The position numbers and the translations under genes are program-made. A DNA stretch of 64,000 nt, from contig NZ_FOCO01000015.1 of the NCBI RefSeq assembly GCF_900110135.1, positions 1 to 64,000 on the forward strand, read 5' to 3'. Under the pieces are notes generated by a model, which saw only the letters and a program-made list of their open reading frames with translations, was not told the DNA's origin and did not search any database. The DNA comes from Pseudorhodobacter antarcticus (GTDB taxonomy: Bacteria; Pseudomonadota; Alphaproteobacteria; Rhodobacterales; Rhodobacteraceae). The stretch's first letter is position 1, and every line of letters begins with the position of its first letter. This document shows, piece after piece, positions 1 through 64,000 of this stretch.

Positions 1-279
1 GAAGTTTGGCACCGCCCAATCCAAGTCGATCAGGTGCAGGAGGCTCTCGACAAACCCCGTCGTCTGCCGCAGCGCCATGCCGAACAGTACTTTCATCGTC
101 AGACATGTCTGGATCGCAGCGTCACTGTAGTCGGGCTGTCGGCCACGTTTTCCGGTCGGCGCAGCCTCCCAGGCCATGGTGGGATCGAACCAAATCGTCA
201 GCGAGCCACGACGCTTGAGCGCTTCGTTATAGGCGGACCAGTTCCTGGTCTTGTAGGCGAGGGGTGTGGGTTTACTCAT
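1..279 (-). CDS. IS5-family transposase, N-terminal 93 residues (partial at window edge)
   Basis: Catalyses transposition of the element. The visible 93 residues start MSKPTPLAYKTRNW and contain the NW-x2-YN-x-AL-x2-RGSLT-x-W block typical of the N-terminus of IS903-like IS5-family DDE transposases, followed by a GKRGRQP-x-YSD segment and a helical region. The DDE catalytic residues lie beyond the window. The frame is open to base 1, so there is no sign of degeneration in the visible part. Family assignment rests on motif recognition only. Confidence 0.85.
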   Translation of the reverse strand, partial: MSKPTPLAYKTRNWSAYNEALKRRGSLTIWFDPTMAWEAAPTGKRGRQPDYSDAAIQTCLTMKVLFGMALRQTTGFVESLLHLIDLDWAVPNF

Positions 280-313
280 ACCACACAGCTACCATGCTGG
301 ATTCACAAGATGA

Positions 314-1522
<1,209 letters not shown>

Positions 1523-1589
1523 CCGGGTTATTTTGGCGGGCGTGAATAATCTTGTTGAAGCGACGATTTTCCCGCGCCATCATCCGGTT

Positions 1590-2906
1590 ATGGAACCCAC
1601 ATCCCCCCGCTATGACGCCTTAATGACGAACCTGCGCACTCGCGAACGCGATTTGATTGCGCTGACCCAAGATTTAATTCGCATCCCCACCTTGAACCCG
1701 CCCGGCGAAAATTATCGCGCGATTTGCGATTATCTGGACCAGCGCCTGCGCCGCATGGGGTTTGCCACGGAAATGATCCGCGCGCATGACACGCCGGGCG
1801 ATTGTGATGAATACCCCCGTTGGAACGTGGTGGCGCGGCGTGAAGGCAGACGGGCGGGCGATTGTGTGCATTTCACCAGCCATATCGACGTGGTCGAAGT
1901 AGGCGCGGGCTGGACGTTTGACCCGTTTGGCGGCGAGTTGCACGATGGCAAGATTTACGGGCGTGGGGCCTGCGATATGAAAGGGGGCCTCGCCGCGTCG
2001 ATCATCGCGGTGGAGGCGTTTTTGGGCGTCTGCCCCGATTTTGCAGGCGCGATTGAGATTTCTGGCACAGCCGATGAGGAATCGGGTGGTTACGGTGGCG
2101 TGGCCTATTTGGCCGAAAAAGGCTATTTTTCACCGCAAAAGGTGCAGCATGTGATTATTCCAGAACCGCTGCAAAAAGACCGCGTGTGTCTGGGTCATCG
2201 CGGCGGTTGGTGGGCGGAGATTGAGACGTTTGGCGAAATTGCCCACGGCTCCATGCCGTTTCTGGGTGATTGTGCGATCCGTCATATGGGGGCCGTGCTG
2301 GACGTGTTTGAAGATAAACTGTTCCCCGCCATGGCGCTGCGGCGCACCGATATGCCCGTGGTGCCCGAAGGGGCGCGGTCGTCCACGATGAACATCAATT
2401 CCATCCACGGCGGGCAGCGTGAAACCCCTGCGGGCTCCACCGCGCTGCCATCCCATTGCGTACCCGACAGTTGCCGCATCGTGATTGACAGGCGGTACTT
2501 GGTGGAGGAATCGCTGGACGGTGTGCGCGATGAAATTGCGGGCTTGCTGGACGGGTTGAAACGCGACCGCCCCAAATTTGATTATGCGATGCGCGAATTG
2601 AACCATGTTATTCCGTCGATGACCGACCGTGACGCCCCGGTGGCACGCACGGTGGCGGCGGCGATTGCGCAAGTGTTGGGAAAACCTGCGGAATTTGTCG
2701 CCTCGCCGGGCAGTTATGACCAAAAGCACATCGACCGCATTGGCAAGTTGAAAAACTGTGTCGCTTACGGGCCGGGGCTGTTGGAACTGGCGCATAAGCC
2801 CGATGAATATGTCGGCGTTGCGGATATGATGGACAGTGCCGCCGTGATGGCGCAAAGTTTGGCAACCTTGCTGTTGCCGGGACCAAAAAACGGGGAGACG
2901 ACATGA
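1590..2906 (+). CDS. M20-family metallohydrolase (ArgE/DapE/carboxypeptidase G2-like)
   Basis: Zinc hydrolase of the family that removes acyl groups or cleaves amide bonds of amino-acid derivatives and small peptides. With the ATG at 1590 it has 438 residues. Metal and catalytic motifs are visible: H98-I-D100 (SHIDVV), D129 (GACDMKGG) and the E163-E164 pair (ADEESGG). A TTG at 1533 would add 19 poor residues, and an ATG at 1623 is also possible; no start has a strong ribosome binding site. The stop overlaps the next start (ATGA), so it is the first gene of an operon with a peptide-type ABC importer. Its substrate is probably the imported compound. The exact specificity cannot be told. Confidence 0.85.
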   Translation: MEPTSPRYDALMTNLRTRERDLIALTQDLIRIPTLNPPGENYRAICDYLDQRLRRMGFATEMIRAHDTPGDCDEYPRWNVVARREGRRAGDCVHFTSHIDVVEVGAGWTFDPFGGELHDGKIYGRGACDMKGGLAASIIAVEAFLGVCPDFAGAIEISGTADEESGGYGGVAYLAEKGYFSPQKVQHVIIPEPLQKDRVCLGHRGGWWAEIETFGEIAHGSMPFLGDCAIRHMGAVLDVFEDKLFPAMALRRTDMPVVPEGARSSTMNINSIHGGQRETPAGSTALPSHCVPDSCRIVIDRRYLVEESLDGVRDEIAGLLDGLKRDRPKFDYAMRELNHVIPSMTDRDAPVARTVAAAIAQVLGKPAEFVASPGSYDQKHIDRIGKLKNCVAYGPGLLELAHKPDEYVGVADMMDSAAVMAQSLATLLLPGPKNGETT

Positions 2907-4375
2907 AACATTTGACTGCGCTTATTCTGGCGGGAACGACCGCTGTGTTTGCCACGGCGGCGGCCGCTGAAACCAATATCCGCGTGGCGATGCAGTTGGA
3001 ACCGCCGAACCTTGACCCGACCAGCGGGGCCGCGCAAGCCGTGGATTCGGTGGTTTATTCCAATATCTTTGAAGGGTTGACGCGGTTCATGTCCGACGGA
3101 TCGGTCGTGCCGGGGCTGGCGGAAAGCTGGGAGATTGCAGCGGATGGGCTGACCTATACGTTCAAGCTGCGGCCCGGTGTGATGTTCCATGACGGCACCA
3201 CGATGGACGCCGAAGATGTGAAGTTCAGCCTCGATCGTGCCCGGGCCGAGGACAGCACCAATGCGCAAAAGGCGTTGTTTGCCAGCATCGCGGATGTGAC
3301 GGTGGTGGATCCGTTGACGGTGCAACTGACCCTGTCGGCCCCAAACGGCGCGATGTTGTTTAATCTGGCGTGGGGTGATGCAGTGATCGTGGCGCCGGAA
3401 AGCATTGCGGATATTGCGACCAAACCGATTGGCACTGGTGCGTTTACCTTCACAAATTGGGTGCAAGGCGACCGGATAGAGATTGCGCGCAACCCAAATT
3501 ATTGGGGCACGCCCGCCGCGATGGAAACGGCGACCTTCCGCTTTATTTCCGACCCAACAGCCGCCTTTGCCGCTGTGATGGCCGAGGATGTGGATGTGTT
3601 TGTGGGCTTTCCCGCCCCCGAAAACCTGCCCCAGTTTGAGGCGGACCCAAGGTTTCAAGTGTTGGTGGGCAACACCGAAGGCGAGACGATTTTGGCGATG
3701 AACAACGCCCGTGCGCCGTTTGACAACAAGCTGGTGCGCCAAGCCGTGGCCCATGCGATTGACCGCCAAGCGATTATTGACGGGGCGATGTACGGCATCG
3801 GCACGCCGATTGGTACGCATTTTGCGCCGCATAATCCCGATTATGTGGACCTGACCGGCCTGTCGAATTTTGACCCCGAAAAATCCAAGGCGCTGTTGGC
3901 CGAGGCGGGGTTTGCCGATGGGTTTACCACCACGTTGAAATTGCCACCGCCATCCTATGCGCGGCGTGGCGGCGAGATTATTGCCGCACAGTTGCGCGCC
4001 GTGGGCATCCAGACCGAGATTGAAAACCAAGAATGGGCGCAATGGTTGGAAACCACGTTCAAAGGCAAGGATTTTGGCCTGACGATTGTTAGCCATACCG
4101 AGCCGATGGACATTGGGATTTACGCCAACCCCGATTACTATTTCGGCTATAACAACCCCGATTTGCAGGCGATGATGACCACGCTCACATCCACCACCGA
4201 CCCGGCCGCGCGGTCGGAGATGTGGAAGCAAGCGCAGACTGTGATCGCCGAAGATTTCGTGAACGCTTATCTGTTTGAACTCGCGGTGCCCACGGTGGCA
4301 AAGGCGGGGATTGAAGGTTTGTGGTTGAACCAACCCACCGCCGCGATTGACCTGACGGGCGTGACTTGGCTGTAA
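2903..4375 (+). CDS. ABC transporter substrate-binding protein, family 5 (DppA/OppA-like)
   Basis: Periplasmic binding protein that captures a peptide-like or other amphipathic ligand for the importer encoded next to it. It has 490 residues with a clear Sec signal peptide (basic start, hydrophobic core, AAAAE cleavage region near residue 23). The family-5 features are present: EPPNLDPT near the mature N-terminus, and a VYSNIFEGLTRF segment followed by PGLAESWE. The start overlaps the M20 gene by four bases. A gap of 66 bases with a hairpin separates it from the permease, a common arrangement when the binding protein is made in excess. Confidence 0.92.
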   Translation: MKHLTALILAGTTAVFATAAAAETNIRVAMQLEPPNLDPTSGAAQAVDSVVYSNIFEGLTRFMSDGSVVPGLAESWEIAADGLTYTFKLRPGVMFHDGTTMDAEDVKFSLDRARAEDSTNAQKALFASIADVTVVDPLTVQLTLSAPNGAMLFNLAWGDAVIVAPESIADIATKPIGTGAFTFTNWVQGDRIEIARNPNYWGTPAAMETATFRFISDPTAAFAAVMAEDVDVFVGFPAPENLPQFEADPRFQVLVGNTEGETILAMNNARAPFDNKLVRQAVAHAIDRQAIIDGAMYGIGTPIGTHFAPHNPDYVDLTGLSNFDPEKSKALLAEAGFADGFTTTLKLPPPSYARRGGEIIAAQLRAVGIQTEIENQEWAQWLETTFKGKDFGLTIVSHTEPMDIGIYANPDYYFGYNNPDLQAMMTTLTSTTDPAARSEMWKQAQTVIAEDFVNAYLFELAVPTVAKAGIEGLWLNQPTAAIDLTGVTWL

Positions 4376-4383
4376 TTGAATGG

Positions 4384-4407
4384 GCGGCGCAGGGCACCCC
4401 GCGCCGC
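4384..4407 (+). other. Intercistronic hairpin between binding protein and permease genes
   Basis: Seven-base arms GCGGCGC (4384-4390) and GCGCCGC (4401-4407) enclose a ten-base GC-rich centre that can extend the stem by GGG/CCC. No T-run follows, so it is more likely an mRNA-stabilising or attenuating structure than a full terminator. It could raise binding-protein expression relative to the membrane genes. Confidence 0.5.
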
Positions 4408-4441
4408 TGTTGACTGACCCCAAGCGCGGAGCCGCCCAGCG

Positions 4442-5389
4442 ATGATACGCTACACCGCCACGCGCCTAATCTCGCTTTGTATCAGCTTGATTGTGGCGTC
4501 ACTGGTGATTTTCACAGTGGTGGAGGTGTTTCCGGGCGACCCTGCTGCCTATATGCTGGGGGTCAACGCGCAACCCGATACGGTGGCCGCGTTGCGGGCG
4601 GAATTGGGGTTGGATATGTCGCGGCCTGCCCGATACCTCGCTTGGGTTTCCGGCATGGTACAAGGCGATTTTGGCCAATCCTATACTTACCGAACGCCCG
4701 TGTCGCAGATGATTATGGACCGGATTTGGGTGTCGCTGCCACTAGCGCTGTTTGCGCTGGTGCTGACCGTATTAATCGCCTTTCCCGCCGGGATTTACGC
4801 AGCCAGCAGGCGCGGTGGCGCGGGGGATATTGGCGTGATGGGGGCCACGCAGCTGGGAGTCGCCATCCCGAATTTCTGGTTTGCGATGATCTTGGTTTTG
4901 ATATTCGCCATCCATCTGCGCTGGTTTTCGGCAGGCGGATTTCCGGGTTGGGACAAGGGGCTGTGGCCCGGTATCAAGGCGCTGATCTTGCCCGCTGTCG
5001 CACTGGCGCTGCCGCAAGCGGCGATACTTTCGCGCGTGATGCGGTCATCCTTGTTGGATATGCTGGGCGAAGATTTCATCCGCACCGCCCGCGCAAAGGG
5101 CCTGTCGCGCCGCCAAGCACTGTGGCGCCATGCCCTGCGCAATGCGATGATTCCGGTGTTGACCATCATCGGATTGCAATTTTCGTTCCTGCTGGCGGGT
5201 GGCATTGTGATTGAGCAGGTGTTTTTCCTGCCCGGCTTGGGACGGTTGATTTTCCAAGCCATTTCCGCCCGCGATTTGATTGTGGTGGAAAGCGTGGTGA
5301 TGCTGCTGGTGTTTTTGGTGATTGTGGTGAATTTCGCGGTCGATATCGCCTATGCCGCCGTAGACCCTCGACTGCGAGTGCGGCGATGA
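4442..5389 (+). CDS. ABC transporter permease, DppB type
   Basis: Inner-membrane permease, 315 residues, with six predicted membrane helices. It begins MIRYTATRLISLCISLIV, the standard DppB first helix. The EAA-type coupling loop is visible in the IRTARAKGLSRRQALWRHALRNA stretch (about residues 215-237), and the C-terminus ends VDPRLR as in the family. It forms a heterodimer with the DppC-type protein whose start overlaps its stop by four bases. Confidence 0.92.
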   Translation: MIRYTATRLISLCISLIVASLVIFTVVEVFPGDPAAYMLGVNAQPDTVAALRAELGLDMSRPARYLAWVSGMVQGDFGQSYTYRTPVSQMIMDRIWVSLPLALFALVLTVLIAFPAGIYAASRRGGAGDIGVMGATQLGVAIPNFWFAMILVLIFAIHLRWFSAGGFPGWDKGLWPGIKALILPAVALALPQAAILSRVMRSSLLDMLGEDFIRTARAKGLSRRQALWRHALRNAMIPVLTIIGLQFSFLLAGGIVIEQVFFLPGLGRLIFQAISARDLIVVESVVMLLVFLVIVVNFAVDIAYAAVDPRLRVRR

Positions 5390-6207
5390 CGGTGCCGCGC
5401 GGGTTGATTGCAGGCGCGGGTTTGGCGATTTTGTTTATTGCGGGCGCGCTATTGTCGTTTCTGTGGACGCCTTATGACATTTTAACCCTGTCCATCCCCG
5501 ACCGTTTGCAGCCGCCCAGTGCTGCGCATTGGCTGGGCACCGACCATCTGGGCCGCGATATGCTGTCAATGGTGATGATGGGGGCGCGCACGTCGATTGC
5601 GGTGGCGCTGTTGGCGGTGGGGATTGGCATGGGGTTGGGCGTGCCGCTGGGATTGTGGGCGGCGGCGCGGCGCGGGTCGCTGTTGGATGAGGTGATTATG
5701 CGGGGCAATGATTTGATTTTTGCCTTTCCCAGCCTCGTGATTGCGATTTTGATCACGGCGGTGTTTGGCGCAGGGGCAATGAACGCGATTATTGCGATTG
5801 GGATTTTCAATATTCCGGTGTTTGCGCGGCTGACACGCGGGGCCGCGCTTTCGTTTTGGGCGCGCGATTTTATCTTGGCCGCGCGGGTCTCGGGCAAATC
5901 ACCCGCGCGCATTTCGGTGGAACATATCTTGCCGAACATCGCCAATTTGATGATTGTGCAAGGCACCATTCAGTTTTCATTGGGCATATTGGCCGAGGCG
6001 GCACTGTCCTACATCGGGCTTGGCGCGCAACCGCCCATGGCCAGTTGGGGGCGAATGCTGGCCGATGCGCAAACGCTGGTCAGCATCGCGCCGCATGTGG
6101 CGCTGGTCCCGGGGTTTGCGATTATCCTGTTGGTGTTGGGGTTGAACCTGATGGGGGACGGGCTGCGCGACATGCTGGACCCGCGCATCCGGGTGGCGCG
6201 CGTATGA
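5386..6207 (+). CDS. ABC transporter permease, DppC type
   Basis: Second permease subunit, 273 residues. The DppC-specific [14 protein letters not shown] segment appears near residues 45-58, and the coupling loop lies around residue 165 ([14 protein letters not shown]). The C-terminus carries the [11 protein letters not shown] signature. ATGA overlaps on both sides (with the DppB-type gene and the ATPase gene) indicate tight translational coupling. Confidence 0.92.
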
Positions 6208-7808
6208 CATTGCTGGCGGTTCAAGGGCTGAATGTAAGCATCCGCGCAGTGCAGATTTTGCACGAAGTCACGCTAGAGGTTGCTGCGGGCGAGGTGGTCG
6301 CTATCACGGGTGAAAGCGGGTCGGGCAAGTCGATGACAGCACTTGCCGTGATGGGTCTTTTGCCGGATAGGTCGATGGCGACCGGGCGGGTGGTATTGGA
6401 CGGGGCGGACCTGTTGGCGCTGAGCGAGGCGCAGATGTGCAGCATCCGGGGCCGCGATATTGGCATGGTGTTCCAAGAGCCGATGACCGCTTTGAACCCC
6501 GTGCAGACTATCGGCGCGCAAGTGGCAGAAACCATCCGCATCCATGAAGGGATTGGCAAAGCGCAAGCTTGGACCCGCGCGCGCGATATGCTGGCCCGGG
6601 TGGGGCTGCCCGAGGCGCGCTTTCCCCTGACCCGCTATCCGCATGAATTGTCTGGCGGGCAACGCCAACGTGTGGTGATTGCGATGGCAATTGCGTTGCG
6701 CCCCAAACTGCTGATCGCGGATGAGCCGACAACCGCGCTGGACGTGACCACGCAAGCGCATATCTTGGACCTGCTGCGCGATTTGGCCAGCGAATTCGGC
6801 ATGGGGTTGCTGATGATCACCCATGATCTGGCGGTCGTGGCACAAATGGCGGACCGGATTGTGGTGATGCAAAAAGGCCGCGTGGCGGAGACTGGCCCCA
6901 CCGCACAGCTGTTTGCCGCGATGAAGCACCCCTATACCCGCGCGCTGTTTGCGGCGTCGGCGCACCGGGTGAACCTGCCGCCCGCCCCCGCCCCTGTTCC
7001 ACTGTTGCAGGTGCGCGGCGTGACCCGCACCTACCGCCAACCGCGCCGCAGCTTGTTTGGCCCGCGCGCGGTGGTCGATGCAGTAGCGGATGTCAGTTTC
7101 ACGTTGCACAAAGGCGAACGCTTGGGGCTGGTGGGCGAATCTGGCTGCGGAAAATCGACCCTAACCCGTGCGATTTTGGGGTTGGAGGATGTGCAGGCGG
7201 GCGAAATTACGCTGAACGGCGCGCCCGTATGGTCCGCCAATCGCTCCAATCTGGCCGTGCGCCGCCAAATGCAGGTGGTGTTCCAAGACCCCTATGGCAG
7301 TTTCAACCCCCGCCACCGCGTGTCCCGTCTAATCACCGAGCCGTTTCATTTGCTCCCCCATCCCCCGCAAGGTGAGGTACGCGATGCCGCGATTGCCCGC
7401 GCGTTGACGGATGTGGGCCTGTCACCGGATGATGCGCACAAATACATTCATGAATTTTCCGGCGGCCAGCGCCAGCGCATCGCGATTGCCCGTGCGCTGA
7501 TCAACGACCCCGACCTGATTGTGTTTGATGAGGCGGTATCGGCGCTGGACGTGTCTGTGCGCGCGCAAGTGCTGGATTTGCTGGCCGATCTGTGCCGCAA
7601 ACGGCCCCTTAGTTACCTGTTCATCAGCCATGATTTGCATGTGGTGCACAGTGTTACCGACCGGGTGATGGTGATGCAGGCAGGCCGGATTGTGGAGCAG
7701 GGCGTGACCGAGGAGGTCTTTGGTAACCCGCAGCATGCCTATACCAAAACCCTGCTCGCCGCCGCGCCAAGACTGCCCGAAATAGGGGGGATTTCCCATG
7801 TTACTTGA
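6204..7808 (+). CDS. Fused dipeptide-type ABC transporter ATPase (DppD-DppF in one chain)
   Basis: Cytoplasmic ATPase of 534 residues with two complete nucleotide-binding domains. Domain 1 has Walker A GESGSGKS (residues 36-43), signature LSGGQ and Walker B LLIADEP. Domain 2 has Walker A GESGCGKS (about 311-318), signature FSGGQ and Walker B LIVFDEA followed by VSALD. Each domain is followed by the oligopeptide-transporter-type C-terminal helix region ([20 protein letters not shown]). The fused layout resembles GsiA/YejF, so one chain supplies both ATP sites. The ATG at 6204 overlaps the preceding stop. An in-frame extension upstream is an artefact of the open reading frame. Confidence 0.92.
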
Positions 7809-9246
7809 CGCTTTTGCCATCCCTGCCGCCCACCATTTGATCGGCGGCGTTTGGATGCCTGCGCGCGAAACGCTGGCGCTCATCAACCCCTCTACCGGGG
7901 AATGGTTGGCCGATATTGGGCGCGGCGATGGCACGGATATTGATGCCGCCGTGACCGCTGCGCATACCGCCCGCGCAAGTGATTGGGGCCGTATGACCGC
8001 GTTGGAGCGGGGGCGAATTTTGACGCGGCTGGGCCAATTGATTTTGACGCGGGTCGATGATCTGGCGCAATTGGAGGCGCGCGATGTCGGCAAACCGCTG
8101 GCTCAAGCACGCGCGGATGCTGTGGCGCTGGCCCGGTATGTGGAATTTTACGGCGGCGCTGCAGATAAGATTATGGGCGAAACCATCCCCTATCTGGACG
8201 GCTATACCGTCTATACGCTGCGCGAGGCGTTTGGGGTGACGGGGCATATCATCCCGTGGAATTACCCGATGCAGATCATCGGGCGGTCGGTAGGCGCGGC
8301 GCTGACCATGGGCAATGCCTGCGTTTTGAAACCGGCGGAGGAGGCGTGTTTGACCGCGTTGGCTTTTGCGGCAATGGCGACCGAGGCGGGGCTGCCTGCG
8401 GGGGCGCTGAACGTGGTGACGGGTTTGGGCGCGGAGGCGGGGGCAGCCCTGGCCGGGCATCCGCGCGTGCAGCACCTGTCGTTTACCGGTTCGGTGGGTG
8501 TGGGCGCGCTTATCCAAGCGGCGGCGGCGCGCAATGTGGTGCCCGTGACGCTGGAACTGGGCGGCAAGTCGCCGCAGATTGTGTTTGATGATGCCGATCT
8601 GGACCGTGCGCTGCCGTTTTTGGTCAATGCAGGGGTGCAAAACGCAGGACAAACTTGTTCAGCATCATCGCGCATATTGGTGCAGCGCGGTGTTTATGAC
8701 GCGGTGCGCGACCGGATGGCGGCGGCTTATGGCGCGCTAACCGTTGGCCCGGCGTTGGGAAATCCATCTGTGGGGCCGTTGATTTCAGCACGGCAAAAAG
8801 CGATTGTGGAGGGGTTTTTGGCACTGGGGGCCGATTTGAAAATCGCAGGCGAAGGAGTTTTGCAAAGCGATGCGCCCCCCGCTGGCCATTACGTTCGCCC
8901 AACCCTGTTTGCCGATGTGCCACCCAACCACCCGCTGGCGCAGCAAGAAATCTTTGGCCCCGTGCAAGTTATTATCGCGTTTGAGGATGAGGCGGACGCG
9001 CTGCGCATCGCCAACAGCACCGAATATGGGCTGGTGGCCGCCGTGTGGACCCGCGATGGTGGCAGGCAAATGCGGTTTGCGCGCGATTTGCACGCGGGCC
9101 AAGTGTTTATCAACAATTACGGCGCGGGGGGCGGGGTGGAACTGCCCTTTGGCGGGGTGGGCAAATCCGGCCATGGGCGCGAAAAGGGGTTTGAGGCGCT
9201 GTACAGCTTTTCGCAATTGAAAACGGTGGCAGCATGGCATGGGTGA
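7798..9246 (+). CDS. NAD(P)-dependent aldehyde dehydrogenase
   Basis: Oxidises an aldehyde to a carboxylate. At 482 residues it matches the betaine-aldehyde/aminoaldehyde dehydrogenase branch in length. Catalytic residues are visible: general base E253 (LELGGKSP) and nucleophile C287 (NAGQTCSA), with the cofactor motif FTGSVGVG (about 229-236) and a C-terminal [15 protein letters not shown] block. It overlaps the ATPase gene by 11 bases and has a G-rich ribosome binding site. In this operon it probably oxidises an aldehyde released from the imported compound; the substrate is inferred, not shown. Confidence 0.9.
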
Positions 9247-9250
9247 TCGC

Positions 9251-9979
9251 ATGAGACTGATGGGAAAAATCGCAATTGTGACCGGGGCCGGGTCGGGGTT
9301 TGGCGCAGGCATCGCGCGCAAATTCGCGGCGGAGGGCGCGCGGGTGATCGTGGCGGATATCAATTTGGAAGCGGCACAGGCGGTGGCGGATGAAATTGGC
9401 GGCACAGCGCAGATGTGCGATGTGGCCAACCGCGCCAGCGTGGCCGCCCTGCGCGACATGGCGCAAGCGGTTGATATTGTGGTGAACAATGCGGGCGTGA
9501 CGCACTTGCCCTGCGCGACCGAGGATGTGAGCGAGGATGATTTTGACCGCATCATAGCCGTGAACATGAAGGCGATTTATTTGATGACCCAGGCCTTTGT
9601 GCCGAGGTTCAAAGCGCGCGGTTCGGGCACTATCCTGAACATCGCATCGACTGCGGGCGTGTCGCCGCGCCCGCGTTTAAGTTGGTATAACGCGTCCAAG
9701 GGATGGGTGATTACGGCGACAAAATCGCTGGCGGTGGAGCTGGCCCCTTTTGGCATCCGCGTGAACGCGCTAAACCCGGTGGCGGGGGAAACGCCGCTGC
9801 TGAAGTCGTTTATGGGGCAGGATACGCCAGAAATTCGCGCCAAATTCCTGTCGACCATCCCCTTGGGGCGGTTTTCCACGCCCGAAGATATTGGCAATGC
9901 CGCGTGCTTTTTATGCTCCGATGAGGCGTCGATGATAACGGGCGTCGCGATGGAGGTGGACGGTGGGCGCAGCATATAA
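9251..9979 (+). CDS. Short-chain dehydrogenase/reductase (glucose-dehydrogenase-like fold)
   Basis: Classical SDR of 242 residues with cofactor motif TGAGSGFG (11-18), NNAG (79-82), catalytic S133, Y146 and K150, and a C-terminal GVAMEVDGG that is usual in the family. An ATG at 9239 would add four residues; 9251 gives the standard MRLMGKIAIVTG start. It follows the aldehyde dehydrogenase closely, so alcohol-to-aldehyde-to-acid oxidation by the pair is plausible. The substrate is unknown. Confidence 0.88.
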   Translation: MRLMGKIAIVTGAGSGFGAGIARKFAAEGARVIVADINLEAAQAVADEIGGTAQMCDVANRASVAALRDMAQAVDIVVNNAGVTHLPCATEDVSEDDFDRIIAVNMKAIYLMTQAFVPRFKARGSGTILNIASTAGVSPRPRLSWYNASKGWVITATKSLAVELAPFGIRVNALNPVAGETPLLKSFMGQDTPEIRAKFLSTIPLGRFSTPEDIGNAACFLCSDEASMITGVAMEVDGGRSI

Positions 9980-10970
9980 AACCGGACCGCGCAATACGAT
10001 CACCGATGTTGCAGGGTTGCGGGTGGGCAACGCATCGGACGCAGGCTTGAAATCTGGAGTCACGGTGGTGACCGCCGATGCGCCGTTTGTGGCCAGCGTG
10101 CATGTGATGGGCGGTGCGCCGGGGACGCGCGAAACCGATCTGCTCGCCCCCGATAAAACCGTGGTGGCGGTGGATGCGTTGGTGCTGGCGGGTGGGTCGG
10201 CGTTTGGGCTGGATGCCTGTTCGGGGGTGGTTGACGGCTTGCGCGCGGTGGGGCGCGGGTTTCGGGTCGGCGATGCGGTGATCCCGTTGGTGCCGGGGGC
10301 TATCTTGTTTGATTTGCTGAATGGCGGGAGCAAAAGCTGGGCGGTAAACCCTTACCCCGCCTTGGGGCGCGCGGCGTTTGATGCGGCGGCCCCCGATTTT
10401 GCGTTGGGGTCGGTGGGGGCTGGTACAGGCGCGCTGGCGGCGATGCACAAGGGGGGGCTGGGGTCCGCGTCCTTGGTGTTGGGCGACGGCACGGTGGTGG
10501 GTGCGCTGGTGGCAGCCAATCCGGTGGGCAGCGTGACCACACCCGGCGAACGGCATTTTTGGGCCGCATCGTTTGAAATGGGTGCGGAATTTGGCGGGCG
10601 GGGGCCGGACCCCACATCAGGGCATTGCGCCCCGCCCCAAAGCCAGAAAATGGCGGCGCTGCTGGGGCCGCGCAGCAACACCACCATCGCGATTGTGGCG
10701 ACCGATCGCGCGCTGACCAAGGCGCAGTGCCACCGTTTGGCCGTGGCCGCCCATGACGGCATTGCGCGCGCTGTGGTGCCTGCGCACACGCCCTTTGACG
10801 GGGATTTGGTGTTTGCCCTGTCCACTGGCAACGGCGCGCCCGCCAGCGATGCGGAAATGGTGGAGATTGGCCACGCCACCGCCCTGTGCCTGTCCCGCGC
10901 TATTGCCCGCGCGGTGTATTTGGCGACCCCAGCGGCGGGTGATGTGTTGCCCTGCTATCAAACTAACTAG
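9963..10970 (+). CDS. P1/S58-family aminopeptidase (DmpA/BapA/NylC-like Ntn hydrolase)
   Basis: 335-residue self-processing hydrolase. The family is known for D- and L-aminopeptidase, beta-peptide and omega-amide cleavage. Visible motifs are an N-terminal ITDVAGLRVGN, GGAPGTRETDLL (about 51-62), LAGGSAFGLDA (about 75-85) and the probable autocleavage point N239-T240 in SNTTIAIVATD. In the related NylC, cleavage occurs at Asn/Thr and the new N-terminal Thr is the nucleophile. The start is GTG, 17 bases inside the SDR gene. Its TAG stop shares CTAG with the stop of the convergent btuC-like gene. It is the last gene of the importer operon. Confidence 0.85.
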   Translation: MGAAYKTGPRNTITDVAGLRVGNASDAGLKSGVTVVTADAPFVASVHVMGGAPGTRETDLLAPDKTVVAVDALVLAGGSAFGLDACSGVVDGLRAVGRGFRVGDAVIPLVPGAILFDLLNGGSKSWAVNPYPALGRAAFDAAAPDFALGSVGAGTGALAAMHKGGLGSASLVLGDGTVVGALVAANPVGSVTTPGERHFWAASFEMGAEFGGRGPDPTSGHCAPPQSQKMAALLGPRSNTTIAIVATDRALTKAQCHRLAVAAHDGIARAVVPAHTPFDGDLVFALSTGNGAPASDAEMVEIGHATALCLSRAIARAVYLATPAAGDVLPCYQTN

Positions 10971-12007
10971 CTGCGCCGCCCCAGCAACCAGACAAAAAAC
11001 AGCCCGCCCCCAAACCCTGTGATGATGCCAATCGGCATATCCTCGGGCGCCATGATGGTGCGCGCGACAATGTCGGACCACAGCAGCAGCACCGCACCCA
11101 CCATCGCAGAGGCGGGCAGCACGCGCGCATAATCACCCCCCACAACCAAGCGCACGATATGCGGCACCATCAGCCCCACGAACCCGATGATGCCCGAAAA
11201 CGCCACCATCGTGCCCGTGATCAAAGCGCTGGCGACGAACACCTGCACCCTAAACCGCGCCACCGGAATCCCCAAGGTTGCAGCCGTTTCATCGCCCAGC
11301 GTCATCGCGTTCAGGTCGCCAGCCCGCCGCCACACCCACAGCGAAATCGGCAACAACACCGCCAAAGGCCACATAAGTTGCCCCCATTGCGCAAGGCCAA
11401 GCCCGCCCAGCATCCAAAACACCACCGTATGGGTGGCGCGCGGATCACCCATAAAAATCAACATATTGGCCAATGCCATCACGATAAACGATACGGCCAC
11501 CCCGGCAAGGATCATGCGGTCCGCCGATGTGGCCCGCGTGGTTTGCGTGACCCCAAGCACCAACAAAGTCGCGGCCATCGCCCCCAAAAAGGCAAACAGC
11601 GGCACGGTCGCCAGCCCCAAAAACAACCCCGTGTGCAGCAGCGCCAAAATCGCGCCAAAAGCCGCGCCAGAAGAGATGCCAAGCAGATGCGGGTCGGCCA
11701 AGGGGTTGCGCGTGACCGCTTGCAACATCGCCCCTGTCACAGCCAAACCTGCCCCCACCAAGGTCGCCAGCATCGCGCGCGGCAGGCGCAGATTCCACAC
11801 GATTGCGCCATGCCCCGCTGGCCAGTCGGGGGTAATCCAACCCGGAATAATGGCGTTTGCCACCACACCCCAAACCGTGGCGCCGGGCACATAAACTGCC
11901 CCCACACTGACCGCGAGGGAAAAGGACAGGGCCAACACCACAACCCCCAGCGCCAGCAAAAGCACCAGCCTGCGCTGCGGGGTCGATAAAAGGGTGGCCC
12001 TGACCAT
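10967..12007 (-). CDS. btuC: BtuC/FecCD-type ABC permease, probably for cobalamin
   Basis: Inner-membrane permease of the type II (BtuC) fold, 346 residues with about ten helices. GAVYVPGATVW near the first helix, the RLPRAMLATLVGAGLAVTGA region (about 75-95) and the NPLADPHLLGISSGA motif are strong FecCD signatures. It lies four bases after the BtuF-like gene. The cobalamin riboswitch upstream of the operon indicates a corrinoid substrate rather than an iron chelate. The ATG at 12007 was chosen because upstream in-frame residues belong to the previous gene. Confidence 0.88.
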   Translation of the reverse strand: MVRATLLSTPQRRLVLLLALGVVVLALSFSLAVSVGAVYVPGATVWGVVANAIIPGWITPDWPAGHGAIVWNLRLPRAMLATLVGAGLAVTGAMLQAVTRNPLADPHLLGISSGAAFGAILALLHTGLFLGLATVPLFAFLGAMAATLLVLGVTQTTRATSADRMILAGVAVSFIVMALANMLIFMGDPRATHTVVFWMLGGLGLAQWGQLMWPLAVLLPISLWVWRRAGDLNAMTLGDETAATLGIPVARFRVQVFVASALITGTMVAFSGIIGFVGLMVPHIVRLVVGGDYARVLPASAMVGAVLLLWSDIVARTIMAPEDMPIGIITGFGGGLFFVWLLGRRS

Positions 12008-12011
12008 TGGG

Positions 12012-12947
12012 TCAGTTGCCCCGCAAGGCGGCGGCGACCTTGGTAACGGCAGCGATGTTGCGCGGGCCGGGCGTTGCCTCCACATATTCCAGCACGACAA
12101 AGCGGTTGTTGCGCACGGCGGAAATGCTGGCAAAGGCTGGATTGTCCTTAAGGAAGGCGATCTTTTGTTCTGCGGTCACATCGCCGTAATTCACGATCAT
12201 GATAACTTCGGGATCACGTTCCACCACCGCTTCCCATGCGATTTCTGCCCAGCTTTTTTCAATATCATCCAGAATGTTCACACCGCCCGCCGCCTCAATA
12301 ATCGCGGTGGGCATGGCATAGCGGCCAGCGGTAAATGGGGCATCCTGCCCCGAATCGTACACAAAAACGCGCGGGGCTGCGGGCAGTGGCGTCAATCCCG
12401 CCAAGGTCGTGGCCAGATCATCGCGGTAGCCTTGGACCAGCGCCTGCGCCCGATCCTCCTCCCCGAAAATGCGGCCAAGGTTCAACAGGTCGATATACAT
12501 ATCCTCCATGCTGATCTTGGATTTGGGCATGATGTGGCTGCAGCTTTCCGTCAGCTCATACACGTTGATATTATACGCCGCTAAACTTTCAGGCGTCACC
12601 TCACCGCCCACTTTCATGCCGTAATTCCAGCCTGCAAAATAGAAATCGGTGCCAGCGCCGATCAACACCTCGCGGCTGGGGTATTTTTCCGACAGTTCGG
12701 GCAAGGCCGCCACCCCTTCGCGCAAATCAGGTGCCAAGGTTTTCCAGCCCGAAATCCCGGTGTATCCCACCATGCGATCGGTCAGGCCCAAGGCCAACAT
12801 CATTTCTGTCAGGTTCACGTCATTGGATACGGCGGCGGTTGGGGCCGCGTCAAAGGTCACGCTGCGATTGCAGCTTTGCACCGTGACCGGAAACGCAAAG
12901 GCGGCGCTGCTGGTACAAGCGAAGAGTGCGGCAAGGATAAGTTTCAT
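12012..12947 (-). CDS. btuF: BtuF-like periplasmic binding protein for corrinoids
   Basis: Class III helical-backbone substrate-binding protein, 311 residues, with a Sec signal peptide (MKLILAALFACTSSAAFA). Typical elements are the RSVTFDAAPTAAV strand, LGLTDRMVGYTG, and a C-terminal GGVNILDD segment followed by RNNRFVVL. It lies between the ATPase and permease genes. The riboswitch context argues for cobalamin or a precursor. Iron-siderophore binding is the alternative from sequence type alone. Confidence 0.87.
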   Translation of the reverse strand: MKLILAALFACTSSAAFAFPVTVQSCNRSVTFDAAPTAAVSNDVNLTEMMLALGLTDRMVGYTGISGWKTLAPDLREGVAALPELSEKYPSREVLIGAGTDFYFAGWNYGMKVGGEVTPESLAAYNINVYELTESCSHIMPKSKISMEDMYIDLLNLGRIFGEEDRAQALVQGYRDDLATTLAGLTPLPAAPRVFVYDSGQDAPFTAGRYAMPTAIIEAAGGVNILDDIEKSWAEIAWEAVVERDPEVIMIVNYGDVTAEQKIAFLKDNPAFASISAVRNNRFVVLEYVEATPGPRNIAAVTKVAAALRGN

Positions 12948-12955
12948 TTTGGGCC

Positions 12956-13735
12956 TCAGGAATTGGTTAGGTGAAAGGTTAGATGGGGGGCGTTGCTGGG
13001 GTGCAGGTGTTGGACTGCGACGCCAACCCCAAACACGGCGGCCAATGTCGCAGGGGTCATTGCATTGCGCGCGGGGCCAAGGGCAGTCACGCGACCATCA
13101 GCCAGCAGCACAATGTCATCGCACAAATGGGCGGCCAGGTTCAGGTCATGCAGGCTGATAACGATGGTCAGGCCAAGGTCGCGGATTAGGGCAATCACCT
13201 CTAGCTGATGGCGGATATCAAGGTGGTTGGTGGGTTCATCCAGCACCAAAATTGCGGGGTTTTGGGCCAATGCGCGGGCGACCATAACGCGCTGACGTTC
13301 GCCCCCCGACAAGGTGCCCATCAAGCGGTGCGCCAAGGGACCAAGCGCCAGTTGGTCCAGCGCATCGGCGACAATGGCCTGTTCACTGCGGCCAGACTGC
13401 GGTGACGCGTGCCGATGCGGCGCGCGGCCAAGCGCCACCACCTCGGCCACGCTAAGGGCGAAATCGGTGGGGTGCTCTTGCAGCACGGCGGCGATTTGGC
13501 AGGCGACCGCGCGAGCATCCATCGCCCAAATGTCCACCCCGTCCAACAAAACTTGCCCCGTGCGGGGGCGCAAAAACCGATAAATCAAACGCAACAATGT
13601 GGATTTTCCCGCGCCATTCGGGCCGATCACGCCCAAGATGCGGCCTTTTTGCAAGGATAGCGACACGGCCGACAAAACGGGCGCACCAAAGCGCGGGCCC
13701 CAGCCCACGCCGCGCAATTCCAAATGAGGGGTCAT
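12956..13735 (-). CDS. btuD: BtuD/FepC-type ABC transporter ATPase
   Basis: Cytoplasmic ATPase of 259 residues energising the corrinoid importer. Walker A GPNGAGKS is at 38-45; signature LSGGERQR and Walker B AILVLDEPTNHLD follow in order, with a switch His in VISLHD. The start codon overlaps the stop of the DUF1636-like gene (ATGA), so the chosen start at 13735 is supported by coupling. A longer in-frame extension overlaps that gene and is not needed. Confidence 0.9.
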   Translation of the reverse strand: MTPHLELRGVGWGPRFGAPVLSAVSLSLQKGRILGVIGPNGAGKSTLLRLIYRFLRPRTGQVLLDGVDIWAMDARAVACQIAAVLQEHPTDFALSVAEVVALGRAPHRHASPQSGRSEQAIVADALDQLALGPLAHRLMGTLSGGERQRVMVARALAQNPAILVLDEPTNHLDIRHQLEVIALIRDLGLTIVISLHDLNLAAHLCDDIVLLADGRVTALGPARNAMTPATLAAVFGVGVAVQHLHPSNAPHLTFHLTNS

Positions 13736-14028
13736 TGCAGGCGGGTCCCCAACGCTTCGATACGGCCAAAGGCGGCTGGTGCGGCGGCGCTGTTGATATC
13801 GCCTTTGAACCAAATCTCGGCTGCCGTTGCGTGCCAAGCCACCGTACAATCCCGGCTGCAATCCGCCAGATCGGCCTGCCCGGACAAAGTAAAATCCAGC
13901 CTAACGCCGTCAATTTGCGCCATTGCCGCAGACAGGCGTGTGATCAGACCAATACCCGCATGACACGGCGCGCCTGTGTGACGGCACAAGGTGCTGGTCG
14001 TCAATCGGTGGTTTTTTGGGTGAGCCAT
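13732..14028 (-). CDS. DUF1636-like cysteine-rich protein, first gene of the B12 operon
   Basis: A 98-residue protein starting at an ATG preceded by GGAGGCG at good spacing. It has two cysteine pairs, one near the N-terminus (LCRHTGAPC) and one in DCSRDCTVAW, which fits a small metal-binding protein of the DUF1636 type. It is the first gene after the cobalamin riboswitch and is translationally coupled to btuD. The family recurs beside cobalamin genes. Its molecular role is unknown, and a metal or corrinoid handling function is only inferred. Family assignment is by pattern recognition and is moderately sure. Confidence 0.65.
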   Translation of the reverse strand: MAHPKNHRLTTSTLCRHTGAPCHAGIGLITRLSAAMAQIDGVRLDFTLSGQADLADCSRDCTVAWHATAAEIWFKGDINSAAAPAAFGRIEALGTRLQ

Positions 14029-14150
14029 GTCATTCGCCTCCGCGCAAAGGACGGGGCGGGCAGCGCAATGCTGCATAAGGTCGGGATAAACCGATCCATC
14101 ATAGCAAAACTCCTGTCCAGACACCCCGTCCGGGTTGGTTGACCTATGAT

Positions 14151-14329
14151 GGCAGGTCTCCTGACTTGCGGGTCAACGCCGACTTGCGCCTTCCCAAACC
14201 CAAAGCGCGGGTTCAGTGGCTGTTGCAAGCAGGCTTACCGCGTACAGTTGCGGGGGCAGTCACGGATTCGGTGCCTGTTGGCTACGCCTTACCGTGTTCC
14301 CTTTTCATCCGGCGCAGCTTTCACCTGCC
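14151..14329 (-). promoter_or_regulatory. Cobalamin (adenosylcobalamin) riboswitch
   Basis: Read on the minus strand, the P1 arms are GGCAGGT (14329-14323) and ACCTGCC (14157-14151). Between them lie the conserved core GACTGCCCCCGCAACTGTA, the B12 box GCCACTG (14220-14214) and the AAGTCAGGAGACCTGCC 3' element. These match the class-I cobalamin riboswitch layout. It precedes the DUF1636-like/btuDFC operon and should lower its expression when B12 is abundant. The expression platform is in 14029-14150. Confidence 0.96.
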
Positions 14330-14406
14330 AGAACCATCGAAAACACACAGACCCGGTTCTGCGGGCAGAGTCAATCCATACTGCGACACATCGCGGGCAA
14401 AACCCG

Positions 14407-15099
14407 TCAGCCCAAGGCGTAACCCGCACCCCGCACGGTGCGCAAAATATCGGTTCCGTCCGTGCCGCACAGCACTTTGCGCAACCGGCCCACATGCACA
14501 TCCACCGTGCGGGTTTCAACGTGGATGTCGCGGCCCCAGACCAAATCCAACAACTGTTCGCGGCTTAACACACGACCAGGGCGTTCCATCAGGGTTGCCA
14601 GCAGCCGAAATTCGGTTGGCCCCAACTTCAATTCAACCCCTGCGCGGGTGACGCGGTGAGTTTCGCTGTCCAGCGTCACATCTTGAAATTCCAGCACCAC
14701 GCCAACGGTGGAGGGGCGAACGCGGCGCAGGTTGGCCCGCACCCGCGCCATAAGTTCCGCGATGGAATAGGGTTTGATGACGTAATCATCCGCGCCGGTT
14801 TCCAAGCCGCGCACGCGGTCCAACTCCTCGGACCGGGCCGACAGCATGATAACGGGGATTGCGCGGGTTTCGGGGCGCATTTTCAAGCGCCGACAAACCT
14901 CAATCCCCGACAAATGCGGCATCATCCAATCGAGGATAATCAGGTCGGGCGGATTTTCCGCGACCAGCAGCATCCCCTCCTCACCATCGCTGGCTTGGGC
15001 CACGCGGTAGCCTTCGGCAGCAAGGTTATAGGCCAGCACTTCGCGCTGCGCCGCCTCATCTTCGACCAGCAAGATCAGGGGTTGGGTCACGGCTGCCAT
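14407..15099 (-). CDS. phoB: Phosphate regulon response regulator PhoB
   Basis: OmpR/PhoB-family transcription factor of 230 residues. The receiver domain has the acidic pair at E13-D14, phospho-acceptor D57 (ILDWMMP) and the switch lysine in VIKPYS. A winged-helix domain follows (about 130-228) with the RPGRVLSREQLLDLVWG recognition region and TVDVHVGRLRKVL. It activates Pho-box promoters at low phosphate. It lies six bases after phoU in an operon with the sensor and transporter genes. Confidence 0.95.
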   Translation of the reverse strand: MAAVTQPLILLVEDEAAQREVLAYNLAAEGYRVAQASDGEEGMLLVAENPPDLIILDWMMPHLSGIEVCRRLKMRPETRAIPVIMLSARSEELDRVRGLETGADDYVIKPYSIAELMARVRANLRRVRPSTVGVVLEFQDVTLDSETHRVTRAGVELKLGPTEFRLLATLMERPGRVLSREQLLDLVWGRDIHVETRTVDVHVGRLRKVLCGTDGTDILRTVRGAGYALG

Positions 15100-15105
15100 T
15101 GCGCG

Positions 15106-15822
15106 TTACCGTTCCGTGCCTGTCATCAAAGCGGTGTTATCCGCCTTTGGCCGCGCCTCGGCGGGCAAGCTGCCTGTCACCAGATAGATCACCTGTTCGG
15201 CAATCCCCGTGGCGTGATCACCCATCCGTTCGATGTTTTTGGCGATGAAATGCAAGTGCATACAGGCGGAAATATTGCGCGGATCCTCCATCATATGGGT
15301 GATGAATTCGCGAAACAGGGCGTTGTACATTTGGTCCACGTCATGGTCATCTTGGCGCACCTGTTCGGCCAGAACGACATCGCGGCGGGCGTATGCATCC
15401 AGCACATTTTTCAACTGCAATTGCACCGCCTTGGCCATGCGCCGGATGGAACCTGCCGACCCCGCGACCGCCGGCATCTGCGCCAGAACATTGGACCGTT
15501 TCGCAAGGTTTTTGGCATAATCGCCGCAACGTTCCAGCGCGCCTGCAATTTTCATCGCCGTCAGCACCGTGCGCAAATCGGCAGCGGTGGGGGACCGCAG
15601 CGCGATCAGGCGCGCGGCATCCATATTGATCTGTTCTTCAAGCGCGTCGATCGCTTTGTCGCCAGCGCGAACAGCGCTCGCCAGCGCCTCATCGCGGGTT
15701 TCCAGCGCTGTGGCGGCGTTCAAAATAGCCTCCTCCACCAGCCCTGCCATACGCATGATATGCGTCTCAATCGCTTCAAGGTCGCGGTCAAATGCGGTGG
15801 TAATATGGGTGTCTTTTTTCAT
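15106..15822 (-). CDS. phoU: Phosphate signalling regulator PhoU
   Basis: 238-residue all-helical protein with two PhoU repeats. The metal-binding E/D-x3-D-type motifs are visible as ERCGDYAKNLA (about residue 97) and ERMGDHATGIA (about 195). It links the PstSCAB transporter to PhoR and keeps the regulon off when phosphate is plentiful. It lies between pstB and phoB, the usual alphaproteobacterial order. Confidence 0.95.
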   Translation of the reverse strand: MKKDTHITTAFDRDLEAIETHIMRMAGLVEEAILNAATALETRDEALASAVRAGDKAIDALEEQINMDAARLIALRSPTAADLRTVLTAMKIAGALERCGDYAKNLAKRSNVLAQMPAVAGSAGSIRRMAKAVQLQLKNVLDAYARRDVVLAEQVRQDDHDVDQMYNALFREFITHMMEDPRNISACMHLHFIAKNIERMGDHATGIAEQVIYLVTGSLPAEARPKADNTALMTGTER

Positions 15823-15833
15823 CGTATCCTCCG

Positions 15834-16601
15834 TCAGCCGATGCGGCCGGTGATATAGCTTTCGGTGCGGGGGTCGCGCGGGGTGGTGAAAATTTGCCCA
15901 GTTTCGCCGTATTCTACGAGGTTTCCAAGGTGGAAAAACGCAGTGCGTTGGCTGACGCGGGCGGCCTGTTGCATGGAATGGGTGACGATGACGACCGCGA
16001 ATTGGGTGCGCAACTCGTCAATTAACTCCTCCACCTGTGCCGTGGCGATAGGGTCCAGCGCGGAACAGGGTTCATCCATCAACAAGACCTCGGGGTTGGT
16101 GGCGATGGCGCGCGCAATGCACAGACGTTGCTGTTGGCCGCCCGACAGGCCGGTGCCGGGGGCGTGCAGGCGGTCCTTCACCTCGGCCCACAGGGCCGCG
16201 CGGCGCAGGGATTTTTCCACCACTTCGTCCAGCTCTGCCTTGCTGCGGGTTAGCCCGTGAATTTTGGGGCCATACGCCACGTTATCATAAATCGACTTTG
16301 GGAACGGGTTGGGTTTTTGAAACACCATGCCCACCTTGGCGCGCAGTTGCACCGGGTCCACGCGGGGGTCATAGATGTTTTCGCCCTGCATCAAAATTTC
16401 GCCCTGCACGCGGCAAATATCGATGGTGTCGTTCATGCGGTTCAAGCAGCGCAAAAAGGTGGATTTGCCGCAGCCCGATGGGCCGATAAAGGCGGTTACG
16501 GTGTTGTCGAGGATATCGACATCAACATCCTTGATCGCGTGGTTGTCGCCGTAAAACACCTGCACGCTGCGGGCGGTCATCTTTGTGGTTTCAGTAGTCA
16601 T
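15834..16601 (-). CDS. pstB: Phosphate ABC transporter ATPase PstB
   Basis: 255-residue ATPase of the high-affinity phosphate importer. Walker A GPSGCGKS is at 40-47, signature LSGGQQQR at about 150, and Walker [14 protein letters not shown] follows. The C-terminal segment [13 protein letters not shown] is typical. It lies twelve bases after pstA and before phoU. Confidence 0.96.
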
Positions 16602-16613
16602 AATCTGTTCCCT

Positions 16614-17921
16614 TTACCAGCGGCGTTCAAAGCGGCGGCGCAGCAAAATTGCGGTGGCGTTCAGGACCAACAAGAACACCAACAAAACGATAATCGCCCC
16701 GGATGCACGTTCCACAAAGGCAGGGTCGGCGCGCTGGGTCCAGTTGTAGATTTGCACCGGCAGCGCGGATGCTGGGTCAAAGAACCCTTCGGGCGGCGCG
16801 CCGGGGTATTCGCGCACAAAGGCGACCATGCCGATCAACAGCAAGGGGGCGGTTTCGCCAAGCGCTTGGGCCAGGCCAAGGATTGCCCCGGTCAGGATGC
16901 CGGGCGCGGCCAGTGGCAAAACATGGTGAAACACCGCCTGCATTTTGGACGCGCCCACCCCAAGGGCTGCATCACGGATGCTGTTTGGCACCGCCTTCAG
17001 GCTGGCGCGGGTGGCGATAATGATGGTTGGCAGGGTCATCAACGTCAACACCAGCCCGCCCACGATGGGGGCCGATTGGGGCAGGCCCGCAAAGTTGATG
17101 AAGATCGCAAGGCCAAGGATGCCAAACACGATGGAGGGCACGGCGGCAAGGTTGGCGATGTTCACCTCTATCAGATCGGTCCAGCGGTTTTTGGGCGCAA
17201 ATTCTTCGAGATAGATGGAGGCAGCAACACCAAGGGGCAAGGCCAAGCACAAAACCACCAGCATCATATAAAGGGAGCCGAGGATGGCCACGCCCAACCC
17301 CGCCGCCTCGGGCCGTTGGTCAGAGGCATCGGCGGCGGTGATAAACGCCCAGTTGAAATCGCGCGACATCAGACCTTTGTCTTGCATCGCATCGGCCAGC
17401 GCCAGTTGGCGGGTGGAGATTTTGGTGTCGATCGCAGCGGATTCGAGGCTGACACGCCCTTTCAGATACCCATCGACCCGGCCATTGGCGAGGATGGAAA
17501 AGCTGACTGTTTGGCCCACCAAATCGGGGTTGGCCAGCACCGCATCGCGAACTTGCGCGGGGGCCTCCTTGGAAATCGTGTCGGCGATATCATCATCCGT
17601 CAGCCCATCAATCACGATGCCATTGTCGGCAATCGCCTGCGCCAATGCGGCGTTGATCACACGGGCATAGCCGATGGTCGTGACTTTGTGCATCACATCG
17701 GGGTCACGGGTGCCGGATTTATCCAGCGCGCTTTCGGTCAACGTGATGGGAATATGGATAAACGTCTGGCGAAACGCGCCAAGGCCGGAGGAGAAGACCG
17801 AGGTGAGCAGCATCACCAGTGCAGCAAGGCTGATGCCAATTGCCGTGAGGCCGTAACGGCGAAAGCGGCGTTCGGCGGCGTTGCGGCGTTTGGTGCGGGT
17901 GTCTTGGGCCAGCAGACTCAT
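16614..17921 (-). CDS. pstA: Phosphate ABC transporter permease PstA (long form)
   Basis: 435-residue inner-membrane permease. The C-terminal half carries the usual PstA helices and coupling loop (RDAALGVGASKMQAVFHHVL). The N-terminal half has one helix followed by a periplasmic region of roughly 150 residues, absent from the E. coli-length protein but common in alphaproteobacterial PstA. The start overlaps the pstC stop by four bases. Confidence 0.93.
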   Translation of the reverse strand: MSLLAQDTRTKRRNAAERRFRRYGLTAIGISLAALVMLLTSVFSSGLGAFRQTFIHIPITLTESALDKSGTRDPDVMHKVTTIGYARVINAALAQAIADNGIVIDGLTDDDIADTISKEAPAQVRDAVLANPDLVGQTVSFSILANGRVDGYLKGRVSLESAAIDTKISTRQLALADAMQDKGLMSRDFNWAFITAADASDQRPEAAGLGVAILGSLYMMLVVLCLALPLGVAASIYLEEFAPKNRWTDLIEVNIANLAAVPSIVFGILGLAIFINFAGLPQSAPIVGGLVLTLMTLPTIIIATRASLKAVPNSIRDAALGVGASKMQAVFHHVLPLAAPGILTGAILGLAQALGETAPLLLIGMVAFVREYPGAPPEGFFDPASALPVQIYNWTQRADPAFVERASGAIIVLLVFLLVLNATAILLRRRFERRW

Positions 17922-19102
17922 TCATATTGCTCCCGATATTTGCGTACGATGATCAGCGCCAGCACGTTCAGGCAAAGGGTAAAGGCGAACAGCGTCAGGC
18001 CAAGCGCAAAGGCGACCAGCGTTTCGGGGGCGGCAAAATCGGTGTCGCCCGTCAACTGGCCCACGATTTTGACGGTGATGGTTGTCATCGCCTCAAACGG
18101 GTTCAAATCCAGTTTTGCTGCCGCCCCCGCGCCCAGAACCACGATCATCGTCTCGCCAATCGCACGGCTGGCGGCCAGCAACACTGCGCCCACAATACCG
18201 GGCAAGGCGGCGGGCAACACGACTTGGCGGATGGTTTCAGACTTGGTGGCCCCAAGGCCCAGCGACCCATCGCGCAGTGATTGCGGGACTTGGCTGATGA
18301 TATCATCCGACAGGGATGATACAAACGGGATCAACATAATCCCCATCACCAACCCCGCCGTCATCACCGACGACCCGCTGTTGCCAAGGCCCAACGGCTG
18401 CGCAAAATAATCGCGCAACAACGGGCCAACGGTGATCAAAGCGAACAGGCCGTAGACGATGGTGGGGATGCCTGCCAAAACCTCAATCAACGGTTTGGCA
18501 ATGGCACGCAGGCGCGGCCCGGCGTATTCCGATAGGTAAATTGCGGCAAACAAGCCCGTAGGGACGGCGAATAATAAAGCGATAAAGCTGATGTAAAGCG
18601 TGCCCCAGAGAAGCGGCAAGAACCCAAGGTCGCTGTCGCCTTGGAACCGGGGCGACCATGTGGTGGAAAAGAAAAACCGCGTCCAATCATATTGCGAAAA
18701 GAAGTTGCGGGTTTCAAACAGCATCGACAAAACGATGCCCGCCGTGGTCGCAATCGCGATGGAGGAGGCGAGGATGAGCAGCCCCATCACCGCACGTTCC
18801 ACCGCGTTGCGCGCACGGAAGGTGGCCGAACTGCGCAGCCATGCCCAAACCAGCCCCCCAAGCGCCAACGCCAGCACCGCAAACCCGCCCGCGTTGCCAA
18901 GGGGTGCCACCGTTTGCCATGCCAAAAACAGAACCGAAGCGGGCAGCACCGTCCAGATCGCCACAGCCCAGCCGTAATAATGCGGCAGCGAATGAAGACG
19001 GCGGCTGTCGCCTTGCACCGATGCCAAAGCGCGGCGGCGGCCAAGCACGAACCCAAGCGTGGCGAGGATGCCTAGCATCAAAAGAGTGGAAACTGCGGTC
19101 AT
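17918..19102 (-). CDS. pstC: Phosphate ABC transporter permease PstC
   Basis: 394-residue permease partner of PstA. Distinctive segments are WSPRFQGDSDLGFLPLLWGTLY, AIYLSEYA and the coupling loop SLRDGSLGLGATKSETIRQVV. The N-terminus carries an extra pair of helices compared with the E. coli protein, as in other Rhodobacterales. The ATG at 19102 was chosen; further upstream in-frame residues are arginine- and histidine-rich and unlike a permease start. Confidence 0.93.
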   Translation of the reverse strand: MTAVSTLLMLGILATLGFVLGRRRALASVQGDSRRLHSLPHYYGWAVAIWTVLPASVLFLAWQTVAPLGNAGGFAVLALALGGLVWAWLRSSATFRARNAVERAVMGLLILASSIAIATTAGIVLSMLFETRNFFSQYDWTRFFFSTTWSPRFQGDSDLGFLPLLWGTLYISFIALLFAVPTGLFAAIYLSEYAGPRLRAIAKPLIEVLAGIPTIVYGLFALITVGPLLRDYFAQPLGLGNSGSSVMTAGLVMGIMLIPFVSSLSDDIISQVPQSLRDGSLGLGATKSETIRQVVLPAALPGIVGAVLLAASRAIGETMIVVLGAGAAAKLDLNPFEAMTTITVKIVGQLTGDTDFAAPETLVAFALGLTLFAFTLCLNVLALIIVRKYREQYE

Positions 19103-19163
19103 CAAAGCCCCTGCATGTCGGCGACACATGGGGTGGGGCCGGATGGCCCACACCCCGTTTTCA

Positions 19164-20180
19164 TCACTGCATCGTCACTTCATCTGCCACAACCGCTTGG
19201 GTTTCGGCAAGCGCCGGGTCGGACACCATGCCGTAAGCCGCCAAGGGACCGTCCGGGCCTGCCAGATCATCGGAGACAAAGAATTCCGCAAATTCCTTCA
19301 GCCCCGGAATTACGCCGATATGCGCCTGTTTCAGGTAGAAATACAGCGGGCGTGACACGGGGTATTCGCCAGATGTCACGGATTCGGTGGAAGGTAACAC
19401 GCCGTTCATGGTGGCCACCTGCAACTTGTCAGTGTTGTTTTCATAAAACGACAGGCCAAACACGCCAATCCCATCGGGGTTCGATGCAATGCGTGCCAGC
19501 GTTTCGGTATAATCGCCGTCAATATCCACAGACCGCCCATCGGTGCGCAGCGCGGTGCAGGTTTTTGCAGCATCATCGCCTTTCAACGCGACCAACGCTT
19601 CGACAGCGCCGCTGTCTTGGCAGCCCTGCTCCAACACTTGCAAATCAAACACTTCGCGGGTGCCGTGCTTGGTGCCGGGCACAAAGGCCATGATGGGCTG
19701 CGCGGGGAAATTTGGGTTCACATCGGCCCATGTCATCGCGGGATTGGCAACCAGCGCGCCGTCCACGATCACTTCGGCGGCCAGTGCTTTGTACCAATCG
19801 GCGGGGGTGAACGCAAAGGCGTTGCCGGCAATACCCGATGCAAACACGATGCCATCATAGCCAATGCGCACTTCGATAATATCGGTCACACCTGCGGCGG
19901 CGCAAACCTCACGCTCACTCGCTTTGATCGCGCGCGATGAATTGGCGATATCAACGGTGTTTTCGCCCACCCCTTCGCAAAACCGCTTTAGCCCCGAGGA
20001 GGAGCCACCCGATTCGACCACGGGCGTTGGGAAATCGGTGTTTTCGCCAAACGCTTCGGCCACGATGGTCGCATAAGGCAGCACGGTCGATGATCCGGCG
20101 ATTTGCACTTGGTCGCGGGCCAATGCAGGTGTGGCGGCCAAAAGGGCAATGGCAGAGGCGGTTATGGTCAAACGGGTCAT
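19164..20180 (-). CDS. pstS: Periplasmic phosphate-binding protein PstS
   Basis: 338-residue phosphate receptor with a Sec signal peptide (cleavage after about residue 21, PALA-RD). Phosphate-binding loops are visible: AGSSTVLPY (28-36), SGGSSSG (about 58-64) and PGTKHGTRE. It is the first gene after the Pho box, and pstCAB-phoU-phoB follow in the same direction, so they probably form one phosphate-starvation operon. Confidence 0.95.
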   Translation of the reverse strand: MTRLTITASAIALLAATPALARDQVQIAGSSTVLPYATIVAEAFGENTDFPTPVVESGGSSSGLKRFCEGVGENTVDIANSSRAIKASEREVCAAAGVTDIIEVRIGYDGIVFASGIAGNAFAFTPADWYKALAAEVIVDGALVANPAMTWADVNPNFPAQPIMAFVPGTKHGTREVFDLQVLEQGCQDSGAVEALVALKGDDAAKTCTALRTDGRSVDIDGDYTETLARIASNPDGIGVFGLSFYENNTDKLQVATMNGVLPSTESVTSGEYPVSRPLYFYLKQAHIGVIPGLKEFAEFFVSDDLAGPDGPLAAYGMVSDPALAETQAVVADEVTMQ

Positions 20181-20262
20181 GCATCTTCTCCTGAAGGTTT
20201 GCAGATAGGTCCCCCCTATGGCGACCCATGCCTACGCTTTAGTCGCGCTTGACCACGCTTTT

Positions 20263-20280
20263 GCGACAGTTGTGTAACAA
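20263..20280 (-). promoter_or_regulatory. Pho box upstream of pstS
   Basis: Read on the minus strand, TTGTTAC-ACAA-CTGTCGC shows two seven-base half-sites separated by four bases, the PhoB-binding layout (consensus CTGTCAT repeats). It lies about 80 bases before the pstS start and just after the phoR stop. This suggests that pstS has its own phosphate-controlled promoter inside the larger cluster. Confidence 0.65.
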
Positions 20281-20282
20281 TT

Positions 20283-21335
20283 TTATGAAACCTGTCGGGA
20301 CGCGCCCACACTTGGCACATAAACCGAAAAACAAGACCCCTGCCCCGGCGTGCTGGCAATGGTCAGGCGGCCTTGGTGGCGGTGCAGGATGTGTTTGACA
20401 ATCGCAAGGCCAAGGCCCGTGCCGCCCTTTTCACGCGACCGATGGGCATCAATGCGATAAAATCGTTCGGTCAGGCGCGGCAAATGGTGCGCGGCAATCC
20501 CTGCGCCTTGATCGACCACATCAATGCGGATTTGCCCCGCTGCCACCGGATGCAGCACGACCGATACCACCTTGCCCGGCTGGCCATATTTCACCGCATT
20601 TTCAATCAAGTTCTGGAACACTTGCATCAGCTGATCGGCATCCGCGGTTACTGGCACAGCCTCTTGGCCTGACACTTCAATCACAACGCCTGCGGCATCC
20701 GCCATGGGGCGTAAACTGGCTGCCACGGTCGCCAACAGGTCTGCCAGATTGACCAAACCCGTGGGGCGGCGACGCTCCTCCGCCTCCACCGATGATAGCG
20801 ACAACAGATCGCGCACCAAACGGGTCATGCGCCCTGCCTCGCGCCCCATAATCTCAAGGAAACGGTTGCGCGCGGCGGGGTCATCCTTGGCCGCCCCTTT
20901 CAGGGTTTCAATAAAGCCGGTTAGGGTGGTTAAGGGCGTGCGCAATTCATGGCTGACGTTGGCCACAAAATCACGGCGAAACTGGCCAATCTGTTCGGCT
21001 TCGGTGATATCTTTGAACGCGCACAGCGCCCCTTGCAGCAACGGCGTCACCGCGACCAAATACGTCACCTCATACGAGGGGCCGATCACGACGAAACGCG
21101 CCTGCCCCGCCACACCGCCCTGCAAAGCCGCAGCAATCGTTTGCAGCAAGGCGGGCTGGCGCAGGGCGATGGCGTGGTGGCGCGCGACCTGCCCCGCGCC
21201 CAAAATGGCCACCGCCTCTGGGTTGGCATGGGTGATACGCGCGTCCGCGTCGATGAACACCAGCGGCAAGGGCACCGCCCCCAAAACCGCCCCAAACATA
21301 TTTGTATCCATAATCGCCCGCATGTCCTGTCCCAT
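20283..21335 (-). CDS. phoR: Phosphate regulon sensor kinase PhoR (apparently soluble)
   Basis: Histidine kinase of 350 residues from the ATG at 21335; a GTG at 21380 would give 365. A PAS-like domain comes first (PLVFIDADARITHANPEAVAILG). Next is the HisKA dimerisation helix with phospho-acceptor H129 (VANVSHELRTPL), then the ATP-binding N box (NLIENAVKYG) and G boxes (GGTGLGLAIVKHI). No transmembrane helix is visible before the PAS domain, unlike many PhoR proteins, so sensing must come through cytoplasmic Pst/PhoU contacts. It heads the pho cluster. Confidence 0.9.
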   Translation of the reverse strand: MGQDMRAIMDTNMFGAVLGAVPLPLVFIDADARITHANPEAVAILGAGQVARHHAIALRQPALLQTIAAALQGGVAGQARFVVIGPSYEVTYLVAVTPLLQGALCAFKDITEAEQIGQFRRDFVANVSHELRTPLTTLTGFIETLKGAAKDDPAARNRFLEIMGREAGRMTRLVRDLLSLSSVEAEERRRPTGLVNLADLLATVAASLRPMADAAGVVIEVSGQEAVPVTADADQLMQVFQNLIENAVKYGQPGKVVSVVLHPVAAGQIRIDVVDQGAGIAAHHLPRLTERFYRIDAHRSREKGGTGLGLAIVKHILHRHQGRLTIASTPGQGSCFSVYVPSVGASRQVS

Positions 21336-21386
21336 TTCGACAAGTTTGCCCGAATTCCCGCGAATAGGCGAGGGGGGCACAAAAAC

Positions 21387-21401
21387 CCTGCACGGTGCAG
21401 G
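21387..21401. promoter_or_regulatory. Palindrome in the phoR/SLC13 divergent region
   Basis: CCTGCAC-G-GTGCAGG is a perfect 15-base palindrome in the 172-base region between the divergent phoR and SLC13 genes. It could be an operator or a small hairpin in the phoR leader. It does not resemble a Pho box. Confidence 0.35.
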
Positions 21402-21507
21402 TGTAACATCCGGTCAATCTTTGCTAAGAGTGGGAACCTGTGCGATTGCCACGGGTTAAACCTTGCTGTGAATTTCAGAAAACAGCCCCGCAAAGGATGC
21501 ATCCCCT

Positions 21508-23295
21508 GTGATCGCCATTTCCACCGACTTTGCCCCGTTTGTTGCCCTTGCGCTGGTGGCGGTTTTGTTTGTGCTGTTCATGCTGGAACGCTACCCGCCC
21601 GAGGTGACGGCAGCAGGTGTTGCGGCAGCGTTTCTAATCTTGGGGCTGGTGCAACACGATACCGCCCTTTTGGCCTTTTCCAACCCTGCACCGCTGACAA
21701 TCGCCGCGATGTTCGTGATTTCGGGCGCGTTGGTGCGCACCGGGCTTTTGGATGCGCTGGCCGGACGTATTTTGGCCTGGGCCGAGGTGTCGCCTGTGTG
21801 GGCCGGGATTGGCTTTATCTTTGCCACCATTATCGCGTCAGGCACGGCCAACAACACGCCCGTGGTTTTGGTCCTTATCCCCGTTGTGATCAAACTGGCG
21901 CAAAAGCTGGGGCTGGCCGAAACGCGCGTCCTTATCCCCTTGTCTTATGTGGCGATTTTGGGTGGCACGCTGACACTGGTGGGCACATCGACCAATATTT
22001 TGGTTGCGGGCGTGGCCCAAAACGAAGGGCTGACCCCGTTTTCGATTTTTGAAATTACACCGATTGGGGTGGTTGTCGTGGCGGTTGGCCTTGTGTCGCT
22101 GGCCATTCTGGGGCCGCTGTTGCTGCCCAAACGGCGCAGCGCGGGCATTTCACAATCTGACCATGACACGGTTTATCTGACCGAAATCAAGGTTGACGCC
22201 GATTTCGCCGATATCGGCAAACCCTTGGCCGAGGTGACGGCGTTGCAGCGGTCGGCCATCCAGATTTTGGCCCTGCGCGACCAAGGCGCGCTGCGCCGGG
22301 ACGGGGTGGCAGACCATATTTTGGCCGCGGGGGATGAGGTGATCTTGCGCCTTGATGCGGCAGAGCTGTTGACGCTGAAACAGGCCACAGGGCTGGTGCT
22401 TGGGGCGGTGCGCGGTGCGCCCCCTGTCAAGTCAGAGGAGGAGCAGATCATCGCGCAGGTGATGGTCAAACCAAACCGCCACCGCAGCCAAAGCAGTTTG
22501 GGGGCGCTGGGGTTGGGCCGCCGCTATGGCATGCGGATTTTGGGTGCGTTTCGTCCCGGCCATAAATTTGGCCCCGATCTGGACCGTGCCGTGCTGCGCC
22601 CTGCCGATGTGTTGCTGATCGAAGCGCCGCAATCGGCGTTTGAACGGCTGGAACGGTCCGTCGATCTGGTGCCTATCAGCCGCCCCACTGTGCGCGCGTA
22701 TCGCCGTAGCCACGCCCCTTTGGCCGCACTCGCCATGCTGGGCGTGATCGTGCTGGCCGCATTGGGCGTGGCCGAAATTGCGGTATTGTCGCTGATTGCT
22801 GTGGCGATTTTGCTGGTCGCGCGCTGCATCGACAGCGATGAAGCCTGGGGGTTTTTGGATGGCGGCATTTTGGTGCTTATTTTTTCCATGCTGATCATCG
22901 GGTTCGGGCTGCAAGAAACCGGAGCCGTGGCGATAATCGTGGCCGCCATTGCCCCTTATGTGGACGGATTGCCCCCCATCGTGATGCTGGGGGCACTGTA
23001 CCTGCTGACGTCGATTTTGACCGAGATTGTTAGCAATAACGCGGTCGCCATCGTGGTCACCCCCATCGCCATCAGCCTTGCCATCAGCGCCGGGATTGAC
23101 CCGCGCCCGATGGTGGTCGCCGTGATGTTTGGGGCCAGCGCCAGTTTTGCCACGCCGATCGGCTATCAAACCAACACGCTGGTGTATGGCGCGGGGAATT
23201 ACAAATTCACTGATTTCTTGAAAATCGGCGTGCCGATGAATTTGATCGTGGGGGTGGCCAGTGTGTTGACCATCCCGATCTTTTTCCCGTTCTAA
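21508..23295 (+). CDS. SLC13/DASS-family anion permease with two TrkA-C (RCK_C) domains
   Basis: 595-residue inner-membrane protein. N-terminal helices (about 1-205) carry the family sequence TIIASGTANNTPVVLVLIPV. A cytoplasmic insert (about 210-390) shows two RCK_C-like units (GKPLAEVTALQRSAIQILALRD and a similar one ending LIEAPQSAFERLE). The C-terminal helix bundle contains LTEIVSNNAVAIVVTPIAI, the second transport signature. Such permeases move sulfate, dicarboxylates or other anions. The substrate is not evident. The start is GTG. It is divergent from phoR; no Pho box was seen on its side. Confidence 0.85.
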   Translation: MIAISTDFAPFVALALVAVLFVLFMLERYPPEVTAAGVAAAFLILGLVQHDTALLAFSNPAPLTIAAMFVISGALVRTGLLDALAGRILAWAEVSPVWAGIGFIFATIIASGTANNTPVVLVLIPVVIKLAQKLGLAETRVLIPLSYVAILGGTLTLVGTSTNILVAGVAQNEGLTPFSIFEITPIGVVVVAVGLVSLAILGPLLLPKRRSAGISQSDHDTVYLTEIKVDADFADIGKPLAEVTALQRSAIQILALRDQGALRRDGVADHILAAGDEVILRLDAAELLTLKQATGLVLGAVRGAPPVKSEEEQIIAQVMVKPNRHRSQSSLGALGLGRRYGMRILGAFRPGHKFGPDLDRAVLRPADVLLIEAPQSAFERLERSVDLVPISRPTVRAYRRSHAPLAALAMLGVIVLAALGVAEIAVLSLIAVAILLVARCIDSDEAWGFLDGGILVLIFSMLIIGFGLQETGAVAIIVAAIAPYVDGLPPIVMLGALYLLTSILTEIVSNNAVAIVVTPIAISLAISAGIDPRPMVVAVMFGASASFATPIGYQTNTLVYGAGNYKFTDFLKIGVPMNLIVGVASVLTIPIFFPF

Positions 23296-23300
23296 CCGGG

Positions 23301-24047
23301 TTAGCGCAGGAAAAACAAAACGCTCATCCCTACGCCAACGGCGGTGATAAACAGGCGCAACAAGGCGGTGTTGGTGATCTTGCGGCTGTAATGCCCGCCC
23401 GCAAAACCGCCCAAAGCGGATGCAATGGCCATTGGCACCGCCGCTTGCCACACGATCAACCCGGCCGCAACAAAGGCAAGCGCCGAAATCAGCGACAGCG
23501 CCGCCGACAGCACATTTTTCAGCCCGTTCATATTGTGCAAATCGCTGTAGCCCAGCAGGCCAAATGCGGCCAACAACATGATGCCCAAACCGCCGTTAAA
23601 ATACCCGCCGTAAATCGACACCGCCAACAAAACCGCCGCAGATACCAACGGTCCCGCAGGCCCGAACCCTTGGCTGCGGGTCGCCGCAATCAACCTTGGC
23701 CCAATGGCAAACAACACCGTGGCCCCCAGCAGCAACCACGGCACCAACCCGGTGAACACGCTGTCGCTGGTGACCAACAGCAGCCCCGCCCCGGCCAGCG
23801 CGCCAAAGGCCGCGACCGCCAGAACGGCGCGCAGCCCCAACGCCCCTTCGGCCCGCAAATCGTGGCGATACGCCCAAGCGCTGGCAACATAACCCGGCAA
23901 GGCGGTCAGGGTCGCGGTGGCGTTGGCTGCGACCGGGGGGACGCCTGTGTAAATTAACGCAGGCAGAGTTAGGAATGTACCACCGCCAGCCACGGCATTC
24001 AATGCGCCCGCCGCAAACCCCGCCATGATCAAAATCAGAATGTCCAT
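23301..24047 (-). CDS. TSUP (TauE/SafE) family membrane transporter
   Basis: 248-residue protein with about eight hydrophobic helices. The N-terminal GALNAVAGGGTFLTLPALIYTG segment is the TSUP signature, repeated in weaker form in the second half (GGYFNGGLGIMLLAAFGL). The family exports or imports sulfite, sulfonates and related organic anions. The ATG at 24047 follows a run of G residues that can act as ribosome binding site. It is tail to tail with the SLC13 gene with only five bases between stops. It could be the last gene of the hexuronate operon (65-base gap), but this is not certain. Confidence 0.85.
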   Translation of the reverse strand: MDILILIMAGFAAGALNAVAGGGTFLTLPALIYTGVPPVAANATATLTALPGYVASAWAYRHDLRAEGALGLRAVLAVAAFGALAGAGLLLVTSDSVFTGLVPWLLLGATVLFAIGPRLIAATRSQGFGPAGPLVSAAVLLAVSIYGGYFNGGLGIMLLAAFGLLGYSDLHNMNGLKNVLSAALSLISALAFVAAGLIVWQAAVPMAIASALGGFAGGHYSRKITNTALLRLFITAVGVGMSVLFFLR

Positions 24048-24112
24048 CAACAGCCCCCCACCAGCAGGCAAAGGTTTTGCACCACTCAGGTTAAACCCGC
24101 AAGGGCGTCACC

Positions 24113-25540
24113 TTATTGAATTTCTGCGTCCACCGCCCGCTGCGCACCTTGCGCCCACAGCCTTTCGGCGGCTTGCGTGACAGGCGCGCGCAATTGGACG
24201 GCCAAGGCCAAGGGAAATATCTCAGCGACCGCCAAAAGGGCCACGACCTTTTCCGCCGGGGTCGTGGCCGCGTCTGACACTGCGCGCAAACGGGCGGCCA
24301 TAGGGTCTTTCACCTCAATCGTGCGGCCCTGTTCATCAACCCCGCCGACATAGCGCATCCATGCCGCCACGGCCAAAATCAACCCCGGCGATGCGCGCCC
24401 TGCGGCTATATTTTCCGCCAGCGTGCCCAAAATGCGCTGCGGCAATTTCTGGCTGCCATCCATCGCGATTTGCCAAGTGCGGTGGCGAATGGCGGGGTTT
24501 TCGTACCGCGCGCGCAGGGCGGCGGCATATTGCGCCAGATCAACGCCCGTAGGGGTGGCCACGGCTGGCATAATCTCTGCCCATAATTGGCGCACAAAGG
24601 TATTAAAGCCGGGGTTTGCCACCGTATCCGCGATGGTTTCATGGCCTGAAAGATAGCCAAGATAGGCCAACGCAGAATGGGTGCCATTCAACATGCGCAG
24701 TTTCATATGTTCAAACGCCGTCACATCCTGCACCATTTGCACGCCCACGGCGGCGAAATCGGGGCGCGCATCGCCCACAAAATCATCCTCGATCACCCAT
24801 TGGCGGAACGGTTCGTGCAAGACGGGGGCAGCGTCATGGTGGCCCGTCACAGCCTCCAGCCGGGCAATGTCACCTTGGGTCGTGGCGGGGGTGATACGAT
24901 CCACCATCGTTGCGGGGAAACGGGCATGTTCGGCAATCCAACCCGCCAGCGCAGGGTCAACGCGCGCTGCGAAATTCAACACCAAACCGCGCACCAAAGG
25001 CCCGTTTTCGGGCAGGTTATCACAGGTCATCACCGTAAAGGGGGCCACCCCCGCCGCATGACGCAAGGCAAGGGCGCGCACCAAAAATCCAATCGCGGAC
25101 TGGGGCAGCGGATGCGCCAAATCATGCGCAATATCCGGGTGATCCACGTTCAGCGCCCCGGTGGCCGGATTGTGGCAATACCCCTTTTCGGTCACCGTCA
25201 GCGACACAATCCGCACGCCCGGCTGTGCCATGGCCGCCAGCACGGCGGCAGGGTTTTCGGGCGCGACCAGCACATCTTCCAACACCTCTATCACCGCGAC
25301 CTCTTGCCCCGCAGAGGACAGGGTCACGCTGGAATAGGCCCAGTTTTGCGGACGCAGGGCATCGCGGATGGCGGGGCTTTGCAAAGATACGCCGATAATC
25401 CCCCAATCGCCGCCGCTGTGCGCCATCGCCTCGGCCACATAACACGCACCAAAGGCCCGGTAAAACGCGCCAAGGCCCAAATGTACGATGCCCACACCGG
25501 GGCGCGGGGCGGTGCTACGGGTTAAACGCTTAACGGGCAA
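24113..25540 (-). CDS. uxuB: Mannitol-dehydrogenase-family oxidoreductase, probably fructuronate reductase
   Basis: 475-residue NAD-dependent polyol dehydrogenase. The N-terminal GIVHLGLGAFYRAFGACYV cofactor region, the DNLPENG motif, and the KLRMLNGTHSALAYLG block with the catalytic Lys are family signatures. In this family UxuB converts fructuronate to mannonate. The neighbours uxaC, kduI and kduD make that role more likely than mannitol oxidation. The start is a TTG 11 bases inside the kduD end; it gives the expected VKRLTR N-terminus. Confidence 0.82.
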   Translation of the reverse strand: MPVKRLTRSTAPRPGVGIVHLGLGAFYRAFGACYVAEAMAHSGGDWGIIGVSLQSPAIRDALRPQNWAYSSVTLSSAGQEVAVIEVLEDVLVAPENPAAVLAAMAQPGVRIVSLTVTEKGYCHNPATGALNVDHPDIAHDLAHPLPQSAIGFLVRALALRHAAGVAPFTVMTCDNLPENGPLVRGLVLNFAARVDPALAGWIAEHARFPATMVDRITPATTQGDIARLEAVTGHHDAAPVLHEPFRQWVIEDDFVGDARPDFAAVGVQMVQDVTAFEHMKLRMLNGTHSALAYLGYLSGHETIADTVANPGFNTFVRQLWAEIMPAVATPTGVDLAQYAAALRARYENPAIRHRTWQIAMDGSQKLPQRILGTLAENIAAGRASPGLILAVAAWMRYVGGVDEQGRTIEVKDPMAARLRAVSDAATTPAEKVVALLAVAEIFPLALAVQLRAPVTQAAERLWAQGAQRAVDAEIQ

Positions 25541-26282
25541 GCCAGCCTCCGTCCACGTTCAAAACCGCACCATGCACATAGGCGCTGGCGGGGGTGCAGA
25601 GGTAGGTGACCGCGCCCGCAATATCGGAGGCATTGCCCCAGCGGCCCGCTGGAATACGCTCCAAAATGGAACGGTTACGGTCAACATCGGCGCGCAACGC
25701 TTCTGTATTGTTGGTTTCGATATAACCGGGCGCGACGGCGTTCACATTGATGCCCTTTGCCGCCCATTCATTGGCCAACAGTTTTGTTAGCCCCGCCACG
25801 CCATGTTTTGACGCGGTATAGGATGGCACGCGGATACCACCTTGAAACGAGAGCAGGCTGGCGATGTTGACCACGCGACCCCCCCCCGATCCGGCACCGC
25901 GCGCAAACACCTCACGCGCAAAAGCTTGGGTGGTGAAAAACAACGCCTTCAGGTTCACGTCCATGACCGCGTCCCAATCGGATTCACTAAAATCAACCGC
26001 TTCGGCACGGCGAATGATGCCCGCGTTATTGACCAAAATATCAAACCCTTGGCCCGCAAACAAACTTTGCCCCGCCATCGGGTCCACAAAATCCACCAAC
26101 ACCGAGCTGGCCTGTCCGCCCGCGCGCGTGATCTGCGCCACGGTTTCGTCACAGGCCCGCCGCCCGGCACAGACCACCGAAGCCCCGGCCTGCGCCAGAC
26201 CAATCGCAATCGCCTGCCCAATCCCGGTATTTGCCCCCGTCACCAAGGCGCGGCGACCAACCAACGAGAATGGATTGGTCAC
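25530..26282 (-). CDS. kduD: 2-dehydro-3-deoxy-D-gluconate 5-dehydrogenase
   Basis: SDR enzyme of 250 residues interconverting 2,5-diketo-3-deoxygluconate and 2-keto-3-deoxygluconate (KDG). Cofactor motif GANTGIG is at 16-22, NNAG at 85-88, catalytic S142, Y155, K159, and the family-typical PGYIETNNTEALRAD at about 186-200. It overlaps kduI (ATGA) and uxuB. KduI supplies its substrate in unsaturated-uronate breakdown. Confidence 0.92.
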   Translation of the reverse strand: MTNPFSLVGRRALVTGANTGIGQAIAIGLAQAGASVVCAGRRACDETVAQITRAGGQASSVLVDFVDPMAGQSLFAGQGFDILVNNAGIIRRAEAVDFSESDWDAVMDVNLKALFFTTQAFAREVFARGAGSGGGRVVNIASLLSFQGGIRVPSYTASKHGVAGLTKLLANEWAAKGINVNAVAPGYIETNNTEALRADVDRNRSILERIPAGRWGNASDIAGAVTYLCTPASAYVHGAVLNVDGGWLAR

Positions 26283-27103
26283 AACAACCCCTCCACCGAC
26301 AGCATGTCCATATCGGTGAAATCGACGTTATCGCCCGCCATCGCCCAGATGAAACTATACGCCCCGATGCCAGCCCCCGAGTGGATGGACCACGGCGGCG
26401 ACAAAACGCCTTCCTCATTCGCGATGAACATGTGGCGCGTCTCGGTCGGCTCCCCCATCAGGTGCAAAACTCGCGCTTCGGGCTTCATGTCGAAATACAG
26501 ATACGCCTCCATCCGGCGGTCGTGGATATGGGCGGGCATGGTGTTCCAAACCGACCCATTGTGCAGGCTGGTATAACCCAGCACCAACTGGCAGCTTTCC
26601 ATCACATTAGGGTGGATGAACTGGCGGATGGTGCGGTCATTCGATGTTTCCGCTGCGCCCAAACGCACCTCTTTGGCATCACCCACCGACAGCAGACGCG
26701 TCGGGCAAGTGCGGTGCGCGGGCGCGGAAGTGATGTAAAACCGCCCCGCCCCTTCAAACGTCACAGGACCAGACCCCATACCCAGATACAACACATCGCC
26801 GCGCGCCATTTTATGGCTGGCACCCGCCGCCTTGACCACCCCATCGCCGCCAATGTTTACAATTCCCATCTCGCGGCGATCCAGAAAATTCGGTGTGCGC
26901 GTTTCGGTAACATGGTCCAGCGTCAGGCTGCCGCCATTCGGCACCGCCCCCCCCATCACAAAGCGGTCGTAATGACTGTAAACCAACCGGATTTCCCCAT
27001 CCGCAAACATGCCCGGCGTTAGAAAATGCTGGCGCAGGGCCGTGGTGTCCATCCCTTTGGCGTGGTCTTGGTGAACGGCGTGGCGTGTTTCAACGGTCAG
27101 CAT
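26279..27103 (-). CDS. kduI: 5-dehydro-4-deoxy-D-glucuronate isomerase
   Basis: Zinc cupin isomerase of 274 residues converting 4-deoxy-5-ketouronate, released by polysaccharide lyases, to 2,5-diketo-3-deoxygluconate. Metal ligands are visible as H192, H194 and E199 (AHIHDRRMEAY) and H241 (WSIHSGAG). The length equals that of characterised KduI. It lies 19 bases after the TRAP permease gene and is coupled to kduD. Confidence 0.94.
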   Translation of the reverse strand: MLTVETRHAVHQDHAKGMDTTALRQHFLTPGMFADGEIRLVYSHYDRFVMGGAVPNGGSLTLDHVTETRTPNFLDRREMGIVNIGGDGVVKAAGASHKMARGDVLYLGMGSGPVTFEGAGRFYITSAPAHRTCPTRLLSVGDAKEVRLGAAETSNDRTIRQFIHPNVMESCQLVLGYTSLHNGSVWNTMPAHIHDRRMEAYLYFDMKPEARVLHLMGEPTETRHMFIANEEGVLSPPWSIHSGAGIGAYSFIWAMAGDNVDFTDMDMLSVEGLL

Positions 27104-27122
27104 AAAAGCTCCTTAAACGGCA

Positions 27123-28403
27123 TCAGTGAAAGAGGGAGGGCAGCCACAACGACAGCCCCGGAATATAAGTGACCAGCATCAGCGTGGCAAAGGCCGCGCC
27201 GTAAAACGGCCAGATGGTACGGACCGCGTCCCAGATCGAAATGCGGCCAACGGCGCAGCCGACAAACAGCACCGCGCCAACAGGCGGCGTACACAGCCCA
27301 ATCCCAAGGTTCAGGATCAAGATCACGCCAAAATGCACCGGGTCCACCCCGAAAGCCATAGCGACAGGCAGGAAAATCGGCGTGGTGATCACGATCAGCG
27401 GCGACATATCCATAAACGTGCCCAAAACCAGCAAGACCACATTCAGCAACAGCAGGATGATGATCGGGTTGTCCGACACATTTTGCAGCGCCATCACCAT
27501 TGTCGTTGGCACCTTTGTATAGGCCAACAACCAGCCAAACGCGGCGGCACAGCCAATCACCATCAACACCATCGCGGTGGTGCGCACGGCGGCAAATGTC
27601 GCCTCGATGAAATCATGAAACGACATGGTGCGGTACACGAAAAACGTTACCAACGCCGCATAAACCACCGCAATGTTCGACGATTCCGATGCGGTGAACA
27701 CGCCGGATCGCACGCCGAAAAAGATAATCCCCACCAGCACCAATCCGGGTGCTGCACTAAAAAACAAAGTGCCCAGCATGGCCCAACCGGGAAACGCCTC
27801 GGTCGGATAGCCGCGTTTGCGCGCCACGAACCACGCCGCAACCATCAACGACAGCGCCAACAACAGGCCGGGAATGATGCCCGCCGTGAACAAATCCGCG
27901 ATGGAAATTTTGCCCCCCGCCGCGATGGAATAGATGATCATATTATGCGACGGCGGCAACATCAGCGCGATGATAGACGACACGACCGTGATGTTCACCG
28001 CATAATCTGCACCATACCCGCGTTCCTTCATTTGCGGCACCATCAACCCGCCCACCGCCGATGCATCGGCAGCAGCAGACCCGGAAACGCCACCAAACAT
28101 CACCGATGCGATGATGTTGACCTGCCCCAAACCACCTCGCAAATGCCCGACCAGCGCCCCCGCCAGCCCGACCAACCGGCGCGCAATATCGCCACGCACC
28201 ATCAAATCCCCGGCAAAGATAAAAAACGGAATCGCCATTAGCGCAAACACCGACACACCGGAGTTTAGCCGCTGAAACACCACCACAGGCGGCAAGCCCA
28301 TGTAGATGACGGTCGCAAAGCTTGACACGCCAAGGCAGAACGCCACGGGGGTGCCGATCAGCAGTAGGAACACGAAAGTTCCGAAAAGGACGTACAGCTC
28401 CAT
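27123..28403 (-). CDS. TRAP transporter large permease (DctM type)
   Basis: 426-residue inner-membrane protein with about twelve helices. Typical features are the GTPVAFCLGV start, AGDLMVRGDIARRLVGLAGALVG, and the PPSHNMIIY loop. It forms the proton- or sodium-coupled pore together with the DctQ-type subunit, whose stop is directly adjacent. Given its operon it probably imports a hexuronate or unsaturated uronate monomer or oligomer. Confidence 0.93.
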   Translation of the reverse strand: MELYVLFGTFVFLLLIGTPVAFCLGVSSFATVIYMGLPPVVVFQRLNSGVSVFALMAIPFFIFAGDLMVRGDIARRLVGLAGALVGHLRGGLGQVNIIASVMFGGVSGSAAADASAVGGLMVPQMKERGYGADYAVNITVVSSIIALMLPPSHNMIIYSIAAGGKISIADLFTAGIIPGLLLALSLMVAAWFVARKRGYPTEAFPGWAMLGTLFFSAAPGLVLVGIIFFGVRSGVFTASESSNIAVVYAALVTFFVYRTMSFHDFIEATFAAVRTTAMVLMVIGCAAAFGWLLAYTKVPTTMVMALQNVSDNPIIILLLLNVVLLVLGTFMDMSPLIVITTPIFLPVAMAFGVDPVHFGVILILNLGIGLCTPPVGAVLFVGCAVGRISIWDAVRTIWPFYGAAFATLMLVTYIPGLSLWLPSLFH

Positions 28404-28913
28404 TTAGTCCTCCACCGGATCTTCGCCAAACCGCGCGGTGCGCAGACCTGCGGCGCGCCGCATCACGCGTTCGGCGGAAAAAATAACCACCAAAACGCCG
28501 CCGCCCACAATCGGCAGAAAATCAAAAGCGCCCGAAATACCCAGACTAGGCAGCTTGTTGCCAGCCGTCTTGGCGGCCAATTGCCAGCCAAACCAGACCA
28601 TGCCCCCGCCAAACGCGGCCACTGCGACATCCGAAATCGAATACAAAACCATCTTCACGCGGTGCGAAACGAAATACAAAAGCACGTCAAACGACAAATG
28701 ATACCCTTCGCGGATACCAACTGCGGCGCCCAGAAAGATGAACCACCCCATGATCATCACCGATGCAGGTTCAGTCCACACCAAACTGTCGTTCAAAACG
28801 TAGCGCCACACCACTTGGGCTGCGATGAACACGGTCATCAAAACCAACCCCGTTCCCGCCACCCACAGCGCCAAACGGGCCAGCGCGCCGGTAAACCGCG
28901 CCGCCGATTTCAT
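28404..28913 (-). CDS. TRAP transporter small permease (DctQ type)
   Basis: 169-residue protein with four hydrophobic helices and the WRYVLNDSLVWTEPASVMIM motif of DctQ proteins. An ATG at 28913 with a GGAAAC ribosome binding site is preferred over a GTG at 28925. It lies directly upstream of the large permease gene with no gap. Confidence 0.9.
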   Translation of the reverse strand: MKSAARFTGALARLALWVAGTGLVLMTVFIAAQVVWRYVLNDSLVWTEPASVMIMGWFIFLGAAVGIREGYHLSFDVLLYFVSHRVKMVLYSISDVAVAAFGGGMVWFGWQLAAKTAGNKLPSLGISGAFDFLPIVGGGVLVVIFSAERVMRRAAGLRTARFGEDPVED

Positions 28914-28979
28914 TGTAGTTTCCACAATTTGCCCCCGGCAAAGGATTGGCCCGCGACATATGCCGCGGGCCGTTTGGGA

Positions 28980-29954
28980 TTATTCCGTCGCCTGAATATC
29001 CTCGACCATCTTTTGCAACTTTGGCGTGGTCACATATTTCGCGTAAACTGGCACCATCGCCTCGATGAACGGGGTTTTGTCGATGTCGGTGATAATCTCG
29101 GTTCCTGCCGCGCGCACTTTCGCCTCAGATGCCGCCTCACGCGCCGTCCACAATTCGCGCATCACGGGCACAGAATCCTTGGCCGCTTGGCGCACTGCCG
29201 CTTGATCTTCTGCAGACAGTTTATCATACGCGATTTTCGACATCACCAAAATTTCCGGCACGATCAAATGCTGGTTCAGCGTGTAATATTTAGCCACTTC
29301 AAAATGGCCGGAGCTTTCATAGGACGGCCAGTTGTTTTCTGCCCCATCAATCACGCCGGTTTGGATGGACGAATACACCTCGCCATACGGCATGGGCGTT
29401 GCGTTGGCACCAAGGGCCGCAACCATGTCCACGAAAATATCCGACTGCATCACGCGGAATTTCATACCCGCCATATCCGCGATGGACCGAATTGGCTTTT
29501 CCGAGTTGTAAAAGCTGCGCGACCCGCCGTCATAAAACGCAAGGCCAACCAGATCGGCCCCCGCCATCGCATCCAAAATTTGCTGGCCCACCGGACCGTC
29601 CATCACCTTGTGCATGTGATCGGTGGACCGGAAAATGAACGGCAAGGACGGGATTTGCGTTTCTTCAACGATATTGTTGAACGGCCCAAGGCTGACGCGG
29701 TTCATGTCGATCACGCCGAACTGGGTCTGTTCAATCGTGTCTTTTTCCTCGCCCAATTGCGCGGAATGAAACACCTCGACGCACAAACGGTCGCCTGTGC
29801 GTTCTTTCAGCAATTCGCCCATCTTTTGCACGGCAACAACGGTGGGATACCCATCAGGATGCGTGTCAGATGACCGCAAGGTGATTTCACACGCAGTGGC
29901 CGCTGTTGCCATCGCAACGGTGCCCAGCATTGCCGCAATTAGGGTCTGTTTCAT
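28980..29954 (-). CDS. TRAP transporter substrate-binding protein (DctP type)
   Basis: 324-residue periplasmic receptor with a Sec signal peptide ending near residue 21. It shows [24 protein letters not shown], the carboxylate-binding Arg region ([15 protein letters not shown]) and [14 protein letters not shown] strong GGGAGG ribosome binding site precedes the ATG at 29954. It is 28 bases after uxaC. The DctP subgroup with this pattern often binds uronates, which fits the neighbours. Confidence 0.92.
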
Positions 29955-29982
29955 TTGGTTTTTCCTCCCAGAAAATGGCTTT

Positions 29983-31389
29983 TCACAGCCGATACGCCTG
30001 TTTTGCCAGGCCATAAGCAAGGTCATGCGCGACCTCATTTGCCTCATCCGCGTCCAGCCGCCCTGTGGCGACCAACGTGGCAAGGAATGCACAATCCACC
30101 CGGCGGGCCACATCATGGCGCGCGGGAATGGAACAAAACGCGCGTGTGTCGTCGTTGAAACCCACGGTGTTGTAAAATCCGGCGGTTTCCGTCGCGGTTT
30201 CGCGAAAGCGGCGCATCCCTTCGGCGCTGTCATGGAACCACCAGGGCGGCCCCAATTTCAGCGCGGGGTATACACCCGCCAGTGGCGCGAGTTCGCGCGC
30301 GATGCTGGTTTCATCCAGCGTGAACACGATAATTGTCACATCGCTGCGCCCGCCAACCGCGTTCAACAATGGGTGCAGCGCGCGGACGTAATCGGTGCGG
30401 GTGGGAATATCGAACCCTTTGTCACGGCCAAAGCGGGCGAATACATCGCGGGAATGGTTGCGCCAACTGCCGGGATGGATTTGCAAAACCAACCCGTCAT
30501 CAATGCTCATCCGGGCCATTTCGGTCAGCATTTGGCCGCGAAACATATCCGCCTCATCGCCCGTGCATTTGCCTTGCAGCGCGCGTTCAAACAGACGCGC
30601 CGCCACGTCTTGGGGCAAATCCTCGGTCCGGGCGGTGGGGTGGCCGTGGTCGCTTGACGTGGCGCCATAGGTTTTGAAAAACGCGCGGCGGGTGCGGTGG
30701 GCCGCCAAATACCCGGCCCAAGTGGTCGTATCCTGCCCGGTCAGCGCGCCCAACTGCACCACATTATCCGCGAACCCGTCAAATTCCGGGTCCACCACCG
30801 CATCAGGGCGGTAGGCGGTAATCACCTTGCCGCCCCAACCGCTGTCCTTAATCATCTGATGCCAGCGCAGATCGTCCAAGGCACTTTCGGTGGTTGAAAT
30901 CACTTCAATATTGAACCGTTCAAACAGCGCGCGGGGGCGATAATCTGGACGGGTCAGGCACTCTGCAATCTGGTCATAAACCGCGTTGGCGCTGGTGGCA
31001 TTCAAGCGCTGCGTCACGCCAAACACCTCTTGCAGCGCATGGTTGACCCACAGCCACGATGGCGTGCCACGAAACAAATGGAAATTGGCGGCAAACAGCC
31101 CCCAAATTTTGCGCGCATCGCCTTCGACCGGGCCACCATCGGCGCGCGGCACGCCCAAATCCGCCAGCGGGATGCCTTGGGAATGGAGCATGCGAAAGAC
31201 ATAGTGATCGGGCGTCACAAACAGCGCTGCGGGGTCCGCAAAAGCGGCGTTTTCAGCAAACCAGCGCGGGTCCGTGTGGCCATGCGGGCTGATGATGGGC
31301 AAATCGCGCACGGTGTCATACAGCCCCCGCGCCCTATCCCGCAGTGCGGGTTCAACAGAAAACAGCCGATTTTCGTCCAACAACGCCAT
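29983..31389 (-). CDS. uxaC: Glucuronate (uronate) isomerase
   Basis: Amidohydrolase-superfamily isomerase of 468 residues converting glucuronate to fructuronate and galacturonate to tagaturonate. [15 protein letters not shown] (about 33-47) includes the metal-site His pair. [24 protein letters not shown] and the [19 protein letters not shown] region are characteristic. The ATG at 31389 is preceded by AAGGTG; a GTG at 31395 is an alternative. It is the first gene of the seven-gene hexuronate operon. Confidence 0.93.
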
Positions 31390-31418
31390 CCGCACCGCAC
31401 CTTTCGACTCATCCCCTT

Positions 31419-31434
31419 AACTAATAACCTAGTT
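31419..31434. promoter_or_regulatory. Operator-like inverted repeat 1, uxaC/gntR intergenic region
   Basis: AACTA-ATAACC-TAGTT, five-base perfect arms around a six-base spacer, about 30 bases upstream of uxaC. It matches the second repeat at 31453 in 13 of 16 positions. It is probably a binding site of the divergent GntR-family regulator. Confidence 0.6.
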
Positions 31435-31452
31435 TTTCACAAAAGCCGCGTC

Positions 31453-31468
31453 AACTGATATCCCAGTT
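31453..31468. promoter_or_regulatory. Operator-like inverted repeat 2, uxaC/gntR intergenic region
   Basis: AACTG-ATATCC-CAGTT; the arms extend by one pair (C...G) at 31452 and 31469. It starts 34 bases after repeat 1, about three helical turns, and lies about 50 bases upstream of the gntR start. Confidence 0.6.
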
Positions 31469-31517
31469 GGCAAATCACAATTTCCCCCTATGATGGGCAC
31501 AATCAGGGAGGGGCGTG

Positions 31518-32270
31518 ATGGGCAATACACATATTTTGATGATGGGTGATGCCCCCAATCAAGCAGCCCCAAAGCCGCTGCCAAAGCTGGCACGCGCCAC
31601 ACAACCATCCGTCGCCGACCAAGTGTTCGACTTGCTGCAGCACCGCATCCTGACGCTGGACCTGCCCCCCGGCACCAAACTGTCCGAAGGGGAGGTGGCG
31701 GGCCAAATGGGCGTATCCCGCCAACCCGTGCGCGAGGCGTTCAAACGTCTGGCCGCCCAAGGGTTTTTGCTTATTCGCCCCCAGCGCAGCACAACCGTTA
31801 GCCTGATATCCGAAGCGGCGGTTCTGCGCGCCCGGTTCATTCGCACCGCCCTAGAAACCCACACGTTTCGCCTTGCCTGCACTACGCTAACCTCTGCCGA
31901 TATCGCAGCCCTGCGCGCTTTGATTGATGCGCAGAAAACGGCGATCACCGCACAGGACCGCGCGCTGTTTCATGCCTTGGACGATCAGTTCCACCGCGAG
32001 GTGTGCATCCGTTCCGGCGTAGGATACGCGTGGGATTTGATCCATGATAGCAAGGCGCATATGGACCGGATTCGCATGCTGTCGCTGAACAGCCAATCGC
32101 AACAACACGCGTTGCGCGAACATATCGCAATTCTGGATGCGATTGAACAAGGCAACCCGGACGCCGCTGCAAGGGCCATGGACAGTCACCTGTCGCGCAT
32201 CACCACCCTGATCGCCGAGGTGAAGGCCGTTAATCACGGCTGGTTCACCGATGCTGCCGATTTGGGTTAA
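31518..32270 (+). CDS. GntR-family (FadR/FCD) regulator of the hexuronate operon
   Basis: 250-residue repressor-type protein. An N-terminal winged helix (about residues 30-95) shows LPPGTKLSEGEVAGQMGVSRQPVREAFKRLAAQGF. A C-terminal FCD domain has metal-site His residues (DDQFHREV, REHIAILDA, MDSHL). The start is preceded by GGGAGGGG. It is divergent from uxaC, so it probably controls that operon and itself in response to a uronate intermediate, as UxuR/ExuR do in enterobacteria. Its stop shares TTAA with the convergent small membrane protein gene. Confidence 0.88.
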   Translation: MGNTHILMMGDAPNQAAPKPLPKLARATQPSVADQVFDLLQHRILTLDLPPGTKLSEGEVAGQMGVSRQPVREAFKRLAAQGFLLIRPQRSTTVSLISEAAVLRARFIRTALETHTFRLACTTLTSADIAALRALIDAQKTAITAQDRALFHALDDQFHREVCIRSGVGYAWDLIHDSKAHMDRIRMLSLNSQSQQHALREHIAILDAIEQGNPDAAARAMDSHLSRITTLIAEVKAVNHGWFTDAADLG

Positions 32271-32482
32271 GGCTTGTCCTTGCGTACATATTTGGCAGGG
32301 TCAAACGCGATGAAAAATTCGTAACCACAGCCCGCCGCAAGGCAGGCCGCCAGAACCGCCCAGCCAGTGCCGCCCGTGGCCAATTCCAACGCCGCCCACA
32401 GCGCCAAAAACCCAACCAACACCACCCGCCGCCATATCGGCAGAAAAAACGGATGGTACAACCCCAATAGTTTGCCAATCAT
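32267..32482 (-). CDS. Small two-helix membrane protein, function unknown
   Basis: 71 residues with two hydrophobic stretches (about 17-35 and 38-58) and a C-terminal basic tail, YVRKDKP. I do not recognise a named family. It looks real because it has clean membrane-protein composition, ends in a four-base stop overlap with the GntR gene and sits 34 bases downstream of the LysR gene in the same direction, so the two may be cotranscribed. Confidence 0.6.
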   Translation of the reverse strand: MIGKLLGLYHPFFLPIWRRVVLVGFLALWAALELATGGTGWAVLAACLAAGCGYEFFIAFDPAKYVRKDKP

Positions 32483-32516
32483 CGCACACGCCCCCTATCG
32501 CCCAAACCCACAGCCT

Positions 32517-33416
32517 TCATCCCACAGCCCCTGAACGGTCATGTGCGGCCCGTTCCAGCAATGACAACAACAACGGGTTTGGAAACTGCCGTTTCACCGT
32601 CACCGCATGGAAACTTTCCGTCACACCAATATCATGCCGCGCCTCTTGCAGCATCCCCGACGACAGCTCATTTTTCACCACGATCGGCGGCAACACGGCC
32701 AAACCGATGTCTTCGCGCGCCAGCAAACGCATCATCGCCATGTCATCCACCTCGGCGGCCAGCACTGGTTCCACCCCCAGCCGCGCGCACAGCGTGTCAA
32801 ACCCCGCCCGCACCGGGCTGTCGGTGGTGGGCACAATGACCGGGTGGCGGCGCAACAAATCGGGCAGGCTGTCATCGCCCGCCAACCGCGCGGGCGTGCC
32901 AATAATGCTGACACTTTGTTCCGACAGTCTGTGCGCAATAAAACTGGACATCGCATCGGGCGCAGGTACCCGGTTGGTCAACACCACGTCCAAGCCCAAG
33001 GTTTCCAACCCCTGCAACAACTCGACCGAGGTACCGGACCGCAGCACCAGTTCCACATCCTTGGCCCCCAGCAAGGGCCGCAAAAATTCGATCTGAAAGT
33101 TGCGCGACAGCGTGGCCAGTGCGCCCATCCGCAGCACATGACGCAAGTCACCCGACCGCGACAGCGTCGCCAGTAAATCCTGGCCCGCCTCAAAAATCGT
33201 ATCCGCATAATCCAGCGCGATGCGCCCGGCTTCGGTCAAATGCAACTGGCGGCCGCGCCGTTCAAACAGCGGGTGGCCCAACCTATCCTCCAGCTTGCGG
33301 ATTTGCACCGACACCGCCGATTGCGACAAGTTCAACTTGGCCGCCGTGCGCGTCAGGTTGCCGTCATGCGCAACCTGCCAGAAATACCGCAAATGGTTGT
33401 AATTTATTTCTATCAT
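32517..33416 (-). CDS. LysR-family regulator, divergent from the DAB carbon-uptake genes
   Basis: 299-residue LysR-type regulator. The winged helix is at about 5-64 (NLTRTAAKLNLSQSAVS, then FERRGRQLHLTEAG), followed by a periplasmic-binding-type effector domain. The start resembles NhaR-type LysR proteins (MIEINYNHLRYFWQVA). It is divergent from dabB with 93 bases between, the classic LysR layout, so dabBA is its likely target. The effector is unknown. Confidence 0.87.
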   Translation of the reverse strand: MIEINYNHLRYFWQVAHDGNLTRTAAKLNLSQSAVSVQIRKLEDRLGHPLFERRGRQLHLTEAGRIALDYADTIFEAGQDLLATLSRSGDLRHVLRMGALATLSRNFQIEFLRPLLGAKDVELVLRSGTSVELLQGLETLGLDVVLTNRVPAPDAMSSFIAHRLSEQSVSIIGTPARLAGDDSLPDLLRRHPVIVPTTDSPVRAGFDTLCARLGVEPVLAAEVDDMAMMRLLAREDIGLAVLPPIVVKNELSSGMLQEARHDIGVTESFHAVTVKRQFPNPLLLSLLERAAHDRSGAVG

Positions 33417-33427
33417 TCGTTCTGTTT

Positions 33428-33439
33428 AAGCGAACGCTT
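33428..33439. promoter_or_regulatory. Palindrome in the lysR/dabB divergent promoter
   Basis: AAGCG-AA-CGCTT lies 12 bases from the LysR start and about 70 bases before dabB, in an otherwise AT-rich stretch (TTTATTGTGATCAATG follows). It is a candidate LysR recognition site. Confidence 0.4.
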
Positions 33440-33509
33440 TATTGTGATCAATGAATTTTATTTATGCAACCCGCACCGCTATCCCCTATCCAAATTGATG
33501 GAGGATTTT

Positions 33510-35066
33510 ATGCTTGCCCACGCCCTGCCACTTCTGGCCCCGCTTATCTTACTGGGGGCCGCCCTGTTCTTGCACTTGACCAATCCAACCCGCCAAAAAG
33601 GTGCCGCGCTTGCCGAAGGGGCTGCTTTTGCAGCTTTGGTCGTGGCCGTGCTGTCATTGGGCCTGTTAGTTTTGCGCGGGGCGGGCGATGGGTTCGTCAC
33701 CCGGCTGGACGCGATCAGCATCACCATGCTGCTTTTGGTGGCGTTTATCGGTTGGGTCGTCGTGCGGTATTCCCGCACCTATCTGGACGGTGAGGCGCGG
33801 CAGGGCACCTTCACCATCTGGCTTTTGGGGGTGTTGGCATCCGTGCTTTTGCTGGTTCAAGCGGGCAATCTGGTGGTGCTGATCGGCGCTTGGGTCGCGA
33901 CCAGCCTGTGCTTGCACAAACTGCTGCTGTTTTATCCTGAACGTGTCGCCGCCAGGCGGGCTGCACGCAAAAAATTCGTGACCGCGCGTTTGGGCGATGC
34001 GGCCTTGGTCCTTGCGACACTTTTGCTGGTGATGGCTTATGGCTCCACCCAAATTTCCACCATCCTCGCCGCCGCTAAACTGGGCGAAGGTGGCATGGCA
34101 GCCGTGGGTGCCGCCGCCCTCCTTGCCCTCGCCGCTGTCCTAAAATCGGCGCAATTTCCCAGCCACGGCTGGCTGACTGAGGTGATGGAGGCACCGACCC
34201 CCGTCTCCGCCTTGCTGCACGCAGGTGTGGTCAACGGTGGCGGGTTCTTGCTCATCCGCTTTGCCGATGTGATGCTGCTGTCACCCTTGGTGTTGGCAGG
34301 TTTGGTGCTGATCGGCGGATTCACCGCGCTGTTTGGCGGGTTGGTGATGCTGACCCAGCCCACCGTCAAATCCTCGCTCGCATGGTCCACCGTGGCGCAA
34401 ATGGGCTTTATGATCTTTCAATGCGGGCTTGCGCTGTTCCCCCTCGCGCTTTTGCACATCGTCGCCCATTCGCTGTACAAAGCGCACGCCTTTCTGTCGG
34501 CTGGTGGTGCTGTGGAACGGGTCACGGCCATTTCGCGCCCCGGCCCAGTTGCGGTGCCAAACCTTGCTGCTGTCACCCGCGCCTTTGCGCTGGCCATCGC
34601 GATTTATGGCGGGGTGCTGATCGCCTCGGGCCTTATCTTCGGCTTTGCCGATAAATCCCCGCAAGGCATCGCGCTTGGCACCATCCTGATCTTTGGGGTC
34701 GCCTATCTTTTGGCCCAAGGGCTGGCAGATGCCGCCCCCCGCGCCCTGACCTTGCGCACCGCCCAACTGTCCCTGATCGCGGCGGTCAGCTATGTCGCCT
34801 TGCAACGGCTGGCCGAGGCGGCAACGGCGGGCACCCTGCCCCCCACCCCCACCGCGGGCCCCTTGGAATGGGCGCTGATCCTGCTCGCCCTTCTCAGCTT
34901 TGGCCTTGTGGCCTTGGCCCAGGCCACCTTACCTTTGTGGTCGCACCACCCCGCCGCCCAAGGGTTGCGCATCCACCTGTCCAACGGGCTTTACATCAAC
35001 GCGATTGAGGACCGTTTGCTGCACGGCTGGTCCCTGAAATTCTATGCCAAAGGAGCGTCAAAATGA
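33510..35066 (+). CDS. dabB: DabB, membrane subunit of the DAB inorganic-carbon uptake complex
   Basis: 518-residue polytopic protein of the NuoL/MrpA proton-translocating family. The antiporter core is visible in [39 protein letters not shown] (about residues 210-250), which contains the key Lys and His positions, and in [11 protein letters not shown]. It occurs here without other complex I genes and overlaps dabA by four bases. It therefore belongs to the DAB group, in which ion flow through DabB drives CO2 hydration by DabA. The ATG at 33510 is preceded by GGAGG; another ATG at 33498 is less well placed. Confidence 0.9.
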
Positions 35067-37450
35067 AGGCCGACACCCACGCAGGTTTCACCGGAACCCA
35101 TCTGGAACTGATCGCCGCATCGGAAAACGCCAGCCGCGCCATTCCGCCTTTGTGGCCCCTCGCCTCCTCGGTCGCGGTCAACCCGTTCTTGGGGCAAGCC
35201 GGGCACACATTGGCGCAAACATCCGCCCTTTTGGGCCGGGTCGCGGGCGTGGCCGTCACCATGCCGCGCAAATGGTATGCGGATAAACTGGCGGCAGGCA
35301 CCATCACCGACGTTGACCTGTTGGACGCAATCGCGGTCACAGGTTGCCCGTTGAACCCTGTCGCCCTGCGCGCAGCGGCCCTCGCCCCCGACACCACCCC
35401 CACCGCTTTGCCCACGGTCGCAGACCTCGCCGCAACCGCGTCGGGCACCGATTGGCCCGCGCTGATTGACGACCGTATCGGCGCTTGGGCCGCAGGGTTT
35501 TTCGACAAAGGTCAAGCCTTGTGGCAGGCCACCCCCGGCCACGGCGCATTTGACAGCTGGCGCTTGTTCGCCACCCGCGATCTGACCGCCGAAATCAACG
35601 GTCTGCCCGGTTTTGCAGGCTTTGTCGCCAGCACCGCCGAAAAACCCCGAATCGCCCTTGCCATGGCTTGCGACACGCTGGGCCTTGGCACGGATGCCGC
35701 CCCCACCTATTTCCACCAGCTTTTGTTGGGTCTTGGCGGCTGGTCGCAGGTCGCACGCCAACATCTGTGGCAGGCCGAACTGGCAGGCAAACGGGATGAA
35801 ATGACCAGCGATATGCTCGCCATCCGCATCATTTGGGAACAAGCGCTGTTTGCCCGCTACAAAGACCAGATCAGCGCTGATTGGGCGACAATCCGCGCCC
35901 AGCACGCGGCCCCCATCACCCCATCCGCCGATGATCTGGCAATGGCAACCTTGCAGGAGGCCGCCGACCGCGCAGGCCAGCGCAGCCTTGCGCAAACCCT
36001 GTCCGGCCCCGCAGCCGTCAAACCGCAAACCCGCCCCAGCCTGCAAGCAGCGTTCTGCATCGACGTGCGCAGCGAGGTGTTTCGCCGCGCGCTTGAAACG
36101 CTGGACCCCACCATCCAAACCTTGGGCTTTGCGGGGTTTTTCGGCCTTACCGCCGCGCACAACGGCTTTGCCTCTGATATCGCTGAACAGCGCCTGCCCG
36201 TGCTCTTGACCGCAGGCGTCACCAGCCACGCCACAGCGCCCATGGCCGATGATCAAACCGCCCGATTTGCCGCCCGCGCAGGCCGCGCTTGGGGCCGCTT
36301 CAAACTCGCCGCCGTATCGTCGTTTGCCTTTGTCGAGGCGACAGGCCCGGTTTACGCAGGCAAGCTGGTGCGCGATGCTTTGGGTTACGGGGCCGCCCCC
36401 GCAATGGACACGCACAAACCGCAGTTTGATGACAGCCTCGCCCTGCCCGACCGCATCAATGCTGCCACCAAAATCTTGGGCGCCATGTCGATGACCGACA
36501 ATTTCGCGCCCTTGGTTCTGATGGTCGGTCACGGCGCAAATGTGGTCAACAACCCGCACACCAGCGCGTTACATTGCGGGGCCTGTGGCGGTTATTCGGG
36601 AGAGGTGAACGCGCGCTTGCTCGCGGGCTTGCTGAACGACCCTGCCGTGCGCAAAGGTGTGGCGGAGGCTGGCATCACCATTTCCGCCGACACTGTTTTC
36701 CTTGGCGCATTGCACGACACCACCACCGATGCGGTCACGATTTTCGACACGGACACCGCCCAACCCATCCCCAGCCTGCCCCAAGCACGCGGCTGGCTGG
36801 CGCAAGCGGGCCGTATCGCCCGGACTGAACGCGCGGTGCGCCTGCCCCGCGCCACGAATGAGGGGCAAGTGACCAAGCGCAGCACCGATTGGGCCGAAAC
36901 CCGCCCCGAATGGGCGCTTGCGGGGTGCAAAGCCTTCATCGCCGCCCCGCGCGCCCAAACCCGTGGCAAATCCCTGTCGGGCCAAGCGTTCTTGCATGAT
37001 TATGACTGGACACAGGACAATGGGTTCGGCGTGCTGGAACTGATCCTGACCGCGCCTGTGGTCGTGGCCAGTTGGATCAGCCTGCAATATTACGGTTCGG
37101 TCGTTGCCCCAGATATTTTCGGCGCGGGCAACAAACTGCTGCACAACGTGACAGGCGGGATTGGCGTGGTTGAGGGGAATGGCGGCAAGTTGCGCGCGGG
37201 CCTGCCGTGGCAATCGGTGCATGATGGGGTGGGATATGCCCATGACCCGTTGCGCCTGTCGGTTTGCATCGCGGCCCCGCAGGCGGCGGTCGCCGACATT
37301 CTGGCCCGCCATGACGGCGTGCGCGCGTTGTTTGACAATCGCTGGCTGCACCTGTTCTTGCTGGATGACGCAGGCCAAATGACCCAACGCTATTGTGGCG
37401 GGTTGGCATGGGAAGATATGCCCGGCACATTGACCAAAGCCGCTGCGTGA
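35063..37450 (+). CDS. dabA: DabA (DUF2309), zinc carbonic-anhydrase-like subunit of the DAB complex
   Basis: 795-residue cytoplasmic-face protein that converts CO2 to bicarbonate in one direction when coupled to DabB. Predicted zinc-site residues are present: C332 and D334 (AFCIDVRSE), H490 ([11 protein letters not shown]) and C505 ([10 protein letters not shown]), matching the Cys-Asp/His-Cys arrangement of characterised DabA. Overlap with dabB implies a fixed stoichiometry. Formate dehydrogenase, a CO2 producer, is encoded just downstream. Confidence 0.93.
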
Positions 37451-37460
37451 TCCAATATCT

Positions 37461-37485
37461 CGATCAATTCCACACGGATTGATCG
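37461..37485. promoter_or_regulatory. LysR-type operator upstream of the fds regulator
   Basis: Perfect eight-base inverted repeat CGATCAAT-N9-ATTGATCG in the 47-base gap between dabA and the LysR gene, ending 12 bases before the LysR start. The T-N11-A core and arm length fit a LysR autoregulatory site. A related ATCAA/TTGAT repeat precedes fdsG. Confidence 0.6.
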
Positions 37486-37497
37486 GGAACACAAATA

Positions 37498-38406
37498 ATG
37501 ATCGACAAGCTGGAAATGTTCATCGCCGTCGCGCGCGAAGGTCACTTTGGCCGCGCAGCCGAAAGCCTGAACATCTCACAACCCTCCCTCTCCGCCGGCA
37601 TCAAACAGCTGGAGGAACAGCTGGGCGTGCAGCTGGTCTTTCGCGGCTCGCGCTATGGTGGCCTCACGCCTGAGGGGCAATCCGCACTGGTCTGGGCGCA
37701 GCGCATTGTTGGTGACGCCCGGCAGTTTCGCGAAGAAATGCGGGTGAAACGCAACGGGTTGTCGGGCGAATTGCGGCTGGCCACCATCCCCACGGCACTG
37801 ACGTGGGCAGCGCTTCTGTCGGCTGACTTTACCAAGCGCAACCCAAAGGTGCGCTTCACCATTCTGTCGCGAACGTCGCGTGAAATCCTTGCGCTGTTGG
37901 ATCGGTTCGAAATCGACGCGGGCATTTCTTACCTTGATAATGAACCGCTTGGCCGGGTCCACACCGCGCCGCTTTATGATGAAGATTACATGCTGGTCTG
38001 CGCCACAGGCAGCGATTTTGCCAACCGCGCGTCGGTGCCGTGGGCCGATCTGTCGGGCCAAACCCTCGCGCTTCTGACCCCCGACATGCAAAACCGCCGT
38101 ATTATCAGCCAAATCTTTGCGGCCCATAACGTCACCCCCACCACGTGCATCGAATCCAATTCGACCATCGTTTTGGTGGCGAGCGTGGAGGCGGGCCGCT
38201 GCATGACCGTGCTGCCCCGCGACATCGCGCAGTTTTTGGCCAGCGGTCGCAATGTCACTTTGGTCCCCCTAACGGGCGCGCATCCGCGTCACAGCGTGGG
38301 GTTAATCGTGCCGCACCGCGAACCGCGCAGCCCGGTGATTGACGCACTATTGATAGGCGCTGACCGCCTGTTCCAGCAAAGTCGATCAGAAATCCCGATC
38401 ACTTAA
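37498..38406 (+). CDS. LysR-family regulator of the formate dehydrogenase operon
   Basis: 302-residue LysR protein. The winged helix spans about 1-60 (HFGRAAESLNISQPSLSAGIKQLEEQLG) with a standard effector domain after it. It points in the same direction as fdsGBA-fdhD-fdsD, with its stop about 65 bases before fdsG, as in other bacteria where a LysR gene adjoins fds genes. Formate or molybdate responsiveness is plausible but not visible. No ribosome binding site of note is seen. Confidence 0.87.
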   Translation: MIDKLEMFIAVAREGHFGRAAESLNISQPSLSAGIKQLEEQLGVQLVFRGSRYGGLTPEGQSALVWAQRIVGDARQFREEMRVKRNGLSGELRLATIPTALTWAALLSADFTKRNPKVRFTILSRTSREILALLDRFEIDAGISYLDNEPLGRVHTAPLYDEDYMLVCATGSDFANRASVPWADLSGQTLALLTPDMQNRRIISQIFAAHNVTPTTCIESNSTIVLVASVEAGRCMTVLPRDIAQFLASGRNVTLVPLTGAHPRHSVGLIVPHREPRSPVIDALLIGADRLFQQSRSEIPIT

Positions 38407-38409
38407 CGG

Positions 38410-38424
38410 ATCAACCTTATTGAT
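38410..38424. promoter_or_regulatory. Inverted repeat upstream of fdsG
   Basis: ATCAA-CCTTA-TTGAT lies right after the LysR stop and about 50 bases before fdsG. The arms match the inner arms of the repeat at 37461-37485, with a shorter spacer. It may bind the same LysR protein. Confidence 0.45.
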
Positions 38425-38472
38425 TTTTGCACCCCGCCGGGCAATGCACGCGTGAAGCAAAGGAACACCAAT

Positions 38473-38943
38473 ATGCCCGCACCCGCCCCACCTGTTGACG
38501 ACCTGCGCGCCCTGATCGCGCCGTTTTTGCAGCTTGAAGGGCCAATGCTGCCCATCCTGCACGCATTGCAGGCCAAATACGGCTGTATCCCCACGGGCGC
38601 AGATGCCGAAATCGCCACCGCCCTGAACATCACCAAGGCCGAAGTGCACGGCGTCGTCTCCTTTTATCATGATTTTCGCGATACCCCCGCAGGCCGCCAC
38701 ACCCTAAAAATTTGTCGGGCTGAGGCGTGCAAGGCCGTGGGCGGCGATGCCCTCGCCACAGCCACCCTCGCCAAATTGGGCCTTGATTGGCGCGGCACCA
38801 CCGCCAATGGCGCGGTCACCGTTGAACCCGTTTATTGCCTTGGCCTTTGCGCTTGCGGCCCCGCCGTGATCGTCGATAACAAGGTGGTGGGCCGCGTCAC
38901 CCCCGCCCGCATGGACGCCATTTTGCAACAGGTGGGCGCATGA
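38473..38943 (+). CDS. fdsG: NAD-dependent formate dehydrogenase gamma subunit
   Basis: 156-residue NuoE-like [2Fe-2S] protein. The four cluster ligands are C81, C86, C122 and C126 (ICRAEAC, YCLGLCACGP). It passes electrons between the FMN subunit and the catalytic subunit of the soluble Mo-dependent Fds complex. The ATG at 38473 has AAAGGA at good spacing; an upstream GTG at 38452 would add seven residues. It overlaps fdsB by four bases. Confidence 0.92.
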   Translation: MPAPAPPVDDLRALIAPFLQLEGPMLPILHALQAKYGCIPTGADAEIATALNITKAEVHGVVSFYHDFRDTPAGRHTLKICRAEACKAVGGDALATATLAKLGLDWRGTTANGAVTVEPVYCLGLCACGPAVIVDNKVVGRVTPARMDAILQQVGA

Positions 38944-40466
38944 AAATCTATCTGCCCATGGACAGCGCCGCCAAAGCTCTTGGGGCAGATGAACTGGCCC
39001 TTGCCATCACCGCACACGCCGCAACACAGGGCACCGACCTAACCCTTATCCGCAACGGATCGCGCGGCATGATCTGGCTAGAACCGTTGGCCGAGGTGGT
39101 GATTGATGGCGTCCGCCACGGCTTTGGCCCCATGGAACCCGCCGATGTGCCCGCCCTGTTCGGCGACCTTTCCAAACACCCAAAGGCCCTTGGTCCCGTC
39201 GATGCCCTGCCATGGATGCAGCGCCAAACCCGCCTAACATTCGCCCGCGTCGGCGTTATCGACCCGCTGGATCTGGATGATTACCGCGCCCACGGTGGCC
39301 TTGCAGGCCTGCACCGCGCCATCACCATGACGGATGCCAAAATCGTCGCCGAAGTCACCGCTAGCGGGTTGCGCGGTCGCGGTGGCGCGGGCTTTCCCAC
39401 CGGCATCAAATGGAACACCGTGCTGGGCGCAAAAGCCCCGCAAAAATACATCGTGTGCAACGCCGACGAAGGCGACAGCGGCACTTTCGCTGACCGCATG
39501 GTAATGGAAGGCGACCCCTTCACCTTGATCGAAGGGATGATCATCGCGGGCCTCGGCGTGGGGGCCACCAAGGGCTATGTGTACCTGCGCAGCGAATATC
39601 CCGATGCGATTGCGGTGATGCAAGCAGCGGTCAAAATCGCCCAAAACGCAGGCGTGCTGGGCGCAAACATCCTCAACTCCGGCCGCACATTCGACATGGA
39701 AATTCGCGTGGGTGCGGGCGCGTATGTCTGCGGCGAAGAAACCTCGCTCCTCAACTCCCTCGAAGGCAAACGCGGCGTGGTCCGCGCCAAACCGCCCCTG
39801 CCCGCTTTGGAAGGGTTTCTTGGGCGTCCCACCGTGGTCAACAATGTCATCAGCCTTGCCACCGTCCCCGTGATCTTTGAACGTGGTGCGCAGGCCTATG
39901 CCGATTTCGGCCTTGGGCGGTCGCGCGGCACCGTCACCTTGCAAATCGCAGGCAACGTGAAACACGGCGGGTTGTTTGAAACCGCATTCGGCCTGACCTT
40001 GGGTGAAGTGGTCGATGACATCGCAGGCGGCACCCTGTCGGGTCGCCCGGTCAAGGCCGTACAAGTCGGCGGCCCTTTGGGCGCTTACATGCCGCGCGCA
40101 AAATTCGACACCCCCGTGGGGTATGAGGAGTTTGACAAACAAGGCGGTCTTATCGGCCACGCCGGTTTCGTGATCCATGATGACAGCGCCGATATGCTGC
40201 AAATGGCCCGCTTTGCAATGGAATTTTGCGCGGTGGAATCTTGCGGCAAATGCACCCCTTGCCGCATCGGGGCCGTGCGCGGCGTGGAAACCATCGACCT
40301 TATCGCCCAAGGGGATGCAGGTGCAATTGACCTGCTGACCGACCTTTGCGCCACGATGAAAGACGGCTCGCTTTGTGCCCTTGGCGGGTTCACCCCCTAC
40401 CCGGTCCTGTCCGCCCTCACCCATTTCCCCGATGACTTTGCTCCCCAGCAAAAGGCCGCCGAATGA
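38940..40466 (+). CDS. fdsB: NAD-dependent formate dehydrogenase beta subunit (diaphorase)
   Basis: 508-residue NuoF-like flavoprotein that reduces NAD+. An N-terminal thioredoxin-like region (about 1-100) is fused to the NuoF core with FMN/NADH loop GRGGAGFPTGIKWN (146-159) and CNADEGDSGTF. The [4Fe-4S] ligands C435, C438 and C441 (ESCGKCTPC) lie near the C-terminus. ATGA overlaps link it to fdsG and fdsA. Confidence 0.95.
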   Translation: MKIYLPMDSAAKALGADELALAITAHAATQGTDLTLIRNGSRGMIWLEPLAEVVIDGVRHGFGPMEPADVPALFGDLSKHPKALGPVDALPWMQRQTRLTFARVGVIDPLDLDDYRAHGGLAGLHRAITMTDAKIVAEVTASGLRGRGGAGFPTGIKWNTVLGAKAPQKYIVCNADEGDSGTFADRMVMEGDPFTLIEGMIIAGLGVGATKGYVYLRSEYPDAIAVMQAAVKIAQNAGVLGANILNSGRTFDMEIRVGAGAYVCGEETSLLNSLEGKRGVVRAKPPLPALEGFLGRPTVVNNVISLATVPVIFERGAQAYADFGLGRSRGTVTLQIAGNVKHGGLFETAFGLTLGEVVDDIAGGTLSGRPVKAVQVGGPLGAYMPRAKFDTPVGYEEFDKQGGLIGHAGFVIHDDSADMLQMARFAMEFCAVESCGKCTPCRIGAVRGVETIDLIAQGDAGAIDLLTDLCATMKDGSLCALGGFTPYPVLSALTHFPDDFAPQQKAAE

Positions 40467-43363
40467 AAGATTTCATCCTCCCCCCCCTGAACGACCGCGA
40501 CATGGGCACCCCCACCAAACAGGGCGCACCCATCACGCTGACCATCGACGGGTTTGCGGTTACTGTCCCCGAAGGCACCTCTGTGATGCGCGCCGCAGCG
40601 GAGGCGGGGCTACAAATCCCCAAACTCTGCGCGTCCGATAACCTAGAGGCGTTTGGGTCGTGCCGTTTGTGCGTGGTGGAAATCGAAGGGCGGCGCGGCA
40701 CGCCCGCATCCTGCACAACCCCGGTGGTGGAGGGGATGGTGGTGCGCACCCAGACCCAACACATCAAGAAAATCCGCAAGGGTGTGATGGAGCTTTATAT
40801 TTCCGACCACCCGCTCGATTGCCTGACCTGTGCCGCCAACAACGACTGCGAATTGCAGGATATGGCGGGCATGGTTGGTCTGCGGGATGTTCGCTACATT
40901 GCCCCCGCCAACGCGCCATTGGCCAACCATTTCATGCGCCAAAACACCTCCGGTGAGGCGAACCCGCAATGGCTGCCCAAGGATGAAACCAACCCTTATT
41001 TCACCTATGACCCCGCAAAATGCATCGTGTGCAGCCGCTGTGTCCGCGCGTGTGAGGAGGTGCAAGGCACCTTCGCCCTCACCATCGAAGGGCGGGGTTT
41101 TGACAGCCGCGTGTCATTTGGCGCGAAAACCGACACGGCGCTGGCCTCCGACTGCGTCAGTTGCGGCGCTTGCGTGCAGGCTTGCCCCACAGGCACCTTG
41201 CAGGAAAACTCCGTCATTGAACTTGGCACCCCCGAACGCGCGGTCGTCACCACCTGCGCCTATTGCGGCGTGGGCTGTTCGTTCAAGGCCGAATTGAACG
41301 GCGACGAATTGGTCCGCATGGTCCCATACAAAAATGGCAAGGCCAATCGCGGCCATTCATGCGTCAAAGGCCGATTTGCCTATGGCTACGCCAACCACAA
41401 AGACCGCATCCTGAACCCCATGATCCGCGACCAAATCACCGACCCGTGGCGCGAAGTATCGTGGACTGAGGCGATGGAATTTACCGCCACCCGCCTGCGC
41501 GCATTGCAGGCCAAATACGGACAAAAATCCATCGGCGTCATCACCTCCAGCCGCTGCACGAATGAAGAAACTTACCTTGTGCAAAAACTCGCCCGCGCGG
41601 TGTTTGGCAACAACAACACCGACACTTGCGCGCGGGTTTGCCATTCGCCCACGGGCTATGGGCTGGGCCAAACTTTCGGCACCAGTGCCGGCACCCAGGA
41701 TTTCGATTCTGTGGAACACACCGATGTTGTGATCGTGATCGGCGCGAACCCCACCGATGGTCACCCCGTTTTCGCCAGCCGCCTGAAAAAGCGGATGCGC
41801 AAAGGCGCGAAATTGATCGTGATCGACCCGCGCCGCATTGATCTGGTGAAATCGGCGCATATCAAAGCCGCGCACCACCTGCCCTTGCGCCCCGGCACCA
41901 ATGTCGCCGTGGTCACCGCCCTGTCCCATGTCATCGTGACCGAAGGGCTGATGGATGAGGCGTTTATCCGCGACCGCTGCGATTGGGATGAATTCCAAGA
42001 TTACGCCGCCTTTGTCAGTGACCTGCGCCATTCCCCCGAGGCGACCGCTTTGCTGACAGGCGTGGACGCGAATGAGCTGCGCGCCGCCGCCCGTCTGTTT
42101 GCCACAGGCGGCAATGGCGCGATATACTATGGCCTTGGCGTCACCGAACATTCCCAAGGGTCCACCACCGTCATGGCCATCGCCAACCTTGCGATGCTGA
42201 CCGGAAACATTGGCCGCAACGGCGTGGGGGTAAACCCTTTGCGCGGGCAAAACAATGTCCAAGGGTCGTGTGATATGGGCAGTTTCCCGCATGAACTGCC
42301 CGGCTATCGCCATGTTAAATTCCCCGAAGTGCGCAAGATATATGAGGACGCTTGGGGCATCACCATCGACCCCGAACCGGGTCTGCGCATCCCCAACATG
42401 CTGGACGCGGCGGTCGATGGCACGTTCAAAGGGCTTTATTGCCAGGGCGAAGACATCCTGCAATCCGACCCCGACACCAAACATGTCGCCGCAGGTTTGG
42501 CCGCAATGGAATGTGTGATCGTGCATGACCTGTTCCTGAACGAAACTGCCAATTACGCCCATGTGTTCCTGCCCGGCTCCAGCTTCTTGGAAAAAGACGG
42601 CACGTTTACCAACGCCGAACGCCGCATCAACCGCGTGCGCAAGGTCATGGCCCCCAAAAATGGCTATGGCGATTGGGAGGTGACGCAACTGTTGGCAAAC
42701 GCCATGAATGGCAACTGGACATATACCCACCCCAGTCAGATCATGGATGAAATTGCAGCCACCACCCCCAGTTTCGCGGGCGTGAATTACGACATGCTGG
42801 ACGCCAAAGGTTCGGTGCAATGGCCTTGCAATGACGATAATCCAGACGGCACGCCCTTGATGCATGTCGATGGCTTCGTGCGTGGCAAGGGGCGGTTTAT
42901 CGTGACCGAATACATCGCGACCGATGAAAAAACCGGCCCGCGTTTTCCCCTGTTGCTCACCACCGGCCGCATTTTGTCGCAATATAACGTGGGCGCACAA
43001 ACACGGCGCACCGATAACGTGATCTGGCATGACCAGGACCTGCTGGAAATCCACCCCCACGATGCAGAGGTGCGGGGCGTCAAGGATGGCGATTACATCA
43101 AACTCGCCAGCCGATCAGGGGAGACCACCCTGCGCGCCACCATCACGGACCGCGTGTCACCGGGCGTGGTCTATACCACCTTTCACCACCCCGACACACA
43201 GGCCAATGTCATCACCACCGATTTCACCGATTGGGCCACCAATTGCCCGGAATACAAGGTGACAGCGGTGCAGGTTAGCCCATCGAACGGTCCAACCGAA
43301 TGGCAAACCGACTATAACACGCAGGCCGAACAGTCGCGCCGCATCCTGCCCGCCGCCGAATGA
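40463..43363 (+). CDS. fdsA: NAD-dependent formate dehydrogenase alpha (molybdenum) subunit
   Basis: 966-residue catalytic subunit oxidising formate to CO2. In order it shows an N-terminal [2Fe-2S] domain (C56, C67, C70, C84), a His-Cys cluster (H116, C120, C123, C129), two ferredoxin-type [4Fe-4S] motifs (about 187-197 and 231-241) and a [4Fe-4S] site at CAYCGVGC (265-272). The molybdopterin domains follow, with Mo ligand C393 and H394 (RVCHSPTGYG). It uses Cys, not selenocysteine. Length and order equal those of Rhodobacter and Cupriavidus FdsA. Overlaps with fdsB and fdhD. Confidence 0.96.
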   Translation: MKDFILPPLNDRDMGTPTKQGAPITLTIDGFAVTVPEGTSVMRAAAEAGLQIPKLCASDNLEAFGSCRLCVVEIEGRRGTPASCTTPVVEGMVVRTQTQHIKKIRKGVMELYISDHPLDCLTCAANNDCELQDMAGMVGLRDVRYIAPANAPLANHFMRQNTSGEANPQWLPKDETNPYFTYDPAKCIVCSRCVRACEEVQGTFALTIEGRGFDSRVSFGAKTDTALASDCVSCGACVQACPTGTLQENSVIELGTPERAVVTTCAYCGVGCSFKAELNGDELVRMVPYKNGKANRGHSCVKGRFAYGYANHKDRILNPMIRDQITDPWREVSWTEAMEFTATRLRALQAKYGQKSIGVITSSRCTNEETYLVQKLARAVFGNNNTDTCARVCHSPTGYGLGQTFGTSAGTQDFDSVEHTDVVIVIGANPTDGHPVFASRLKKRMRKGAKLIVIDPRRIDLVKSAHIKAAHHLPLRPGTNVAVVTALSHVIVTEGLMDEAFIRDRCDWDEFQDYAAFVSDLRHSPEATALLTGVDANELRAAARLFATGGNGAIYYGLGVTEHSQGSTTVMAIANLAMLTGNIGRNGVGVNPLRGQNNVQGSCDMGSFPHELPGYRHVKFPEVRKIYEDAWGITIDPEPGLRIPNMLDAAVDGTFKGLYCQGEDILQSDPDTKHVAAGLAAMECVIVHDLFLNETANYAHVFLPGSSFLEKDGTFTNAERRINRVRKVMAPKNGYGDWEVTQLLANAMNGNWTYTHPSQIMDEIAATTPSFAGVNYDMLDAKGSVQWPCNDDNPDGTPLMHVDGFVRGKGRFIVTEYIATDEKTGPRFPLLLTTGRILSQYNVGAQTRRTDNVIWHDQDLLEIHPHDAEVRGVKDGDYIKLASRSGETTLRATITDRVSPGVVYTTFHHPDTQANVITTDFTDWATNCPEYKVTAVQVSPSNGPTEWQTDYNTQAEQSRRILPAAE

Positions 43364-44175
43364 ACGGGGCCAGCAGCCACACAGGTCTGTCGGTGCAACC
43401 CGATGGTACCCGCACCGTCCACCGCACCCTGCCGGATGAGGTGGCGGTGGCCATGGTGTTCAACGGCTCCACCCAAGCGGTGATGATGGCGACCCCCGCC
43501 GACATCACCGACCTTGCCCACGGTTTCGCGCTGACCGAAGGAGTGATCACCGACCTATCCCAAATCGAATCGTTCGAAATCACCGACCATCCCAACGGGA
43601 TTGAGGCGCGCTTTTGGATCACCCCCGACCGCGCCGACGCCCTATCAACCCGCCGCCGTTTCATGGCTGGCCCCGTGGGCTGCGGCCTTTGCGGTATCGA
43701 CAGCCTTGACCAAGCCAACCGCCCCCTGCCCCAAGTCAGCAACCCAGCTTTGCGTTTTTCCCGTGCCGATATCGCCAATGCCACCGACGCCCTGCGCAAC
43801 CTGCAACCCCTGCACGACCAAACCCATGCCGCCCATGCCGCCGGCTTTTTGCGCCCCGGCGCAGGGATTGTCATGGCGCGCGAAGATGTCGGCCGCCACA
43901 ACGCGCTGGATAAATTGATCGGTGCCATGGCCCGCGCGGGGATAACCCCGACCAATGGCGCGTTTGTTATGACCAGCCGCCTGTCGATTGAACTTATCCA
44001 AAAATGCGCCATCGCAGGCGCGCCCGCCCTTATCGCCGTTTCCGCCCCCACCGCCGCCGCCGTGGCGCTGGCCAATGCGGCAGGCATCACCCTTGCCGCA
44101 TTCGCGCGTGGCGGCGGGTTTGACATCTATTCCCAACCGCACCGCATCACGACCGAGGTTCCCCATGTCGCCTGA
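43360..44175 (+). CDS. fdhD: Formate dehydrogenase accessory sulfurtransferase FdhD
   Basis: 271-residue chaperone that delivers sulfur from IscS to the Mo-bis-PGD cofactor of FdsA. The sulfur-relay motif C108-x2-C111 (GCGLCG) is present, as are AHGFALTEGVI near residue 53 and AREDVGRHNALDK toward the C-terminus. Position inside the fds operon with four- and eleven-base overlaps supports the role. Confidence 0.95.
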   Translation: MNGASSHTGLSVQPDGTRTVHRTLPDEVAVAMVFNGSTQAVMMATPADITDLAHGFALTEGVITDLSQIESFEITDHPNGIEARFWITPDRADALSTRRRFMAGPVGCGLCGIDSLDQANRPLPQVSNPALRFSRADIANATDALRNLQPLHDQTHAAHAAGFLRPGAGIVMAREDVGRHNALDKLIGAMARAGITPTNGAFVMTSRLSIELIQKCAIAGAPALIAVSAPTAAAVALANAAGITLAAFARGGGFDIYSQPHRITTEVPHVA

Positions 44176-44386
44176 AAAAATGGTCTATATGACCAACCAA
44201 ATCGCCACATATTTCAAAACGCAGGCCGACCCCGACCGCGCCGGAAAAATCGCCGACCACTTGTCCGACTTTTGGGAACCGCGCATGCTGGAAAAACTCT
44301 ATGCCCATGTGGACAGCGGCGGCGCAGGCATGGACCCCTTGGTGGTTGAAGCGGCGCAACGGGTGCGCCGCGCCAAAGCCGCCTAA
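44165..44386 (+). CDS. fdsD: Formate dehydrogenase delta subunit
   Basis: 73-residue protein matching the FdsD family (MVYMTNQIATYF, then HLSDFWEPRM). In R. capsulatus the small FdsD subunit is needed for active enzyme and binds the FdsA/FdsB/FdsG complex. It starts inside the end of fdhD. Its stop overlaps the stop of the convergent GntR gene by four bases (CTAA). Confidence 0.93.
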   Translation: MSPEKMVYMTNQIATYFKTQADPDRAGKIADHLSDFWEPRMLEKLYAHVDSGGAGMDPLVVEAAQRVRRAKAA

Positions 44387-45087
44387 AGCGCGATGTGCTG
44401 CCGCCGGTCACTGGCAATAAGCCGCTGAATTTGTGTGACAATCTGGTTGGCATGGTCCAGCGCCAAACGGTCCGCCAGCGAGATGTCCCGCGCCGCAATG
44501 GCCGCAATCATATCCTCATGCTCCGCCACATAGCGGGGCGGCAATTGGTCGTGATAGGATTGATAATACATCCGCAAAATCCGCCGCCCTTCGTCCAGCA
44601 GCCGCAAAAACAACCCCTCGTAATAGCTGTTTTGCCCTGCCACCGCGATGGCCGCATGAAAATCGCGGTTGGTCGCGATCATTCCCAAAGCATCCTTGCC
44701 CTGCACCGCCTGCACAAATTCCGCCTGCCGCGCGCGGATACCCTCCAGATCTTGCGGCGTGTGATATTCCGCCGCCAGCCGCGTGGTCACCCGGTACATC
44801 AACGTCAGCGCATCGAAAAACGTGTGCAACGTCAGAAAATTGATGTTCGACACCACGGTGGACCGGTTGGGCAGCGTGGTCACCAACCCCTCACCCGCCA
44901 AACGCACCAACGCTTCGCGTATCGGGGTGCGTGACATTTCAAACCGGTCTGCCAGTGCAATCTCATCAATCGGGCTGCCGGGGTCCAACACCAAATCAAT
45001 AATTTCATCGCGCAGCACGTCATAGACATGTTTCACGCCCGAACCGCGCTTGCGGTCCGTCTTTTGCGATGGGTCCAAATCGTTCAT
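44383..45087 (-). CDS. GntR-family (FCD) regulator at the end of the TRAP/leuCD-like operon
   Basis: 234-residue regulator with an N-terminal winged helix (about 20-85, MSRTPIREALVRLAGEGLV) and an FCD ligand domain with His/Asp metal-site residues (NRDFHAAI, AEHEDMI, LDHANQI). An ATG at 45087 with AAAGGAGG is clear. It lies 57 bases after the TRAP large permease gene and reads in the same direction, so it is probably cotranscribed. It gives the cluster a second GntR-type sensor besides the HutC-type protein at 50 kb. Confidence 0.88.
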   Translation of the reverse strand: MNDLDPSQKTDRKRGSGVKHVYDVLRDEIIDLVLDPGSPIDEIALADRFEMSRTPIREALVRLAGEGLVTTLPNRSTVVSNINFLTLHTFFDALTLMYRVTTRLAAEYHTPQDLEGIRARQAEFVQAVQGKDALGMIATNRDFHAAIAVAGQNSYYEGLFLRLLDEGRRILRMYYQSYHDQLPPRYVAEHEDMIAAIAARDISLADRLALDHANQIVTQIQRLIASDRRQHIAL

Positions 45088-45144
45088 GCCGCCTCCTTTG
45101 TGCTGCACCCCGGATAGGCGAACGCCCACCCCCAATCAAGCCCC

Positions 45145-46452
45145 CTACAGCCCCGGTAACCACAGCGCGATCTGTGGAAACGCGATCAGTAACGCCACCA
45201 ACAGCATCGAACACCCGATATAGGGAAAGGCGGAAACATAAATATCGCGCATCGTCGTGTCCTTGGGGGCGACCCCTTTCATCACAAACAACAACAGCCC
45301 GAACGGCGGCGTGGTAAAGCTGATCTCCAGCGCCAGCAAAACGATGATGCCAAACCAAATCGGGTCAAACCCCAGCGTCGCCGCCAATGGGAAAAAGATT
45401 GGCACCGTCAGCAGCATCATGGAAATCTGCTCCATGAACATGCCCAGCAACAACAGCACCGAAAACATCACCATCAACATCGCGATGGGGGCGAGGTCGA
45501 ACGATGTCGCCCAATCAATCAACCCGCTGGACGCGCCCGAAAATGCCAGTAACTGGCTGAACGTGGCCGACCCGAACACGATTAGATAGGCCATCAACGT
45601 CACCCGCAGCGCGCCGATCACGGATTTTTTCATCGCTTCCCATGTCAGGCAGCGAAACAGCAGCGCCAAAATCAGCACCCCCAACGCGCCAAACGCCGCC
45701 GCCTCAGACGGGGTCATAAACCCTGCGACCATGCCAATCACGATCAGCACCATCACCGAAATCATTGGCAACACATCGCCCATCAGCAACCGCATCTTCT
45801 GCCCGAATGTCAGCGCCTCCACCTCATACGGCGGGGCGGCGTGCGGGTCTAACTTGGTCTGCAAAAAGATCACACCGATGTACAGGCAGGCCAAAACCAA
45901 CCCCGGCACAATCCCCGCAATCAACAACGCGCCCACATCAATTTTCGCCAAAGTCGCCAGCAGCACCGCCAACGCGGACGGCGGAATGATAATCGCCAGC
46001 CCGCCAGTACCCAAAATCGGCCCAATCGACATATGCTTTTTATAGCCGCGCGCGGTCATTTCCGGCACCATCAAACTGCCCAACAACGCGGTGGACCCCA
46101 TCGATGACCCCGACAACGTGGCAAAGGCCGTGCCGCCCATCACGGTGACATAAGACAACCGCCCCGGCAATTTCCCCAACAGCTTGTCAATTGCGTTGAA
46201 CATCCGCGCGCCAAGCCCAGTGTGAAAGAATATCTCCCCCATCAGCAAAAACAACGGGATCGGCACCAACGCATAATTGGTCAACCCGCCAAACCCGTTG
46301 TTCAGCAGCAAGGTAATGCCCTTGGCACCGCCCATAAAAATCCATGCGCCCACAATATTAGCCGCCAAAAACGCCAGCGCCACAGGCATCCCGATCGCCA
46401 TCAACAACAGGATTGAGCCCAGCAAAAGGGCCAGCGCGCTATACCATTCCAT
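45145..46452 (-). CDS. TRAP transporter large permease (DctM type), second system
   Basis: 435-residue polytopic membrane protein. The N-terminal GMPVALAFLAANIVGAW, GEIFFHTGLGARMFNAIDKLLG and TPSEAAAFGALGVL blocks are standard DctM features. Its start codon overlaps the last base of the small-subunit stop (TAATG). It belongs to the operon that starts with the HutC-type gene and leuCD-like genes. Confidence 0.92.
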   Translation of the reverse strand: MEWYSALALLLGSILLLMAIGMPVALAFLAANIVGAWIFMGGAKGITLLLNNGFGGLTNYALVPIPLFLLMGEIFFHTGLGARMFNAIDKLLGKLPGRLSYVTVMGGTAFATLSGSSMGSTALLGSLMVPEMTARGYKKHMSIGPILGTGGLAIIIPPSALAVLLATLAKIDVGALLIAGIVPGLVLACLYIGVIFLQTKLDPHAAPPYEVEALTFGQKMRLLMGDVLPMISVMVLIVIGMVAGFMTPSEAAAFGALGVLILALLFRCLTWEAMKKSVIGALRVTLMAYLIVFGSATFSQLLAFSGASSGLIDWATSFDLAPIAMLMVMFSVLLLLGMFMEQISMMLLTVPIFFPLAATLGFDPIWFGIIVLLALEISFTTPPFGLLLFVMKGVAPKDTTMRDIYVSAFPYIGCSMLLVALLIAFPQIALWLPGL

Positions 46453-46952
46453 TATTCGTGTATCCCCGCTTCGCCCGAATGCATCAGGTCTTTGCCAAAC
46501 ACAAACCGCGAAAATTCAATGGCCATCAGCCCGAAACTGACCGGAAACGCGATGGTCAAAATCCATTTCGGAAAATAATAGGCCCGCACATCCAAATCAT
46601 TGCGCGCGATATTTCCCAAAAACAATTCCGCCCCTTTCCACGCCAAAATCACGCAAACCAACACGCACAGCGCCGCCACCCCTCGGCTAACCACACGGCG
46701 CGCAGGCGCGGGCAGCGCGGCCGTGACCAGTTCAATATGCACATGCCCTTTTTCGCGCACCAACCACGGCGCGCCCAGCATGGTCATGTATAAAATCGCG
46801 TATTCGGATGATGTGAACAGCCAAGCAAAGGGTTGCAGCCCTGCATTGCGCATCAAAACGGACGTGATGACCGAAAACATCAGCCAGATCAGCATGAACC
46901 CGGCAACCCCAGCCATCAGGTATAAAAACCCACGATAGAATTTGCCGATCAT
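46452..46952 (-). CDS. TRAP transporter small permease (DctQ type), second system
   Basis: 166-residue protein with four membrane helices (starts MIGKFYRGFLYLMAG). The ATG at 46952 has a G-rich GGGAAAGGG leader; an in-frame ATG at 46994 would add 14 basic residues. It pairs with the adjacent large permease. Confidence 0.87.
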   Translation of the reverse strand: MIGKFYRGFLYLMAGVAGFMLIWLMFSVITSVLMRNAGLQPFAWLFTSSEYAILYMTMLGAPWLVREKGHVHIELVTAALPAPARRVVSRGVAALCVLVCVILAWKGAELFLGNIARNDLDVRAYYFPKWILTIAFPVSFGLMAIEFSRFVFGKDLMHSGEAGIHE

Positions 46953-47012
46953 CCCACGCCCTTTCCCGAATAAAATGCGGCGCGCAAATCCCATCGGCGC
47001 ACCGCGACCTGT

Positions 47013-48011
47013 TTATTTGACGTAGAACAGTTCCAGCAGGCGGTCATAATTGCCGTCACCCTGCGGGCTTTCCGCCATCAAACCCTTCATCCGGTCCCAT
47101 GTGCTTTGGGTTGCGGCCGCCAAATAAGCCGCTGCGGCATCCGGTGCCAAGGTTACAACCTTCATCCCCGCCGCGTCCAGTGCCGCAAAATCGGCATCGC
47201 GCACAGCACCCAGTTTGGCCGCACTTTCCGCCTCATGCGCAATCGCCACATCTTGCAAAATCTGGCGCGATGCGTCGGTCAAACTGTTCCACTTTTCCAA
47301 ATTGATAATCGTGCCCAGATCGGTGGAAAAGAAACACGGCTCAATCCGATAGTTCAAAAATTCATTCCACTTCAGGTCGATCAAACCAATCTGCGTCCAG
47401 CCCGTCGCATCCACCACGCCTTTTTCCAGCGCGGAATAGACCTCGGTCGTTGGCAAATCGATCACTTGCGCGCCCAGATAATCGGTGAAAAACGCGTTAT
47501 AAACCGCATTGCCGCGCAGTTTCAGGCCCGATACATCCAAGTTGCCATTGGCATCCAACTTCGGCTCATCCCGCGTCCACAGGTTGTAACAGACGTTGCT
47601 ATCAAACCAGCCAAGGTATTTGACGCCCATTTTTTCCTGATGAATTTCATCAATCAACGCGATGCCGCCATTGGCCCGCGCCTCAACCGCCGTAATGTTC
47701 GATGTCACCAGCGCGTCTTTTTCAGGCAAGGCCCCTGCGTAAAAACTGCCCGGTGTGTACACCATATCTACCACACCCTCACGCACCGCGTCGGGCTGCT
47801 GGAACATGCCAATCGCCTCTGGCCCGCCGCGCACTTCGATCTTCACCACGCCCGCGCCTGCGGTGTTCACCTTATCCACAAACTCCAAAAACGACTTGGT
47901 ATAGATCAGCGATTCTGGGAACGCATGCACCGCCGTCAGCGTATCCTCGGCAAATGCGGTTGTGGTCAGGGCTGTGGTCGCAAGGATCGCACCGATAATA
48001 TTGTACTTCAT
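47013..48011 (-). CDS. TRAP transporter substrate-binding protein (DctP type), second system
   Basis: 332-residue periplasmic receptor with a signal peptide cleaved near residue 21 (TAFA-ED). Its pattern differs from the uronate system: TAVHAFPESLIYTKSFLEFVDKVN, then KLRGNAVYNAFFTDYLGAQ, then ALEKGVVDATGW. This resembles TRAP receptors for mono- and dicarboxylates or aromatic acids rather than sugar acids. A GGGAGAA ribosome binding site supports the ATG at 48011. Confidence 0.9.
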   Translation of the reverse strand: MKYNIIGAILATTALTTTAFAEDTLTAVHAFPESLIYTKSFLEFVDKVNTAGAGVVKIEVRGGPEAIGMFQQPDAVREGVVDMVYTPGSFYAGALPEKDALVTSNITAVEARANGGIALIDEIHQEKMGVKYLGWFDSNVCYNLWTRDEPKLDANGNLDVSGLKLRGNAVYNAFFTDYLGAQVIDLPTTEVYSALEKGVVDATGWTQIGLIDLKWNEFLNYRIEPCFFSTDLGTIINLEKWNSLTDASRQILQDVAIAHEAESAAKLGAVRDADFAALDAAGMKVVTLAPDAAAAYLAAATQSTWDRMKGLMAESPQGDGNYDRLLELFYVK

Positions 48012-48060
48012 CTTGTCGTTCTCCCGGTTGATGGGGCACTTTTTGCACCCCTTTGGTTTT

Positions 48061-48088
48061 GGCCTGCCCCCTTTCGGCAAGGGCGGCC
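48061..48088 (-). other. Intercistronic hairpin between leuD-like and dctP-like genes
   Basis: GGCC (48061-48064) pairs with GGCC (48085-48088), and GCCC (48066-48069) pairs with GGGC (48081-48084). No T-run follows in the minus-strand direction. It may protect or partly attenuate the downstream TRAP mRNA. Confidence 0.4.
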
Positions 48089-48094
48089 CCGTTT

Positions 48095-48685
48095 TTAAAC
48101 TGTGGGCGCGGCCCACTGATGCGCCGCAAACCGCGCCGCCCGAAACTGTAAAATCTGCGCTTGGTGCTGGGTGGTCAGGTCAATATCATCCCAGCCGTTC
48201 ACCAGCTTTTGCTGCCACAAGGGGTCCAGATCGAACACCACCGCATGACCACCAATCACCGCCTGCCTCGCGTTCAAATCCACCCGCGCCAGCGCATCAT
48301 TGGACCCCAAGGCTTCAATCAACGCCTCAATCTCCTCTGCTGGCAGCCTTGCAGGCAACAAGCCGTTGTTCACTGCATTGCCCGCAAAAATATCGCCAAA
48401 GCTGGGGGCAAACACCGCGCGCACCCCAAAATCCACCAGCGCATACACCGCCGCCTCGCGGCTGGACCCGCTGCCAAAATTGCGCCGCGTCACCAAAACG
48501 CTCGTCCCTGCAAAGCGGTTCAAAACATGCCCCGTATCATCTTGGCGCGCGTCATGCAGCAAAAACCCGCCATAGCCCGTACTGCGCGGCGCAGACATAA
48601 ACCGCGCCGGAATCAACTGATCGGTGTCGATGTTTTCTTGCGCCAACGCCACAGCACGCCCCTCAATCACGTGCCAACCGCTCAT
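48095..48685 (-). CDS. LeuD-like small subunit of an aconitase-family hydro-lyase
   Basis: 196-residue swivelling domain with IDTDQLIPARFM (about 19-30), the FGSGSSREAA motif and FAGNAVNNGLLP. It resembles 3-isopropylmalate dehydratase small subunit. Relatives with the same architecture hydrate maleate, citraconate or dimethylmaleate. It overlaps the large-subunit gene (ATGA). Because it lies in a regulated catabolic operon with a TRAP transporter, a catabolic hydratase is more likely than leucine synthesis. Confidence 0.88.
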   Translation of the reverse strand: MSGWHVIEGRAVALAQENIDTDQLIPARFMSAPRSTGYGGFLLHDARQDDTGHVLNRFAGTSVLVTRRNFGSGSSREAAVYALVDFGVRAVFAPSFGDIFAGNAVNNGLLPARLPAEEIEALIEALGSNDALARVDLNARQAVIGGHAVVFDLDPLWQQKLVNGWDDIDLTTQHQAQILQFRAARFAAHQWAAPTV

Positions 48686-50079
48686 ACTCGCCCCTCCAAC
48701 AGGGGCCGCACATCGGCCAGATACCCCATCACAGCGGCAGCGGCGACCATCGCCGGGCTCATCAAATGGGTGCGCGCACCGCGCCCTTGCCGCCCGCGAA
48801 AATTGCGGTTGGTCGATGATGCACAGCGCTGCCCCGCCGCCACCAAATCACCGTTCATGCCCACACACATCGAACACCCTGCATCGGCCCATTCCAGCCC
48901 CGCACCGACGAATATCTGCGCCAACCCCTCCGCCTCCGCCTGCCGTTTCACCAGCGCGGATCCCGGCGACACCAGCCCCGGCACCCGCGATTTGCGCCCC
49001 GCCAACACCGCCGCCGCCAGCCGCAAGTCCTCAATCCGGCCGTTGGTACACGACCCGATGAACACCTCATCCACCGCCACGCCCGCCAACGCCATCCCCG
49101 GCGTCAGGCCCATATAATCCAGCGTGGCGCGCGCCTGCGCTTGCGCGCCCGCCGCCAACAGCGCGGGGTCCGGCACATGGCCCGTGATTGGCAGCGCCTC
49201 CTCCGGCGATGTGCCCCATGTCACGGTCGGCGCAATCGTACTTGCGTCAATCGTAACCTCCCGGTCAAACACCGCGCCCGCATCCGTGCGCAGCGCCCGC
49301 CAGTCGGCCACCGCTGAATCCCACGCCGCCCCTTTGGGCGCAAAGGCACGGCCCTGCAAATAGTCGAACGTCACCTGATCGGGCGCAATCAATCCCAACC
49401 GCGCGCCGCCTTCAATGCTCAGGTTGCACAGGGTCAGCCGCCCCTCAATGCTCATCGTGTCAATCGCGGGGCCTGCATATTCAATGGCATGGCCGCGCGC
49501 GCCGTCCGCACCAAATTTCGCAATCCAGTGCAGCGCCAAATCTTTGGCCGCGACCCCCGCCCCCAACGCACCCGTCACCATGATGCGCATCACCTTTGGT
49601 TTGCGCTGCCAAATCGTCTGCGTGGCCAGAATATGCGCCACCTCCGTCGCCCCAACGCCAAACGCCAACGCCCCCAGCGCGCCATGCGTCGACGTGTGGC
49701 TGTCGCCGCAGTTGATCAGCAATCCGGGCAAGGTTAGTCCTTGTTCCGGCCCCACAACATGCACAATCCCCTGCCCCGGGTCACGCAAATCAAACAGCCG
49801 TATCCCCTGCGCCGCCGCATTTTGCCCCAAGGTATCAATCATCCGCCGAATATCAGGGGCCACCGCCCCCGGCCGCGTCGGCGCATAATGGTCCACCACG
49901 CCAAAGGTCAGGTCGGGTGCTGCCACCGCCATCCCCCGCGCCGCCAGCTTGGCAAAGGCGTGGTGCGACCCTTCATGCACCAAATGCCGATCGACCCACA
50001 AAAGCGACATGCCATCGGCGCGCTGCATCACCTCATGCGCGGCCCAAAGCTTCGCAAACAGGGTCTGTGGCGCACTCAT
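48682..50079 (-). CDS. LeuC-like large subunit of an aconitase-family hydro-lyase
   Basis: 465 residues, the normal LeuC length. [4Fe-4S] ligands are visible: the Cys of GSCTNGRIEDLR and the two Cys of AGCSMCVGMN. NCGDSHTSTHGALG is at about 125-138, and the RCASSTNRNFRGRQGRG block is close to LeuC. It could be 3-isopropylmalate dehydratase, but linkage to a HutC-type regulator and to a lyase of the isocitrate-lyase family points to hydration of a substituted maleate-type diacid. The start overlaps the regulator stop. Confidence 0.88.
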   Translation of the reverse strand: MSAPQTLFAKLWAAHEVMQRADGMSLLWVDRHLVHEGSHHAFAKLAARGMAVAAPDLTFGVVDHYAPTRPGAVAPDIRRMIDTLGQNAAAQGIRLFDLRDPGQGIVHVVGPEQGLTLPGLLINCGDSHTSTHGALGALAFGVGATEVAHILATQTIWQRKPKVMRIMVTGALGAGVAAKDLALHWIAKFGADGARGHAIEYAGPAIDTMSIEGRLTLCNLSIEGGARLGLIAPDQVTFDYLQGRAFAPKGAAWDSAVADWRALRTDAGAVFDREVTIDASTIAPTVTWGTSPEEALPITGHVPDPALLAAGAQAQARATLDYMGLTPGMALAGVAVDEVFIGSCTNGRIEDLRLAAAVLAGRKSRVPGLVSPGSALVKRQAEAEGLAQIFVGAGLEWADAGCSMCVGMNGDLVAAGQRCASSTNRNFRGRQGRGARTHLMSPAMVAAAAVMGYLADVRPLLEGRV

Positions 50080-50891
50080 TCCGCAGCCTCGCGCCGTGCG
50101 AGATTGATCACGGGTTCCCAATGGCGGGTTTTTCCGGTGCCAACATGGCTCATCGTCATTTCCAAACGGAACATTTCGGGGCGGTACAGCGCGGCCAAAT
50201 ATTCCACCCCCCGCCCTTCCTCATCGCGCACCACACGGTCCAGCGACAACAACGGCGCGCCAACCCTAACCCCCAACGCTTCCGCCACTTCGGGCGATGC
50301 CAGCGTCGCGCTTACCGTCTGATGCGCCGCATCCACCTTCACCCCCGACCGTTCCAGCAAACGGTACAGGGGCGTGGTCGCCAGCTCTGCCTCCGTGTAA
50401 TTCTGCGCAATCGCTTCGGGCACCCAAGTGGTCAAATGCGAAAACGGCTCACCCTCCACCAGCCGCAACCGCACCGCCGCTTGCACCCGCGCCTGACCGT
50501 CCAGCCCCATCGCGGCGGCCACGCCCGCAGGCGGCACGCCATAACTAAACGACAACAACCGCGCCGTGGTGTTTTGCCCCATTTCCACCAATTGCGGCAT
50601 CAAGGTGCTGAAATCCGCCGCCATGGTCGGGCTGGCCTTTTGCGCACAAACAACCGTGCCCGACCCTGCGCGCCGTTCAATCAGCCCGTCCGCCTCCAGC
50701 ACATCCAGCGCGCGGCGCACCGTGACCCGCGACACGCCCAGCGTCACCGCCAGCTTTTGCTCGCCCGGCAAAACAGACCCCGGCGCATAGGCCCCGCGCG
50801 CAATTTCCTGATGCAAATGCAAGAAAACGCGCTGTGCCTTGCCCCCATCCGGAAGCCCTTTTGTTGCCGATGATGCCAGCGTCAATCCCAT
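50076..50891 (-). CDS. GntR/HutC-family (UTRA) regulator of the divergent catabolic operons
   Basis: 271-residue regulator: winged helix at about 20-90 (LPGEQKLAVTLGVSRVTVRRALDVLEADGLIERRAGSGTVV) followed by a UTRA ligand domain (about 110-265) with the PLLSLDRVVRDEEGRGVEY strand pair. It is the first gene of the leftward operon, coupled to the leuC-like gene, and faces the rightward hyuBA operon across a region that contains a perfect palindrome. It probably represses both arms until a pathway intermediate binds. The ATG at 50891 was chosen; upstream in-frame sequence enters the promoter. Confidence 0.88.
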   Translation of the reverse strand: MGLTLASSATKGLPDGGKAQRVFLHLHQEIARGAYAPGSVLPGEQKLAVTLGVSRVTVRRALDVLEADGLIERRAGSGTVVCAQKASPTMAADFSTLMPQLVEMGQNTTARLLSFSYGVPPAGVAAAMGLDGQARVQAAVRLRLVEGEPFSHLTTWVPEAIAQNYTEAELATTPLYRLLERSGVKVDAAHQTVSATLASPEVAEALGVRVGAPLLSLDRVVRDEEGRGVEYLAALYRPEMFRLEMTMSHVGTGKTRHWEPVINLARREAAE

Positions 50892-50992
50892 ATCTGCCCC
50901 CACAATTCCACCCACCCTATCAACGGATTTTGCAAAAGCAAGAAATCTATCTGCCAAAGATCAAAATATTTGACCTATGCGGGCCTAATAAT

Positions 50993-51012
50993 CTGTATTA
51001 CCAATAATACAG
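50993..51012. promoter_or_regulatory. Palindromic operator between the two catabolic operons
   Basis: CTGTATTA-CCAA-TAATACAG, a perfect eight-base-arm inverted repeat, lies 20 bases before the rightward start codon and about 100 bases before the HutC-type gene. Its TGTATta-type half-sites resemble known HutC-family operators, so it is the likely binding site of the adjacent regulator. Confidence 0.65.
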
Positions 51013-51031
51013 GTTTGAAATGGAGGCGCCG

Positions 51032-51610
51032 ATGCCCGTAATCGAAATCCATGTGCTGCAAGGCTACAGCGATGATGATAAATCGCGCTTGTGTACCGCC
51101 CTCACCCACGCCTCCCGCAGCGTTATCCCCGCGATGCCCGAGGCTGTCAGCGTGATGGTTCATGAAATGGCCCCCGCCGCCTACATGCGCGGCGGCCAGC
51201 ATCGCACCCCCGCACCCGCCTTGCCAGATCCAACCCAAATCGTGCAAACCTATTTGCAGGCGATGGAGGCGCGCGATCTTAACACCGCCCGCGCCCTGCT
51301 GGACCTCGCTTTCACCATGACATTCCCCGGCACCGCCCCCATGACCACGCTGGAACAACTGATCGCTTGGGCCAAACCCCGCTACCGCTTTGTGCAAAAA
51401 ACCTATGAGGGGTATGACGCGCTGCAATCGCCGGGCGCTGCTGCAATCGTCTATTGCCGTGGCACCCTGTCGGGCGAATGGCCGGATGGCACACCGTTCA
51501 ACGGCATCCGCTTCATCGACCGCTTTGAACTGGTCGCAGGCCGCATCACCCGCCAAGACGTCTGGAACGACATCGCAGAAACCAAAGCAGAAACAAAGGC
51601 CACCTCATGA
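51032..51610 (+). CDS. Fusion of a 4-oxalocrotonate-tautomerase-like domain and an NTF2/SnoaL-like domain
   Basis: 192 residues. The first 60 (starting PVIEIHVLQGYSDDDKSRL) match the 4-OT fold. With the ATG at 51032, preceded by GGAGG five bases upstream, Pro2 becomes the N-terminal catalytic proline after Met removal; the alternative ATG at 51020 would bury it. Residues about 70-185 look like a SnoaL/NTF2 cone (VQTYLQAMEARDLNTARALL, then FIDRFELVAGRITRQDVWND), a fold used for isomerases, hydrolases and lyases. It is the first gene of the rightward operon and overlaps hyuB. The reaction is unknown. Confidence 0.75.
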   Translation: MPVIEIHVLQGYSDDDKSRLCTALTHASRSVIPAMPEAVSVMVHEMAPAAYMRGGQHRTPAPALPDPTQIVQTYLQAMEARDLNTARALLDLAFTMTFPGTAPMTTLEQLIAWAKPRYRFVQKTYEGYDALQSPGAAAIVYCRGTLSGEWPDGTPFNGIRFIDRFELVAGRITRQDVWNDIAETKAETKATS

Positions 51611-53301
51611 CCCACCCCATCGACCCGATCACGCTGGCCGTTCTTGCAGGCCGCATGGAACAAATCGCGGATGAAATGGACGCCACCTTGTTTCGCGCCG
51701 CCTTCAACCCTATCATAGCCGAGGCGCATGACGCCTCCCACGGCCTCTATCACGCGCAGACCGGTGACACGCTGATCCAAGGCAAATCCGGCCTACCCAT
51801 TTTCGTCGGCGTCATGTCATTTGCCGTCAAAGCCGTGATTGAAAAGGCCGCCGAACATGGCGATCTGGCCGATGGCGACATTTATATTTTCAACGATGCC
51901 CACATGGGCGGCACCCATCTTAGCGATATGCGCCTTGTTCGGCCCTATTTCCACAACGGCGCTTTGTTTTGCTACCTCGCCTCGGTCGGCCATTGGCATG
52001 ATGTGGGGGGGGCCGTTCCAGGCAACTATAACCCCGCCGCCACCGATGCGTTTCAAGAGGCGTTTATCCTGCCCCCCGTCCGCCTTGCCAAAGCGGGTAA
52101 AATCCAGACCGACATCATTGACATCCTGATGCGCAACACCCGCCTGCCGCAATCGGCGCAGGGCGATCTGAACGGCCAACTCGGCGCGCTGGACCTCGGC
52201 GTCAAACGACTTGATGAACTGCTGGCTGAATACGGCGCCGATACCGTGCGCACCGCCCTCGATGCCTTGCAGGACCGCGCCGAAACCCTGATGCGCGCCG
52301 AACTGACCGACCTCCCCGATGGGTGCTGGCAGGCGATGGATTTTCTCGACAATGACGGCATCACCGACACGCCACTGACGATCAAAGTCGCGCTGACCAT
52401 CAAGGGCGACGAAATGACGCTGGATTTCACAGGCACCGCACCGCGCTGCGCTGGCCCCGTGAACATCGCCCTGCCCACCGCCGTGGCAACCGCTTATGTC
52501 GCGATCAAACACATCTTCCCCAGCCTGCCCGCCAACAACGGCGTCATGCGCCCGATCAAGGTCATCATCCCCGAGGGGTCCTTGCTCGCCGCCCCCTTTC
52601 CTGCCCCGGTCGGCGGTTACACCGAAACCATCCTGCGCATGGTCGATGTAATTTTTGCCGCCGCATCGCAGGCCGCCCCCGACCGCGTGGTGGCCAACGC
52701 TTACGGCACCATCAACGCGCTTTCCATTTCCGGAAAACGCCCCAACGGCCAACCTTGGGTGATGTTCAGCTTTTACGGTGGCGGCCATGGCGGCAGCAGC
52801 GACGGCGACGGCCTCAACCACGGCAACGCCCCCATTTCCACCGCCACCATCCCCCCAATGGAGATTTTGGAGGCCGCTTATCCCGTCATGTTCAAACAAT
52901 GGGCGCTGCGCCCCGACAGCGCAGGCGCAGGCCAGCATCGCGGCGGCATGGGGGCCACCTATGAAATTGAGGTGCTGGCCGACAATGCCACCGCTTTTCT
53001 GTTCGGTGAACGTGGCCGTTTCGCGCCCAAAGGTGTTGCAGGCGGGGCCAATGCCGCCCTAAACGTGTTTTCGTATGAACAGGCGGATGGCTGGCACACC
53101 CCGCCCATGGCGTCAAAAATGGTCGGCATCAAACTGCAACAGGGCCAATCCGTGCGCCTTGATACGCCGGGCGGTGGTGGCTACGGCCCCGCGTCCAAAC
53201 GCGCCCCCGCAGATGTGGCGCATGATATTGCAAACGGCCTAATAACCCCCGAAAACGCCACAACCGCATACGGCCCCGCATGGAAAAAGGTGACAAAATG
53301 A
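51607..53301 (+). CDS. hyuB: Hydantoinase B/oxoprolinase-family subunit
   Basis: 564-residue HyuB-type subunit. Family patterns include MEQIADEMDATLFRAAFNPI near residue 15, FNDAHMGGTHLSDMRLVRP (about 97-115), and the C-terminal GGAGQHRGGMG-like segment seen here as GAGQHRGGMGATYE. With HyuA it forms an ATP-dependent cyclic amide hydrolase (N-methylhydantoinase, caprolactamase) or a carboxylase (acetone/acetophenone type). The ATP requirement and cyclic substrate are family knowledge; the substrate here is unknown. It overlaps its neighbours by four bases on both sides. Confidence 0.9.
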   Translation: MTHPIDPITLAVLAGRMEQIADEMDATLFRAAFNPIIAEAHDASHGLYHAQTGDTLIQGKSGLPIFVGVMSFAVKAVIEKAAEHGDLADGDIYIFNDAHMGGTHLSDMRLVRPYFHNGALFCYLASVGHWHDVGGAVPGNYNPAATDAFQEAFILPPVRLAKAGKIQTDIIDILMRNTRLPQSAQGDLNGQLGALDLGVKRLDELLAEYGADTVRTALDALQDRAETLMRAELTDLPDGCWQAMDFLDNDGITDTPLTIKVALTIKGDEMTLDFTGTAPRCAGPVNIALPTAVATAYVAIKHIFPSLPANNGVMRPIKVIIPEGSLLAAPFPAPVGGYTETILRMVDVIFAAASQAAPDRVVANAYGTINALSISGKRPNGQPWVMFSFYGGGHGGSSDGDGLNHGNAPISTATIPPMEILEAAYPVMFKQWALRPDSAGAGQHRGGMGATYEIEVLADNATAFLFGERGRFAPKGVAGGANAALNVFSYEQADGWHTPPMASKMVGIKLQQGQSVRLDTPGGGGYGPASKRAPADVAHDIANGLITPENATTAYGPAWKKVTK

Positions 53302-55364
53302 CCACCGCACACCGCATGATCGGCGTCGATGTTGGCGGCACCTTCACCGATATTTTCGTCCTCGACGAATCGACCGGGCTGGCAGAGGTGGCTAAAGTCC
53401 CCACCACCCGCCCCGACCAATCCACCGGGTTTCTGGCGGGCATTATGGGCCGCGTGGCCGATCTTTCCACCGTCTCGGTCGTCGTTCACGGCACCACGGC
53501 TGGCACCAACGCCCTGCTGGAACGCAAAGGCGCGCGCATCGGCGTGATCACCACCACGGGCCTGCGCGATGTGCTGGAAATGCGCCGCCGCGACCGCCCC
53601 CGTACTTGGGGCCTGCGCGGCAATTTCACCCCCATCGTCGACCGCGCCCTGCGACTAGAGGTGCCCGAACGCACGCTGGCCGATGGCACCATCCGCACCC
53701 CCGTCAATCTTGACGCCGTGCGCGCCGCCGCCCAGCAGTTGATCGACGATGGCTGCCTCGCCTGCGCTATTTTGTTTGCCAACAGCTATGCCAATGCCGA
53801 AAACGAACGCCTCGCCGTGGCGGCGGTACGTGAAATCTGGCCCAACGCCCATGTCTCCGCCTCCTCCGAAATCCTACCCGAGATTCGCGAATTTGAACGC
53901 TTCTCCACCACCGCCCTCAACGCTTATTTGCAACCCGAGGTGTCGGGCTACCTCGCCCGGCTGGAAACCGCGCTAAAACAAAACGGCTTTGGCGGCGAAT
54001 TTATGATCGTGCAATCAAACGGCGGCGTGATGGGCGTTGATACCGCCGCCAAACTGCCCGTGCGCACCGCGCTGTCTGGCCCCGCCGCAGGGGTCATCGC
54101 CGCAGGCTATATTGCGCAGGCCGCTGGATTCCCGGATGTGATCACAGGCGATATGGGCGGCACCTCCTTTGATGTCAGCCTAATCGCAAAGGGCCAGTCC
54201 ATGCTGTCACACCAAACATCCATCGACTTTGGCATGGTCGTCCGATCTCCCATGATCGAGATTACCACCATCGGCGCGGGTGGCGGCTCCATCGCGTGGG
54301 TCGACAAAGGCGGTCTGTTGAACATCGGCCCAGAAAGCGCAGGCTCCACCCCCGGCCCGGTCGCGTATGGTCAGGGCAACACCCGCCCCACCGTCACCGA
54401 TGCGAATGTGGTGCTGGGCCGCATTGACCCCGACAACCCCATCGGCGGCAAACTCACACGGTTGGATGTGGACGCCGCCGCCGCCGCCATCGTTGAGCAT
54501 GTCGGCAAGCCCCTCGGCCTCACCGCCATCCAAGGTGCCGAGGCTATTTTGCGCGTCGCCAACAGCCGCATGGCTGGCGCGCTCCGCCTCGTTTCCATTG
54601 AACGCGGGTTCGACCCCGAACGCTTTGCTTTCATGCCCTTTGGCGGCGGTGGTGCCCTCCATTCCGGCGCCATGCTGGCTGAGGTGGGCCTCGCCCGCGC
54701 CATCGTGCCCCGCTATCCCGGCGTCACATCGGCCATGGGCTGTGTGATCGCCGACATGCGCCAGGATTTCGTGCAAACCGTCAACGCCGGGCTTTCGGGC
54801 ATCAACCTGCCCAACCTCGCCGCCTTCATGCAGGCGCATGTAGACGCGGGCACCTCCACTTTGGACGCTGCCAAAACCCGGTTTGACCGCCGCGATACTG
54901 AATTTGCGCTGGATATGGCCTATCTGGGCCAAACCCACACCGTGCCCGTGCCGCTGCCGATCACGGTCACCAATGGCACCGTCACGCCCCCCACGGAATC
55001 CGAAATCGCCGCCGCTTTTGACGCCGCCTACCTCGCCACCTATGGCCGCCTGTTGCAAAACGGCACCCGCCGCGTCATCAACCTGCGCTCTGCCATCACT
55101 GGGCGCAGACCGCGCTTTGATCTGGCCACCCTCGCCCCCAAAGGCGGCAGCGTTGATGCGTCTTTTAAAGGCACGCGCCAAGTGCATTTCGGTGATGCTT
55201 GGCATGAAACCCGTCTCTATCACCGCCTTTCTTTGCCCGTCGGTGCCGAAGTCCACGGCCCCGCAATCTTGGAGCAACCCGACACAACCGTGTTGATCGA
55301 ACCCGGATTGGTCGGCAAAGTCGATGCTTACGGCAACACATTGATCGAAAGGGCCGCACCATGA
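53298..55364 (+). CDS. hyuA: Hydantoinase A/oxoprolinase-family ATP-dependent subunit
   Basis: 688 residues. The sugar-kinase/Hsp70-like ATPase fold shows the phosphate loop IGVDVGGTFTDIFVLDE (about 8-24), VHGTTAGTNALLERKG, and DMGGTSFDVSLI (about 286-297). It works with HyuB to open a cyclic amide or imide using ATP. The ATG at 53298 overlaps the hyuB stop and is preceded by AAGGTG. The single-chain 5-oxoprolinase form is excluded because A and B are separate genes. Confidence 0.91.
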   Translation: MTTAHRMIGVDVGGTFTDIFVLDESTGLAEVAKVPTTRPDQSTGFLAGIMGRVADLSTVSVVVHGTTAGTNALLERKGARIGVITTTGLRDVLEMRRRDRPRTWGLRGNFTPIVDRALRLEVPERTLADGTIRTPVNLDAVRAAAQQLIDDGCLACAILFANSYANAENERLAVAAVREIWPNAHVSASSEILPEIREFERFSTTALNAYLQPEVSGYLARLETALKQNGFGGEFMIVQSNGGVMGVDTAAKLPVRTALSGPAAGVIAAGYIAQAAGFPDVITGDMGGTSFDVSLIAKGQSMLSHQTSIDFGMVVRSPMIEITTIGAGGGSIAWVDKGGLLNIGPESAGSTPGPVAYGQGNTRPTVTDANVVLGRIDPDNPIGGKLTRLDVDAAAAAIVEHVGKPLGLTAIQGAEAILRVANSRMAGALRLVSIERGFDPERFAFMPFGGGGALHSGAMLAEVGLARAIVPRYPGVTSAMGCVIADMRQDFVQTVNAGLSGINLPNLAAFMQAHVDAGTSTLDAAKTRFDRRDTEFALDMAYLGQTHTVPVPLPITVTNGTVTPPTESEIAAAFDAAYLATYGRLLQNGTRRVINLRSAITGRRPRFDLATLAPKGGSVDASFKGTRQVHFGDAWHETRLYHRLSLPVGAEVHGPAILEQPDTTVLIEPGLVGKVDAYGNTLIERAAP

Positions 55365-55963
55365 CCCCTGCCACCACGGCCTTGTTGACCATAGATCTGC
55401 AGAACGATTTTCTGCACCCCAAAGGAGCTTACAGCCGCGCAGGCCTTGCCGAACCTCGGATCGCCGCCCTGCCAGACCGCATTGCACCCCTAAAATTGGC
55501 TCTTACACAGGCAGGTGGGACTTATATCTCTGCCCAATTCACCCTTGTTCCGGGCCGCGACGATGAACCCCTCATCGCGCCCCACCTTAAAAAACTGCGC
55601 CCGTTCCTCGCCAAAGGCGACTTTGCCCCCGGCAGTTTTGGCCATGCCTTGACCGACAATTTGGCCCCTGCCGATTATACGGTGGAAAAAGTTGCCTATT
55701 CCGCCTTTTACCAAACCCGGCTCGAATACATCCTGCGCGCACTGAAAATTGATACGCTGATCATTGGCGGTATCGTGACCAATGGCGGCGTCGCCTCCAC
55801 CGTCCGCGATGCCCACCTGCGCAACATTCACACGATTTTACTTTCCGACGGCTGCGCCGCTTTTAACAACGAAGTGCATGACGCCACGCTCATTTCCCTC
55901 GGTTCCGTCACGCAAATCGCCACCTGCGAACAAGTTGTCACAATGATCGGGGGCACTCTATGA
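55361..55963 (+). CDS. Isochorismatase-fold hydrolase lacking the nucleophilic cysteine
   Basis: 200 residues with the alpha/beta fold of cysteine hydrolases: catalytic-type D12 (LTIDLQNDFL) and K110 (VEKVAYSAF). The position normally holding the catalytic Cys is Gly143 in IVTNGGVASTVRDA. Gly at this site is known in true isochorismatases such as EntB/PhzD, which do not use a covalent thiol. Amidases of the family (N-carbamoylsarcosine, maleamate, biuret) need the Cys. So despite its place beside HyuAB it is probably not a thiol amidase. It overlaps hyuA and the lyase gene. Confidence 0.82.
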   Translation: MTPATTALLTIDLQNDFLHPKGAYSRAGLAEPRIAALPDRIAPLKLALTQAGGTYISAQFTLVPGRDDEPLIAPHLKKLRPFLAKGDFAPGSFGHALTDNLAPADYTVEKVAYSAFYQTRLEYILRALKIDTLIIGGIVTNGGVASTVRDAHLRNIHTILLSDGCAAFNNEVHDATLISLGSVTQIATCEQVVTMIGGTL

Positions 55964-56820
55964 CCCTGCGCGCCCGCCTGAAATCCCCGCGAATTCTGCT
56001 CGCTCCGGGTGTCTATGACGGCCTAACAGCCGCCCTCGCCACCGATGCGGGGTTTGAGGCACTGTATCTTTCAGGCGCCGCCGTTGCCTACACCCGCCTT
56101 GGCCGCCCCGACATTGGCCTGACCACCGCATCGGAAATGGCTGATACCATGGCCCTAATCGCGGACCGTACCGACCTGCCCGTGATCATAGACGCCGATA
56201 CAGGTTTTGGCAACGCGCTGAACGCCCGGCGCACGATGCAAACCTATGAGCGCGCAGGCGCGCACGCCTTGCAGGTGGAGGATCAAACATATCCCAAACG
56301 CTGCGGTCATCTGGCCGATAAATCCTTGATTTTGCCTGCCGAAATGGTCGGCAAAATCGCCGCCATGGCCGATGCCCGCCGCCATGACACCCTGATCATC
56401 GCCCGCACCGATGCAATCGCCGTGGAGGGGTTCGACGCCGCCATCGACCGCGCAGGCCAATATATCGACGCCGGCGCCGATGTTTTGTTCATCGAGGCCC
56501 CGCGCGACCGCGACGAGCTGACCAAAATCGCCCAAACCTTCGCTGGCCGTGTCCCCCTGCTCGCCAATATGGTCGAAGGCGGGGCCACGCCCATTTCATC
56601 GGCCGCCACCCTGCAAGACATCGGGTTTGACATCGTCATTTTCCCCGGCGGCATCGTGCGCGCCTTGGCAAAAACTGCTGAAAGCTATTACGCAAGCCTG
56701 CTGAAATCAGGGTCTAATAAGCCATTTTCGGACCGTATGCATGATTTTGATGGGCTGAACACCGCCATCGGCACCCCCGAAATGCTGGCCCTTGGAAAGC
56801 GGTTTGATGGTAAATCCTAA
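55960..56820 (+). CDS. Isocitrate lyase/PEP mutase-family C-C lyase
   Basis: 286 residues, a TIM-barrel lyase of methylisocitrate-lyase size. Substrate and metal motifs are APGVYDGLTAALA (15-27), DADTGFGN (78-85), QVEDQTYPKRCGH (105-117, with the catalytic-loop Cys115) and MVEGG. Members cleave methylisocitrate or 2,3-dimethylmalate or decarboxylate oxaloacetate. Pairing with a LeuCD-type hydratase across the divergent promoter resembles the dimethylmaleate hydratase/dimethylmalate lyase pair of nicotinate fermentation. That comparison is inference. Confidence 0.85.
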   Translation: MTLRARLKSPRILLAPGVYDGLTAALATDAGFEALYLSGAAVAYTRLGRPDIGLTTASEMADTMALIADRTDLPVIIDADTGFGNALNARRTMQTYERAGAHALQVEDQTYPKRCGHLADKSLILPAEMVGKIAAMADARRHDTLIIARTDAIAVEGFDAAIDRAGQYIDAGADVLFIEAPRDRDELTKIAQTFAGRVPLLANMVEGGATPISSAATLQDIGFDIVIFPGGIVRALAKTAESYYASLLKSGSNKPFSDRMHDFDGLNTAIGTPEMLALGKRFDGKS

Positions 56821-58180
56821 CATCGCCCCACCGCCCCCAAACTACGACCTAAAGGTCCAAACCTTGATCATTGGCGCAGGGGCGGCTGGCATGGTCGCCG
56901 CCCTCTCAGCACATGAATCCGGCCAAGACGTTTTGGTAATTGAAGCGGACAGTACACCCGCAGGCTCCACCGCCCTCAGCGCCGGGTTAATTCCAGCGGC
57001 GGGCACCCAGTTTCAAACGCGCGCCAATATCACCGACACCCCCACCCTGTTCGCCGCTGATATCCAAGCCAAGGCCAAAGGCGAAAACGACTCCGATTTG
57101 GTCTCTATTATGGCCCAAACCGCTGGTCTGGTCATCGAATGGCTCACCAAAACCCACGGTCTACCCTTCTCGGTCATCACTGATTTCGATTATCCCGGCC
57201 ACAGCCGCCGCCGGATGCACGGCCTGCCCACCCGGTCTGGCCGCGAACTTATCGACGCGCTGCGCAGCCGTATCGACGCGCTCGAGATTCCGCTGATCTG
57301 CAACCGCCGCGCCACCACGCTGTTCACCCAAAACGGTGAAATCACCGGCGCACAGCTGCAATTGCCCGATGGCACTTTGGAAACCGTGGCCTGCGACCGC
57401 CTTATCCTTGCTTGCAACGGCTTTGGCGGCAACCGCGCAATGGTGTCGCAACACATGCCCAACATCGACCGCGCCATCTGGTTCGGCCACGATGGCAACC
57501 GCGGCGAGGCGGTAACATGGGGCGCAGCCTTGGGCGCAAAAACCACTCACTTAGGTGCCTATCAAGGCCACGGCAATGTCGCCCACCCGCACGGCATCCT
57601 GATAACTTGGGCCACGATCACCCAAGGCGGCGTGCAGGTTAACTTGAATGGTGACCGGTTTTGGAACGAATCACTGGGCTATTCCGAGGCGGCCCGCGCC
57701 GTGCTGGCACAACCCGGCGGCACCGCTTGGGTCCTGTTCGACAGTCGCATCGCATCCATCGCCCGCCAGTTCGAAGATTTCAAAAACGCCGAAAAGCAAG
57801 GTGCGGTCCTCACCACACAGACCATCGCAGACCTTGCCACCGCAACAGGCCTGCCAAAGACAAACCTAAGCAAAACCTTGTCTAACATCCCACAATCCGG
57901 CCCCGATGCCTTTGGCCGCGACTGGCAAACGCCCCCCCTCGCGCCGCCGGTCCACGCGGTCAAGGTCACGGGCGCACTGTTCCACACTCAAGGCGGTTTA
58001 GAGGTAGACCCCGCCACCGCTGCCGTCAAACGCACCAACGGGGTCATGTTCGAGACGTTTTTTGCCACAGGCGGGGCTGCCTGCGGTGTGTCAGGCAGCG
58101 GCGACAGCGGTTATTTGTCCGGCAACGGCCTGTTGGCGGCCGTCACTTTGGGCTACATCGCCGGGCGCGGCAACGGCTAG
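56807..58180 (+). CDS. FAD-dependent dehydrogenase of the fumarate reductase/tricarballylate dehydrogenase group
   Basis: 457-residue soluble flavoprotein. The N-terminal FAD motif LIIGAGAAGMVAALSAHE (about 19-36), the acidic end of the second strand (VIEAD), and the C-terminal FFATGGAACGVSGSGDSGYLSGNGLL block are typical. Relatives introduce or reduce a C=C bond next to a carboxylate or ketone. No signal peptide or covalent-haem domain is visible. The ATG at 56807 lies inside the lyase gene; a TTG at 56792 is possible. Last gene of the rightward operon; its stop shares CTAG with the convergent gene. Confidence 0.83.
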   Translation: MVNPNIAPPPPNYDLKVQTLIIGAGAAGMVAALSAHESGQDVLVIEADSTPAGSTALSAGLIPAAGTQFQTRANITDTPTLFAADIQAKAKGENDSDLVSIMAQTAGLVIEWLTKTHGLPFSVITDFDYPGHSRRRMHGLPTRSGRELIDALRSRIDALEIPLICNRRATTLFTQNGEITGAQLQLPDGTLETVACDRLILACNGFGGNRAMVSQHMPNIDRAIWFGHDGNRGEAVTWGAALGAKTTHLGAYQGHGNVAHPHGILITWATITQGGVQVNLNGDRFWNESLGYSEAARAVLAQPGGTAWVLFDSRIASIARQFEDFKNAEKQGAVLTTQTIADLATATGLPKTNLSKTLSNIPQSGPDAFGRDWQTPPLAPPVHAVKVTGALFHTQGGLEVDPATAAVKRTNGVMFETFFATGGAACGVSGSGDSGYLSGNGLLAAVTLGYIAGRGNG

Positions 58181-59184
58181 GCGGCCAACACATCCGCCAC
58201 CAAAACCACACGCCCGGTTTGCACCGACAACAACGCCGCATCCGCCAGCGCCAGCGCCATCAACCCGTCATGCCCCGTGGCCACCATCGCGCCACCCGTC
58301 TGCAACGCCGCAACAAATGATGCGATTTCAGCGGCATAGGCGGCCAAATACCTAGTCATAAAGAAATCCAACAGCGGCGGCTGCACATAGCCGTCCCCAT
58401 TCGCCACCGTAATCCTCGACTGGTGATGGTTGCCCACCGACACCGCCCCACCCGAGCCATGCACCTCAATCCGCTGGTCATACCCATAGGTGGCGCGGCG
58501 GCTGTTGGTGATTGTGCAATGCTTGCCGCTGGCCGTGGTCATCACCACCGTCGCACTATCATAATCGCCCGCCGCTCCAATCGCGGGGTCCACAAGATTG
58601 GACGCCACGGCATAAACCGTGGCCACCTCTTCACCCAGCATCCAGCGGGCCACGTCAAAATCATGGATGGTCATGTCCCGAAAAATCCCGCCCGACCGCT
58701 TGATATAGTCCACCGGCGGCGCGCCCGGATCGCGTGATGTCAGCGTTACCATCTCAACGTCACCAATTCGTCCGGCATCAATCGCCGCGCGCAACGCTTG
58801 GAAATCCGGGTCAAACCGCCGCTGAAATCCCACCATCAACCGCGCGCCCGTCTCCTCCACCGTGGTCAAACAGGCCCGCACCCGCGCCAGTGACAAATCC
58901 ACCGGCTTTTCGCAAAAAATCGCCTTGCCCGCCCGCGCAAGCTGTTCGATCAAATCGGCATGGGTGTCAGTGGGCGTGCATATCACCACGGCGTCAATAT
59001 CATCCGACCCCGCAATCGCATCAATCGTGCGAATATCGCAGCCATAGGCATCGCGCACCGCCTGTGCTGCGGCCTGCACAGGGTCCGCAATCGCTACCAA
59101 CACCGCCCCCGGCACCGATGCAATCGCTCGCGCATGCACTTGACCAATGCGCCCCGCACCCAAAACGCCAAACCGAACAGTCAT
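58177..59184 (-). CDS. Gfo/Idh/MocA oxidoreductase, inositol 2-dehydrogenase-like
   Basis: 335 residues with Rossmann motif GVLGAGRIGQVHA (6-18), the CEKPVDLS loop with catalytic Lys (about 95-102) and GGIFRDMTIHDFDVARWML (about 165-183, Asp/His catalytic residues), all close to IolG. It probably oxidises myo-inositol or a related polyol with NAD. It stands alone: no other iol genes are in the window. It points toward and overlaps the end of the FAD dehydrogenase gene. Confidence 0.87.
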   Translation of the reverse strand: MTVRFGVLGAGRIGQVHARAIASVPGAVLVAIADPVQAAAQAVRDAYGCDIRTIDAIAGSDDIDAVVICTPTDTHADLIEQLARAGKAIFCEKPVDLSLARVRACLTTVEETGARLMVGFQRRFDPDFQALRAAIDAGRIGDVEMVTLTSRDPGAPPVDYIKRSGGIFRDMTIHDFDVARWMLGEEVATVYAVASNLVDPAIGAAGDYDSATVVMTTASGKHCTITNSRRATYGYDQRIEVHGSGGAVSVGNHHQSRITVANGDGYVQPPLLDFFMTRYLAAYAAEIASFVAALQTGGAMVATGHDGLMALALADAALLSVQTGRVVLVADVLAA

Positions 59185-59201
59185 ATTCCGCCCCCCCTGT
59201 C

Positions 59202-59220
59202 AGGCTGCACGTCGCAGCCT
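59202..59220. other. Hairpin upstream of the inositol-dehydrogenase-like gene
   Basis: AGGCTGC-ACGTC-GCAGCCT, a perfect seven-base stem, lies 18 bases before the start codon in the 194-base gap between this gene and the replicase. It could be an operator, a leader structure, or a barrier to read-through from the replicase gene. No T-run was seen. I see nothing else of note in this gap. Confidence 0.4.
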
Positions 59221-59378
59221 ATGTGATATGCGAACCGCTATACACCAAGCGATCCCGCTGCGCAGGGGCAAAACGCATGTGTGTCGCGCCCTTAAATCTT
59301 CATCAATTCCGAACGCGCCCCTGCTCAAAATCAAGGCAAATTAATCATTAGGATTGTGGAAAACAGTCCAATTTCGCG

Positions 59379-60107
59379 TCAAACGTCAATCTTAATGCCC
59401 GCAACAGACGGATCAATCCGCCGCACAATGCGCAGCAAGCGGTCCAGTAAATGTGTCTCAACATAGGTTTTGTGAAACCGCGATGGGGCCAACAGTGACA
59501 ATGTGGCACCCAAGCGGTCCACTTCTGCCAGTCGCGCAATCCACGCGGAATAAGCCGCACCATCTTGCGCTTCAAACGCCGCTTGCGCCTGCACCCAAAC
59601 TGACCCATCGCCGCAAACGGCTTGTGGCATTTGGAAAGGCACCACATTACTTGTCTGCGCCGGCGGGGTGGGCATCCCTTGGCGATCTATAAAATCAGGC
59701 CCTATATTGGCCCAAACGCCCTTTGTGTCCGCCATAATCAGACCAAGGTCGATCCCATGCAGCGCCACCCTGCCCCGCGCTGCCCCGCGTGTTTCAACTA
59801 ACCACCCCATTGCCCGCAACTTTGCCATCTCGCGCTTCACCGTGCGCAAATCCACAGACCACAGCCGCGCTATGTCCTCTTGTCCCATCGACAATTCGTT
59901 CCGCTGCCAATTGTACCGGGTGGTAATCAACGACATCAGCCGCAAAACACGGCGTTGTGCGTGCTTGTCTTGTGCCAAAGCAAAAGCTGACAATGCTGAT
60001 AAAATATCATATTTTTTGGTCGCAGCATCACGCCCGACAGGTTTGGTAACCAGCACTGCTCTGTGCCTCTCATATGTTGGGGCTATTGCCCCGCCTGATT
60101 TAAACAA
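59379..60107 (-). CDS. DnaA-like plasmid replication initiator
   Basis: 242-residue replicase of the DnaA-like class defined in Rhodobacterales plasmids. Residues about 50-115 form a winged helix (LSMGQEDIARLWSVDLRTVKREM). Residues about 168-240 (VWVQAQAAFEAQDGAAYSAWI, then LSLLAPSRFHKTYV) mirror DnaA domain I, including the L-x-L-x-APS/N-x-F pattern. There is no AAA+ ATPase domain. It is divergent from parAB across a putative origin. The start is uncertain: the open frame begins with a TTG at 60107 without a clear ribosome binding site, and no better Met is near. Confidence 0.88.
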   Translation of the reverse strand: MFKSGGAIAPTYERHRAVLVTKPVGRDAATKKYDILSALSAFALAQDKHAQRRVLRLMSLITTRYNWQRNELSMGQEDIARLWSVDLRTVKREMAKLRAMGWLVETRGAARGRVALHGIDLGLIMADTKGVWANIGPDFIDRQGMPTPPAQTSNVVPFQMPQAVCGDGSVWVQAQAAFEAQDGAAYSAWIARLAEVDRLGATLSLLAPSRFHKTYVETHLLDRLLRIVRRIDPSVAGIKIDV

Positions 60108-60292
60108 GGATCTGTGTCCCTTTGGGTCTTAATTTTGCAGTTTGCCAACGTTCTTCGCCAAACCTGTCCTATTTGCGTCCTAAGGTTCGATTCTGTCAAG
60201 TCTCTTTGCCAGCCGCTCGGCGGCTTTGCGGCTGTTCTATTTCATATTCATTTTATAGATATAGGTTCATCGGTAATGGGGGGCGTAGAGTG

Positions 60293-60353
60293 TGTCACCC
60301 TATTCGTCGCTTTTGTCACCCTAAGGGTGGTGTTCTGGCCCTAACTGTCACCC
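60293..60353 (+). repeat. Three iteron-like direct repeats TGTCACCC
   Basis: Copies at 60293-60300, 60314-60321 and 60346-60353, spaced 21 and 32 bases apart (about two and three helical turns). The middle copy is part of the CACCCT-A-AGGGTG palindrome. They are candidate binding sites of the DnaA-like replicase. Confidence 0.55.
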
Positions 60354-60499
60354 CAAATAAAGTGTGTTTCTCTTGGGGGTGCCCCTAACATCGGATGGGG
60401 CCCTCACCCTTGTCCAGCAGTACCGATTCGCATCGTTGCTTCAGGTTTTGCAGGTGTTTTTCTGGGATCGTAAAAATTCCTGTTCATCATAACTCTGCT

Positions 60500-60516
60500 T
60501 TTGCATTTTGTGCAAA
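60500..60516. promoter_or_regulatory. Inverted repeat upstream of parA
   Basis: TTTGCA-TTTTG-TGCAAA, six-base arms, centred about 65 bases before the parA start. The position fits an operator for autoregulation by the N-terminal helix-turn-helix region of a type Ia ParA. Confidence 0.45.
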
Positions 60517-60572
60517 TCCGGCGTATTTGATAACGTAGCAGTTTTTAACGTCCACAAAAGAACGGATCGCGC

Positions 60573-61880
60573 ATGTACGACCATATCGACCTCGCCAACC
60601 TACAGGCACAGTCCCTCAAAATGCAAAGCCACATCCGGCGTCAAACCTTCTCGCCCGAGCTTGAAAAAACGCTGCGCCGATTTTCCAGTTGGGAAGTGTC
60701 TGAGTTGATCTTCAAGATCAACCAATCCACCTTTCGCGGCCGTCTTGCCGCCGAACCCGACCTGCCGGGCGGAGAGGTCGAACCCGATGGCCGCCAGCGC
60801 TGGTTCAGCCTGGAAGAGATTAACGAGCTGCGACGCAAGATGAAAATAAACCGCAAATCCTTGATGCCTGCGCGCCCGGCAGGCAAGCGCGCCTTTCGCG
60901 TGGCTATTGCCAACTTTAAAGGTGGTGCTGGCAAATCCACCGTGGCTTTGCATTTGGCCCATGCTGCGGCGCTTGACGGTTACCGCATTTTGGTTGTCGA
61001 CTTTGATCCGCAAGCCACCCTGTCCCATTCTATGGGCCTAAATGACGTGTCCGAAGAACATACAGTTTGGGGCATCATGGCGCGCGATTTGCTGCGCGAA
61101 ACCGATCGGATGAACGCCACCGCCACGGGCGCAGAAAGTGGCGTCACCCTGCCCCAGCGCCGTATTCCCGCCTCGATCCGCGACATGGGGTTGGGTGATT
61201 TGCGCGTAGCCGATTTCATCATGCCCACCAATTGGCCAACCATCGATATTGTTCCCAGCTGTGCTAACGCGGCTTTCGTGGAATTTGCCAGCGCGCAATA
61301 CCGTCACATGAACCCCGAATGGACGTTTTTTGGCGCCGTGTCGCGCTACCTCGACGCGCTGCCCGATGACAGTTACGACCTTATCATCTTCGATTGCCCC
61401 CCTGCTATTGGCTATCAATCCATGAACGCTGTTTTCGCGGCTGACATGCTTTATGTCCCTTCCGGCCCCGGTTATTGGGAATATGACAGCACCACCTCTT
61501 TCATTGGTCAGTTATCGGAGGCGTTGGCCGATTTGAACGCAGGCTTTGGTCAAACCTTTTCCGCGGAAAAGGTTTTGCTGCCCAAACAGTTTTGCGACAT
61601 CCGCTTTTTGATGACGCGGTATGAGCCGGGGAATGAGTTGCACCGCGCGATGTTTCAAGCGTTTGGTAAGGTTTTTGGCCCACATGTTGCAAAGCACCCG
61701 ATTGAGATGACCCGCGCGGTGGAACAGTCTGGGCGCTTTTTGTCATCGGTCTATGAAATTGATTACCGCATCATGACGCGGGAAACGTGGCGGCGAGCGC
61801 GGGCCACGTTTGATGGCGCCTATGAGGAATTTAAGGAAACTGTTGTGGCCGCATGGGACAAGCTGGAGAAAACATCATGA
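60573..61880 (+). CDS. parA: Plasmid partition ATPase ParA (type Ia)
   Basis: 435 residues. An N-terminal DNA-binding region (about 25-95, WFSLEEINELRRKM) precedes the deviant Walker ATPase with KGGAGKST (116-123), VVDFDPQATLSHSMG and LIIFDCPPAIG. The length is of the type Ia group that also represses its own operon. With ParB it segregates the replicon at cell division. The gene contains one copy of the parS-like palindrome (61552-61575) near codon 330. It overlaps parB by four bases. Confidence 0.94.
   Translation: MYDHIDLANLQAQSLKMQSHIRRQTFSPELEKTLRRFSSWEVSELIFKINQSTFRGRLAAEPDLPGGEVEPDGRQRWFSLEEINELRRKMKINRKSLMPARPAGKRAFRVAIANFKGGAGKSTVALHLAHAAALDGYRILVVDFDPQATLSHSMGLNDVSEEHTVWGIMARDLLRETDRMNATATGAESGVTLPQRRIPASIRDMGLGDLRVADFIMPTNWPTIDIVPSCANAAFVEFASAQYRHMNPEWTFFGAVSRYLDALPDDSYDLIIFDCPPAIGYQSMNAVFAADMLYVPSGPGYWEYDSTTSFIGQLSEALADLNAGFGQTFSAEKVLLPKQFCDIRFLMTRYEPGNELHRAMFQAFGKVFGPHVAKHPIEMTRAVEQSGRFLSSVYEIDYRIMTRETWRRARATFDGAYEEFKETVVAAWDKLEKTS
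61552..61575. repeat. parS-like palindrome, copy 1 (inside parA)
   Basis: Perfect 24-base palindrome with core CCTTTTCCGCGGAAAAGG flanked by AAA and TTT. Identical to the cores at 61932 and 63012. Such conserved palindromes in DnaA-like replicons are regarded as centromeric anchors for ParB. Confidence 0.8.
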
Positions 61881-63004
61881 GCAAGAAACGCCGCATGTTT
61901 GATATTGATCTGCCCGAAGATGACGGGGCGGAAACCTTTTCCGCGGAAAAGGTTTTGCCCCGCGCGGGTGTGGGCGTAGGTGTGGGCGCGGGCGGCGAAG
62001 GGCGGCGCGGCCCTATGGCGTCTGCCATTGTTGAAAACGCCGACAGCTTGCGCAGCCGGGACGAGGTTGCAGCCCAAATTCGCTCTGAGAATGACGCGTT
62101 GGCGCATGAACATGTGCGGCTGAAGCAGCAGGGTTTGATCGTTGATTTGATCGCGCTGGACCAAATTGAAACCTACAAACTGACCCGCGACCGTCACAAA
62201 GGCTTTGATGAAGAGTTGGGCGAGTTGGTGGAATCGATCCGCGATCTGGGCCTGTCCAACCCCATTCGGGTGGAGCAGCGCAGCGATGGGCGCTATGAAT
62301 TGGTGCAGGGTTACCGCCGTATTCAAGCCTATACGCGGTTGTTGGAAGAGACGGGGGATACGGAAAGATATGGGCGTATTCCTGCGGGCATCATGGCAAA
62401 AGGGGCGGCGTTAGAGACGCTTTACCGCCGGATGGTGGATGAAAATCTGGTGCGCAAGGACATCTCGCTTGCGGAAATGGCGCAGCTGGCGGTTGATTAT
62501 GCGGGGCATCCGCTGACTGATATTTCCGACCCGGACAAGGCGGTGGCGTTGTTGTTCAAATCGGCCAGCTATTCCAAGCGCAGCTATATCCGCAGCTTTA
62601 TCCCTGTGGTCAATCGTTTGGGTGAGGTGTTGCAATTTGTGCATGAGGTGCCGCGCGCGTTGGGCTTGGCGCTGTCGGCGCGGATGGAGGAGATGCCGGG
62701 GATAGCGGCTGCGATCAAGTCCGAACTGGCGGATTGGGATAACCGATCCGTGGAGGATGAGTTGACCGTTTTGCGGCGCTTTGCGGGGGAGATGCCGGAG
62801 CAAAAAGCGCCGCCGCTGCGGCCTGGACGGCCTACGGCCGAGGCGAAGGCCAAGACCAGTTTTCAACTTTCGCGACCGCAAGGGGCGGCGAAATGTGTGG
62901 CCGGGGCAGGGCGTTTGGAGATCAGATTGGCGCGCGATTTTTCCACCATCGACCGCCGAAAATTGGAGGCCGCGGTGCGCAGTTTGCTGGACCAAATTGA
63001 GTGA
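61877..63004 (+). CDS. parB: Plasmid partition protein ParB
   Basis: 375 residues. After a low-complexity Gly/Val-rich N-terminus (about 29-46) comes the ParB/Srx-type domain: GLSNPIRVEQRSDGRYELVQGYRRIQAY (about 125-152), then ENLVRKDISLAEMAQLAVDYA and a helix-turn-helix region with SKRSYIRSFI. It binds parS and stimulates ParA. The ATG at 61877 overlaps the parA stop and is preceded by GGAG; residues 20-27 are encoded by parS copy 2. Confidence 0.93.
   Translation: MSKKRRMFDIDLPEDDGAETFSAEKVLPRAGVGVGVGAGGEGRRGPMASAIVENADSLRSRDEVAAQIRSENDALAHEHVRLKQQGLIVDLIALDQIETYKLTRDRHKGFDEELGELVESIRDLGLSNPIRVEQRSDGRYELVQGYRRIQAYTRLLEETGDTERYGRIPAGIMAKGAALETLYRRMVDENLVRKDISLAEMAQLAVDYAGHPLTDISDPDKAVALLFKSASYSKRSYIRSFIPVVNRLGEVLQFVHEVPRALGLALSARMEEMPGIAAAIKSELADWDNRSVEDELTVLRRFAGEMPEQKAPPLRPGRPTAEAKAKTSFQLSRPQGAAKCVAGAGRLEIRLARDFSTIDRRKLEAAVRSLLDQIE
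61932..61955. repeat. parS-like palindrome, copy 2 (inside the 5' end of parB)
   Basis: Same perfect 24-base palindrome as copy 1, 380 bases downstream of it. It encodes TFSAEKVL in ParB, the same peptide that copy 1 encodes in ParA. Confidence 0.8.
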
Positions 63005-63011
63005 GGCGATG

Positions 63012-63043
63012 CCCAAAACCTTTTCCGCGGAAAAGGTTTTGGG
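63012..63043. repeat. parS-like palindrome, copy 3 (just after parB)
   Basis: Longest copy: perfect over 32 bases, the 24-base palindrome extended by CCCA/TGGG. It starts seven bases after the parB stop. A 17-codon open frame with an ATG at 63009 reads through it in the same frame as the other copies; that frame is probably not a gene. Confidence 0.8.
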
Positions 63044-63121
63044 GTTGAGGTGGGCAAAATAGATGATCTAGATGTAGTGGTTAGAATTTAATGCGCCGCT
63101 ACATGATGATTGCATTTGAAA

Positions 63122-63155
63122 CGGCGGAACGCCCATAAACAGGGCCTAACCGCCG
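63122..63155. terminator. Probable terminator between parB and the DUF4387 gene
   Basis: Stem CGGCGG (63122-63127)/CCGCCG (63150-63155) with an inner GCCC (63131-63134)/GGGC (63142-63145) pairing. On the plus strand it is followed after ten bases by a short T-run. It lies between convergent genes, so it could serve both strands. Confidence 0.5.
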
Positions 63156-63176
63156 CAATAGTGCATGTTTTGGACG

Positions 63177-63476
63177 TTAAACTTGATATTCGGCCAGCAG
63201 GGTGGCCCAAGCCGCGCCATGCATGTCGCGGTCTTTGCTGTTGCCTTGCACCACAGGGCGCGGAAACGAGAATTTGATCACGTTCAAATCCGTGATGTCA
63301 AAACGCTTTAAGGCCGTCACGGGCTGCTGATAAAGGGCGGCAATTGCGCCAGTGTCCAAAGCGCCGCGCAACTGGTCAAAAGCGGCACTGTTGCCGCAGA
63401 AAACATCAATGGTGACCCAGAAAGGCCCCGCGTTTTTGGAGCGGACTTTTTGTGCGATTACGTCCACTTGGGTCAT
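63177..63476 (-). CDS. DUF4387 family protein
   Basis: 99 residues, start MTQVDVIAQKVRSKNAGPFWVTID, matching the DUF4387 family, whose members lie directly after AtuA/DUF1446 genes and are thought to be the small partner of that enzyme. KFSFPRPVVQGNSKDRDMHGAAWATLL is the conserved C-terminal block. The start overlaps the stop of the upstream AtuA-like gene. The biochemical role is undefined. Confidence 0.85.
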   Translation of the reverse strand: MTQVDVIAQKVRSKNAGPFWVTIDVFCGNSAAFDQLRGALDTGAIAALYQQPVTALKRFDITDLNVIKFSFPRPVVQGNSKDRDMHGAAWATLLAEYQV

Positions 63477-64000
63477 GGCGACACCTGCGTGGTGACAAGG
63501 CTAAAGGCCTGCATAGGGTCATCCAGATGCATCACATGGTTCAGGGCAAATTCATACAGCGCGCCGCGATCGGTTCCGGCGGGGGAGTAGGGAAAGGCGA
63601 AAGTTGGCAGCTCCTCGCCCACCGTAAGCGGATAATGCAGCAGGTGTGGGTTGGCGAGTTTGCCGATTTCGGAGGCAATGGCTTGGGTTGGGGCGGTGAT
63701 GATCAACAGCACCCCCACCTCTACCGGGGTTCCCGTGCGGTTTTCCATTGCGCCCAAGGTGGCATTTGCCCCGATCAAGCGGAAATCCAGATCATAGGTT
63801 GCGGGGTCAAGGCCCATGCGTTTGGTGATGAGCGCTATTAAAAACGCACCCAGTTTTTCGACCCAAAGCGCCGCGTTAGAGACATAATGCGCGTCGCGCA
63901 GCACGGCAAGGAGGGTGGTTTGATAGCCTGCAGCCCGCGCGCCTTCCAGCTTTATCGTGTAAGGACCCGGCACCCATTTGGAGCCTGTGGCGCGCACGCG
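63473..64000 (-). CDS. AtuA-like (DUF1446) protein, C-terminal part, continues beyond the window
   Basis: The last 176 residues are visible and the frame is open to base 64000. RATGSKWVPGPYTIKLEGARAAGY and LRDAHYVSN are conserved segments of the acyclic-terpene-utilisation AtuA family. Together with DUF4387 these proteins often accompany citronellate/isovalerate-type or other CoA-linked catabolic genes. The N-terminal part needed to judge integrity is outside the window. Confidence 0.85.
   Translation of the reverse strand, partial: RVRATGSKWVPGPYTIKLEGARAAGYQTTLLAVLRDAHYVSNAALWVEKLGAFLIALITKRMGLDPATYDLDFRLIGANATLGAMENRTGTPVEVGVLLIITAPTQAIASEIGKLANPHLLHYPLTVGEELPTFAFPYSPAGTDRGALYEFALNHVMHLDDPMQAFSLVTTQVSP

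Follow-up and report, generated by a model that had tools for sequence, protein, structure and literature searches.

How a centromere and the protein that binds it change their specificity jointly, when several sites must change at the same time and some of them are coding, is an open question. It is raised by the parAB locus of Pseudorhodobacter antarcticus, where three identical palindromes lie in and next to the partition genes. The whole stretch of 64,000 nucleotides that was analysed is called the window here. Our analysis indicates that the palindromes are very likely the parS sites of the ParABS system of a large plasmid-like Pseudorhodobacter replicon of the DnaA-like kind and that they co-evolve with ParB. 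This reading was built on the sequence and positions of the sites, their conservation and concerted change, the constraint on them at the DNA level and the way they track the ParB phylogeny.

The parA gene (60573..61880, forward strand) encodes a ParA-type ATPase of 435 aa with an N-terminal extension (Pfam AAA_31, E 3e-27). As in ParABS systems, this gene for a ParA-family Walker ATPase lies directly upstream of parB (61877..63004, forward strand). The ParB protein of 375 aa has a ParB N-terminal (CTPase-type) domain, detected above the cut-off of Pfam ParB_N, and a helix-turn-helix (HTH) fold in the structure model and its fold matches, and it was classified as an HTH-type ParB. Its start was placed at the ATG at 61877, which overlaps the parA stop in the motif ATGA. 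A longer start at 61853, present in the list of open reading frames, found no support in the relatives. Divergently from parAB, a DnaA-like replicase is encoded at 59379..60107 on the reverse strand (Pfam DnaA_N, PF11638, 25.0 bits against a cut-off of 24.6), and annotated relatives show the same divergent arrangement. With this replicase and the conserved palindromes in the module, the locus belongs to the DnaA-like replicons, as had been proposed in the sequence-only reading, and the DnaA_N-domain replicase adjoining parAB confirms it. In RepABC replicons repC follows repAB; no forward-strand gene was found after parB within the window, and the neighbouring replicase is DnaA-like and divergent, not RepC.

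The module was found on contig C37 (78.5 kb) of the source genome, and in P. turbinis the equivalent module sits on a 1.58-Mb replicon. The replicon carrying the window's parAB could be a chromid. Between the replicase and parA, the direct repeat TGTCACC(C) occurs three times, at 60293, 60314 and 60346, and is partly conserved in the congeners; these are candidate iterons of the replication origin. Upstream of parA, an inverted repeat TTTGCA-N5-TGCAAA at 60500-60516 lies in a stretch that is conserved in P. turbinis and P. aquimaris. This repeat is a candidate operator.

A search of the window with the core CCTTTTCCGCGGAAAAGG found exact matches at 61555-61572, 61935-61952 and 63019-63036 and, besides these, no match with up to 3 mismatches (0.03 expected from shuffles). 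Self-complementarity is perfect over 24 bp at 61552-61575, over 24 bp at 61932-61955 and over 32 bp at 63012-63043. Site 1, AAACCTTTTCCGCGGAAAAGGTTT, is contained in the 3' end of parA, where it spans approximately codons 327-335 and occupies the slot at -313 relative to the start of parB. The identical 24-bp site 2 falls within the 5' end of parB, at approximately codons 19-27 (slot +67). Site 3 follows the parB stop (63004) at a distance of 7 bp, and an equivalent palindrome directly 3' of parB was observed in most relatives. The centres are 380 bp and then 1,084 bp apart. The earlier sequence-only reading had described three perfect palindromes with the same core, 24, 24 and 32 bases long, located inside parA, inside parB and directly after parB with a spacing of 380 and about 1,080 bases; our search reproduced their coordinates, lengths and placement. 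When 200 windows of 64 kb were simulated (first-order Markov), a perfect palindrome of at least 24 bp turned up in just 3 of them, and chance therefore does not explain three identical ones inside 1.5 kb. Around the module at 59300-63980, no further site was detected when up to 4 mismatches to the C-type core or up to 5 to the T-type core were allowed; the two types are described below.

When the search was extended to the genome of 3.79 Mb, the three copies at parAB were the only exact ones, giving a cluster of palindromic sites at the parAB locus as in ParABS systems. Beyond these, the only matches were one with a single mismatch and two with 2. The first two of these near-matches lie in an ABC-transporter operon and in a pyruvate dehydrogenase gene (open reading frames read by eye). 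The near-matches were rejected as extra sites, as they have no counterpart in the two congeners sharing the palindrome. A scatter of the 24-mer through the chromosome, which had been named as evidence against a centromere, was looked for in the 3.79 Mb and did not appear. The parB lineage of the window is present in 3 of 9 Pseudorhodobacter genomes, and P. turbinis and P. aquimaris each carry, like the source genome, exactly three copies at the same slots. Five of the 6 remaining congeners have neither such a parB nor the palindrome, and the sixth has a parB that is 71% identical and is not accompanied by this palindrome. The 18-mer was absent when one genome from each of 295 other genera of the family was searched.

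The sequence shared by the three copies is about 26 bp long and is translated into the same in-frame peptide in both genes, as could be expected of a mobile or repetitive (REP-like) element inserted into the genes. A dispersed repeat was rejected by the genome-wide count, and no further exact copy is present in the genome or in the two close relatives. In addition, the slots hold other palindromes across the order, and the ParA slot is in an ungapped stretch of the alignment and is therefore not an insertion. A REP-like element is thus extremely improbable.

About 100 related parAB loci of DnaA-like replicons, taken from plasmids and genomes, were then compared. They share one palindrome scheme at the same slots, with a CCGCGG centre and variable arms. 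The great majority of the relatives have the C-type CTTCCCCGCGGGGAAG, and the T-type CTTTTCCGCGGAAAAG occurs only in the window and the two congeners. Other types are CTTATCCGCGGATAAG in Loktanella, CTTACCCGCGGGTAAG in Ruegeria, GTCCCCGCGGGGAC in Phaeobacter, Salipiger and Qingshengfaniella (longer in some) and GTTCCCCGCGGGGAAC in Sulfitobacter and Pseudosulfitobacter. Measured from the start of parB, the recurring slots are at about -1402, -1104, -313, +67 and +490, with a further one directly behind the gene. Since several lineages miss one or another of these slots, none is indispensable by itself. On a Salipiger plasmid (L113), 15 perfect TGTCCCCGCGGGGACA palindromes were found within about 3.4 kb of parAB, forming a much larger centromere-like array. 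Sulfitobacter indolifex pDSM14862_d (L116, typed DnaA-like-II) has a different palindrome, GGTAACCCATGGGTTACC, just after parB, which is a candidate site of that group.

The slot at -1402 places a palindrome upstream of parA, near the promoter region, in other lineages, and the ParB-superfamily regulators KorB and VirB match the fold of ParB. Both observations would agree with palindromes that function mainly as operators, bound by ParB or ParA and autoregulating the parAB/replicase operon, and not as the partition site. However, the window has no copy upstream of parA, its three sites are within or after the genes, and the separate TTTGCA..TGCAAA repeat before parA would fit an operator better. 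A mainly regulatory function is therefore unlikely. The palindromes may have a dual role as operator and centromere.

The relation between the palindromes and the binding protein was followed on a quick ParB tree, with branch support from SH-aLRT only. A C-type site with at most 1 mismatch accompanies every one of the 87 close C-type ParB loci. On the tree, the palindrome labels (six types and none) need 6 changes, which is the minimum possible, and the palindrome type follows the ParB phylogeny without conflict. The T-type clade is fully supported, sister to the C-type locus L019 and nested in the C-type diversity. Because it nests there, the T-type is derived, and all three sites were changed on both arms.

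This pattern also bears on the possibility that the palindromes function at the RNA level, as hairpins or terminators of the parAB transcript. Perfect inverted repeats are able to fold strongly, and site 3 adjoins the parB stop. Site 3 has no U-tract after it, however. In addition, sites are found within coding frames, in relatives also ahead of parA, and in the genome G034, described below, in every gene orientation. Moreover, the exact sequence is conserved and switches by ParB clade, which fits recognition by a protein better than base pairing alone. A function as hairpin or terminator has hardly any probability, and the reading as parS sites is followed here.

The codon choice inside the coding slots is, judged from codon counts, almost completely fixed at the DNA level. 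In the parA slot, Pro is encoded by CCC in 85 of 86 cases, Thr by ACG in 55 of 56 and Gly by GGG in 84 of 86; in the parB slot, Ala is encoded by GCG (80/85) and Gly by GGG (83/84). The background use is 42% for CCC, 38% for GCG and 26% for GGG. The slot peptide of ParA varies with the palindrome type and reads TFSAEKV, TFPAGKV, TLSADKV, VPAGT or LPSGT. Because two sites are within reading frames, the change from the C-type to the T-type rewrote the same peptide in ParA and in ParB, from TFPAGKV to TFSAEKV. Site 2 encodes part of a ParB segment, residues 13-40, for which the structure model has very low confidence and where a palindrome-encoded peptide can be tolerated. A former slot at -1104 in parA, CTGCCGGGCGGAGAGG at 60762..60777 near codon 64, shows decay in the window as well as in the two close relatives. 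At this position most C-type relatives retain a C-type palindrome that is near-perfect and strongly constrained at the synonymous level. The decay would fit an unconverted site that became useless by the specificity switch. Taken together, the slots conserved across the order, the types that track the ParB phylogeny and the fixed slot codons support the earlier view of the parAB palindromes as a centromere, here a predicted parS.

The ParB structure model as a whole matches the folds of Noc, ParB and KorB, with VirB also among the matches, and its HTH part matches the SopB-DNA (Z 7.0) and P1 ParB-DNA (Z 5-6) complexes. The recognition helix is predicted at residues 232-248. Residue 232 is Tyr with CTT arms, Arg with TGT arms and Lys with GTT arms. 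Residue 233 is Gln in most C-type ParBs and Ser in the T-type and Loktanella. Among the residues of T-type ParBs that C-type ParBs hardly ever have are I149, Q150, T153, M173 and L198. Ser233 was rejected as the single specificity residue and kept as a candidate only: it is also found in three C-type ParBs (L019, L046 and L071), and hence no single residue suffices and the recognition-helix residues do not correspond one-to-one to the palindrome types. These links between ParB residues and palindromes appear as correlations along few lineages.

From these data, binding by ParB, a function in partition and a change of compatibility are predicted. A ParB dimer would read the 24-bp palindrome via two helix-turn-helix domains, with one recognition helix per half-site. 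As in known ParABS systems, loaded ParB would assemble a partition complex across the roughly 1.5-kb parAB region, and the ParA ATPase would then move this complex. The lineage would have inherited CTTCCCCGCGGGGAAG sites, with site and ParB co-evolving, and in the ancestor of the three Pseudorhodobacter species both arms of the three sites would have changed to CTTTTCCGCGGAAAAG together with changes in ParB. The concerted site change probably gave a new partition specificity, and the palindromes would then play a part in defining the compatibility group.

A relative of this ParB was observed in another setting in the genome G034. It is 57% identical over residues 88-374 (G034:C1:3419968-3420954, minus strand; L123 about 3469-4455), and it lacks the conserved stretch that separates the slot from residue 87. 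Its gene has no adjacent parA and is next to a LuxR-family gene, and it keeps a palindrome in its 5' end and another just after its stop. The genome contains 33 exact C-type palindromes. Of these, 32 lie on a 4.15-Mb chromosome contig, which also holds the orphan gene and whose beginning was read by eye as dnaA, dnaN and recF. Most of the sites examined are in intergenic gaps of all orientations (simple ORF heuristic). The positions of the sites show a weak preference for the dnaA side (Rayleigh p about 0.03, 23 clusters). The only congener of G034 that was compared (83% complete) has neither the orphan parB nor the palindromes. Because a ParB without parA co-occurs with 33 copies of the palindrome, the palindrome is tied to ParB itself. 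As a guess, the orphan ParB may have a Noc-like or VirB-like role. In G035, five scattered C-type palindromes with extended AAAAC..GTTT flanks were found on the 3.79-Mb contig C1, and parB with two exact sites is on the separate contig C3. The description of the palindromes as a compact centromere accordingly holds for the P. antarcticus genome and is not universal, with the sister palindrome of G034 dispersed alongside an orphan ParB.

A farther-reaching proposal combines both observations. The replacement of CTTCCCCGCGGGGAAG by CTTTTCCGCGGAAAAG would be a complete natural re-specification of a centromere, passing through a permissive intermediate like L019 and creating a new compatibility group, and the G034 ParB, freed from ParA, would have become a chromosome-wide Noc-/VirB-like binder with 33 sites. 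We regard this combined proposal as tentative and rather doubtful. The system offers at least 6 palindrome types on one scheme, one recent switch, the close unswitched sister L019 and a trace in the proteins, and the switch is directly testable with a few ParB variants and oligonucleotides. It also suggests a sequence rule that predicts the compatibility of large Rhodobacterales replicons.

Palindromes have reportedly been proposed as centromeric anchors in the DnaA-like replicons of Rhodobacterales, and the element is thus of a known kind. What is new is that the sites changed in concert and that this change left its mark on two proteins; we know of no other report of this. In the literature searched, where the coverage was limited and absence proves little, no relevant paper on the T-type core was found. 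The window resembles the DnaA-like modules of Rhodobacterales in the divergent arrangement of the DnaA-like replicase and parAB and in its conserved palindromes. Its ParB is nearer to that of a plasmid typed DnaA-like-I (43.6%) than to that of one typed DnaA-like-II (33%; typing from PMC9025767). Unlike in these typed plasmids, the palindrome is of a derived type, with a different sequence, that is confined to three Pseudorhodobacter species.

In the RepABC replicons of the same order, palindromes are established or proposed as partition anchors (PMC5613091, PMC9426580, PMC3910554), and two compatibility groups are set apart there by a reciprocal exchange at a single position (PMC5613091). The window is comparable in its perfect palindromes bound by ParB/RepB, with the binding predicted here, in the symmetric exchanges between groups and in the co-evolution with the partition proteins. 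It differs in that the module has no RepC and that the sites are 24-32 bp long, have a CCGCGG centre and lie in coding sequence in two cases. With the P1/F type Ia systems, the window shares a long ParA with an N-terminal extension, an HTH ParB and a site just downstream of parB, whereas 2 of its 3 sites are inside the par genes and are simple palindromes instead of P1 boxes or sopC tandem repeats. For the switch between ParB and Noc, permissive changes tend to precede specificity changes (Jalal et al. 2020, PMC7383237). Here, too, a palindromic site changed alongside changes near the recognition helix, and a permissive intermediate is plausible. In contrast to that switch, the one described here is deduced from natural plasmid-type ParBs, and several sites changed in concert.
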